IMG/VR virus record: IMGVR_UViG_3300021963_000483
Location: 1 to 29,494 of that record
Strand: one strand, 5' to 3'
Source: a virus
DNA length: 29,494 bases
Shown: positions 1-29,494 of the stretch, one piece after another
Position numbering within the stretch: the stretch's first letter is position 1
Layout of the letters: every line of letters starts with the position of its first letter
Notes under the pieces: generated by a model
Databases searched by the model: none
What the model saw: the letters and a program-made list of their open reading frames with translations, nothing else
What the model was told of the DNA's origin: nothing
Position numbers and translations under genes: made by a program

Positions 1-87
1 CCAAGAGATATCGTTTGTAGCTGCTGCTTGACCCCAATAGATGTCATTGTTTGCTGCTCCTTGTCCCCAATCGCCTTGAACTCCCAT
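1..87 (-). CDS. Truncated duplicate of the small tail-region gene (first 29 codons)
   Basis: This is the 5' part of the gene at 29248-29454, present here only because the contig ends overlap. It begins with the same ATG and runs off the left edge of the window. In the circular genome it shows that this small gene follows the connector gene at 154-651 with a 66 nt gap. Confidence 0.9.
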   Translation of the reverse strand, partial: MGVQGDWGQGAANNDIYWGQAAATNDISW

Positions 88-127
88 TGTCTAAATAACT
101 CTTTAACTTCACAATGTTGCTACGCTT
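1..127. repeat. Terminal direct repeat, left copy
   Basis: These 127 bases are identical to the last 127 bases of the window (29368-29494). The simplest reading is the overlap left by assembling a circular or circularly permuted molecule. A length of exactly 127 matches a commonly used largest assembly k-mer, so it is probably not a biological terminal repeat. The unit genome would be 29,367 bp. Confidence 0.95.
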
Positions 128-153
128 CGGAGTGTAGGTCTGTTTCTTCGTAC

Positions 154-651
154 TCACAACACCCAAGATGCAAAGTTAGCGTCGGTATCAGGGTAAACGT
201 CAGCGTTGTTGTTGCTATTGTATTCGGGGAATGAGGCTTGGTTGTAGCTCATATAAGTGATGAACCTATCCGTATAATACTGCGCCAAGTCACGAGCCTT
301 GCCGACCAAATAGTCAACCTCAATCTTCTCTGCGGTGGTGCTATTCTCCGAGTTGTGCTTGAACACACCGCCATTGCCTACCGTGTATGCTGCGAAGGGG
401 AGATATTCGCACAAGGCCCATTGGATTAGCATTGGTTGCAGGTAGTCCGAAACTAACGCGAGGTAGGGGTTGGTCAAAGTGTTTGCAAGAATGTCCGCAC
501 TAATCTTATCGTATAGCTTGGTTCCTGTGTAGTTTTGAATATGAATATCTTGCGCGATTGCAATGAACTGAGTAAATTTGTCGGTATCAAGGTTGCCGCT
601 TATTAGCGTATTGCGAACGAGGTCTTCCCTCTTTATCCATAGAGCCTTCAT
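154..651 (-). CDS. Head-tail connector-like protein (DUF6712-like)
   Basis: A 165-residue protein encoded 3 nt after the portal gene, starting at an ATG. The sequence is largely helical and contains stretches such as IAQDIHIQNYTGTKLYDKI, YLQPMLIQWALCEYLPFA and RFITYMSYNQASFPEY. I recognise this pattern from Bacteroidota phage proteins assigned to DUF6712, which sit beside the portal and are thought to be head-completion or connector proteins. The position next to the portal supports that. Family assignment is from memory and the role is inferred. The protein is of normal length and uninterrupted. Confidence 0.65.
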   Translation of the reverse strand: MKALWIKREDLVRNTLISGNLDTDKFTQFIAIAQDIHIQNYTGTKLYDKISADILANTLTNPYLALVSDYLQPMLIQWALCEYLPFAAYTVGNGGVFKHNSENSTTAEKIEVDYLVGKARDLAQYYTDRFITYMSYNQASFPEYNSNNNADVYPDTDANFASWVL

Positions 652-654
652 ATC

Positions 655-2433
655 TTATCGTGGGTTTATAAATCCTTCATTGGGCATATCAACGGGGCGC
701 TTTGCTACGTTTGTAGGATTGGTCTCAAGTGATACGCCCTCTGCCTTTGCCTTGTTCACACTCACCTCTGCGTTTGGGTTGCCTACATCGGGAGTTAAGC
801 CTTCGGCTTTTGCCAAGTACGTCTTACGCATCCAAAAGTGATGACACCTTGCACCGCCCTTGTAAAGCCATATTGAATAGGTTGCTGCTCCTTCAGGGCC
901 AAAGCCTGCGTTGACGGCTTGACCATCCATACGAAGTACATCCTCCTTGCGGTACACCTTGCCTGCGGCTATCATCTTCTTGCAGAACTCACGGCTATTA
1001 GATTTCTGAAGTGCTGCGGATTCGGGGGCGTAAGCATAACGAACCTTGTACCTCTTGCCTTCTTCAGTTACTCCGTCTTGGCTGCTCTTGGCGTTAGGGA
1101 ATGCGCTGCCTGTTGATGCGAATGCGTACTTGCTCAAAGCCTGCTCCGCATCGTAGTCAACGGGCCTTTCATCTACAAGCTCCCACTCATCCATATCTAC
1201 GACCTCACCCAAGATTTCAAGCTCTGCGAACATAGCATCTAAATGGTCATCGCTCGGCTCTTGGCTTGATAACTTAACGCCCGTCTCCTCCTCACGAGTC
1301 TCCATATCCATAGGCGTTACCACATCTTCCGTAAACTCTAAAGGCTGAAGGGTCTTGAAGTATAGGTTTAGGCTGATGTCGTTGTAGGCAAGAATCATAT
1401 CTATGCCGTCAATGATAATCTCCTGCTTGGGGCGAATGACAAGGTTATCCAAAAGCGTAGATGCGGTCTTTAGTTCATCAGCGTTATTGCCTAACCCCGA
1501 ATTGTCCTTGATGCCCAAGAGCATAGGACTTACGATACGATGCGAAACCATTATCTTCTGCGTGGCTTCAGCACTCAAGAATTGGTACTGCTCCGCAGCA
1601 TCCGATAACTGCACAGGGTCAACCGTTGCAGCAAGGTCTTTGTTGTCATTGAACGCAAGGATGAACTTGCCCGAATTGGAACTACCGCTAAACTTCGTTG
1701 CAATCTGCTGCTCGATGCTCCTGCGCTCTTCTTCACTCGGTACACCGTTGTTAAAGTTGATAAGCATAGAAGGCGCAAGGCCGTTCTGAATGTTGTTGAT
1801 GTGGTAGTTGGCAATCTCCTCCTCAAGCTCTGCATAGGGTAAGCCACCTTGATAGTCAACGGGTGAGTAGTAGTAGAATCCTGCTCGGTATGGTTTGATG
1901 TATAGAATCTCTAATCCCTCACGGCTCTTGCCAAATGCAGGGATGCGCACAGGTGTCTCTCTCCTGCCTTTTACGTCTTCCCAATCCTTTGCGTAGTAGT
2001 AAGCCTCAACCTCGCCATCTTCGTTGCACCTTGCGGCTCGCAGCGTCTCTACGGGTATGTGTTGTACCTCTACGATAGTGTTGTGGTCTTGTGAGTACAC
2101 CACCTGAAAAGAGCATTGCCCCATCATAACGTAATCGGCCACCACCTTCTGCAAGCAGGCTTTCGTGAACAGGCCACGCATCGCTGCGTACTCGCTCGGC
2201 TTCTTGGCAGAGTCTGATGCATCCAAGCCCTTACCAAAGGTCATATCCATCAAAGAGTTGAGGATAGCGTTGTTGGTGGGTGAGCCGTTGTAACGGTCAA
2301 TCAGATACCCGAAATAGTCGTTGTTGTCTCCGTATTCTACATAGTCCTTGCCCTGCACCTCTTTTACAACAGGTGTGGTGTAGGAACTGAAGTTCACAAC
2401 GTGGACTTTAGATGATGATGTACTCATTGTCAT
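655..2433 (-). CDS. Portal protein with C-terminal CHHFW domain
   Basis: A 592-residue protein that fits a portal, the dodecameric ring at the capsid vertex through which DNA is packaged. The first roughly 375 residues have portal-like features: an early GDNNDYFGYLIDRYNGSPTN stretch, a long mixed helical/strand middle, and a helical region with LLGIKDNSGLGNNADELKTA. The last roughly 130 residues form a separate domain with SREFCKKMIAAGKVYRKEDV, YSIWLYKGGARCHHFWMRK and several His/Cys residues that could bind metal. I know this C-terminal extension from Bacteroidota phage portals. The gene overlaps the preceding gene by 26 nt. Its 11 kb separation from the terminase is unusual. An internal ATG two codons in is an alternative start. 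Confidence 0.85.
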   Translation of the reverse strand: MTMSTSSSKVHVVNFSSYTTPVVKEVQGKDYVEYGDNNDYFGYLIDRYNGSPTNNAILNSLMDMTFGKGLDASDSAKKPSEYAAMRGLFTKACLQKVVADYVMMGQCSFQVVYSQDHNTIVEVQHIPVETLRAARCNEDGEVEAYYYAKDWEDVKGRRETPVRIPAFGKSREGLEILYIKPYRAGFYYYSPVDYQGGLPYAELEEEIANYHINNIQNGLAPSMLINFNNGVPSEEERRSIEQQIATKFSGSSNSGKFILAFNDNKDLAATVDPVQLSDAAEQYQFLSAEATQKIMVSHRIVSPMLLGIKDNSGLGNNADELKTASTLLDNLVIRPKQEIIIDGIDMILAYNDISLNLYFKTLQPLEFTEDVVTPMDMETREEETGVKLSSQEPSDDHLDAMFAELEILGEVVDMDEWELVDERPVDYDAEQALSKYAFASTGSAFPNAKSSQDGVTEEGKRYKVRYAYAPESAALQKSNSREFCKKMIAAGKVYRKEDVLRMDGQAVNAGFGPEGAATYSIWLYKGGARCHHFWMRKTYLAKAEGLTPDVGNPNAEVSVNKAKAEGVSLETNPTNVAKRPVDMPNEGFINPR

Positions 2434-2743
2434 AGCTTGTTTCTTCGGTGTACACGTTTTGGTTCACCGTAAATTTCTCGTAATCTGTTTGCGAAGTTAC
2501 AAATACCCTGTCTCGATATATTAGATCTCCTGACGCGAATACCTTCAAGCCATAGAATCTATTGTTGACAAGGGTAAAAGTGCCTGTAAGTGTCATAAAA
2601 CCATTAGCAGAGGCTGCCGTGACCGCAGGTGTTGCGGTGGTGTTTGTTGATTCATCAATCAGCGCAATCGTAACGCCCGCAGGGAACGAGCGAGGTATGA
2701 TTACAATGGCTTGTGGTGAGGCTGAAACCTGAAGGATATGCAT
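2408..2743 (-). CDS. Small structural-region protein of unknown function
   Basis: A 111-residue protein just before the portal gene, overlapping it by 26 nt. The beta-rich sequence (MHILQVSASPQAIVIIPRS at the start, then FYGLKVFASGDLIYRD) looks like a compact beta-sandwich. It resembles small conserved proteins that I associate with the head-tail region of Bacteroidota phages, but I cannot assign a role. No signal peptide or membrane segment is visible. The gene follows a hairpin terminator and a 100 nt gap, so it may begin a separate portal transcript. Confidence 0.55.
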   Translation of the reverse strand: MHILQVSASPQAIVIIPRSFPAGVTIALIDESTNTTATPAVTAASANGFMTLTGTFTLVNNRFYGLKVFASGDLIYRDRVFVTSQTDYEKFTVNQNVYTEETSYDNEYIII

Positions 2744-2780
2744 CTTAAGTAAATAACCTTTTACTTTGAATTTGTTTGAA

Positions 2781-2806
2781 AATATAAAAGGGGCTTACGC
2801 CCCTTT
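2781..2806 (-). terminator. Hairpin terminator after the paralogue pair
   Basis: A perfect 8 bp stem (AAAGGGGC / GCCCCTTT, 2787-2794 with 2799-2806) has a four-base loop. On the minus strand it is followed by a T-rich run (TATATTTTC). It lies in the 111 nt gap between the second coiled-coil paralogue and the 2408-2743 gene, the right place to end the capsid/tail transcript or reduce read-through into the portal gene. Confidence 0.7.
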
Positions 2807-2854
2807 CCCTATATTATCACTTTAGCACTTTTAAGATTTGCTAAATAAAATATA

Positions 2855-3265
2855 TTATTTTATGCTCTTTAATTTAAGATGAGCATCCTGCAAATTCTTA
2901 TCAGCTTGCTTTAACTCATTAAAGAGTTTTACAACCTCATTGTATTTAGGAACCGCAGTTGGATCAACTCCAAGTTCTTTTGCTTGTGATTCCGTATCTT
3001 GAATGGTTGATTGAATTCTTTTTAAGAAGTCATTATTTTGATTAAGAAGACTGTCATTTGCCTTAACTTGCCGTGCGGCCTGTTCAACTCCAAATGTTAA
3101 TGCGTCAAAAGCAGTTTTGCTATGTCTGGCGTTTTGAGTGCTATACTTGATTCCGTTTTCTAAAGGAACTAAAACGGAGTCTAAATTGACTTTTGCTAAC
3201 TCAACTTTTATTGTGCGAACCTCTTCACCAATCTTGGCTACTTGCGCAAAAATTTGCTTACTCAT
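2855..3265 (-). CDS. Coiled-coil paralogue 2, function unknown
   Basis: A 136-residue protein beginning MSKQIFAQVAKIGEEVR. I chose the ATG at 3265 rather than an upstream in-frame start because this N-terminus matches the neighbour at 3270-3707 at 14 of 17 residues, and it leaves a 4 nt gap instead of a large overlap. The remainder is helical, rich in Lys, Asn, Gln and Asp, and probably a coiled coil. The gene is visibly more AT-rich than the structural genes around it. Between a tail tube-like gene and the portal region it could be a minor virion or assembly protein, but nothing shows this directly. Confidence 0.6.
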   Translation of the reverse strand: MSKQIFAQVAKIGEEVRTIKVELAKVNLDSVLVPLENGIKYSTQNARHSKTAFDALTFGVEQAARQVKANDSLLNQNNDFLKRIQSTIQDTESQAKELGVDPTAVPKYNEVVKLFNELKQADKNLQDAHLKLKSIK

Positions 3266-3269
3266 TTTA

Positions 3270-3707
3270 TTAAACTTTTTTATCAATCGTTTGTGCGTTG
3301 ATGTTTTTGATTGCCGTAAAGCCGTCAAGCACCTTTCCCATATCATCTAATTTTTTATCTAATACTGAAGCTTTTGGAAAATCATTAAAAGACATATTAA
3401 GTTCTTTTAGTTTAGTTAAAAGATTTTTTAAGTATGCCTCCGAATCACGAACTGTTTTTAAAGTTTCAGAGTAAAATCCTCCGCTAAAAGAAGCAATTCT
3501 GTTTAATTCTTTAGCAAGCGCATTAAACTCGTTTATTTTTTGATTAGCGTCAGTGGCTAATTGATTTAAATTTGAGGACTTTTGGTCTAACAAATTAATA
3601 AAACTTTGTAAATCCTCTTGAACTCCTAACTCCACACGCATCGGTTCTTGAGCCTCACGCACCTCTGCGCCAATCTTGGCGATTTGAGCGAATATATGTT
3701 TACTCAT
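3270..3707 (-). CDS. Coiled-coil paralogue 1, function unknown
   Basis: A 145-residue protein starting MSKHIFAQIAKIGAEVR, nearly the same N-terminus as the next gene. After about residue 30 it is a long, probably coiled-coil helix. A Gly-rich break (SFSGGFYSE) interrupts it about halfway. The two genes look like a tandem duplication in which only the N-terminal segment stayed similar, so that segment may be an attachment peptide. AT-rich compared with the flanking capsid and tail genes. It lies just after a hairpin that follows the tail tube-like gene. Function not recognised. Confidence 0.6.
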   Translation of the reverse strand: MSKHIFAQIAKIGAEVREAQEPMRVELGVQEDLQSFINLLDQKSSNLNQLATDANQKINEFNALAKELNRIASFSGGFYSETLKTVRDSEAYLKNLLTKLKELNMSFNDFPKASVLDKKLDDMGKVLDGFTAIKNINAQTIDKKV

Positions 3708-3711
3708 CGTG

Positions 3712-3738
3712 TAAATATAAGGGGGCTTGCACCCCCCT
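3712..3738 (-). terminator. Hairpin between the tail tube-like gene and the paralogue pair
   Basis: A 6 bp GC stem (AGGGGG / CCCCCT, 3720-3725 with 3733-3738) is followed on the minus strand by TTATATTTAC. It fills the 38 nt gap between two genes and may act as a partial terminator or stabilise a transcript end. The T-tract is interrupted, so termination would be weaker than at the capsid hairpin. Confidence 0.5.
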
Positions 3739-3745
3739 AATTCAT

Positions 3746-4309
3746 TTAAGAGTTAGAACCCTTAACAATTACCGCAGATGCGTTAACCCCTGCAAATGGA
3801 TTGGCAGCAGTTGAGCCATCCAAGAAGTTGGCAGGAGTTACCTCTTGCCCTTCCATTGTCAAAGTGTAACCCGATAGGTCACCCATTGCAGCACCTGTTA
3901 CAATCGTTCCACCCGTAACTTCAGCACCATTCAAGCGACCCATCATAAATGTGTTGCCGTTGTAGTCTGTTACGAAAACGTAAGGACGTCCGTAAGCAAG
4001 CAATTTTAGCTGCTTGTTATCAGTCTTGCTCAACTTGGTTAAAGTCAAGTTCAAGGTTTGAGTGAAGAAGGTAGTACCATTCTCACGGCTTGAGTTAAAG
4101 GTTTGCTCAAAAGAGCTATTTCCTTTCAAGTCATACTCAAATCCCGAAAATATACCACTTGATGCAGTTCCGCTAATGCTCGCAATGGAGTCATCGGCAG
4201 TAAGCACTACGGGCTTCAAAGCATCGTAATTGACGAAGATTACATTAGTAATCCCACCTACTACGTCTTTACACGGCAACGCTCTGCCTAAAGTAATGTC
4301 ACACGCCAT
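3746..4309 (-). CDS. Probable major tail tube protein
   Basis: A 187-residue beta-rich protein starting MACDITLGRALPCKDVVGGI. It is rich in Thr, Ser, Gly and Asn, with alternating hydrophobic strands such as TQTLNLTLTKLS and YVFVTDYNGNTFMMGRL, as expected for a tail tube subunit or another small virion protein. The size suits tail tube proteins (about 150-250 residues). Strong hairpins before and after the gene suggest separate, high expression, as for an abundant virion protein. It directly follows the capsid gene. The alternative is a capsid decoration protein; the sequence alone does not decide. Confidence 0.5.
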   Translation of the reverse strand: MACDITLGRALPCKDVVGGITNVIFVNYDALKPVVLTADDSIASISGTASSGIFSGFEYDLKGNSSFEQTFNSSRENGTTFFTQTLNLTLTKLSKTDNKQLKLLAYGRPYVFVTDYNGNTFMMGRLNGAEVTGGTIVTGAAMGDLSGYTLTMEGQEVTPANFLDGSTAANPFAGVNASAVIVKGSNS

Positions 4310-4332
4310 TGTTTCTTTGTTTTATTAGAATT

Positions 4333-4366
4333 AAAAAAGGGGGCGAGGACATAGCCCAAGCCCCCC
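4333..4366 (-). terminator. Strong hairpin terminator after the capsid gene
   Basis: The minus strand has a GGGGGC / GCCCCC stem (4339-4344 with 4360-4365) with a 15 nt loop, followed at once by six T residues. This is a standard intrinsic terminator layout directly after the major capsid gene and before the tail tube-like gene. Confidence 0.75.
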
Positions 4367-4387
4367 TATGATTTACGTTAACTCGGA

Positions 4388-5314
4388 TTAAGAGTAAAGA
4401 ACAACGTCAGCTCCGATACCATACTGAACTCCTGCGAAGAAGCGTAGGATAACACGGATGTTGTCTGAACCGTCAAGGTCAGCCATATCAAGGACACGCA
4501 CTTCGTTGCGCTCGTTCAGAAGCCCTGTTCCGAAGAACATATTGCTTGCTTGAGCAGCTACCATCTTGTTAGAAGGAAGACCGTTACACATAACAACCTT
4601 GATGCCATCGAAGAACAAGTCTCCATTGCCGTACCAAGTAGTGCCTTTGTTGTCAACACCATTCGCTCCAAGACCTGAAGTTCCGAATCCACCAAGAGCG
4701 CGGACATAAGCCTTTGCTACGTTTTGTGGAACGAAGATTTGAAGGTCTTCCTTGCCGTAAAGGGCAGCAGGAATAGCATCTACAACTTTGCCAAGCTCGG
4801 TGATTACGTTAGCAGCAGTCACGGTGGTGGCAGTTACGTCAATAACATCAGAGTCAGCAGTCATCAAAGAAAGGAATCCGCTGAACTCACCTGCACTTGC
4901 GGCAGTTCCGTTCCAAATGTTCTGCTCAATCTTCTGTGAAGTCTTGGCAGCAACGTGGGCGATAAGGAAGTCAGCGAAAGAAGCAGGGATGCTATCGTAA
5001 GCAGAGAAACCCATTTGACCACCAACCCAAGAGTCGTAGTAGTCCTTTTTGCAAAGCTGCAAGTTCACTTGGAATGGCTCAACCTCAAGGATGCGGTCGG
5101 TCAAAGTCAAGGTAGAAGTTGCATCAAAGTCGCAAGTAGCATCACGAACAATAGAGTCGGTGTTAACCTTCTGAAGTGTGGTGCGGTAGTTTACGTTTGG
5201 AAGAATCTCAATGAGTCCTTTGTCAAGCGTGTTAGCAGAAAGTAATGCAGCAGAGATGTACTTGCTCGCAAACGCTCCTGCGTAGTTTGTAGTGATTGAA
5301 GTGGTCGTAGCCAT
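4388..5314 (-). CDS. Major capsid protein
   Basis: A 308-residue protein that fits a major capsid protein. The N-terminus (MATTTSITTNYAGAFASKYI) is followed by ILPNVNYRTTLQKV and VNLQLCKKDYYDSWVGGQMG, then a helix with FADFLIAHVAAKTSQKIEQNIWNG, and late strands ending YGIGADVVLYS. This pattern recalls short HK97-fold capsid proteins of Bacteroidota phages. Position supports it: directly after a scaffold-like gene, one gene after the protease, and closed by a strong terminator. An A-rich leader rather than a Shine-Dalgarno sequence precedes the ATG, as in highly expressed Bacteroidota genes. No separate N-terminal delta domain is obvious. Confidence 0.75.
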   Translation of the reverse strand: MATTTSITTNYAGAFASKYISAALLSANTLDKGLIEILPNVNYRTTLQKVNTDSIVRDATCDFDATSTLTLTDRILEVEPFQVNLQLCKKDYYDSWVGGQMGFSAYDSIPASFADFLIAHVAAKTSQKIEQNIWNGTAASAGEFSGFLSLMTADSDVIDVTATTVTAANVITELGKVVDAIPAALYGKEDLQIFVPQNVAKAYVRALGGFGTSGLGANGVDNKGTTWYGNGDLFFDGIKVVMCNGLPSNKMVAAQASNMFFGTGLLNERNEVRVLDMADLDGSDNIRVILRFFAGVQYGIGADVVLYS

Positions 5315-5326
5315 TTTTTATATTTA

Positions 5327-5908
5327 TTATTTGTTGATTCGTGCAAGGACTCGGTCAATCGCTCTTTCGGGGCGGTTAGAACTCATCTTTTGGACTTGCT
5401 TTGTTTCGGGGTTGTGCTTGATGGCTTTAGCCGCAGGTGCAGCAGATAGTTCAGCCTTGATAGCTGACATCTCCTCCTTCTTGGCGTATGAACCCATCTC
5501 CTCACGCATTGCTTTCATCTCCTCACGCATCATTGCTACTTCCTCGAGAACTTTCTCGATGACTGCAACAACCGCAGGGGCTTCTTCTTTTACCTCTACC
5601 TCTGCGAGTTCTACCTCTGCTTCGGGGGCTTCAACTTCTACCTCTACTTCAGTTTCGGCAGCAGCTTCTTTAATTTCAGCGATTACGCCTTCTTCTTCGA
5701 TGACCAAAATACGGCCATCAGCAAGTAGGTGTTCGCCAATCGGAGCAGCAACTCGGTCTTCGCCACTAATGACAAATACTTCGTTACCTGCTTCAAATGA
5801 TTCAGCCTCAAGAACGGCTCCGTTCTCAAGGGTCATTTGCTCGAACTTAACCTCACGGATGGAGGACAGTTCGGCAAGGATGCGGTTTAGGATATTGTTT
5901 GCTTTCAT
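5327..5908 (-). CDS. Probable scaffold protein (acidic coiled coil)
   Basis: A 193-residue protein just before the capsid gene. Residues 1-75 form a small globular part (EVFVISGEDRVAAPIGEHLL). They are followed by a low-complexity Glu/Ala/Val stretch (about 78-118) and then a heptad-like helix (MMREEMKAMREEMGSYAKKEEM) to about 155. The C-terminus is basic (NRPERAIDRVLARINK). Acidic, helical and with a basic tail, it has the build of a capsid scaffold, whose tail binds the coat protein. The place between protease and capsid genes fits. The assignment rests on composition and context, not on a recognised family. Confidence 0.6.
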   Translation of the reverse strand: MKANNILNRILAELSSIREVKFEQMTLENGAVLEAESFEAGNEVFVISGEDRVAAPIGEHLLADGRILVIEEEGVIAEIKEAAAETEVEVEVEAPEAEVELAEVEVKEEAPAVVAVIEKVLEEVAMMREEMKAMREEMGSYAKKEEMSAIKAELSAAPAAKAIKHNPETKQVQKMSSNRPERAIDRVLARINK

Positions 5909-5948
5909 ATCTAACTAATTAAAGGGGTTTTGATTATTTGTAACATTT

Positions 5949-6173
5949 TTATAGGTCTTGCCATAGCGTATTTGTGGACTCCCATCGGGTGTTGATGGTC
6001 TGCCACTCCTCGCCGCGTATCTTAACGCTTGTGCCTTGACCTACTAACGAGCCTACTCCTTGCGCCTGCAATGAGCCATCGCAGCAGTTGGACTTGTAGG
6101 TGTTGTCTTTGCACAAGCATCCACGCCTACCACCTCTCGGGGATGCAATAGGGAGTTTCATTGGTCTATACAT
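5949..6173 (-). CDS. Small Cys-rich protein of unknown function
   Basis: A 74-residue protein between the protease and scaffold-like genes, overlapping the protease end by 8 nt. It has a compact Cys cluster (GCLCKDNTYKSNCCDGSLQAQGVG, split here as GCLCKDNTYKS then NCCDGSLQAQGVG) after a basic Arg/Gly stretch. The same Cys pattern is familiar to me from small proteins in Bacteroidota phage head regions, with no known role. Four cysteines in about 15 residues could bind a metal. A second ATG at codon 5 is an alternative start. Confidence 0.55.
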   Translation of the reverse strand: MYRPMKLPIASPRGGRRGCLCKDNTYKSNCCDGSLQAQGVGSLVGQGTSVKIRGEEWQTINTRWESTNTLWQDL

Positions 6174-7098
6174 TCCCGAGTTCTTTTAATTTAGACTCTG
6201 CCCAACGCTTGCCTGCAAGACCGCCCCATAGTAGGAACGATATTGTACCACAGGCTTGGGTGTCATTCTCATCGTAGTATTCTTCGGCTCTTGATAGGTA
6301 TGAGTACATCCGTGTGATTGTCTCTACGCTCACAGGCTTGCCCTGTGCGAGCTGCTGCGCTCTTACCTTACCGACAGGTGTTGCACACTTGTTGCCGTTC
6401 TTCTCATTTAGTTCAATGCCACGCTTGGCGTTATTGCGTACGGCTTCGGGGTAATCGGTAAACGATTCCATCTCGGTGCGTGTTCCCGTCTTCTTACGGC
6501 CATCCCTTTTGATGATAGCGACAATCTGCGCAAGCATCAACGCTGCTTCCTGCTCCTCAAGGTGTGCCATCTCTTGCTTGGCAAGGTTTAGCTTGTCCAC
6601 AAAATACCCCTCAATGCTAAAGCCTTTGACCTTTCCCGTCTTGACAAAGTTTGTCCAAATCTCGGGGTTGTTGACTTTCATAGAAACCATCCACGTTCCA
6701 ACAGGCAAATCAAAGCCGTACTTCTTGCTCTTGTCTTGTACGTCATCTTCGATAATCCACGACTCTACAACCGTGAGGCCGTTGATGCCTACTTCGTGTT
6801 CAAGCGTAGCGTTGTTCTGCTTGGACTTCTGAAAGAACATCTCGCTTGCTTTGCGGATGGTGGCTTCGCTGAAGTACACATAGAACTCCTCCTGCCCTTC
6901 GGCTCGGTAGATGGGTTTGTTTGGTACGAGTGCTGCTCCCATAAGGATGCGCTTCTCATCGCTCTGCGTAGCGAACTCAACCCGTTGTGAGTTGAGTGCA
7001 ATAAAGTCCTCCTCAATCGCAGGGTATTCTACAAGGGAGATTGCATCAATGCCCGTAAGGAGCATTGATTCATCAAGTATTAGTTCAATCAGTTTCAT
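6166..7098 (-). CDS. Prohead protease (XkdF-like) with C-terminal helical domain
   Basis: A 310-residue protein. I place the start at the ATG at 7098, one base after the tape measure stop codon, because an upstream reading would overlap that gene by about 65 nt. Residues 50-170 match the XkdF-type phage serine protease pattern: ILMGAALVPNKPIYR, FYVYFSEATI, NNATLEHEVGI with likely catalytic His101, and KVKGFSIEGYF with likely Ser161. Such enzymes cleave scaffold and capsid proteins during head maturation. The last 95 residues (SFTDYPEAVRNNAKRGIELN onwards) form an extra domain I have seen attached to phage head proteins, with unknown role. It precedes the scaffold-like and capsid genes, as expected. 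Confidence 0.75.
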   Translation of the reverse strand: MKLIELILDESMLLTGIDAISLVEYPAIEEDFIALNSQRVEFATQSDEKRILMGAALVPNKPIYRAEGQEEFYVYFSEATIRKASEMFFQKSKQNNATLEHEVGINGLTVVESWIIEDDVQDKSKKYGFDLPVGTWMVSMKVNNPEIWTNFVKTGKVKGFSIEGYFVDKLNLAKQEMAHLEEQEAALMLAQIVAIIKRDGRKKTGTRTEMESFTDYPEAVRNNAKRGIELNEKNGNKCATPVGKVRAQQLAQGKPVSVETITRMYSYLSRAEEYYDENDTQACGTISFLLWGGLAGKRWAESKLKELGNV

Positions 7099-7099
7099 A

Positions 7100-8659
7100 T
7101 TATCCAAAGGTTGCGGTTCGTATGCGTCTGCGGTCAAGCTCTGTTCCCGAAATAACCTCGCCACTTACAACGTAGGCTTTCATAGGCTTTTGGAATTGAG
7201 CCGCGAGGCTTTCTACTAAGATGTTGTTTCCACTACGAGAAACGAGGTTAAATTGAGCAGGTTGAGGTGGCGCTTGAATAGAGGTGCTTCCGCTATAAGA
7301 CGCACCGCCTCCCGAAGGTTGAAACTGTGTGCTTTTGATTGTTGCTACCTGTGCCAAGCCTGTGGCTAAAGCAATACCTGCCTTAACAAAGTTAGCACCC
7401 GTTAGAGCATCCTGTGGAACTGCGAGCTGCGCCGTAACTGCTGCGGCGGTAGCAGCGATGGCAGAGGCTAATTGAAGTGCTTTGTTGACTTGAAACGCTC
7501 GCTCTGCGCTTTGCTCGTTGTCAGAGTTTAGCGCGGTGTACAAATCACCAAGCGCAGAGAATGATTGTGCCGTGAGGTCAAACCCTTGTTGTGTTGCTTC
7601 GATTCTTGCTTGCTGAATTTGACGCTCATTATCCTCTACGAACAAACGATAGTCACGCTCAATCTGCTCTTTTTCTGCGAGCGCTTGTTGGTAGGCTACG
7701 GAGTCAGCATCGTAAAGAGCCAACGTTTTATTTAGACGCGCAGTCTCGTTTTGGAATATCAATTCTTGAAAGTAAGCCTCTGTCTGTAACTTATCCGCTT
7801 GAGTGCGTTGGAATGCAACGTTTTGCTGCTTTTCAAACTCAAAGCGTGATGTTTCTGCATTAGATAAAATTTGCTCAATATCCAAACGCTCACGAGCGAG
7901 GGCAAGGTTGTTTGCTAAAAACTCCGACTCTTGACCGCGCAGGCGTTCTTGGATGTCAAGCTGCTCGGTAAGGGCTTGCTCAAGGGCGACCTGATTCTCA
8001 ATGTTATCAATGCGGCCTACCTCAGCTTGTGCTGCCGCAATCTTTACATTTACCGCTGCCTGCTCCGCAGCAAGTTGCTCTTTTAGAATTTCATTTAGGT
8101 TCTCGTTTGCCGCTTCGCGCTCGGACAGGCTATTGCGCTCATCATCGCGAATCTGACGCTGCTCCTCTGCAAGAATTTGATATTGGAACTGAAGTTTGAT
8201 GCGCTGCACCTCTGCAAGCTGCGCCAACTTTTGCAGTTCAACAAGCTGCTTCGCTTGGTCAAGTACTCCCGTAAACGCCTCACGCAAACTCTTTTTGCCA
8301 CCCGTAAAATACTCTACCAAGTTGCTTACCAAAAGCTGCGCTGCAAACAATCCCGTGTTTAGTACATCAACAACCTTTTGGTTTTGCGTAAACGCTTCGC
8401 TTGCTGCATCGGTTAGTTTGGTGATAACGCCAAGAGCCGTAATGTTTTTGATTAGGCTTTTAATTCCCTCACCCGTCTTCTTTACCTCTTTCTCTACACC
8501 CTTTACAGAGGCTTCGGCCTTGTCAAACGATTTCTCGGCAGTAGTACCTACGGTCTTGACATTCTTATTGAGGTCTTTTACCTCCTCATTGATTTGGTTG
8601 ACGGTTTGCTCGAAGTCACTACCATCAGCCTCAATCTTAATTGTTTCTACTACTGCCAT
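7100..8659 (-). CDS. Tail tape measure protein
   Basis: A 519-residue protein with the layout of a tape measure: an N-terminal VVETIKIEADGSDFEQTVNQ segment, a long Gln/Glu/Ala-rich coiled coil (about residues 125-370, with many AEEQRQIRDDERNSLSER-type heptads), and hydrophobic helices (LASAIAATAAAVTAQL, AGIALATGLAQVATI at about 385-445). At about 1.5 angstrom per residue it would set a tail near 75-80 nm, suitable for a siphovirus. It lies among the tail genes but straight before the prohead protease, so the tail and head modules abut here. The start codon overlaps the stop of the 45-residue gene before it. Confidence 0.75.
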   Translation of the reverse strand: MAVVETIKIEADGSDFEQTVNQINEEVKDLNKNVKTVGTTAEKSFDKAEASVKGVEKEVKKTGEGIKSLIKNITALGVITKLTDAASEAFTQNQKVVDVLNTGLFAAQLLVSNLVEYFTGGKKSLREAFTGVLDQAKQLVELQKLAQLAEVQRIKLQFQYQILAEEQRQIRDDERNSLSEREAANENLNEILKEQLAAEQAAVNVKIAAAQAEVGRIDNIENQVALEQALTEQLDIQERLRGQESEFLANNLALARERLDIEQILSNAETSRFEFEKQQNVAFQRTQADKLQTEAYFQELIFQNETARLNKTLALYDADSVAYQQALAEKEQIERDYRLFVEDNERQIQQARIEATQQGFDLTAQSFSALGDLYTALNSDNEQSAERAFQVNKALQLASAIAATAAAVTAQLAVPQDALTGANFVKAGIALATGLAQVATIKSTQFQPSGGGASYSGSTSIQAPPQPAQFNLVSRSGNNILVESLAAQFQKPMKAYVVSGEVISGTELDRRRIRTATFG

Positions 8660-8796
8660 TACCTGCGTTTTAAGAACTCATTCCAAGTCTTGGGAATTGC
8701 GTACTTGCCTTTGGCAATATCTATTGCCTCTGATTCATTGCGCCATTCCTGTAATTGCAAGAGTTCAATTAAATAACTTAAATAACTTGTCTTCAT
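8659..8796 (-). CDS. 45-residue protein before the tape measure gene
   Basis: A 45-codon gene with ATG at 8796 overlapping the preceding stop (ATGA) and a TAA overlapping the tape measure start (TAATG). This tight coupling on both sides, and the lack of any other gene in the gap, supports it being real. The N-terminal half is a Leu-rich helix (SYLSYLIELLQLQEW) and the rest is basic. Function not recognised; the position suggests a tail assembly accessory. Confidence 0.6.
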   Translation of the reverse strand: MKTSYLSYLIELLQLQEWRNESEAIDIAKGKYAIPKTWNEFLKRR

Positions 8797-10928
8797 ACTA
8801 CGTTAAGGAGTTCGAATGTTGCTTTGCCTGTGGTTAGGTTTAACTGCACATTATTAATGATATACTTCGTATTGTTCCAAATCACGATGTCGTTCATCTT
8901 AATTGTTGCCATCTTGCCCAAAGGCAGAACCGCGTCAATTCGGAATATCCTGCGAGCCTTGTTATAAAGGTCGGTGGTATAGTTCTGCCAATAGTCAGAG
9001 TAAAGATTTCGGTTTACCGTTTGTAAATGATACGGGTCAACGTCAGCACCAAAGGTGATAGAGCGCGAAGCCCCTGCGCTTTGATATCGGTTTGAGGTAT
9101 TGGCATACCAACAGGAATTTACTATTCTGCTTGTATTGTTGTCAGCGTTCACAAATGCAACGGGGTTAGCGGCTATATTGTAGTTATTAAAATATCCGTA
9201 GAACAAAATCGGTGCGCCTAAGTATTGGTTGAACGTACCATCAGAGCCTATGTCACTTGTGATGCTTTTGTAGACAAGTATGTTTGTAACGGTATTTGTG
9301 TGTTCGTCGGTTAAGCGCTCAAACAAGGGGCATTCAAATGGAAGCTCAACAAGGAACTCCTCCCCATCAAAACTAAAGAACGCTCGCAAGTCCCCGTAAC
9401 CAATGCCATAGGTCTGTTGGTATTGGAATCCGAGTATCTGCTCCGTATCTTGATATTTAAACTCAATCTCTCGGTATAGCGAGGGCCTGCCAATAGCGTA
9501 CTCGGTAATGTCAAACTCGTTTTGGTAGTTAACATCGGGGCCTGCCGCATACCAATCATCAAGAGGCTGAAGCAAGAATGTAGTGCCGCTTGGAACAAGC
9601 ACAAGATTGTAAGCCTTCAGTAATCCTGCTAAGAAGTCCTTTACCTTGATTTCGGGCATAAGGTCAGAGACCACAATCTTCGCTAAGGCGTAAGTTGCGG
9701 AGGTGGTCATAAATACATCAGCACTTGTTACAGAACTTGAGCTTGTGATTGTCATCTGCAATATCTCATAGACCATTGCTACGTTAGTGCTTGGTCGTAT
9801 CTTGATTTGAAGCGACTCAACATTATTGGTGACTGCAATATCAGAAAGGGTGATGGTGGATGTTCCGTTGCCTATTGCTTGCGCCACAAGGACGTCATTT
9901 CGGAATACACCAATATAGTAGTCATCAGCATAAGCGGGTATGTAAACATCAATGACCACATCATAGATGTCTCCCGTGCCACTTAAACCAACAGGTGACC
10001 AAGTTTCAGTAGCAAGGTTAAAATAGTCGGGCGAGGGCGCATTTGTGTCGTCAAAAGGAATGACCTCCCAAGCAGTAGCATTTGGCTGACCTTCGTATGA
10101 ATAGCCCTCGTACCTATGCAGCCAAAGCGATAGGTCGGTGAAAGGCACACTACTCAAAAAAGACCCTGTGAAGGTGATTCCGTATTGAGCCTCTATTGCG
10201 TCAAGGATGGCCGTCACTTTTAGTGCAGGCTTTAACTCATAGTAATGTATGCCGTGTTGTTCGGTTGCGCCTTTGTAGTGAAGGTTGGAATCGTTTTTAT
10301 TTGCTGCATCAGAATCGTAAAACCAATTCTTTACAGGACTCATTAAAGGGAAAAACAAAGGAGCATACGCAGCAGTAGTCAATCCATTGTAAACAATAGT
10401 ATCTGTATAGGCTCGGTCATAGGCACTGAAGTCAACATCATACAAATAGTCCTCACCAAACAAATCAGAAAGCGTTACCAACTCACCATAAAAAGTGAGC
10501 GTGTACGCGTAAATCTCCGTGCCTTTATACTGCACGTCCTCAATCTCAATTACTCCCGAGCGGAACGGAATTGAGTTGATTTCAATTTGAGCAGACTGAC
10601 GGAAGCGACCATCAAAGTTATTAGGGACTGTATTGCTTGACTCGGATGTGTTCCAAGCGGTTGCGTTGTTGTTCCAAATAGTACTCCAAGTATTCCAAAG
10701 CAGTTGCGATGGCACGGTAGTCACTGTTGAGGTTGCTATATTGGTATTTCCGTAAAAAGCAAATATCTCGTTATTAGTAGCCGTTGCAGGAACCGTGAAG
10801 CTCTGCGTAAAATCCGTGAACGTCTTGCTTATATCTTGAATATTCTGAACCGACAGGTTGATGCTAATCTCCTCATCGTTGAATAGGTCAAGCCTAAAGT
10901 CATTAACGTAAATATCAACCTTGTTCAT
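8793..10928 (-). CDS. Large tail/baseplate structural protein
   Basis: A 711-residue protein opening with MNKVDIYVNDFRLDLFNDEE and VQNIQDISKTFTDFTQSFTV, a beginning I associate with large tail-tip or baseplate proteins of Bacteroidota phages. The rest is beta-rich with many aromatic residues (Tyr, Trp, Phe) and few Lys, as in tail-tip proteins. Near residue 80 there is a Trp/Asn-rich segment (LLWNTWSTIWNNNATAW) that resembles the C-terminus of the small protein at 29248-29454. It overlaps both neighbours by 4 nt. A host-contact or tail-tip hub role is likely by position, but no enzymatic motif is visible. Confidence 0.6.
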   Translation of the reverse strand: MNKVDIYVNDFRLDLFNDEEISINLSVQNIQDISKTFTDFTQSFTVPATATNNEIFAFYGNTNIATSTVTTVPSQLLWNTWSTIWNNNATAWNTSESSNTVPNNFDGRFRQSAQIEINSIPFRSGVIEIEDVQYKGTEIYAYTLTFYGELVTLSDLFGEDYLYDVDFSAYDRAYTDTIVYNGLTTAAYAPLFFPLMSPVKNWFYDSDAANKNDSNLHYKGATEQHGIHYYELKPALKVTAILDAIEAQYGITFTGSFLSSVPFTDLSLWLHRYEGYSYEGQPNATAWEVIPFDDTNAPSPDYFNLATETWSPVGLSGTGDIYDVVIDVYIPAYADDYYIGVFRNDVLVAQAIGNGTSTITLSDIAVTNNVESLQIKIRPSTNVAMVYEILQMTITSSSSVTSADVFMTTSATYALAKIVVSDLMPEIKVKDFLAGLLKAYNLVLVPSGTTFLLQPLDDWYAAGPDVNYQNEFDITEYAIGRPSLYREIEFKYQDTEQILGFQYQQTYGIGYGDLRAFFSFDGEEFLVELPFECPLFERLTDEHTNTVTNILVYKSITSDIGSDGTFNQYLGAPILFYGYFNNYNIAANPVAFVNADNNTSRIVNSCWYANTSNRYQSAGASRSITFGADVDPYHLQTVNRNLYSDYWQNYTTDLYNKARRIFRIDAVLPLGKMATIKMNDIVIWNNTKYIINNVQLNLTTGKATFELLNVV

Positions 10929-12148
10929 CGTACCAAGCTGCGCTCATCAAAGCCAAATTCAAAGGACATTGTGTAATTGATAAGCTGCGTATTCACGCTC
11001 TTTTGGTATTCTATGCTTCCACGCTGCGGAACTACACTCACCCAATTGCTATTGGTGTAGACCGCGACATACTCGCTCATAAGAATGTCCTCAATCGTTT
11101 CATCGTAGTCTTGGTCAACGAACCCCGTGTTTAGAGTTAGGGTGTTGCGAGAGTTGACGTTATAGGATTGGTACTTGCCTACCTCCAATGAAGGGGTAGT
11201 GAAGCCATCGTTGTAGATGCTCTTTTGGTAGGAGTCCTGCGTGAAGCTACCACTCTCATCGCTGCGCTTAAAGAACGTAATGAAGTCAGCAACGCCAAAG
11301 CGGTTGATGAACCCAATCTGCACAGGGTCGTATTTCGCCTCGCACAGAACATAGTATCGCACCGTTCCAATAGTGGTATTGGAAGCGTTCTTTAGAATAA
11401 CATCGTAGTACTGACCTACGCCACCATTGGGTTGTGCGCTTGGCTTTATCTCGGAAGGTAAAAAGGAATTGTTCTCAAGGTTTGCAGGGCCGACTCCTGC
11501 ATAGATTACAAGGTTTTGTGAGTTATTGCTTGCGGGGCTTGGCGGCGCGGTGCTGATTGCACTTACATAAAAATCATCGGAATCACCACCCTGCCAACTG
11601 ATGACAATATAGGCAAGACCATTGGCAACACTATTATAAATTGCAAGAGATTCGTAGTTTCCTACAAGCGCCTGCCTATTGCGGGTTGTTGCAAGAATGG
11701 GTTGTGATACGGCAACAGGAGCAATGTTATCACGAGTTGCCCATCCATCGGTTGCGAGAAAGGCTTTATTGGTTGAGGATGACCATATTGACGATTCGGG
11801 GGTTCCACCATTGTTAGAGTATGTCCAATCACCCGTAGGAATTATCCATAATGCTTCCCCTTGTGGGCTTTGAGAATAACCGATGTCATTCCATACACCA
11901 AAACTATGAACGAACTGCGTGCGAATTAAATCACTCACCTCGAAGTTAATGACTTGGTTTATTGAATAATTTTTGTTTAACGAATAGTTAGCAGAACCCG
12001 ACGTGGTAGGGACTCCCGTACGAATACGCAGGTTTAAGTCCATATAAATAAGGCCATCGTTTGGGAGCGTGTTATTTTTGCCCGTGATAAACAAAGGGCT
12101 GCGACCCATTGAAAGGCTACTCGGTGTGGAAATTACAGGTGTACTCAT
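10925..12148 (-). CDS. Tail structural protein
   Basis: A 407-residue beta-rich protein, coupled by ATGA overlaps to both neighbours. It is rich in Ser, Thr, Asn and Tyr with little Cys, typical of virion proteins. The segment FINRFGVADFITFFKRSDE at about residue 280, and the strands that follow, recall distal tail proteins in Bacteroidota phages. It probably forms part of the tail tip with the 711-residue protein encoded next. The exact role cannot be read from the sequence. Confidence 0.55.
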   Translation of the reverse strand: MSTPVISTPSSLSMGRSPLFITGKNNTLPNDGLIYMDLNLRIRTGVPTTSGSANYSLNKNYSINQVINFEVSDLIRTQFVHSFGVWNDIGYSQSPQGEALWIIPTGDWTYSNNGGTPESSIWSSSTNKAFLATDGWATRDNIAPVAVSQPILATTRNRQALVGNYESLAIYNSVANGLAYIVISWQGGDSDDFYVSAISTAPPSPASNNSQNLVIYAGVGPANLENNSFLPSEIKPSAQPNGGVGQYYDVILKNASNTTIGTVRYYVLCEAKYDPVQIGFINRFGVADFITFFKRSDESGSFTQDSYQKSIYNDGFTTPSLEVGKYQSYNVNSRNTLTLNTGFVDQDYDETIEDILMSEYVAVYTNSNWVSVVPQRGSIEYQKSVNTQLINYTMSFEFGFDERSLVR

Positions 12149-12654
12149 TTGAAGTCAGTAGGTTCAATTATAAATGCTTGAAGCAAATCGGGAGGCAGGC
12201 GATTAAATGCTATGTTGAATGGTGTGCTGAAGAACTTGGTTGCGGTAATACCCTGCCGATATACCGACTCCCTTACTGCATAAGGGCTCAAGCCTTTGCT
12301 CTCGGCCCATTTCTTAAACGCGGACACGGGAGGCTTCTTGTCCTTGTAGGCGAATGGACTATTGGGGGCTTTCTGCTTCCAAATCTTCCCTTTGTTATTT
12401 CGCTTGTTGAATGCACTCGTGGTCTTTCTCGTGCCTCCTGCGCCCTTTACGCCTTGGTCTTGAAACTGACCATAGTCCTCCATTGAGAAAGCCAATGAGA
12501 ACTTGTTATCTGAATAGTAGATATTATATTTAAGAGAATTGTAAAGGGTCTTGTCAAAGTTGTGATTCCCTTTGGTGAGGTTGCTCCTCGCCTGTTGAAT
12601 GACAAATTTGCCAAACTTAACAAGCACCGCAGCTACCAAATCCTCTCTTGCCAT
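12145..12654 (-). CDS. Neck/tail completion protein (HK97 gp10-like candidate)
   Basis: A 169-residue basic protein. I chose the ATG at 12654, one base after the previous stop, since the upstream reading frame only runs back through the coding end of that gene. It starts MAREDLVAAVLVKFGKFVIQQAR, a helix, then has strands and the loop DYGQFQDQGVKGAGGTRKT. HK97 gp10-like neck proteins often have a Y/F-x-x-x-x-x-G loop of this kind after an N-terminal helix. Order (tail chaperone, two neck-like proteins, tail proteins) suits a tail completion role. Family assignment is tentative. Confidence 0.5.
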   Translation of the reverse strand: MAREDLVAAVLVKFGKFVIQQARSNLTKGNHNFDKTLYNSLKYNIYYSDNKFSLAFSMEDYGQFQDQGVKGAGGTRKTTSAFNKRNNKGKIWKQKAPNSPFAYKDKKPPVSAFKKWAESKGLSPYAVRESVYRQGITATKFFSTPFNIAFNRLPPDLLQAFIIEPTDFK

Positions 12655-12655
12655 T

Positions 12656-13123
12656 TTAGCAGACGCTGATTTCGGTGTTAGCAAGCAGCACGTCAAACGT
12701 AGCAGTCCATCCCGCAAGCAGGTTCTCGAACCTCTCGCTGAAGGGAACGCAAGAGGCAGTACCATCCAACTGATAAAGGTCGGTGTACAGAGTACCCCTT
12801 CGCAGTTCAGTCACCACATCGTTGATGACCGCAAGCTGCGTGTTTAGAATGTTCTGCTCGTTGCTTGTGCCGTAGAACGGCTCTGCCTGTAAGCGTGGGT
12901 TCTCTTTGGTTTCATCTACCAAGTCCATACAAACGATGCTTACATTCATCCGTACTATTTGTCCTTCAAATGTTGCTTGGTTCACAATGATATGCGACAG
13001 AGGAAAGATGGTCTGCTTGTTTAGGTCAATGTCGAATATATCGCCTGTCGTTACCACGTTCACTTGGCTGTTGGCCTCAAGGGTATCTTTTAGTTTGGTG
13101 GTGATGTCGTAGAACTGTCTCAT
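12656..13123 (-). CDS. Tail terminator/neck-like protein, tentative
   Basis: A 155-residue protein starting MRQFYDITTKLKDTLEANSQ with an alternating strand pattern (FPLSHIIVNQATFEGQIVRMNVSIVCMDLV) that resembles the alpha/beta fold of tail terminator proteins. It lies between the tail chaperone frameshift region and the gp10-like gene, a usual place for a tail terminator. Four cysteines and no membrane segment. The assignment is from shape and context only. Confidence 0.45.
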   Translation of the reverse strand: MRQFYDITTKLKDTLEANSQVNVVTTGDIFDIDLNKQTIFPLSHIIVNQATFEGQIVRMNVSIVCMDLVDETKENPRLQAEPFYGTSNEQNILNTQLAVINDVVTELRRGTLYTDLYQLDGTASCVPFSERFENLLAGWTATFDVLLANTEISVC

Positions 13124-13850
13124 TTCTTTAGTTTTTCAATTTGCTTTCTTTCAACTTCTCCTTTTTCTTTGTCAAACGTGAGAAGGGTGAGGCATTGGTG
13201 AACGCCCAATCCTCCAATTTCTTGAAAGGCTCTGATGTCGCCTTTAGCGAGGTGATAAAACGATGAATACCATCCCCATTTTCTTCCAAACTGCGATTCA
13301 GTTGAGTATTCGTTTTCGGGTTCTCCAAAGAGCGTGTCGTAGCGTTCAACAAGTCGTTTCCTAAACGATAAAAAAAAAGCGTCGCTCCTAACACAACATC
13401 CATCGGGGCTTGCTTCATTACGTCGCAATACTTCAGCGCGGACTCGTACGGCTCTATCTCATACCGCTTGCCGATTACATTTGTAACGGGTCGGTAAAGA
13501 ACCGCCATCGTCTTGTGAAAATCAGCGGTATCACTCATATAGTTATCCAAATCTACATACTCCCCAAAGGTTATGTCTTCGAGGTTGGGTATGAACCCGA
13601 AGGTTTGGTTGCCAATGGTGAACTTGTGCTTGAGCGATGGCTTATCGCCGAACATTCCGTTCAGTCGGTTCACTACCCCTGCAAGGCTTTTAAACTTTAC
13701 GTTTGGCAACTTGGCAAGAGGCACTCCGCAGAATATCTCAAGCATCTTGTGGCTCAGAAACTCTTCGTCGCCTTCCAAGCGCACAAAGCGTTGGTATTGG
13801 TCAAGCGTGATCTCTGATAGGGCGGTGGGTACAATTACCTTTAGTTCCAT
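13120..13850 (-). CDS. Tail assembly chaperone, predicted -1 frameshift product
   Basis: The predicted product shares 160 residues with the zero-frame protein, then shifts at T TTT TTT (13377-13371) and continues in the -1 frame for 83 residues, to 243 in total. The -1 frame encodes a convincing domain: SQFGRKWGWYSSFYHLAKGD, then IGGLGVHQCLTLLTFDKEKG and a basic end. I know this WGWY pattern as a separate small protein following the chaperone in related phages. Tail chaperones commonly make a short and a frameshifted form, of which the extended form binds the tape measure. Here both forms have nearly the same length. A wrong homopolymer length in the assembly would also give this picture. Confidence 0.6.
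13128..13850 (-). CDS. Tail assembly chaperone, zero-frame product
   Basis: A 240-residue protein, the first gene after the large terminase. The N-terminal part (ITLDQYQRFVRL, ITFGEYVDLDNYMSD, MAVLYRPVTNV, YEIEPYESALKYC, MDVVLGATLFFYRLGNDLL) is of a type common in Bacteroidota phages next to tail genes and best explained as a tail assembly chaperone. The C-terminus is a Lys-rich tail after ENGDGIHRFITSLKATSEPF. A run of nine T residues lies at codons 158-161 and can move ribosomes into the -1 frame (separate entry). Both frames stay open for more than 80 codons after it. The position far ahead of the tape measure gene is somewhat unusual. Confidence 0.6.
   Translation of the reverse strand: MELKVIVPTALSEITLDQYQRFVRLEGDEEFLSHKMLEIFCGVPLAKLPNVKFKSLAGVVNRLNGMFGDKPSLKHKFTIGNQTFGFIPNLEDITFGEYVDLDNYMSDTADFHKTMAVLYRPVTNVIGKRYEIEPYESALKYCDVMKQAPMDVVLGATLFFYRLGNDLLNATTRSLENPKTNTQLNRSLEENGDGIHRFITSLKATSEPFKKLEDWAFTNASPFSRLTKKKEKLKESKLKN
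13371..13377 (-). promoter_or_regulatory. Slippery heptamer for -1 ribosomal frameshifting
   Basis: In the chaperone reading frame the codons are CTT TTT TTT TAT, so T TTT TTT fits the X XXY YYZ slippery pattern exactly. After a -1 slip the next codon is TTA at 13371-13369 and the new frame stays open to 13120. No clear stem-loop is evident right after it by eye, though I could not fold it. Confidence 0.6.
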
Positions 13851-13871
13851 TATTAAAATAACCTTTTAGTT

Positions 13872-15032
13872 TTAGCGTATGGCATACCTGCCAAAGTTAG
13901 GCCTGCTGAGTTTGTTGTAGGTGGCATAGCGAAGAGCATCGATTGCGTGGTTAAAGGCATCGATGGGTTTATTAAGCAGGTTTCCGTTTTTGTCTTCCAC
14001 CCATTTGTAGTTCTGAAGTTCCTTGATTAGGTTGCTGCTTCGTGGTGTTACGAATAGCTTATGTCGCTTCAGCACGTCAATACCCACTATGATGCTATCT
14101 GAACCCTTCTGAGTAGGTTTTACATTCCATCCCATGCGATGCAGCTCCTCGATGCTTTTGGGTTCAGCAGAGTCAGCAAATACCTCAGTACGTCTGTCAA
14201 GGCCAAGTGATGCAAGAACATTACCGATATCGGGATTTGTCATACCCGTTCTGTAGATCAGCTCATCCACATAAAGATTGTCTCCTGACTTATAAACCGC
14301 AACAAGAGCCGTGGGATCGTTCGTGTAACCGAAGTCCATCCCGTGACATAGGAGCGTGGCATCGCTTGGTATCTCTGCCTGCCCGTATTGGAAGATGGTG
14401 GCTCTGCTCATACCACGTTCTCCGAGTCCGTAGATTCTCCAATAGTCGTTATCCGTATGTTGCAGCCTTTCTATCTCCTCAACGATTGAGGCATCCAAGA
14501 ACGGATTGTCGAGGTAGGTGGATTGGATGTAGGTAACGTCATCCCTTGTGAGTAGCTTGTCGTAAATCCAATGGAACGCATCAGAGGGGTTGTAGTCAAC
14601 CCATATCTTGCCTGTGGTACGAATCAAGAGCTGAAAGAAATCCTCCCAAGTAAGTTCGTTTGCCTCGTTGCAGAATAGGTAGTCACGTCTTGCTCCCCGT
14701 TTCTTCTGCGGTTGGTCAAGGCTGATGAACTCAAAGAGGTTGCCATTTAGCTCGTAGGTGTAGTCGCTCTTGTTATGCCGTGCTTCATCGTACAGATTGT
14801 TCGCATTTAGGATTTCAAAGAAGTCACGGTAGGCCGTCATCTTTAGAGATGGCAGCGACTTGCGCACGATAGAATACACCTTGCCGCGATCCTCCATCGC
14901 CATCACGATGAGCATCTGCAAAAGCGAGTAGGTCTTACCCGAACGGCTGCCGCCTTGATTGACTACTATCCGAGTTGGGGCGGTGTAGTTCTTTTCAAAG
15001 AGTTCGCTACTCTTGATGTTTAGCTCGGACAA
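13872..15032 (-). CDS. terL: Terminase large subunit (PBSX-like)
   Basis: A 386-residue DNA-packaging motor. The ATPase domain has Walker A GGSRSGKT (residues 27-34) and a Walker B-like YLFCNEANE (118-126). The C-terminal RNase H-type nuclease domain has acidic residues in HGMDFGYTNDPTA (Asp233), VFADSAEP (Asp287) and FNHAIDALRYA (Asp365), which would bind two metal ions. The only start between the upstream in-frame stop and the Walker A site is a TTG at 15032, overlapping the small subunit by 26 nt, which suggests translational coupling. The family resembles the PBSX/Terminase_3 type. It is followed directly by the tail chaperone and not by a portal gene. Confidence 0.93.
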   Translation of the reverse strand: MSELNIKSSELFEKNYTAPTRIVVNQGGSRSGKTYSLLQMLIVMAMEDRGKVYSIVRKSLPSLKMTAYRDFFEILNANNLYDEARHNKSDYTYELNGNLFEFISLDQPQKKRGARRDYLFCNEANELTWEDFFQLLIRTTGKIWVDYNPSDAFHWIYDKLLTRDDVTYIQSTYLDNPFLDASIVEEIERLQHTDNDYWRIYGLGERGMSRATIFQYGQAEIPSDATLLCHGMDFGYTNDPTALVAVYKSGDNLYVDELIYRTGMTNPDIGNVLASLGLDRRTEVFADSAEPKSIEELHRMGWNVKPTQKGSDSIIVGIDVLKRHKLFVTPRSSNLIKELQNYKWVEDKNGNLLNKPIDAFNHAIDALRYATYNKLSRPNFGRYAIR

Positions 15033-15306
15033 TCTCTACTTTTATTTTGGTTAGCTCATCCGATACCTCGTGTGAGTTCTCCACCCTTGCGAGTTTGGGA
15101 GTCGTGTACTCCGCCATCTTGTTCAAGAGGTCAAGTGCGCCCTTCGGGTCATCAGCAGCTACCTGTGTGAGCCATAAGGTCATATTCTCAAGGTTGGCTT
15201 CTATAAGGGTTTGGAATGCCTCTCGTATTTTGTTGGTGGTCTTGTTTGGTGTTCCGCTTGGGCGACCTGTGTTGCCTGCGATGAATCTTCCTTTGTCGTC
15301 TTTCAT
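15007..15306 (-). CDS. terS: Terminase small subunit-like protein
   Basis: A 99-residue protein directly before the large terminase, with an N-terminal DKGRFIAGNTGRPSGTPNK segment. This GRP-x-G-x-PNK beginning with a following helix is typical of small DNA-binding proteins encoded before terL in Bacteroidota phages (DUF5681-like). The remainder is helical and would allow ring formation. It would recognise the packaging site and regulate the large subunit. Function is inferred mainly from order and length. Confidence 0.65.
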   Translation of the reverse strand: MKDDKGRFIAGNTGRPSGTPNKTTNKIREAFQTLIEANLENMTLWLTQVAADDPKGALDLLNKMAEYTTPKLARVENSHEVSDELTKIKVEIVRAKHQE

Positions 15307-15337
15307 ATCCGTTTAGTTCCGTTATTTTCGGTTCTAT

Positions 15338-15598
15338 CTAAATAACTCTTTTAGCAAGGTGGTGATTGTGTGTTGCTTGAAGTCGCTCTTTCCATTGCTT
15401 AATATCGCCATAAGCAACGTGGCAATTACGGCAGAGGGCCATTAGGTTTTCTATGGTATCAGCAATTTTGCTTCCACCCATCCCACGAGATTCGATGTGG
15501 TGGATGTCAACCGCAGTACCTCCACAGACTTCGCAGGGTATGAAGTCAGTTGTGGAGTAGCCCATCCCTTTGAGATAGACCTTTGTGTGGTTTTTCAC
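15338..15598 (-). CDS. HNH endonuclease
   Basis: An 86-residue HNH nuclease. Two Cys pairs (Cys22/25 and Cys56/59) would hold a structural zinc, and the catalytic core is VDIHHIESRG (Asp31, His33, His34) with Asn51 and His60. The GTG at 15598 overlaps the methyltransferase stop (GTGA) and gives the N-terminus MKNHTKVYLKGMGYSTTDF, which matches what I recall for this family; a TTG at 15613 is the alternative. HNH proteins next to terminase genes are often part of cos-type packaging, and this one is just upstream of terS. A free-standing homing role is less likely for such a short, conserved gene in this order. Confidence 0.8.
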   Translation of the reverse strand: MKNHTKVYLKGMGYSTTDFIPCEVCGGTAVDIHHIESRGMGGSKIADTIENLMALCRNCHVAYGDIKQWKERLQATHNHHLAKRVI

Positions 15599-16122
15599 CT
15601 TTGGTAAATCCAACAGTCATCAATGAACCAAGCACGGGGCAGCAGTTCATCTACGGCTTGGATTACTCCCTTCCAATTCTCGTGGTAGTCATCTCCTGCG
15701 ATGAAGCCTCCCTTCTTTACTTTAGGTAGCCACAGCTTGATGTCTTCCTTTACCGCCTCATAGGTATGGGTGAGGTCTATGAATACCACGTCAAGGGATT
15801 CCTTGAGAAACATTTTTGCAGCTACTTTGGATTCTCCTTTGATTACATTGTACTTGCGCTCACCCATATTCTCTAAGAACAGGTCATAGATGTCTATCTC
15901 CGTTGCGAGCTTGTGGGTGGTTGTGAGTTCGTTTGGTGAACCCTTCCAAGAATCAATGATTGTGATGTTTTGGTGTGTTGCTTTGTCGCATAGGTAGGCC
16001 GATGACTTCCCGAGCCACGCCCCCAACTCTACGAACGTGCCGTCTTCAGGCATATTGGCAAGGAGGTAGTCGTATGCTGCTTGGTGGTTGAACCACCCGT
16101 CTATGTCTTTTGAAGCTTTCAT
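15595..16122 (-). CDS. Class I SAM-dependent methyltransferase
   Basis: A 175-residue methyltransferase, complete Rossmann core. Motif I is TFVELGAWLGKS (29-40, binds SAM), an acidic residue ends the second strand (ITIIDSWKG, Asp57), and FIDLTHTYEAVKEDIKLW with GGFIAGDDY follows, as in the Methyltransf_24 type that often acts on sugars or small molecules. There is no DPPY/NPPF or Cys-catalytic motif, so it is not a typical DNA base methyltransferase. The ATG at 16122 overlaps the previous stop (ATGA). It is coupled with two glycosyltransferase genes, suggesting O-methylation of a sugar. Substrate is unknown. Confidence 0.8.
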   Translation of the reverse strand: MKASKDIDGWFNHQAAYDYLLANMPEDGTFVELGAWLGKSSAYLCDKATHQNITIIDSWKGSPNELTTTHKLATEIDIYDLFLENMGERKYNVIKGESKVAAKMFLKESLDVVFIDLTHTYEAVKEDIKLWLPKVKKGGFIAGDDYHENWKGVIQAVDELLPRAWFIDDCWIYQR

Positions 16123-16646
16123 CGTAATGCGTTGTAATAACAAAGATACTGCTCTACGCAGATAAGTGTTCCTTGTTCGGATGCTGCTTGGGCAAAGGTG
16201 CCATCTGCCTCATACGTCATTTCAAAGCGTAGGTTGGGCAGGTCGTATGGCTTAAACATATAACAGGCGGTGTCTATGTTGCCGACTTGTGGTTGGTCGG
16301 TAGGGCGTAGCCTACCTACTTGCCCCCACGTTACGATTGAGCAATCAAGTCCGTTTAGGTTGTTCCACTCTTCAAGGAACTTTGGGTGCAGCACGTTATC
16401 ATCATCCAGATAATAGACCCAATCCTCTTTGGTAAAGGAATCAGCATACAAGTCAAGAAACTCATTGCGTAGTGGGTTGCCCATATCCCCCGTGCGGGTG
16501 GAGTAATGTGTGATTGATGCGCTTGTTGCTCCCTTGAAGTCGCAATTTGCGTCTATCATCACCACCCACGTTGCATAGGCAGGGATATGCTGTTTTAGCC
16601 TTACGAGGTTGTGAGGTCGTGAGCAGGGCGTAACTATGTAAAGCAT
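16119..16646 (-). CDS. GT-A glycosyltransferase-like protein
   Basis: A 175-residue protein with the start of a GT-A fold (MLYIVTPCSRPHNLVRL) and a metal-binding acidic motif, WVYYLDDDNVLHPKF (Asp81-83), as in family 2-like enzymes. It transfers sugars from nucleotide-sugar donors. It is short for the family (usually 230 or more), which suggests a minimal catalytic domain, as found in phages. It overlaps the GT-B gene by 13 nt. Acceptor unknown: candidates are DNA bases, virion proteins or a host glycan. Confidence 0.7.
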   Translation of the reverse strand: MLYIVTPCSRPHNLVRLKQHIPAYATWVVMIDANCDFKGATSASITHYSTRTGDMGNPLRNEFLDLYADSFTKEDWVYYLDDDNVLHPKFLEEWNNLNGLDCSIVTWGQVGRLRPTDQPQVGNIDTACYMFKPYDLPNLRFEMTYEADGTFAQAASEQGTLICVEQYLCYYNALR

Positions 16647-17572
16647 CGCAGTTCGTTTATTTTCTCCATCGTGAAGTCCTGCACATACTCGTATAACGAT
16701 TCTGTTAGGTCAGCAACTTGGTTAGGGTTTTCACTTAGCCTCTTGATTGCTCCTGCCCATTCGCTTGGGTGCTTGATGGCAATGCAGTTCTCTTTGGTGA
16801 TATAGGGTGAATAGGGTTGTGTGTTGCTCACTATCAAAGCGCACTTGCTAAACCCCGCCTCAAGCATCTTTAGGTGCGACTTGCACTTGGCAAACTCTGA
16901 ACCACTTAATGGCACAAGGCTAACGTCAAAGTAATTGTAGAGCTTGTGATAGTGTGTTGGTGGCATCGGGGGCAGCTTGTAGCTTGCCCTCATTATTTCA
17001 GGGTACCCATCCACTTCTGCAACATAGCTTTGATAGCCTTCAAGGTTGATTGTGGACTCTCTAACATCTGCGGCGTGGTGGTTGCCTCCGATATAACCAA
17101 AGCGCACTTCTTCGCTTGGCTCTCTCTCTACCTGCCACGTTGGCACGCTGATGGCATTGGGAATGATTCGGATGTTGGTATTGTACTTCTTGACCTTTGA
17201 GGCAAGGTGCTTGTTTGTCACCCATACCTCATCCGCTGCTTTCATAGAGCGGATAATCTTCATCTTCATTTGAGCTGAATATACCCCAAGCAGAGGATGG
17301 GTAGGAGGCAGCACCCACCAATCATCGTTATCAACAATTAGCTTGATGCCCTCCTTACGGCAGAGCTTTACAAAGTCATCAAAGGGCTCAACGGGGAATA
17401 CCCGTGACGTGAAGATGTGAGTAACCTTCGGCCATATCTCAGGTTCAATGTCAGTAATCTTCTCAATAAAAAAGACATCTACATCCTTGTGGCATATCAA
17501 GGGTGCAAATGTCCTGTGGTGTGATACACCCGAGTTCTGCTTGTGGAAGGCAAGCACAAAGGGTCTAATCAT
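16634..17572 (-). CDS. GT-B glycosyltransferase (GT4-like)
   Basis: A 312-residue protein with a two-domain GT-B layout. The N-terminal half has VTHIFTSRVF, KLIVDNDDWWVLPPTHPLL and ADEVWVTNKHLASKV; the hinge is IRIIPNAISV; the C-terminal half has VRFGYIGGNHHAADV and KCKSHLKMLEAGFSKCALIVSN, where the Lys and Glu of such a segment bind the sugar nucleotide in GT4-type enzymes. The C-terminus closes with a long helix, usual for these folds. The start overlaps the preceding gene by 4 nt. Together with the GT-A and methyltransferase genes it forms a translationally coupled trio. Confidence 0.75.
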   Translation of the reverse strand: MIRPFVLAFHKQNSGVSHHRTFAPLICHKDVDVFFIEKITDIEPEIWPKVTHIFTSRVFPVEPFDDFVKLCRKEGIKLIVDNDDWWVLPPTHPLLGVYSAQMKMKIIRSMKAADEVWVTNKHLASKVKKYNTNIRIIPNAISVPTWQVEREPSEEVRFGYIGGNHHAADVRESTINLEGYQSYVAEVDGYPEIMRASYKLPPMPPTHYHKLYNYFDVSLVPLSGSEFAKCKSHLKMLEAGFSKCALIVSNTQPYSPYITKENCIAIKHPSEWAGAIKRLSENPNQVADLTESLYEYVQDFTMEKINELRCFT

Positions 17573-17724
17573 AAATTAGTCTCTTGGTCTTTGAACCATT
17601 GCGCCATCGCTTTGCGCTCAAGATACTTTACCCACATCCGAGCAGCTATTGCCCTGCGTTGGGGTTTAAATGGATAGGTGCTGCGTAGGCGAGCCATAGC
17701 GATGCGCATAAATTGGTCTCTCAT
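17569..17724 (-). CDS. 51-residue basic protein, unknown
   Basis: A small gene coupled to both neighbours by 4 nt overlaps (start at 17724, stop TGA within the GT-B start). The product is rich in Arg, Lys, Ala and Met and probably helical (MRIAMARLRSTY, AIAARMWVKYLERKAM), so it might bind nucleic acid. I do not recognise it. Coupling and lack of another gene in the interval are the evidence. Confidence 0.55.
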   Translation of the reverse strand: MRDQFMRIAMARLRSTYPFKPQRRAIAARMWVKYLERKAMAQWFKDQETNL

Positions 17725-17921
17725 TTATCGTTGGTGTTAAAGGTTTCTTTAAGTTGCTCGTATGTTGATTGTGAGGCTTCACCCCAATACATTTCGCATT
17801 TGCCGTTCTTGATAGGTACGCCAACAAAGAATGATTGGTACATTCCCGTTGGGGCAGTATAGCGGTAGCAGGTTTCTTTTAGTGGACAGCCCTCTCCTGT
17901 GCATTTAGTGATGTCGGTCAT
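17721..17921 (-). CDS. 66-residue Cys-containing protein, unknown
   Basis: A small protein with an N-terminal Cys cluster (CTGEGCPLKETCYRY, three Cys in 12 residues) and a fourth Cys in NGKCEMYWGE, enough to bind one zinc ion or iron-sulfur centre. Similar small Cys proteins are frequent in Bacteroidota phages and have no known function. ATGA coupling joins it to the exonuclease-like gene before it. Confidence 0.6.
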   Translation of the reverse strand: MTDITKCTGEGCPLKETCYRYTAPTGMYQSFFVGVPIKNGKCEMYWGEASQSTYEQLKETFNTNDK

Positions 17922-18688
17922 AACGTACCCACAACTGTGTACGAGTCTAAGTCTTCACCCAAGATGAAAAACTTCTTGTAGGTCTCGATCGCTTCTAAAG
18001 TCTTGCGCTCACCTTCTGCTACAAACTCAGGGCTAACTCCATAAATACCTATGTCAAGGCTTGCCTTATCAATAGCGATAAAGAAGAACTTGTCTATAGG
18101 CACTCCAAACAATCTGGTGTAGATGAACGCTTGTACGTCGTAACCATACTTCTTAGCAGAGTAAGGAAATGCTCGTAGGTCGGTTGTCGTCTTCAAATCA
18201 GCCAAGAAACCATCTGCGTAAATGTCAGCTTTCGCCCTAAAGGGCAGGCCACCAATCATACCAATCTTTGGTACTTCAAACTCGCAGCCTGTGAGCAAGC
18301 CAAGCACGTTCTCATTGCGAAGCAGTGCATCAGATATTCTCTGAGCCTCGTTGTACTCTTTGCGGGTACATAGGTTGCGCTTTCCTTTTGCATCTTGCCA
18401 AGCCTTAGCTGACTTGCTCTGCACTTCAATCACTTCGTAGTCAGCCACTTTATGCGGCTCAAGGGCCATTAAGTGTACTAAGCGACCTACTGCAAACGCA
18501 TCAGAATCATCGTTGCCATACTTTGTAACGTAGTAGTACGTCTTTGGCGAGGTAAGCAGCAGCTTGCAAGCAGATGAGGACAGAGCGTTCTTACCGAGCA
18601 CCCCGTAGTAAAAGTCATCATCGTGCATCTTCTCAAGGACTGTGTCCATGTCCCAAGTGCTGCCGTCTAAAAGTTCTATAATTTTCAT
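17918..18688 (-). CDS. PD-(D/E)XK exonuclease, DUF3799/RecE-like
   Basis: A 256-residue nuclease. Features follow the DUF3799/RecE order: ALSSSACKLLLTSPKTYYY (35-53), FAVGRLVHLMALEP with His72, FRAKADIYADG with Asp155, FLADLKTTTD with Asp164 and Lys166 (the D-x-K part), and YGYDVQAFIYTRLFG with Gln186. Such enzymes digest one strand of double-stranded DNA and usually work with a single-strand annealing protein, which I do not find here. The SSB-like protein at 24492-24929 may partner it. Two bases before the start lies AAAACCAATC, the shared early start element. Confidence 0.8.
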   Translation of the reverse strand: MKIIELLDGSTWDMDTVLEKMHDDDFYYGVLGKNALSSSACKLLLTSPKTYYYVTKYGNDDSDAFAVGRLVHLMALEPHKVADYEVIEVQSKSAKAWQDAKGKRNLCTRKEYNEAQRISDALLRNENVLGLLTGCEFEVPKIGMIGGLPFRAKADIYADGFLADLKTTTDLRAFPYSAKKYGYDVQAFIYTRLFGVPIDKFFFIAIDKASLDIGIYGVSPEFVAEGERKTLEAIETYKKFFILGEDLDSYTVVGTL

Positions 18689-18690
18689 AA

Positions 18691-18726
18691 GATTGGTTTT
18701 GATATTAAATGTTCTTTACAAATGTA
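18691..18726 (-). promoter_or_regulatory. Start element AAAACCAATC and -7-like box before the exonuclease gene
   Basis: The element AAAACCAATC (18691-18700) ends 2 nt before the ATG. Further upstream, TACATTTG (18719-18726) matches the Bacteroidota -7 box TAnnTTTG, but no convincing TTTG lies 17-23 nt upstream of it, and it falls inside the end of the previous gene. The element is better supported than the promoter. Confidence 0.5.
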
Positions 18727-19262
18727 CCGTTAATCATTTTGCCTTTTCTATTTTTAATAACATTATAGGCTGAATTTAAACAGTCTTCGATCTTAACTTC
18801 TTCTATTGCAGCAAGATTCGTTAGAACAACAATGATGTCACCAATGGCGTCGATCAACTCAACTTTGTTAGATTTTAAAATAGCCTGCGATAGTTCGCCA
18901 CATTCTTCTAATAGTTTTAGATATTGTGTTTTTGTATCGCCTTGAGATATTAAATTTCTATCGTTAGCCCAATCTCTAATTGCTTGAAGTTCATCAGTAA
19001 GCAGCTCAGTGTATTGTGTGACGTTGTAAAAAACAGGATGGCCAACAGTTGGAACTTCTAAATTATTAGGCAGCTGAGATGTGCACTGCCAGGTTAACGA
19101 CTGTCTATTCTCCTTATATTCTAACACAATAGAATAGTCTACGTACAACAATTTTATATTGTTATTAAGACCATTGCCAAACATTTCGACAACATCAGCA
19201 TTTGATATAGTTGGTTTTTTGTCGTGGTTAGAAGAGAGTCTGTGTTTTAGGTTCTTAATCAT
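18705..19262 (-). CDS. MazG-like nucleotide pyrophosphohydrolase with extra N-terminal domain
   Basis: A 185-residue protein. Residues 86-185 match the MazG-like all-alpha NTP pyrophosphohydrolase fold: LLEECGELSQAIL with the E-E-x-x-E metal site (Glu119, Glu120, Glu123), then VELIDAIGDIIVVL with Glu135, Asp138 and Asp142, and the typical end YNVIKNRKGKMINGTF. Such enzymes hydrolyse a (d)NTP to a monophosphate. Residues 1-85 are an unrecognised domain. It overlaps the thymidylate synthase-like gene by 8 nt, so the two probably act together on deoxynucleotides. The gene is visibly AT-rich compared with its neighbours. Confidence 0.75.
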   Translation of the reverse strand: MIKNLKHRLSSNHDKKPTISNADVVEMFGNGLNNNIKLLYVDYSIVLEYKENRQSLTWQCTSQLPNNLEVPTVGHPVFYNVTQYTELLTDELQAIRDWANDRNLISQGDTKTQYLKLLEECGELSQAILKSNKVELIDAIGDIIVVLTNLAAIEEVKIEDCLNSAYNVIKNRKGKMINGTFVKNI

Positions 19263-19956
19263 TTTTCTTAAAAATTAGGTTTAACATATCAAAGTGCTTT
19301 TCATAAACGTGGAAACTGTTGGCATTATAGTATATGTGCCCTATTTCTACTTCTTTGTATAATTTCTTCACGTCTTGCAAGAAACGTTCTTGAACAGTGG
19401 CAAACCAATAAAAGTCATTGAAGAAGCCATATATCGCGTCATTAGATCGCATATTAACAACGCTGTGTAGTTTGTTATCCCTTATAAAGAAATGATGCGC
19501 TAGCGTGCAAATAAAATCATTCTTACTGTTTTCAACACTATCACCGTGCATTGACGGTCTGTTGTAAATCATTATTGCTCTACGTGAATGCTTGCTCTGC
19601 TTTAATTGCATTAAAGCATTTTCATACTGATTGTGATTCTGATCAGAGTAAACAAGGTGACCATAGTTAGAATTGATCTTACTGTCAACACCACAGATCT
19701 TAAGCCATAGCGATGCGTGCTTGCCAATTTCGCTAACGCTCAAGTCTTGAGAATCGTACCATTTTAGCTCTTGCTCTACGTACTTAGTTGGCGTTTGCCT
19801 GCCCTTAAGTTTAATAATCTTGTCTGTTGGATCAAGTATCATATTAGCATTTAGCACCTCAACCATCTTTGTAGCGCCGTCTATAACAAAAATGTTATGA
19901 TCAAGATTATACTTTAGCTTTTTAAGCACACTAACAAGCTGTGTTTTATTTTTCAT
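19255..19956 (-). CDS. Thymidylate synthase/deoxypyrimidine hydroxymethylase homologue
   Basis: A 233-residue protein, with start at the ATG at 19956 that overlaps the previous stop; earlier starts would overlap far more. It aligns with thymidylate synthase: VEQELKWY with the catalytic Glu (Glu63), NSNYG, the nucleophile Cys150, and RSND with Arg170 exactly 20 residues later, as in E. coli (Cys146, Arg166). His216 and Tyr218 in SFHVY match the dUMP-binding H-x-Y. At the position of E. coli Asn177, 11 residues after the Arg, it has Asp181. That change is what gives T4 dCMP hydroxymethylase its preference for cytosine. So it may make 5-hydroxymethyl-dCMP, although methylation of dUMP cannot be excluded. 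The product is short and lacks some TS loops. Confidence 0.65.
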   Translation of the reverse strand: MKNKTQLVSVLKKLKYNLDHNIFVIDGATKMVEVLNANMILDPTDKIIKLKGRQTPTKYVEQELKWYDSQDLSVSEIGKHASLWLKICGVDSKINSNYGHLVYSDQNHNQYENALMQLKQSKHSRRAIMIYNRPSMHGDSVENSKNDFICTLAHHFFIRDNKLHSVVNMRSNDAIYGFFNDFYWFATVQERFLQDVKKLYKEVEIGHIYYNANSFHVYEKHFDMLNLIFKKND

Positions 19957-20218
19957 AATCACCATTTTTAAAATTGTCAAACGATCCTGCGTAGGCAATA
20001 AGATCTAATATGGTGTCTCTCTTGCTGCTGTACCCAAGTCTTGATAGCTTAAGTGCCATCATACACTTGTAAAAATCTTCTGTGGTGATTTCTTTACCGC
20101 AAAGTTCTGATGCTATTACAGCAGCCGAGCTCATTGATTTAATTATTGGACCATATTGGCGCTCCTTTTCTTCATTGCGCTCAAATATGATCTCATTGGC
20201 TTGATCAAAAATTGTCAT
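19946..20218 (-). CDS. Small DUF6378-like protein
   Basis: A 90-residue protein, mostly helical, with REKERQYGPII-like start (EEKERQYGPIIKSMSSAAVI), a middle GKEITTEDFYKCMMALKLSRL and an end DTILDLIAYAGSF. This is the pattern I know for DUF6378 phage proteins. The family has no proven function. It is coupled to the thymidylate synthase-like gene by an 11 nt overlap, which links it to nucleotide metabolism. The start is preceded by AAAACCAATC 7 nt upstream. Confidence 0.65.
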   Translation of the reverse strand: MTIFDQANEIIFERNEEKERQYGPIIKSMSSAAVIASELCGKEITTEDFYKCMMALKLSRLGYSSKRDTILDLIAYAGSFDNFKNGDYEK

Positions 20219-20225
20219 TGTATCT

Positions 20226-20268
20226 GATTGGTTTTAGTAAATGTAAGCAAAAATGTTTACTTTTCAAA
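20226..20268 (-). promoter_or_regulatory. Promoter and start element before the DUF6378-like gene
   Basis: TTTG (20265-20268) is 19 nt from TACATTTA (20238-20245), a one-mismatch match to the Bacteroidota promoter TTTG-N19-TAnnTTTG on the minus strand. Two bases later comes AAAACCAATC (20226-20235), ending 7 nt before the ATG. The promoter overlaps the end of the preceding small gene. It would drive the DUF6378-like, hydroxymethylase-like and MazG-like genes. Confidence 0.6.
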
Positions 20269-20430
20269 TGTCGATTCGTACCATTGCTCAAATGGAACGC
20301 TAACTGATGAATCGAGGTAAGCGTAACGTAAGTGTATGGCCTCAATAGTTTCAATGTCTTTAAGGATTGATTCAGATATGTCTACCGACTTCAGCTCTCG
20401 GAGTAGTTGGGATATAGTTTGGTATTTCAT
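20257..20430 (-). CDS. 57-residue protein, unknown
   Basis: The frame is open further upstream, but I place the start at the ATG at 20430 because AAAACCAATC ends 2 nt before it and because this avoids overlap with the preceding gene. The product is acidic and helical (KYQTISQLLRELKSVDISES, then ILKDIETIEAIHLRYAYL). I do not recognise it. Confidence 0.6.
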   Translation of the reverse strand: MKYQTISQLLRELKSVDISESILKDIETIEAIHLRYAYLDSSVSVPFEQWYESTFEK

Positions 20431-20432
20431 TT

Positions 20433-20442
20433 GATTGGTTTT
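20433..20442 (-). promoter_or_regulatory. Start element AAAACCAATC
   Basis: A perfect copy of the early start element, 2 nt before the ATG at 20430. No -7 box is visible upstream, so here the element appears without a promoter. This argues for a role in translation and not in transcription start. Confidence 0.55.
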
Positions 20443-20444
20443 AA

Positions 20445-20771
20445 TTATTCTTCGGATGCGACTTGAGTTGCCCAATTAAGCCACTTGGTGTAGATGTCAT
20501 CGGCAAGCTTTGGGGCTTCTCCATAAATGGATGTCGTAGGGTAGGCTACGGTATTAGTGTAGCCATCCTCATTGTAGGTCTCTTCAACGTAGGTTATGTC
20601 CATCTCGTAGTTGTAGAAGTCAGCGACGTGAACGTAGCCGAGAAACTTAGCAAGAATCTCATCGCTATTCTTATTGTCGGGGTCGTAATCCTCAAGGGCA
20701 TCCCAATAAGACTGCGGTAAAAGGTCGGCATCTTCAAGCCAAAACTTTAGGTCGTTGTATGTGAATATCAT
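20445..20771 (-). CDS. 108-residue acidic protein, unknown
   Basis: A strongly acidic protein (many Asp/Glu, few Lys/Arg) rich in Tyr and Trp, starting MIFTYNDLKFWLEDADLLPQ and ending WLNWATQVASEE. It overlaps the 30-residue membrane peptide gene by 4 nt. Small acidic early phage proteins often bind and inhibit host proteins or mimic DNA, but nothing specific shows that here. Function not recognised. Confidence 0.6.
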   Translation of the reverse strand: MIFTYNDLKFWLEDADLLPQSYWDALEDYDPDNKNSDEILAKFLGYVHVADFYNYEMDITYVEETYNEDGYTNTVAYPTTSIYGEAPKLADDIYTKWLNWATQVASEE

Positions 20772-20860
20772 ATCCCAAGAAGTTCAAGAGTCCATAGGTA
20801 TGCCCAAAACGTCAACGCAAGAGCGCAGAAGTAGGCCGTGTTTTTAAGTAGTGTTTTCAT
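20768..20860 (-). CDS. 30-residue membrane peptide, unknown
   Basis: A very short gene supported by its context: a good promoter-like site, the start element TACCAATC ending 2 nt before the ATG, and an ATGA overlap with the following gene. The product has a Lys start and one hydrophobic stretch (YFCALALTFWAYLWTLELLG) long enough to span a membrane. Function unknown. Confidence 0.55.
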   Translation of the reverse strand: MKTLLKNTAYFCALALTFWAYLWTLELLGI

Positions 20861-20862
20861 CT

Positions 20863-20915
20863 GATTGGTATTAAATGTTCTACAAATATATAACAAATTA
20901 TTTAATTACTAACAA
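20863..20915 (-). promoter_or_regulatory. Promoter and start element for the 20.8 kb gene group
   Basis: TATATTTG (20883-20890) is a perfect -7 box. A TTG (20913-20915) lies 22 nt upstream, at the long end of the usual spacing. The element AATACCAATC (20863-20872, one mismatch to AAAACCAATC) ends 2 nt before the ATG. An intrinsic terminator just upstream separates it from the previous operon, so a new transcript beginning here is very plausible. Confidence 0.65.
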
Positions 20916-20921
20916 CACAAC

Positions 20922-20947
20922 AAAAAAAAAGAGGACTACTTGTCCTC
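20922..20947 (-). terminator. Intrinsic terminator
   Basis: GAGGAC / GTCCTC form a perfect 6 bp stem (20931-20936 with 20942-20947) with a 5 nt loop, followed on the minus strand by nine T residues. The stem overlaps the stop codon of the 45-residue gene. It closes the sigma factor/nuclease operon. Confidence 0.85.
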
Positions 20948-21073
20948 CTTCCATTGCGTGTAGCAAATTGCTACCGCTTGGTCTTTATCTTGGTATTCGC
21001 TTCCGATAGCTTCCAAGCAACGTTGGATGTATTCGGATTGCTTTTCACCACTTTTGGGTTGAGGGATTGGCAT
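20936..21073 (-). CDS. 45-residue protein with Cys/Gln-Trp motif, unknown
   Basis: A short gene whose product starts MPIPQPKSGEKQSEYIQRC and ends AVAICYTQWKEDK. I recognise this from Bacteroidota and other phages, either free-standing or attached to head proteins: an acidic helix with R-C about 20 residues before A-x-C-x-x-Q-W. No function is established. It overlaps the preceding gene by 29 nt and is closed by a terminator that overlaps its stop. Confidence 0.65.
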   Translation of the reverse strand: MPIPQPKSGEKQSEYIQRCLEAIGSEYQDKDQAVAICYTQWKEDK

Positions 21074-21548
21074 AGGTTAAAACTTTAAATGAAACTAATC
21101 TTTGGATGTCTGGCAACTCAAGTCTGCTTATTACGTCTTGTCTGCCTTCTCTTTGGTAGTATTTTCTTGTGGCTTCTTGCTTTGTCACAAATACAGGTTC
21201 TACAATGTCTTCACATAGCCGTGCAAGTTCTTGTGTTCTTACCATTACAAACCCACCAAGCTCAGGCATATCAAATGCAATGTACTCGGCTTTGCCGTAC
21301 ATCCACCCGTTGTTACCTTTTACATTTTTAAACTCTACCCAAATAGTATTGGGATGGTTACCTCCTTTTACATCTACAGATGTTGTTCCATTAAGGCGTG
21401 TAACAAAATAGTCTATGTGATCGTAGATGTCAGTGTTTCGATCTGACTTCTCACAAGAGTAGCCTATGGCCTCACAAGCTTCTACAAATCTATTTGCAGT
21501 TAAATCACCAACTTGGTTGGAGTACTGTCTGCGCTCATTACTGACCAT
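21045..21548 (-). CDS. PD-(D/E)XK nuclease-like protein
   Basis: A 167-residue protein. The ATG at 21548 overlaps the previous stop by 11 nt; an ATG two codons earlier (21554) is possible. The core DHIDYFVTRLNGTTSVDVKG fits the D-x(n)-D-x-K pattern of restriction-endonuclease-like folds, with the strand-loop-strand order and an alpha/beta remainder (WVEFKNVKGNNGWMYG, GGFVMVRTQELARL). These folds occur in Holliday junction and recombination nucleases of phages. The catalytic assignment is by pattern only. Confidence 0.55.
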   Translation of the reverse strand: MVSNERRQYSNQVGDLTANRFVEACEAIGYSCEKSDRNTDIYDHIDYFVTRLNGTTSVDVKGGNHPNTIWVEFKNVKGNNGWMYGKAEYIAFDMPELGGFVMVRTQELARLCEDIVEPVFVTKQEATRKYYQREGRQDVISRLELPDIQRLVSFKVLTYANPSTQKW

Positions 21549-21942
21549 AAGCATTGTATAATGTCTCAAGTTCCTGTAACCTACCGCGCAGGCAAGAACC
21601 GCAAGTTGTAGGTTGCACAGAATCTTTGAATACGCGATTGTAGATTTTATTGACTTCGGTTTGCTCGATTGCAGTTACAGTGTTCCTACCTCGCATCTTG
21701 CCAACAAACTCGTATTCTTCTTTGGTCAAGCATTCAGGCTTTCTGTATCGGAATAGCTTGTTCAGTTTCTCTTTACGAGCATCGCAACCGCAGTCAATGC
21801 CTGTTGCTTCGCTAAACCAATCTACTGCAGCTTTAATACCTGTGGTAGTTGTGATAGCTTCTATGGTATCACCCAAGCCGCTTTGCTTCTTTGTACGCTT
21901 TGTAGGAGTCTTCACAGTCTTCTTGTATTCGCTCTCTTGCAT
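21538..21942 (-). CDS. Conserved phage protein with Cys pairs, unknown
   Basis: A 134-residue protein with a basic, disordered N-terminus, then GLGDTIEAITTTTGIKAAVD, GIDCGCDARKEKLNKL and a late CGSCLRGRLQEL. Two Cys pairs could bind zinc. I know this GDTIE...GIDCGC-x-x-R-x-x-KLN pattern from several Bacteroidota phages, where it has no assigned role. It lies directly after the sigma factor and overlaps it by 74 nt. Confidence 0.6.
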   Translation of the reverse strand: MQESEYKKTVKTPTKRTKKQSGLGDTIEAITTTTGIKAAVDWFSEATGIDCGCDARKEKLNKLFRYRKPECLTKEEYEFVGKMRGRNTVTAIEQTEVNKIYNRVFKDSVQPTTCGSCLRGRLQELETLYNAYGQ

Positions 21943-22405
21943 TTTTTAGTGTGTTGAAAATTGATCGTGCTGAAATTTTTGTTTCGCCAGCTAATGTACG
22001 AATGCTCATATCGGTGTTGTGGTATAGCGCAAATATCTTTTTGTCATACCAATGCCAATCATCCTGTGTTGACCACACCTTGTCATAGAGTGCTATGAGT
22101 TGCATTTCTGCATCTTCGTTCGTATCTTCAAAGATATATTCTTCAAGGATGTTTACATCTACAAACTCAAATTTAGATCGCGCTCGCATTAAGTTCCCAT
22201 ACATATTCCTGAGCGTAACATATACAAAAAAAGTATTGACATCGGTCTCGTTGTACATTATCTTCTCAGCATCAGCCACATACTTATAAAGTCGGACATA
22301 CATCTCCTGAACAAGCTCCTGCGCAAGGTCATCGCTTGCACCAAAGCTCTTGCACATCCGAATCCAATCGGTCTGGCGCTTGGCTAATAATGAGAGGAGT
22401 TCCAA
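21869..22405 (-). CDS. Sigma-70 family factor (ECF-like)
   Basis: A 178-residue protein shaped like an extracytoplasmic-type sigma factor. Region 2 is seen in LLSLLAKRQTDWIRMCKSFG, DLAQELVQEMYVRLYKYV, NTFFVYVTLRNMYGNLMRAR, and region 4 in KKIFALYHNTDMSIRTLAGE with ISARSIFNTLKNARERI as the DNA-reading helix-turn-helix. The start appears to be a TTG at 22405 that preserves the first helix of region 2. It would redirect host RNA polymerase to phage promoters, probably the late ones. The gene overlaps both neighbours. Confidence 0.7.
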   Translation of the reverse strand: MELLSLLAKRQTDWIRMCKSFGASDDLAQELVQEMYVRLYKYVADAEKIMYNETDVNTFFVYVTLRNMYGNLMRARSKFEFVDVNILEEYIFEDTNEDAEMQLIALYDKVWSTQDDWHWYDKKIFALYHNTDMSIRTLAGETKISARSIFNTLKNARERIQEDCEDSYKAYKEAKRLG

Positions 22406-22542
22406 GTAATTTCTACAATTATCACAAACAATGCAAACTGAACTGTATGCATCACAATATCCTCTTCAAGGTAATCAGTCTTTGACCAATTTGCTCCTAC
22501 GATAAGCCCATAGATAGGATAAAAGCCTACGTTAAAATTCAT
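22384..22542 (-). CDS. 52-residue membrane protein, unknown
   Basis: A short gene filling the interval between the DnaA-motif protein and the sigma factor, overlapping both. The N-terminal half is a hydrophobic stretch (NFNVGFYPIYGLIVGA) and the C-terminal half has another (VQFALFVIIVEITW). It would be a small two-span or membrane-associated protein. Function unknown. It might be translated to deliver ribosomes to the TTG start of the sigma gene. Confidence 0.5.
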   Translation of the reverse strand: MNFNVGFYPIYGLIVGANWSKTDYLEEDIVMHTVQFALFVIIVEITWNSSHY

Positions 22543-22951
22543 CAAATGTTTTCTTTAGCGTTAAATATAGTTCTTTATACTTAGATAACTCCGCTACCAC
22601 CTCATTGAGTTTATTTAGTTCCTGCTCCATCGCCTCAAAGTCGGGCTTGTCAATGTAGGCCATCGGGTTCTCCTCAAGAACGCAGCAAGCCACCTTGTAG
22701 TAGTGCTGATAATCACCATAGATAAGGCGATCTTTGTGCATCCTTACGGCATACGCCACCGAGCTATGGTCTTTGTCTATGGCCTCACCTAACTCGTGAA
22801 GCGTGGCGTGGTTTCTGAATGCTGATACGAATGCTGCTCTTGCAGTGGATTCTTTATGCGCTCGGCTTCCATTGTCTTGGAACCCCAGACGGGCATAGTA
22901 TTGTTCTTTACTAACTTTTAATTGGCGTATTTCGAAAGGTCTCATTAGCAT
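22532..22951 (-). CDS. Protein with DnaA domain IV-like helix-turn-helix
   Basis: A 139-residue protein. Residues 38-70 (ARAAFVSAFRNHATLHELGE then AIDKDHSSVAYAVRM) match DnaA domain IV, whose signature D-H-[ST]-[ST]-V-x-x-A-x-[RK] reads DnaA boxes. The DnaA ATPase domain is absent. A C-terminal coiled coil (about 108-139) could dimerise it. It might recruit host initiation proteins, block DnaA, or act as a regulator. An in-frame ATG at 22945 coupled to the previous stop (TAATG) is an equally good start. Confidence 0.65.
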   Translation of the reverse strand: MLMRPFEIRQLKVSKEQYYARLGFQDNGSRAHKESTARAAFVSAFRNHATLHELGEAIDKDHSSVAYAVRMHKDRLIYGDYQHYYKVACCVLEENPMAYIDKPDFEAMEQELNKLNEVVAELSKYKELYLTLKKTFDEF

Positions 22952-23172
22952 TTGCAGTGTTTAGCCCTGCCCTCTTTATAATTGGTTAATATCTTGGTAA
23001 TTGGCATAGTGTAGTGTTTGTGGTCTGAAAGTCTTTTAAACTTCATCTCACTTGCCCACTCCACTAATTTGTCATCCTTGTCTTGGATTATAGTTACATC
23101 GGTAACGAGGTAGTCTACTCCGTCTACTGCAAAGCATTCGTACTTCTGAAAAGGTGATAGAATCTGCTTCAT
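22945..23172 (-). CDS. 75-residue protein, unknown
   Basis: A small beta-containing protein starting MKQILSPFQKYECFAVDGVD and ending in a basic Cys-rich tail (YKEGRAKHCKC). ATGA-type overlaps join it to the genes on both sides. Function not recognised. Confidence 0.55.
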   Translation of the reverse strand: MKQILSPFQKYECFAVDGVDYLVTDVTIIQDKDDKLVEWASEMKFKRLSDHKHYTMPITKILTNYKEGRAKHCKC

Positions 23173-23498
23173 AACGAGTCTTCAATAATACCCTGCAGGC
23201 GTTGTATCTCGTAAATCATTTGCTCGGCATCTACTCTAAGCTTGGAGTTAGCCAAGTACATCTCATTCATTTTGCCTTCTGTGAACTGTCGGTAGTCAAT
23301 AAACTGCTGCAATAGCAAGTCTGCGTAGTGGCAGCTCATAACGTGGTGAAGAAGGTCATCTTGTACTTCACGGCCTTTTGCTTTGTCTGCTGCTTGCTTC
23401 GCTAACCACATCGCAGTACCGGCAAGCATTAGCTGCTTCTCCCTTATGTATAGATCGTGGGTGTCGTCAGAAGGGTACATCAGTCGCAGGTGTTTCAT
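23169..23498 (-). CDS. 109-residue helical protein, unknown
   Basis: A helical protein (LAGTAMWLAKQAADKAKG, DDLLHHVMSCHYADLLLQQF, then a likely coiled coil to the end) that overlaps the helicase end by 32 nt. It could be a helicase partner or loader by position, but I recognise no family. Confidence 0.5.
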   Translation of the reverse strand: MKHLRLMYPSDDTHDLYIREKQLMLAGTAMWLAKQAADKAKGREVQDDLLHHVMSCHYADLLLQQFIDYRQFTEGKMNEMYLANSKLRVDAEQMIYEIQRLQGIIEDSL

Positions 23499-24399
23499 CT
23501 ATTTTAATTGGCAGCAAGTTACGACCATTTATCATAAAACCAACATTACCTAATAGGCTTTGTAAGATTAAGGGAGTTTCAAGAGGAGTTATGCGGCCGC
23601 CGCTTTCCATTTCTTTAACCTTACGAACGTGAATGTGCGTGTAAATCCAATCAGTTTCGTGGGCGGCAAAACGATGTATAACGATCACGCAGTCTGATCT
23701 ATTACCCCACTTACCACCACCTTCAATGTCTGAAGTGTTTGGAGGCATTGCCATGCCTTCATACTTATGGCCTTTGTAAAATGTTTTACGCATTGCCTCA
23801 GTTACAGGGTGAGCATTTACAATTGTGGTGACGTTGTTTTTGTGAGCGAATACCCTAAGAGCTGATGCTACCTCGTAGTGGTATTCGTGCATTCCTGTCT
23901 TACCTAGTTTCTTTTGATCAGTAGATAAAGAGTTGTAGGGATCAATAAGAGCACCAGTATAGTTCCATTCGTTCTTAATTGAATTCATTATCTCAAGAAG
24001 TTCAAATGCTGTAAATAGCCTGTTCCCGTCGATAAATTGAAAATACTCATTTATAAAGTCAAGCTTACGGAACATCATACCTTCATCAATGCCTTGAATA
24101 GGTTTGCAAACAAGGAACTCAATTAACTTTCGCTTGAGGCTTGGCACTTCGTTCTCAGCAGAGTAAATGAGCCACTTCTTGCCGAAGTTATAGGACTGTA
24201 AAAGCATTAGGTAAAGCAGCGTGTGTGTCTTGCCAACGTTAGCATGGCCAACAACTACGACAAATTCACCATCTTTTAACCTTAGCCATTCGTCTACTTC
24301 AAAAACACCGAGCTTACCAGTGTCATAGTATTTGCCTTTAAGGGCGCGTTGTAAATATGGCAACGAAGATTCGTTACTCAGAAGATCAGGATGTATCAT
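23467..24399 (-). CDS. RecA-fold replicative helicase/ATPase (DnaB-like)
   Basis: A 310-residue protein with a RecA-fold ATPase domain, Walker A GHANVGKT (51-58), and Walker B GALIDPYNSL (149-158), followed by VTTIVNAHPVTE, which fits the conserved sensor/H-motif, and SDCVIVIHR. This is the arrangement of DnaB/T7 gp4-type helicase domains without a primase part. The N-terminal DnaB domain is missing, so it may be a helicase, or a KaiC/Sak4-like recombination ATPase. It is in an early group with SSB-like, DnaA-motif and nuclease proteins, and no phage DNA polymerase is found. AAAACCAATT ends 7 nt before the ATG. Confidence 0.7.
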   Translation of the reverse strand: MIHPDLLSNESSLPYLQRALKGKYYDTGKLGVFEVDEWLRLKDGEFVVVVGHANVGKTHTLLYLMLLQSYNFGKKWLIYSAENEVPSLKRKLIEFLVCKPIQGIDEGMMFRKLDFINEYFQFIDGNRLFTAFELLEIMNSIKNEWNYTGALIDPYNSLSTDQKKLGKTGMHEYHYEVASALRVFAHKNNVTTIVNAHPVTEAMRKTFYKGHKYEGMAMPPNTSDIEGGGKWGNRSDCVIVIHRFAAHETDWIYTHIHVRKVKEMESGGRITPLETPLILQSLLGNVGFMINGRNLLPIKIDETPATDVPF

Positions 24400-24406
24400 T
24401 GTTTCT

Positions 24407-24425
24407 AATTGGTTTTACAAATATA
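24407..24425 (-). promoter_or_regulatory. -7 box and start element before the helicase gene
   Basis: TATATTTG (24418-24425) is a perfect Bacteroidota -7 box, and AAAACCAATT (24407-24416, one mismatch) follows after 1 nt and ends 7 nt before the ATG. No good TTTG is seen 17-23 nt upstream, where a poly-T terminator tract lies instead. Position directly after a terminator supports a new transcript. Confidence 0.55.
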
Positions 24426-24441
24426 GCAAAATAATTGACAT

Positions 24442-24465
24442 AAAAAAACCCCTCCGAAGAGGGGC
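24442..24465 (-). terminator. Intrinsic terminator after the SSB-like gene
   Basis: CCCCTC / GAGGGG (24449-24454 with 24459-24464) pair around a CGAA loop (TTCG on the transcribed strand, a very stable tetraloop), followed by seven T residues on the minus strand. This is a textbook intrinsic terminator. Confidence 0.9.
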
Positions 24466-24491
24466 TTTACGCAACGGCCATTAAAAACCAA

Positions 24492-24929
24492 TCAGAACGG
24501 GTCGTTGCGATTTGCGAAATGCTCAGTGTGAGAGGCAGGAGCTGAACTCGCACCTGTCATCCAAGCGTTAAAGGTCTCTGCATTGGCAAGGATAGTGTTA
24601 ACATCGTGTTGTGCAGCACAAGCGTACTCAACCGCTGACTTTAAAGCAACTTGGCGAATAATAGAAGCCGATCGTTCATCATTGCTTTTAGGCATTGATC
24701 CAACTGATGGGGTATAAGCTCCACCTGTAGTTGCGCCAAAAGCATTTGCACGTTGGATCTTGATCGTACCCTTTTCGTTCTTAGTATACTCAACGTCTTC
24801 GCCTACTGCGTAGGGAGGAGTCTGTGATTTAGCAAAGGCAGTACCGAAATCCCCTGAATCGAAGCGAACCTCAAGTTTGTACAAATCCTGCCATTGTCCG
24901 GTAGGGGTGATAGAAATAATTTTAGGCAT
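24492..24929 (-). CDS. Single-stranded DNA-binding-like protein, tentative
   Basis: A 145-residue protein. Residues 1-62 alternate strands as in a small OB-fold (KIISITPTGQWQDLYKLEVR, then GDFGTAFAKSQTPPYAVGED). A linker leads to a helix (SIIRQVALKSAVEYACAAQ) and a flexible tail ending FANRNDPF. The final DPF is like the DDxPF tail that SSB proteins use to bind partner enzymes. Position upstream of helicase and downstream of resolvase suits an SSB or an RPA-like factor. No SSB family motif is directly recognised, so the call is an inference. The start element AAAACCAATC ends 6 nt before its ATG. Confidence 0.45.
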   Translation of the reverse strand: MPKIISITPTGQWQDLYKLEVRFDSGDFGTAFAKSQTPPYAVGEDVEYTKNEKGTIKIQRANAFGATTGGAYTPSVGSMPKSNDERSASIIRQVALKSAVEYACAAQHDVNTILANAETFNAWMTGASSAPASHTEHFANRNDPF

Positions 24930-24935
24930 AGTATA

Positions 24936-24945
24936 GATTGGTTTT
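24936..24945 (-). promoter_or_regulatory. Start element AAAACCAATC before the SSB-like gene
   Basis: A perfect copy, 6 nt before the ATG at 24929. It overlaps the stop codon of the upstream 46-residue gene by 2 nt, so no intergenic promoter is needed and none is clear. This favours a translational role. Confidence 0.55.
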
Positions 24946-25084
24946 AGATAAATAGAATTGATTGCTGCTGCAAAACCTCAATACGAGCTTCAAGCTCTTG
25001 TATCTTGTTTTGTAGTGCTTGGATTTGTGCTTGTTGCACTTGCACCATCTCGGTGTAAACGTCTTGAGAAAATGATAAAGTCAT
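24944..25084 (-). CDS. 46-residue coiled-coil protein, unknown
   Basis: A short gene between two early genes, with a promoter-like site and the element AAACCAATC (5 nt before its ATG). After a short start (MTLSFSQDVYTEM) it is a single Gln/Glu/Leu-rich heptad helix. Such small coiled-coil proteins may dimerise or bind a partner; nothing more is visible. Confidence 0.55.
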   Translation of the reverse strand: MTLSFSQDVYTEMVQVQQAQIQALQNKIQELEARIEVLQQQSILFI

Positions 25085-25089
25085 ATACT

Positions 25090-25138
25090 GATTGGTTTAA
25101 GTTCAGGCAAATATACAACTTATTCTGATACCAACAAA
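25090..25138 (-). promoter_or_regulatory. Promoter and start element before the coiled-coil gene
   Basis: TTTG (25135-25138), 19 nt spacer, TATATTTG (25108-25115): a perfect match to the Bacteroidota promoter consensus on the minus strand. TAAACCAATC (25090-25099, one mismatch) follows and ends 5 nt before the ATG. It overlaps the end of the RusA-like gene and would drive the coiled-coil and SSB-like genes. Confidence 0.75.
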
Positions 25139-25500
25139 CCCGTGAATGTAATTTCTGCCGTGTCTTTCCCAATACTTGTATCGTGAACCAACTTTAAGGA
25201 ATGCACATACTTACGGCTATCATCCTTTACTCCACCCCAAGTTTTAAATACGTCAAGGGCAAACTTCACAGCCATAATGGCATTGTCAATATCGTATCGG
25301 TAATTAACCTTGCAATGGATGTGGACATCCTTTATCTCTTGCAGGTCATACTTTTCAAGCTGCGACATCACCTCCCTTGATACCAACTCCTTTGCCTTCA
25401 CACGAGCAGTCCAATGCTTTGATGCATAGAACGCGTTAAGGCTTGGAACCTTGCCAACGACAATCTTATAGGTCAATTGTCGGGTATCAGATAGCCGCAT
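25120..25500 (-). CDS. RusA-like Holliday junction resolvase
   Basis: A 126-residue protein of RusA size. It has the N-terminal VGKVPSLNAFYASKHW strand-loop, the acidic centre YDIDNAIMAVKFALD (Asp70, Asp72, then Asp83) and VKDDSRKYV (Asp93, Asp94), as in RusA, which cuts four-way junctions symmetrically. In phages it resolves recombination intermediates before packaging. It overlaps the previous gene by 28 nt. Confidence 0.8.
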   Translation of the reverse strand: MRLSDTRQLTYKIVVGKVPSLNAFYASKHWTARVKAKELVSREVMSQLEKYDLQEIKDVHIHCKVNYRYDIDNAIMAVKFALDVFKTWGGVKDDSRKYVHSLKLVHDTSIGKDTAEITFTGLLVSE

Positions 25501-25721
25501 TGAATGGCGAAGTGCAGGTCTATCTTGGCAATCTCACCGAGTAGCTCTTGTTCTTTGTATTTGGCCTGTTGGCGAGATTGGTAGTCCGAGTCGCAGTTAG
25601 CCATCAGCGAGGCACACTCCTCAAGGATAAAGTCTATCTTCCTGCGTTTGGCAGGGTTAGTATAGTACTGCATATCGGCCTGTTGTTGTTTGGCTTCCTT
25701 CGCTTGCTGCTCGTTGCTCAT
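25473..25721 (-). CDS. 82-residue protein, unknown
   Basis: A helical, Gln-rich protein. I chose the ATG at 25721; a TTG at 25739 is possible. It overlaps the DUF3310-like gene by 65 nt. The core AKRRKIDFILEECASLMANC and EQELLGEIAKIDLHFAIQCG has two helices and two Cys. I do not recognise it. Confidence 0.5.
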   Translation of the reverse strand: MSNEQQAKEAKQQQADMQYYTNPAKRRKIDFILEECASLMANCDSDYQSRQQAKYKEQELLGEIAKIDLHFAIQCGYLIPDN

Positions 25722-25914
25722 CTTGGCGTTCAAGTTCAAAATTTAGGTGAGCGATAGCCTTGCGGATGTCATCGCATATCGGGTTGTGTGGTTTCTTGCC
25801 TGCTCGCATTATGTAAGTTAGAGCAGTACCCAAGTTGTAGTTATCGGGTTGGAAGTCCATCACAACATCCTTCGCCTCTATCTTCAACGTCTTGCCGATG
25901 TAGTACTTTGGTGT
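25657..25914 (-). CDS. DUF3310-like protein
   Basis: An 85-residue protein, taking the ATG at 25914 so that the N-terminus is MTPKYYIGKTLKIEAKDVVM; an ATG at 25959 would add 15 residues. The core PDNYNLGTALTYIMRAGKK with DIRKAIAHLNFELE is the DUF3310 pattern found in phage early regions (called nucleotide kinase in some phages, without proof that I can give). It is the first gene after the control region. Confidence 0.7.
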   Translation of the reverse strand, partial: TPKYYIGKTLKIEAKDVVMDFQPDNYNLGTALTYIMRAGKKPHNPICDDIRKAIAHLNFELERQDEQRAASEGSQTTTGRYAVLY

Positions 25915-25978
25915 CATTAGCCAAAGGTACATCATCCCAATAAATGTAGATGTGGTCATTCATTATTTAGAATCATTA

Positions 25979-26009
25979 CAAATTAACATAAGTACTTGCG
26001 TATGTCAAA
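25979..26009 (-). promoter_or_regulatory. Probable main early promoter
   Basis: On the minus strand, TTTG (26006-26009), a 19 nt spacer and TTAATTTG (25979-25986) match TTTG-N19-TAnnTTTG with one mismatch. The first box extends to TTTGACA, and a nine-A tract lies just upstream. It is the only good promoter in the control region and would start the early operon beginning with the DUF3310-like gene. Confidence 0.65.
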
Positions 26010-26039
26010 TTTATTTCTTTTTTTTTACAAGTTGAATAG

Positions 26040-26112
26040 TTAACTTACTTAACTTAACTAATTAATCAACTATTAACTTGACTTTAGTTAGTAGTTAGTC
26101 AACTCTTAACTT
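26040..26112. repeat. TTAACTT iteron-like cluster
   Basis: TTAACTT occurs at 26040, 26049, 26073 and 26106, plus an overlapping TTAACT at 26054. TTGACT (26078-26083) and AGTCAA (26097-26102) form an inverted pair. Irregular spacing argues against a tight iteron array, but the density in 73 nt is striking and nothing here is coding. Confidence 0.6.
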
Positions 26113-26125
26113 TACCAAACAACTT

Positions 26126-26157
26126 AAAGAAAAAGAAACTTAATAAAGAAAAAGAAA
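26126..26157. repeat. 13 bp purine direct repeat
   Basis: AAAGAAAAAGAAA occurs at 26126-26138 and again at 26145-26157, a 19 nt period. It lies in a strand-biased purine run next to the TTAACTT cluster, as often seen in DNA-unwinding or initiator-binding regions. Confidence 0.7.
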
Positions 26158-26162
26158 GAAGT

Positions 26163-26176
26163 TGCGTTGTAACGCA
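26163..26176. promoter_or_regulatory. Perfect palindrome TGCGTT-GT-AACGCA
   Basis: Six-base arms around a two-base centre, in non-coding DNA, 28 nt from a second perfect palindrome. Size and symmetry suit an operator bound by a dimeric regulator. A hairpin in RNA is less likely given the 2 nt loop. Confidence 0.5.
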
Positions 26177-26190
26177 TCCAAATACATCAA

Positions 26191-26206
26191 GGTATAGAAC
26201 TATACC
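26191..26206. promoter_or_regulatory. Perfect palindrome GGTATAG-AA-CTATACC
   Basis: Seven-base arms around AA, 16 bp in total, non-coding. It overlaps the start of the larger TATACCCTTT inverted repeat. A dimeric regulator site is the simplest explanation. Confidence 0.55.
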
Positions 26207-26258
26207 CTTTCGCATATAAAGTCGCTTAAAACGGCTCTAATGTATCTTAAAGGGTATA
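26201..26258 (-). terminator. 10 bp inverted repeat after the spanin gene, possible terminator
   Basis: TATACCCTTT (26201-26210) and AAAGGGTATA (26249-26258) can pair as a 10 bp stem with a 38 nt loop, starting 2 nt after the spanin gene ends. There is no T-tract, so intrinsic termination is doubtful; the structure may instead protect the 3' end of the lysis transcript. Confidence 0.4.
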
Positions 26259-26259
26259 A

Positions 26260-26679
26260 TTACTCGGTGAGTTTATCCACCCAACGCTTCACGATGTATG
26301 CACCTACCAAAACAAGGGCAAGCATCGTTAGCCCACCTTCAAGAGTCCATCCCCTCTGCTTCTTCTCCTTTGTGAGAATCTTGGTCTGTGTTACTCGGAT
26401 GGTGTCGGGCAAGCAGGTTGCCTCAACGTACACCTTTCGGTCTATGTACTGAAGCTGAAGCCGAACCTTGTCTTGGTAAATTGTCGTGTCCTTGTAGAGT
26501 TCGAGCGTGTCGGTTAGGTACTTTGTCTGCGTGACAATCACCGTGTCCCTTACAACTACACTCTGCAGGACGGGTTTCACAGTAGCGCAACTGCTAACTA
26601 CCGCAAGAATCGCAGCCATCGGGAGAATCCACATTACAAGTCGGTTGGGGTTTAGTTTCAAGGGAGTTGAGCCATTCAT
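26260..26679 (-). CDS. Probable unimolecular spanin (lipoprotein with C-terminal anchor)
   Basis: A 139-residue protein starting at the ATG that overlaps the endolysin stop (TGATG). The N-terminus has Lys/Arg, a hydrophobic stretch (VMWILPMAAILAV) and a lipobox VSSC with Cys31, so it should be lipidated and held in the outer membrane. Residues 114-131 (EGGLTMLALVLVGAYIV) form a C-terminal inner-membrane helix. The strand-rich middle contains an internal repeat (DTVIVTQTKYLT at 45-56, DTIRVTQTKILT at 92-103). One protein tied to both membranes, next to an endolysin, is the u-spanin layout of phage T1 gp11. Role in fusing the membranes is inferred from topology. Confidence 0.65.
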   Translation of the reverse strand: MNGSTPLKLNPNRLVMWILPMAAILAVVSSCATVKPVLQSVVVRDTVIVTQTKYLTDTLELYKDTTIYQDKVRLQLQYIDRKVYVEATCLPDTIRVTQTKILTKEKKQRGWTLEGGLTMLALVLVGAYIVKRWVDKLTE

Positions 26680-27104
26680 CAAAAGAGGAGGTATTTAGTT
26701 TTGCCATTGTGCTTGACTGCTTTTAGGATTTGTTTTCGGTTCTTGCTACTTGAGTAACTAACGTGAACCCACGATGGCGCAGTATCAGAGCCAAATTCCC
26801 AAATGAGTTGGTCAAAGTCTAAATTGTCCTTAATCCAATGGAACAAGACATCGTTGCCACCATCAAACTTGAGGTCAGCAGCTTGAGCCTGCACGTGCTG
26901 AGAGGTCTTCGCTCCCCCTACTTTGCTATTCACCGCAGGGCTGCGGTATGCACTTGTTACTTTGAGCGCACCTAATGCATCTCTCGTGGGTTGTAAGACG
27001 TTTTCTGCAAGCGCACGGAGGTTGGGTTCCAAGTGCTTGGGTAAAGCGTTAGGAAGCCCTGTTTTTGTAGCAGTCAGTTCTTGGAGGGTGAAGTTCTTGG
27101 TCAT
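26679..27104 (-). CDS. Endolysin, M15-type peptidase
   Basis: A 141-residue peptidase of the M15A (D-Ala-D-Ala carboxypeptidase-like) type. Zinc ligands appear as His70 and Asp77 in TSQHVQAQAADLKF and His114 in SWVHVSY, with the likely catalytic acid Glu103 in DQLIWEFG. SAYRSPAVNSKVGG is the usual substrate-loop start. It cleaves peptidoglycan peptides. No signal peptide is visible, so it would need a holin to reach the wall. It sits between the small membrane protein genes and the spanin. Confidence 0.85.
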   Translation of the reverse strand: MTKNFTLQELTATKTGLPNALPKHLEPNLRALAENVLQPTRDALGALKVTSAYRSPAVNSKVGGAKTSQHVQAQAADLKFDGGNDVLFHWIKDNLDFDQLIWEFGSDTAPSWVHVSYSSSKNRKQILKAVKHNGKTKYLLF

Positions 27105-27190
27105 TTGAATGTGTCGTATGTTGCACTAAAGTGAAACTTCTTGATGCTTATATCGGACATTATCCGAATTAGTGCGCCTTAATGCACATT

Positions 27191-27319
27191 TTAACGACCC
27201 TGACTCTTGTAGGGCTTGGAGTAGTTCTTACTCGCTTTGTTGGCAGATGCACTCTTGGAATGCTTGCCTCGCTTCTTGCTCTTACTTATCCGTTGGCTTA
27301 CCGCCTGTTGCTTTGCCAT
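27191..27319 (-). CDS. 42-residue very basic protein
   Basis: A short gene that overlaps the end of the holin-like gene by 38 nt in another frame. The product (MAKQQAVSQRISKSKKRGKH, then SKSASANKASKNY) is about one third Lys/Arg and ends YKSQGR. I recall very similar RGKHSK...SKNY...GQGR proteins in other Bacteroidota phages, which supports the frame. It may bind DNA or RNA. Function unknown. Confidence 0.55.
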   Translation of the reverse strand: MAKQQAVSQRISKSKKRGKHSKSASANKASKNYSKPYKSQGR

Positions 27320-27482
27320 CTTTAGGGTCTTTCAAAAACATAAGTGCAAACGCACCCATCATAAACGCACTAACCTCCGTGAGCGTGGCCTTCTCGTAAA
27401 ACACAAGCACAAAACAAAGGCCGATAATAATCAGCCCAAGTAGAGTAGTCTTCGGGTTACCGAAGATGCGCTCAATTAGCAC
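27282..27482 (-). CDS. Holin-like two-span membrane protein
   Basis: I place the start at a GTG (27482) that overlaps the preceding stop by 11 nt and is preceded by AGAAGGA, giving 66 residues; a TTG at 27530 would add 16. It has two hydrophobic spans (TLLGLIIIGLCFVLVFY and TEVSAFMMGAFALMFL) and a charged, Gly/Lys-rich tail. Two spans, small size and position before an M15 endolysin suit a class II-type holin. The family is not recognised. Confidence 0.55.
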   Translation of the reverse strand: MLIERIFGNPKTTLLGLIIIGLCFVLVFYEKATLTEVSAFMMGAFALMFLKDPKDGKATGGKPTDK

Positions 27483-27642
27483 CTTTGTCCTTCTTGTAGT
27501 CCCTTCGCCACTTCCAAAGAGTGTACGCAAGTGAGGTTACAAGTACGGCTAAACCCAACGCTTGATGGGCGTAGCTTACGAGAAGTCCTGCTCCCGTTAA
27601 AGACCAAGACGTGATTACGCTATCAGCCGACTCCTTTGTCAT
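27472..27642 (-). CDS. 56-residue membrane protein, lysis region
   Basis: A short gene overlapping both neighbours. A likely span covers WSLTGAGLLVSYAHQALGLA to LVTSLAYTLW, then a basic tail (KWRRDYKKDKGAN). It could be a holin or antiholin with the next gene. The start is the ATG at 27642, in the end of the coiled-coil gene. Confidence 0.55.
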   Translation of the reverse strand: MTKESADSVITSWSLTGAGLLVSYAHQALGLAVLVTSLAYTLWKWRRDYKKDKGAN

Positions 27643-27757
27643 CTTTGTTTAGGGTGTTCTCGTATGCAGATACCAAGACACGAACCTCATCTAATTGCAT
27701 TAGTAGATTCGCCTCTTGCTGCTTTAATGCATCAAGCCGTTGTTTTAGGTGTTCCAT
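27623..27757 (-). CDS. 44-residue coiled-coil protein, unknown
   Basis: A short gene whose end overlaps the following gene by 20 nt. The product is almost entirely heptad helix (HLKQRLDALKQQEANLLMQL) with an acidic-basic mix. Small coiled-coil proteins upstream of holin genes are common in Bacteroidota phages. Function unknown. Confidence 0.55.
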   Translation of the reverse strand: MEHLKQRLDALKQQEANLLMQLDEVRVLVSAYENTLNKDDKGVG

Positions 27758-27785
27758 CAGTAGGGGGTTTTAATTCCCTGCTAAT

Positions 27786-28052
27786 TTACGCTTCCGCTCC
27801 TTCTTCAGCAACAGGCTCCTCAACCACTACGGGCGTTGGAATCATTGCCCAAGCATCGTTGGCAAGGGTGCGGTAGTAGCCATCAACTCCCAATACCTCA
27901 TCGGCAGCAGGGTCGTTAACTGCAAGCACGGTGCGCCAATAAGATGAAGCGATTACGGCTCCGTCTTTGGTGACGTCTGTGGTTTTGCGCACGTCAATAG
28001 TTCCGTCAAGTTTGACGTTGAATGCGCTGATGTAGATTACTTCTTCAATCAT
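27786..28052 (-). CDS. 88-residue protein after the tail fibre gene, unknown
   Basis: A small acidic protein with strands (EEVIYISAFNVKLDGTIDVR, then YWRTVLAV) and a disordered Glu/Ala tail (VVEEPVAEEGAEA). A place straight after a fibre-like gene suggests a fibre assembly helper or capping protein, but nothing in the sequence proves it. Confidence 0.5.
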   Translation of the reverse strand: MIEEVIYISAFNVKLDGTIDVRKTTDVTKDGAVIASSYWRTVLAVNDPAADEVLGVDGYYRTLANDAWAMIPTPVVVEEPVAEEGAEA

Positions 28053-28070
28053 TTTGTTTAGTTTAATTTA

Positions 28071-29246
28071 TTATACAAAGCAGGTAACGGTTAAAACATA
28101 GTTTTCGTTAATGGCAAATGGTCTTGCAGAACCCGTAATAACACTACTATAAGAGCCTGCAAATATACTTGTAGAAAGTGCAGTCAGAGTATAAACTGCT
28201 CCCGAAGTTGTATCATCTCTCATAGCTCCCGCAAACGTAGTCGCTGCGATAAATGGCAGACCTGTCAACTGAACACTTGAAGAAGATAAGGCGTTCACGG
28301 CACTAAAATTAATTTGAGCGCGAAGAGTAAATTGCCTTCCTATTTTTGTATATGTTCCCTCGCTTGTAGCAAGCGTGTACCCTGCGCTTAGGACAGTTGG
28401 AGTCCAAGTGCCTTCTTCGTAGTCATCAAGGGTATTTACATTCGCTGATGCTACCTGCGTTGCAGGGAATTGGATGCCGCTTCCTACTGCAAGAACTCCA
28501 TCGGTATTGAAACGATATTTTTCAGCACCACCAAAGTTCATAATCAGTTGTTGCGTTTGGTCAATGGCATTAAAACCATTAAACGCATCTGCCTTGAATA
28601 CAAAACCATTGTCTGCCGTATCTAAAAAAGAAGCAATTGCACCATAACCTGCGGCCTTAACAACTAATCTATTGGCAGGCGCATCAAGGCCGATGCCTAC
28701 GTTGCCTGCGGAGGTGATGCGAACACGCTCGGCATTATTAGAACCAAATACTAAACTTCTTGCAGCCCTTGCATTAATACCAAAAGTGTCATTACCGCCA
28801 CTACCAAATATCTGCTGTGCAGTACCGATGTCAGCAATAGTAGTATTACTTGTTTGCCAAGTAAAATATCCGCCATTAGCAGAAGAAGAATTAATGTTGC
28901 CGCAAAGACCATCAGTATTTCCTATTAATAAAGATGCCGCAGTTACACTACTTGAGGCTGCAAAAGTACCCGATACATCTAAATCACTTGTAGGGGTCGC
29001 TTTGTTAATACCGACTCGGTTGTTGGCGGCATCAACTACAAGAGTAGTCGTGTCAAAAGTAGCAGCACCTGCTACCGCCAAAGTTCCTGCGATAGAAGCA
29101 GCAGTCGTTGACAAAGACAAGGTTGAGTCATTACCCAAACCATCGCTTAACGCCTTTAGCGTACCGCTAATCGGCCCGTTGTCCGTAACCTTAATAAGGC
29201 TATCGTATGTGTCCTGTGGGGTTGTCCCCGTTAATGTTGTTCCCAT
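28071..29246 (-). CDS. Tail fibre/spike-like protein
   Basis: A 391-residue protein with the build of a trimeric tail fibre. Residues 1-115 hold short repeated strands; two NRVGIN/ERVRITSAGNVGIG motifs (about 85 and 170-185) are the familiar beta-helix stem repeats; LDDYEEGTWTPTV (about 275) marks a segment common before fibre C-terminal domains; and the last 100 residues are a beta-rich, aromatic-poor head likely to bind the host. It contains few Lys and many Thr, Ser, Asn, Ala. No intramolecular chaperone (peptidase S74) motif is visible. Confidence 0.7.
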   Translation of the reverse strand: MGTTLTGTTPQDTYDSLIKVTDNGPISGTLKALSDGLGNDSTLSLSTTAASIAGTLAVAGAATFDTTTLVVDAANNRVGINKATPTSDLDVSGTFAASSSVTAASLLIGNTDGLCGNINSSSANGGYFTWQTSNTTIADIGTAQQIFGSGGNDTFGINARAARSLVFGSNNAERVRITSAGNVGIGLDAPANRLVVKAAGYGAIASFLDTADNGFVFKADAFNGFNAIDQTQQLIMNFGGAEKYRFNTDGVLAVGSGIQFPATQVASANVNTLDDYEEGTWTPTVLSAGYTLATSEGTYTKIGRQFTLRAQINFSAVNALSSSSVQLTGLPFIAATTFAGAMRDDTTSGAVYTLTALSTSIFAGSYSSVITGSARPFAINENYVLTVTCFV

Positions 29247-29247
29247 A

Positions 29248-29454
29248 TTAATTCCAAGTTGTTGACCAAGTATTCCAAATTTCTTCTATCAACTGCCAAG
29301 CACCTTGCTCGTTGTTGCCGTAAAGGTTAGTAGTAGGATGACCATAAGACAATGGCTGAACCATACCCCAAGAGATATCGTTTGTAGCTGCTGCTTGACC
29401 CCAATAGATGTCATTGTTTGCTGCTCCTTGTCCCCAATCGCCTTGAACTCCCAT
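29248..29454 (-). CDS. 68-residue Trp/Asn-rich tail-region protein
   Basis: A small gene just before the fibre-like gene, the first after the circle junction. It contains an imperfect internal repeat (GQGAANNDIYWG and GQAAATNDISWG) and ends EEIWNTWSTTWN, like WNTWSTIWN in the 711-residue tail protein. The shared W-N-T-W-S-T motif suggests a shared binding partner or a Trp-rich interaction patch. Otherwise unknown. Its 5' part is repeated at 1-87. Confidence 0.55.
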   Translation of the reverse strand: MGVQGDWGQGAANNDIYWGQAAATNDISWGMVQPLSYGHPTTNLYGNNEQGAWQLIEEIWNTWSTTWN

Positions 29455-29494
29455 TGTCTAAATAACTCTTTAACTTCACAATGTTGCTACGCTT
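29368..29494. repeat. Terminal direct repeat, right copy
   Basis: Identical to positions 1-127. Joining the two copies gives a circle of 29,367 bp and leaves every gene intact, including the small tail-region gene that starts within the repeat. Confidence 0.95.

Follow-up and report, generated by a model that had tools for sequence, protein, structure and literature searches.

The sequence analysed, hereafter called the window, comprises the 29,494 bases of a virus record in IMG/VR, and the genes and domains named below lie on its minus strand. A zero-frame ORF of 240 aa occupies positions 13128–13850 and contains a run of nine T's (T9; 13370–13378), around which the minus strand reads GCG ACG CTT TTT TTT TAT CGT. 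The run includes a heptamer, T TTT TTT, at 13371–13377 in zero-frame phase. Codons 1–160 (13850–13371) are common to the two predicted products. After the run, the zero frame stays open for 80 codons (to 13128) and the −1 frame for 83 codons. The −1 frame, which would be entered by the shift, encodes a helical domain of 83 aa followed by a stop codon (13120–13371; LSFRKRLVERYD...KWGWYSSFYHLAKGD...), and the −1 fusion product therefore has 160 + 83 = 243 aa and ends at the TGA at 13122–13120. The heptamer coordinates, the two ends and the product lengths given in an earlier note on this DNA were all correct. In the first ∼22 codons past the run (13305–13370), there is constraint in both frames: the zero frame reads YRLGNDLLNAT.., the end of a helix, the −1 frame reads LSFRKRL.., and the hexamer TTTAGG encodes L-G in the former and F-R in the latter alike. 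The remaining zero-frame tail (13128–13304) is stop-free, and its amino acids are little constrained. The +1 frame is closed two codons past the run by a TAG (13361–13363), and a stop two codons after the run was present in 180 of 207 relatives. The next gene (12656–13123; phrog_30964, unknown function) begins with an ATG that shares bases with the −1 stop codon, TGA (AAATGA), an arrangement consistent with translational coupling. Directly upstream of the frameshift gene is the gene for the large terminase (13872–15032; Pfam Terminase_3 and Terminase_3C), and four genes separate the frameshift gene from a probable tape measure gene (7100–8659; phrog_1506, tail length tape measure, E 5.5e-5).

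Relatives were gathered by scans with the whole protein, the N-terminal part and the −1 domain, and the isolate Nonlabens phage P12024L was added. The 325 unique relatives of the conservation set had been selected independently of the T run and fell into 25 clusters at 50% identity; loci picked by the T run were excluded from the conservation counts. Scans of bacterial and archaeal genomes returned no relatives in the first case and two in the second, on MAG contigs of 29–36 kb. These two contigs (L443 and L444), labelled Pseudooceanicola and Euryarchaeota, are the sole relatives from the bacterial and archaeal genome collection and are probably misbinned phage contigs. The host of the phage is probably a member of Bacteroidota.

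The run was found in all 325 unique relatives, as T9 in 277, T10 in 45 and T11 in 3, and none was shorter. The sole unique sequence without the run in the last set of relatives is cut by the contig end. Conservation of nine A's or nine T's among homologues is a published criterion for functional slippage (PMC1088944), and here an A/T run of at least nine, conserved in length, was present in 325/325 homologues. The earlier note had left room for doubt about the T9 count; because the run is conserved and also occurs in an isolate, Nonlabens phage P12024L, a sequencing error is excluded in practice. The reading of the run as a functionless chance homopolymer or assembly artefact, which the AT-richness of the genomes would favour, is refuted by this conservation, and the open −1 domain of near-constant length and the T9 of the isolate also speak against it.

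The codon phase of the run was 1 in 244 relatives, 2 in 26 and 0 in 55. In terms of the phase INDEPENDENCE, the numbers of T's (5′,3′) outside two invariant Phe codons were (2,1) in 212 relatives, (2,2) in 32, (1,2) in 10, (1,3) in 13, (1,4) in 3 and (3,0) in 55. The sum of the T's flanking this FF core was never below three, and a loss of T's on one side was matched by a gain on the other. In phases 1 and 2, the residue after FF was W, Y, S, C, F or L, all of which had T-initial codons, and in phase 0, in which three TTT codons already provide nine T's, it was mostly V or I. The protein variants at the run were accordingly V/L-FF-W/Y/S/C, S-FF-F, N/T/G-FF-L and F-FF-V/I. Based on the varied flanking T counts, we regard these variants as different solutions of one DNA rule, namely at least nine T's. 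When the 3′ T counts were permuted among the 25 clusters, all runs were at least nine in 3 of 200,000 trials, and with 10 clusters (40% identity) this was so in 6,504 of 200,000 (p ∼ 0.03), the permutation being approximate because the clusters are related to each other. The ORFs of 150 aa or more at these loci add up to 1.216 Mb; runs of at least nine T's occurred 264 times at this site vs. 4 times elsewhere, and the run far exceeds what chance would give. The conserved element is the length of the homopolymer, independent of codon phase, which fits slippage by a polymerase. The other nine-T runs of the window, at 20922–20930 and 26018–26026, are both outside large ORFs. The former (window 20900–20945, minus strand) follows a short hairpin, GGACAAGTAGTCC, between large ORFs, and looks like an intrinsic terminator.

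The two C-terminal ends differed in their conservation. The −1 tail was 74–97 aa long in 319 of 321 relatives. In two relatives, L581 and L602, T9 is present, the downstream frame is broken and the −1 tail has 12 and 57 codons, respectively; the breaks may reflect either true variation or errors in sequencing. The zero tail had 20–88 codons in 205 relatives, to which the broken sequence L602 is additional. Substitution rates were determined per opportunity from 72 close pairs. Past zero-frame codon 22, changes that alter the zero frame and are silent in the −1 frame had a rate of 0.0294, vs. 0.0337 in the single-coded −1 sequence beyond the zero-frame stop, silent changes in the N-terminal part had a rate of 0.0537, and changes altering the −1 frame had a rate of 0.0065–0.0082. 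These rates indicate that the −1 frame encodes a conserved protein under purifying selection and that the later part of the zero frame is subject to little sequence constraint. The openness of the zero frame was examined in 90 representatives by synonymous re-draws of the −1 codons, with control frames included. It was open beyond expectation at p < 0.05 in 57% of the representatives, vs. 6–7% in control frames. The zero-frame stops differed in 7 of the 72 pairs, and none of these differences fell before codon 59. From these comparisons, selection is seen to keep the zero frame stop-free, likely either so that ribosomes on the common U9 message would travel near the next start codon or so that a long, loose tail would be kept.

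These results bear on the claim that about 250 nt encode two genuine domains, overprinted and compressed from two separate genes. The excess openness of the zero frame and the constraint on both frames in the first ∼22 codons agree with such a history, and the −1 WGWY domain is indeed conserved. Past these codons, however, the zero-frame end contains no conserved domain: its residues are near-free to change and drift, and its stop moves widely among relatives, although selection does keep this end open. The motif ENGDGI, previously taken for part of a known domain, proved to be the KWGWY codons read out of phase, and in the Nonlabens phage, NGDGI appears in the zero frame only past two stop codons. 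Nor did we find a relative in which separate, non-overlapping genes encode the two parts; the overlap with the T run was present in every relative, and even P12024L_40/_41, annotated as two genes, has T9 and an open −1 frame. We therefore consider overprinting of two domains very unlikely and the idea of a compressed gene pair mistaken.

Frameshifting in the chaperone genes of tailed phages is, in textbooks, a conserved ribosomal shift. The ribosomal heptamer requires just seven T's in one phase, and a stimulatory structure or an upstream Shine-Dalgarno sequence is common, not obligatory, for −1 frameshifting at such a site. The corresponding reading of this locus is a classical −1 ribosomal frameshift on T TTT TTT in the style of lambda G/GT, with a minority of ribosomes re-pairing both Phe tRNAs one base back and continuing in the −1 frame. 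The heptamer conforms to X XXY YYZ in zero-frame phase and lies in phase within the run of every relative, and ribosomal shifting is therefore possible everywhere; moreover, the tail chaperone frameshifts in the literature are ribosomal (PMC5009743). However, the position of the heptamer within the run differs among the (2,1), (1,x) and (3,0) classes, in which the ribosome does not require the T's that lie beyond it, and although seven T's would suffice, the runs always have at least nine, with extra T's whose side depends on the lineage and which compensate for each other. Furthermore, in the phase-1 class, a change of T8 to C would be silent in both proteins (TTT to TTC in the zero frame, TTR to CTR in the −1 frame), yet it was never seen. 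A search for conserved RNA structure downstream of the run gave a mean z of 0.05 in 60 representatives, and Shine-Dalgarno-like sites near the run were in no excess (9 of 63, vs. 13.5% in shuffled sequences); the heptamer was thus accompanied by neither kind of conserved stimulator. In the window itself, a 6-bp hairpin adjoining the run (TCGTTT-AGG-AAACGA) was rejected as a stimulator since it is absent in relatives (GGACTTTAGGAAACG), and an AGGAG upstream of the run was rejected because it is not conserved. Ribosomal frameshifting at the heptamer is possible in our view, although doubtful.

Because runs of at least nine T's occur in all phases with compensation, the heptamer needs only seven, and no Shine-Dalgarno sequence or structure is conserved, we favor slippage by RNA polymerase. 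The locus is probably one gene from which RNA-polymerase slippage at the nine T's yields two proteins identical over their N-terminal 160 residues. The RNA:DNA hybrid has been reported to be nine nt long, and insertions in homopolymers to be predominantly of a single base (PMC5574713). In the proposed mechanism, an RNA polymerase, assumed to be that of the host, with an RNA:DNA hybrid of about nine base pairs, would slip on T9 and make some messages with ten U's. The U9 message would be translated normally into the 240-aa zero-frame protein. One inserted U corresponds exactly to the −1 frame, and the U10 message would therefore yield the 243-aa form, which carries the conserved WGWY domain; translation of messages with U8 or U11 would terminate at the stop two codons further on. 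The tape measure protein may be the binding partner of the shared part, and the WGWY form may serve as a minor adaptor in the recruitment of tail subunits. We infer that the polymerase rather than the ribosome slips, and the ratio of the products and the role as a chaperone are likewise inferred. Thus, a programmed −1 shift that swaps one C-terminus for another of similar length in a tail-module gene, as suggested in the earlier note, is supported in this clade, whereas the ribosome, which that suggestion implied, is probably not the main mechanism, given the phase-independent run of at least nine T's.

A further reading is that the locus is phase-variable, with changes in the length of the DNA run switching the C-terminus between virions. 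T9 runs are mutable, and the broken frames of L581 and L602 (2/321 relatives) might be taken as its traces; however, in no relative did the run length fuse the −1 domain in frame at the DNA level, and where the run is T10 or T11, codon changes rather than insertions account for the intact zero frame. Phase variation is therefore even more improbable than the overprinting discussed above.

With respect to the protein itself, the shared part was predicted to be a compact alpha/beta domain (AlphaFold pLDDT 90, residues 1–172) and the −1 domain to be helical (pLDDT 86.5); the Nonlabens row was excluded from the structure predictions. All 54 members tested matched phrog_32199. Searches of the PDB by sequence and by fold gave no match, and the fold relatives of the shared part were uncharacterised phage proteins only. 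Weak matches of single members to Pfam were obtained for Phage_TAC_7 (E 0.042) and Phage_p2_ORF12 (E 0.029), 2 of 54 members matched phrog_166, “tail protein” (4.9e-5), and one Foldseek match was named tail assembly chaperone (E 0.03). A chaperone of the lambda type binds the tape measure and tail tube proteins and is absent from the virion. Two products that share an N-terminus through a −1 shift, as in such chaperones, are indicated here at the sequence level by the conserved overlapping −1 domain, and the direct upstream adjacency to the tape measure gene that textbooks describe was not found. Because of the weak matches, the position between the terminase and tape measure genes and the two-form layout, our best guess, which we consider quite likely, is that the gene encodes a tail assembly chaperone.

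The functional model for a two-form tail chaperone is lambda G/GT (PMC5009743). The present gene resembles it in its shared N-terminus, −1 shift, alternative C-terminus, location in the tail module and overlapping next gene. It differs from lambda G/GT in having a long T run in place of a short heptamer, in its lack of detectable sequence homology and in not lying beside the tape measure gene. Because the shift occurs 80 codons before the zero-frame stop, the result is a swap, unlike the extension in lambda G/GT; in the SEA-PHAGES set, the mean distance from shift to stop was 26 nt (PMC10885494). Transcriptional slippage in dnaX of Thermus thermophilus and in IS elements (PMC1088944, PMC5009743) likewise involves conserved 9A/9T and alternative frames that lead to defined products; here, in comparison, the T run lies in a phage tail-module gene, spans 25 clusters of a virus family and is linked to a conserved −1 domain. 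In Shigella spa13 (PMC5009743), transcriptional slippage also gives a product with another C-terminus from a coding sequence that overlaps the next gene, but that gene belongs to a bacterial secretion system and its C-terminus is extended, whereas that of the phage gene is exchanged. Nonlabens phage P12024L 40/41 (JQ823123) has a homologous gene (31% identity) with the same T9, a WGWY −1 domain and the same place after the large terminase, but it is annotated as two genes and its zero frame ends 25 codons past the run. Flavobacterium phage 6H gp10 has an N-terminal part of similar fold (Foldseek E 1.3e-5) but no T9 at the matching place, where the longest T run is T6. This gene (L445 10040–10967) seemingly has two frame changes near its C-terminus and contains T TTT TTC, and the changes may represent another type of recoding or a sequence error.

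In a literature search that covered papers outside subscription, we found no described case in which transcriptional slippage is linked to a tail assembly chaperone. What would be new here is the expression of a G/GT-like gene driven by a phase-independent T run. It may well be that a whole phage family, probably of Bacteroidota, makes both forms of its tail chaperone by programmed RNA-polymerase slippage on at least nine T's, not by ribosomal frameshifting, with a second frame that is open and has no conserved domain. If so, the host RNA polymerase would determine the isoform ratio on which tail assembly depends, and the fusion would be overlooked in hundreds of genomes by gene finders that seek heptamers or split the gene. 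Run length that is independent of phase also provides a clean comparative test that separates polymerase slippage from ribosomal slippage.

Two observations concern the wider window. In the order of the genes, the terminase is followed by the tail genes, the tape measure gene, a head protease gene (6166–7164), a probable capsid gene (4388–5314) and a portal gene (655–2433), the last part of this series covering 655–8659 on the minus strand, and the tail genes thus precede the head genes. Upstream of the terminase genes (15338–17572, minus strand) are an HNH-like gene, a methyltransferase-like gene (phrog_2675) and two glycosyltransferase-like genes, one of which is phrog_7162 (16634–17572), which together form an odd set within a packaging module.

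Follow-up and report, generated by a model that had tools for sequence, protein, structure and literature searches.

A predicted T4-type dCMP hydroxymethylase in a three-gene cassette at a variable DNA-modification cargo site of a 29-kb phage

Results

Three overlapping genes form a cassette in a small phage genome

The window, i.e. the whole stretch of 29,494 nucleotides analyzed here, is a virus contig from environmental DNA and has the appearance of a complete genome of a very small phage. Bases 1–127 are identical to bases 29368–29494, constituting a direct terminal repeat of 127 bp, and the contig probably represents a complete, circularly assembled genome with a unique length of ~29.37 kb once the repeat is counted once. 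The large terminase is nearest to those of Bacteroides, Parabacteroides and Phocaeicola phages (~43% identity), and a search of cellular genomes with the terminase for a host found none.

On the minus strand, three genes are arranged head to tail with overlapping ends. The first gene (19946–20218) encodes a 90 aa protein of the DUF6378 family (PF19905, 3e-12). It is followed by a gene of the thymidylate synthase (TS) superfamily (19255–19956; 233 aa counted from the ATG) and by a gene for a MazG-like NTP pyrophosphohydrolase of 185 aa (18705–19262). The latter matches PF03819 (7.4e-7; 29.8 bits at a cut-off of 22) and PF01503 (1.9e-5), and carries the EExxE and ExxD motifs of the family as EExGE and ELID; the EExGE and the D-rich motif are kept in 46 relatives. 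We predict from its linkage that this protein is a dCTPase. The original prediction comprised two genes, a TS homologue coupled to a MazG-like gene. Indeed, both are present and overlap by 8 bases, but DUF6378 as a third member, and thereby the true extent of the unit, as well as the whole-genome status of the contig, had been missed.

DUF6378 is modeled as an all-helical protein and has the invariant charged residues E16, E17, K18, R20, K57, R60, D68 and D72. No recognizable fold emerged: Foldseek and VIA-align returned nothing significant (best Z 4.4). As a guess, the protein might be a small pyrophosphohydrolase-like subunit.

The central enzyme carries the residues of a dCMP hydroxymethylase

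PHROGs and Pfam label the product of the central gene as thymidylate synthase, the Pfam match (PF00303) having an E-value of 3.6e-13, so that its description as a TS homologue holds. However, phmmer places it far closer to T4 dCMP hydroxymethylase (2.4e-42) than to E. coli TS (0.046), and T4 dCMP hydroxymethylase (gp42; 35% identity) is also its closest solved relative. In a tree of 113 rows, some deep joins of which involve long branches, the enzyme falls into a clade of 58 rows together with T4 gp42 (support 100/99), apart from E. coli ThyA. The AlphaFold model (pLDDT 96.2) superimposes best on the T4 enzyme (6a9a; Z 28.4, rmsd 1.8 over 224 residues), followed by MilA (Z 23.9), while TS structures reach Z 21.9 at most.

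Of the catalytic residues, the nucleophile Cys150 (codon 19507–19509, minus strand; T4 C148) and Arg170 are separated by 20 residues, exactly as are C146/R166 in E. coli TS and C148/R168 in T4 gp42. Glu60, Tyr96, Cys148 and the phosphate-binding Arg123/124 of T4 correspond to E63, Y98, C150, R125 and R126, and the folate-site residues Asp173 and Gly177 are kept as well. Asp181 (codon 19414–19416, minus strand) pairs with T4 Asp179 and E. coli TS Asn177 in an ungapped alignment, and Asp is invariant in this column throughout the set of 42 relatives used for folding. The original prediction had placed Asp at this pyrimidine-selectivity position and had named alignment to TS and dCMP hydroxymethylase as well as modeling of the enzyme as checks; both came out in its favor, the column holding Asp rather than Asn.

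According to published work on the T4 enzyme, D179 is the mark for cytosine, whereas an Asp (or Glu) three residues before the nucleophile, D145 in T4, and S94 are the marks that drive hydroxymethylation; in TS, the place of Asp145 is taken by Leu (PMC6400193). The window enzyme has Asp147 (codon 19516–19518, minus strand; E. coli TS L143) three residues before Cys150, and in addition Ser96. At T4 positions 94/96/145/148/149/179 both the window enzyme and T4 gp42 read S-Y-D-C-T-D, while E. coli TS reads P-Y-L-C-H-N and the dUMP hydroxymethylase of SPO1 A-Y-D-C-N-N. The SPO1 string shows that the Asp associated with hydroxymethylation and the Asp associated with cytosine vary independently of each other. 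Where TS has Asn177, Leu143 and a C-terminal closing tail, which it uses to methylate, the window enzyme has Asp, Asp and no tail. Taken together, sequence, phylogeny, active site and model predict that the gene encodes a dCMP hydroxymethylase of the T4 gp42 type rather than a plain TS, in agreement with the earlier reading of this locus.

The S-Y-D-C-T-D string also occurs in gene 47 of Microbacterium phage BouleyBill (locus L012, 4367–5179), which is annotated as thymidylate synthase. BouleyBill has a genome of 39 kb, and genes for MazG, a thymidylate kinase and a polymerase are located near gene 47. In total, matches to the window enzyme were obtained for 191 Microbacterium phage records, providing a cultured group in which 5-hydroxymethylcytosine (hmC) could be tested.

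DUF6378 and MazG frame exchangeable central enzymes

To describe the genomic context of DUF6378, the closest 80 relatives from viral contigs were reduced to 58 distinct loci by removal of duplicates, loci resembling that of the window being counted. As these loci were picked by similarity to the window protein, the following holds for this subfamily. A TS-family gene is present within 1.2 kb downstream of DUF6378 in 52 of the 58 loci and at 3.3 kb in one more; in the remaining five the contig ends within 640 bases. The central enzyme has Asp at the 177 position in all 51 cases that could be scored. A MazG gene is found within 1.3 kb in 43 loci, 48 loci having room for one. Thus, PF19905 is conserved upstream of Asp-type TS homologues, and the DUF6378-TS-MazG operon recurs across diverse viral contigs. 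The linkage is not universal: distant DUF6378 copies (~35% identity) in two actinophages reside among replication genes and have no annotated TS gene adjoining.

Most central enzymes of these operons read [K/P/R]-Y-[L/I]-C-[Y/F/H]-D, i.e. the position equivalent to TS Leu143 holds Leu or Ile, and many of these enzymes end in a TS-like tail such as APVAI. Conversion of Asn to Asp turns TS into a dCMP methylase, as cited in PMC8670742, and on this basis we predict that the methylase-like enzymes make 5-methyl-dCMP. When the window is compared with these methylase-like cassettes, DUF6378 is 53–69% identical and MazG mostly 48–65%, but most central enzymes share only 22–32% identity. Moreover, this MazG is missing from the 81 loci that were retrieved around other enzymes of the T4 type or related to it. 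Similar flanks around divergent centers, together with T4-type loci free of this MazG, indicate at the level of sequence that one central enzyme has been swapped for another within a retained DUF6378/MazG frame, in one direction or the other.

Two further variants were seen. The DUF6378-linked TS homologues at L245 (4886–5629) and L237 (1057–1872) read Y-Y-R-C-S-D and resemble neither methylases nor hydroxymethylases. The MazG protein of some sister cassettes (e.g. L182, 5024–5767) has an N-terminal T5orf172/MUG113 (GIY-YIG-like) domain.

The cassette occupies a site that holds other DNA-modification genes in related phages

The cassette fills an insertion site (18689–20256, minus strand) between a small conserved gene upstream (20257–20475, minus strand), delimited by comparison of relatives, and a gene for a PDDEXK exonuclease-like protein (DUF3799; PF12684, 2e-24) downstream (17918–18688, minus strand). 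With 35.4%, the GC content of the cassette lies at the bottom of the genome's 1.5-kb windows, the genome average being 44.3%. We compared this site in relatives, whose terminases are 95–99% identical at the protein level and whose DNA is mostly 80–93% identical to the window in the four genes tested. Among 59 distinct haplotypes the site is empty in 33 (9–15 bp), carries a C5-cytosine DNA methyltransferase in 15 (PF00145, E about 1e-65), Mom in four (PF25680, 4e-42) and the cassette in six, while one haplotype has only a diverged flanking gene at this place. No C5-methyltransferase was found in the window, nor was Mom, the latter in a search run without a positive control. On a tree of the exonuclease gene, the methyltransferase state needs 11 changes and the cassette state a single one; accordingly, the cassette itself contributes few independent gains to the argument from the site. 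As judged from sequence, all cargoes identified at the site are DNA-modification systems. The strongest indirect argument for a role of the cassette in DNA modification is that each alternative cargo identified has such a role. The pattern suggests that this is a locus where related phages trade one means of disguising their DNA for another.

The C5-methyltransferases at this site (L017, 5015–6322; L022, 5014–6321; L051, 4922–6322; L039, 4631–5467) range from 279 to 467 aa and have kept ends and a strongly variable middle, a pattern suggestive of shuffled target-recognition parts. Separately, the motif AAAACCAATC is present on the minus strand at 18691–18700, 20226–20235, 20433–20442 and 24936–24945, several copies being located directly before start codons; 13 matches with at most one mismatch compare with 3.2 expected. 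Its copy before the exonuclease gene accompanies every cargo type looked at and is absent at empty sites. The motif may act in translation or in recombination.

Three neighboring genes encode a Methyltransf_24 protein (15595–16143), a GT2-like (16119–16646) and a GT4-like glycosyltransferase (16634–17572), all on the minus strand. Relatives keep these genes whether or not they carry the cassette, and the genes therefore have no evidence value for a glycosylated form of hmC. The GT2-like gene had no match in phage records, and a search without a positive control yielded no TS-family match in phage phi92, where the GT-B gene has a homologue. Relatives carry further variable inserts in this region: one separates the 17721–17921 gene from the GT4-like gene (L072, ~6000–7460), another the Methyltransf_24 gene from the HNH gene (L032, ~8500–9370).

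Discussion

We propose, with a probability of roughly 70%, that the three overlapping genes are an acquired cassette for making hydroxymethylated cytosine nucleotides, by which the phage DNA would be hidden from host nucleases. MazG, possibly together with DUF6378, would convert dCTP to dCMP, lowering the competing dCTP and supplying substrate. The central enzyme would bind dCMP through Asp181, Cys150 would attack C6, and a one-carbon unit would be taken from methylene-tetrahydrofolate. Water activated by Asp147/Ser96 would then attack the exocyclic methylene to yield 5-hydroxymethyl-dCMP. Once host kinases have produced hm-dCTP, the host polymerase would incorporate it into phage DNA. T4 employs its own kinase gp1 for phosphorylation. 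In the window there was no match to a gp1-type (PF21448), cytidylate (PF02224) or thymidylate (PF02223) kinase, and no family A DNA polymerase was found. The sole kinase candidate is a doubtful call, a weak DUF3310 match (25657–25959) that PHROGs names ‘nucleotide kinase’. As no kinase or polymerase gene was recognized, the host would have to supply both, and against our explanation stands that incorporation would depend on enzymes of the host, which may reject hm-dCMP.

The same lack of a dedicated kinase or phage polymerase would suit a role confined to the nucleotide pool, e.g. in starving or confusing defenses that sense dCTP, with little hm-dCMP reaching DNA. Since the other cargoes identified at the site, C5-methyltransferases and Mom, modify DNA itself, we regard this as improbable. 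Phage XP12 contains 5-methylcytosine that stems from methylation of dCMP, and the window enzyme could likewise be a dCMP methylase, given that this is the predicted activity of most other DUF6378-MazG cassettes, with their Leu or Ile at TS position 143 and frequent TS-like tails. Yet Asp147 and Ser96, the missing tail and the position within the T4 hydroxymethylase clade make this very unlikely. A 5-hydroxy-dCMP synthase as in RB69 or AfhB, which would give rise to 5-hydroxycytosine, deserves similarly little credence: such enzymes are dCMP-specific members of the TS superfamily (PMC13390438) and AfhB fits the model with Z 23.2, but the window enzyme matches AfhB at 4e-5, as against 2e-42 for the T4 enzyme, and it shares only 26% identity with the RB69 enzyme over 135 residues. 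Moreover, the folate-site Asp and Gly retained in T4, the window enzyme and E. coli TS give way to the stretch RSQNCAVV in RB69. Finally, an ordinary thymidylate synthase providing dTMP for phage replication, as the Pfam and PHROGs names would have it, is hardly credible in view of Asp at 177, Asp at 143, Thr at 147, the lack of the C-terminal tail and the far closer similarity to the T4 enzyme.

Beyond the hydroxymethylation cassette itself, we tentatively advance a wider view, to which we give slightly less than even odds. DUF6378, a dCMP C5-modifying enzyme and MazG would form a mobile module, in which only the center is swapped and sets whether 5-methyl- or 5-hydroxymethylcytosine is made, and in which DUF6378 is a new partner in dCMP modification. 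A 29-kb phage without a polymerase or kinase of its own would replace cytosine by means of host enzymes, and the module would compete with C5-methyltransferases and Mom for one site. The findings connect an uncharacterized family, DUF6378, with predicted pre-replicative cytosine modification, make use of sequence rules that tell predicted methyl- from hydroxymethylcytosine phages, and reveal a natural site where whole DNA-modification strategies are exchanged among related phages. If the virion DNA holds hmC, the genome would, to our knowledge, be among the smallest that use this base, and reliance on the host replication machinery would bear on how easily the trait spreads between phages.

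Some of these elements are already known. Besides dCMP hydroxymethylases as such, the MetaGPA study (PMC8670742) describes, for environmental phages, Asp177 as a marker of contigs whose cytosine is modified, as well as the co-occurrence of TS and PRA-PH domains. In the passages covered we found no mention of DUF6378, exchange of the center or this cargo site. Likewise, a literature search of partial coverage found nothing on DUF6378 in modification, on center exchange or on this site, and none of the papers naming DUF6378 concerns DNA modification, as judged by title.

The cassette can be set against several known systems. The T4 pathway consists of gp42, the dCTPase gp56, kinase gp1 and glucosyltransferases. 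The window enzyme belongs to the same family as gp42, has all catalytic residues named above and is coupled to a pyrophosphohydrolase-family gene. In contrast to T4, the genome comprises 29 kb, DUF6378 is a partner, MazG takes the place of gp56, no gp1-type kinase or polymerase was found in the window, and the nearby glycosyltransferases are not tied to the cassette. In XP12, which is compared here by description, a TS-family enzyme also acts on dCMP prior to replication, and this chemistry is likely that of most sister cassettes, whereas the window enzyme has the marks for hydroxymethylation and lacks the TS tail. The RB69/AfhB enzymes share the TS fold and specificity for dCMP; however, RB69 has lost the folate-site Asp/Gly that the window enzyme keeps. 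The MetaGPA phages (PMC8670742) resemble the window in having Asp177-type TS homologues with PRA-PH/MazG domains, but that study stresses carbamoyltransferase partners. Finally, phage C5-cytosine methyltransferases and Mom are encoded at this very site in related phages and act on DNA after replication, while the cassette would act on the nucleotide before replication.
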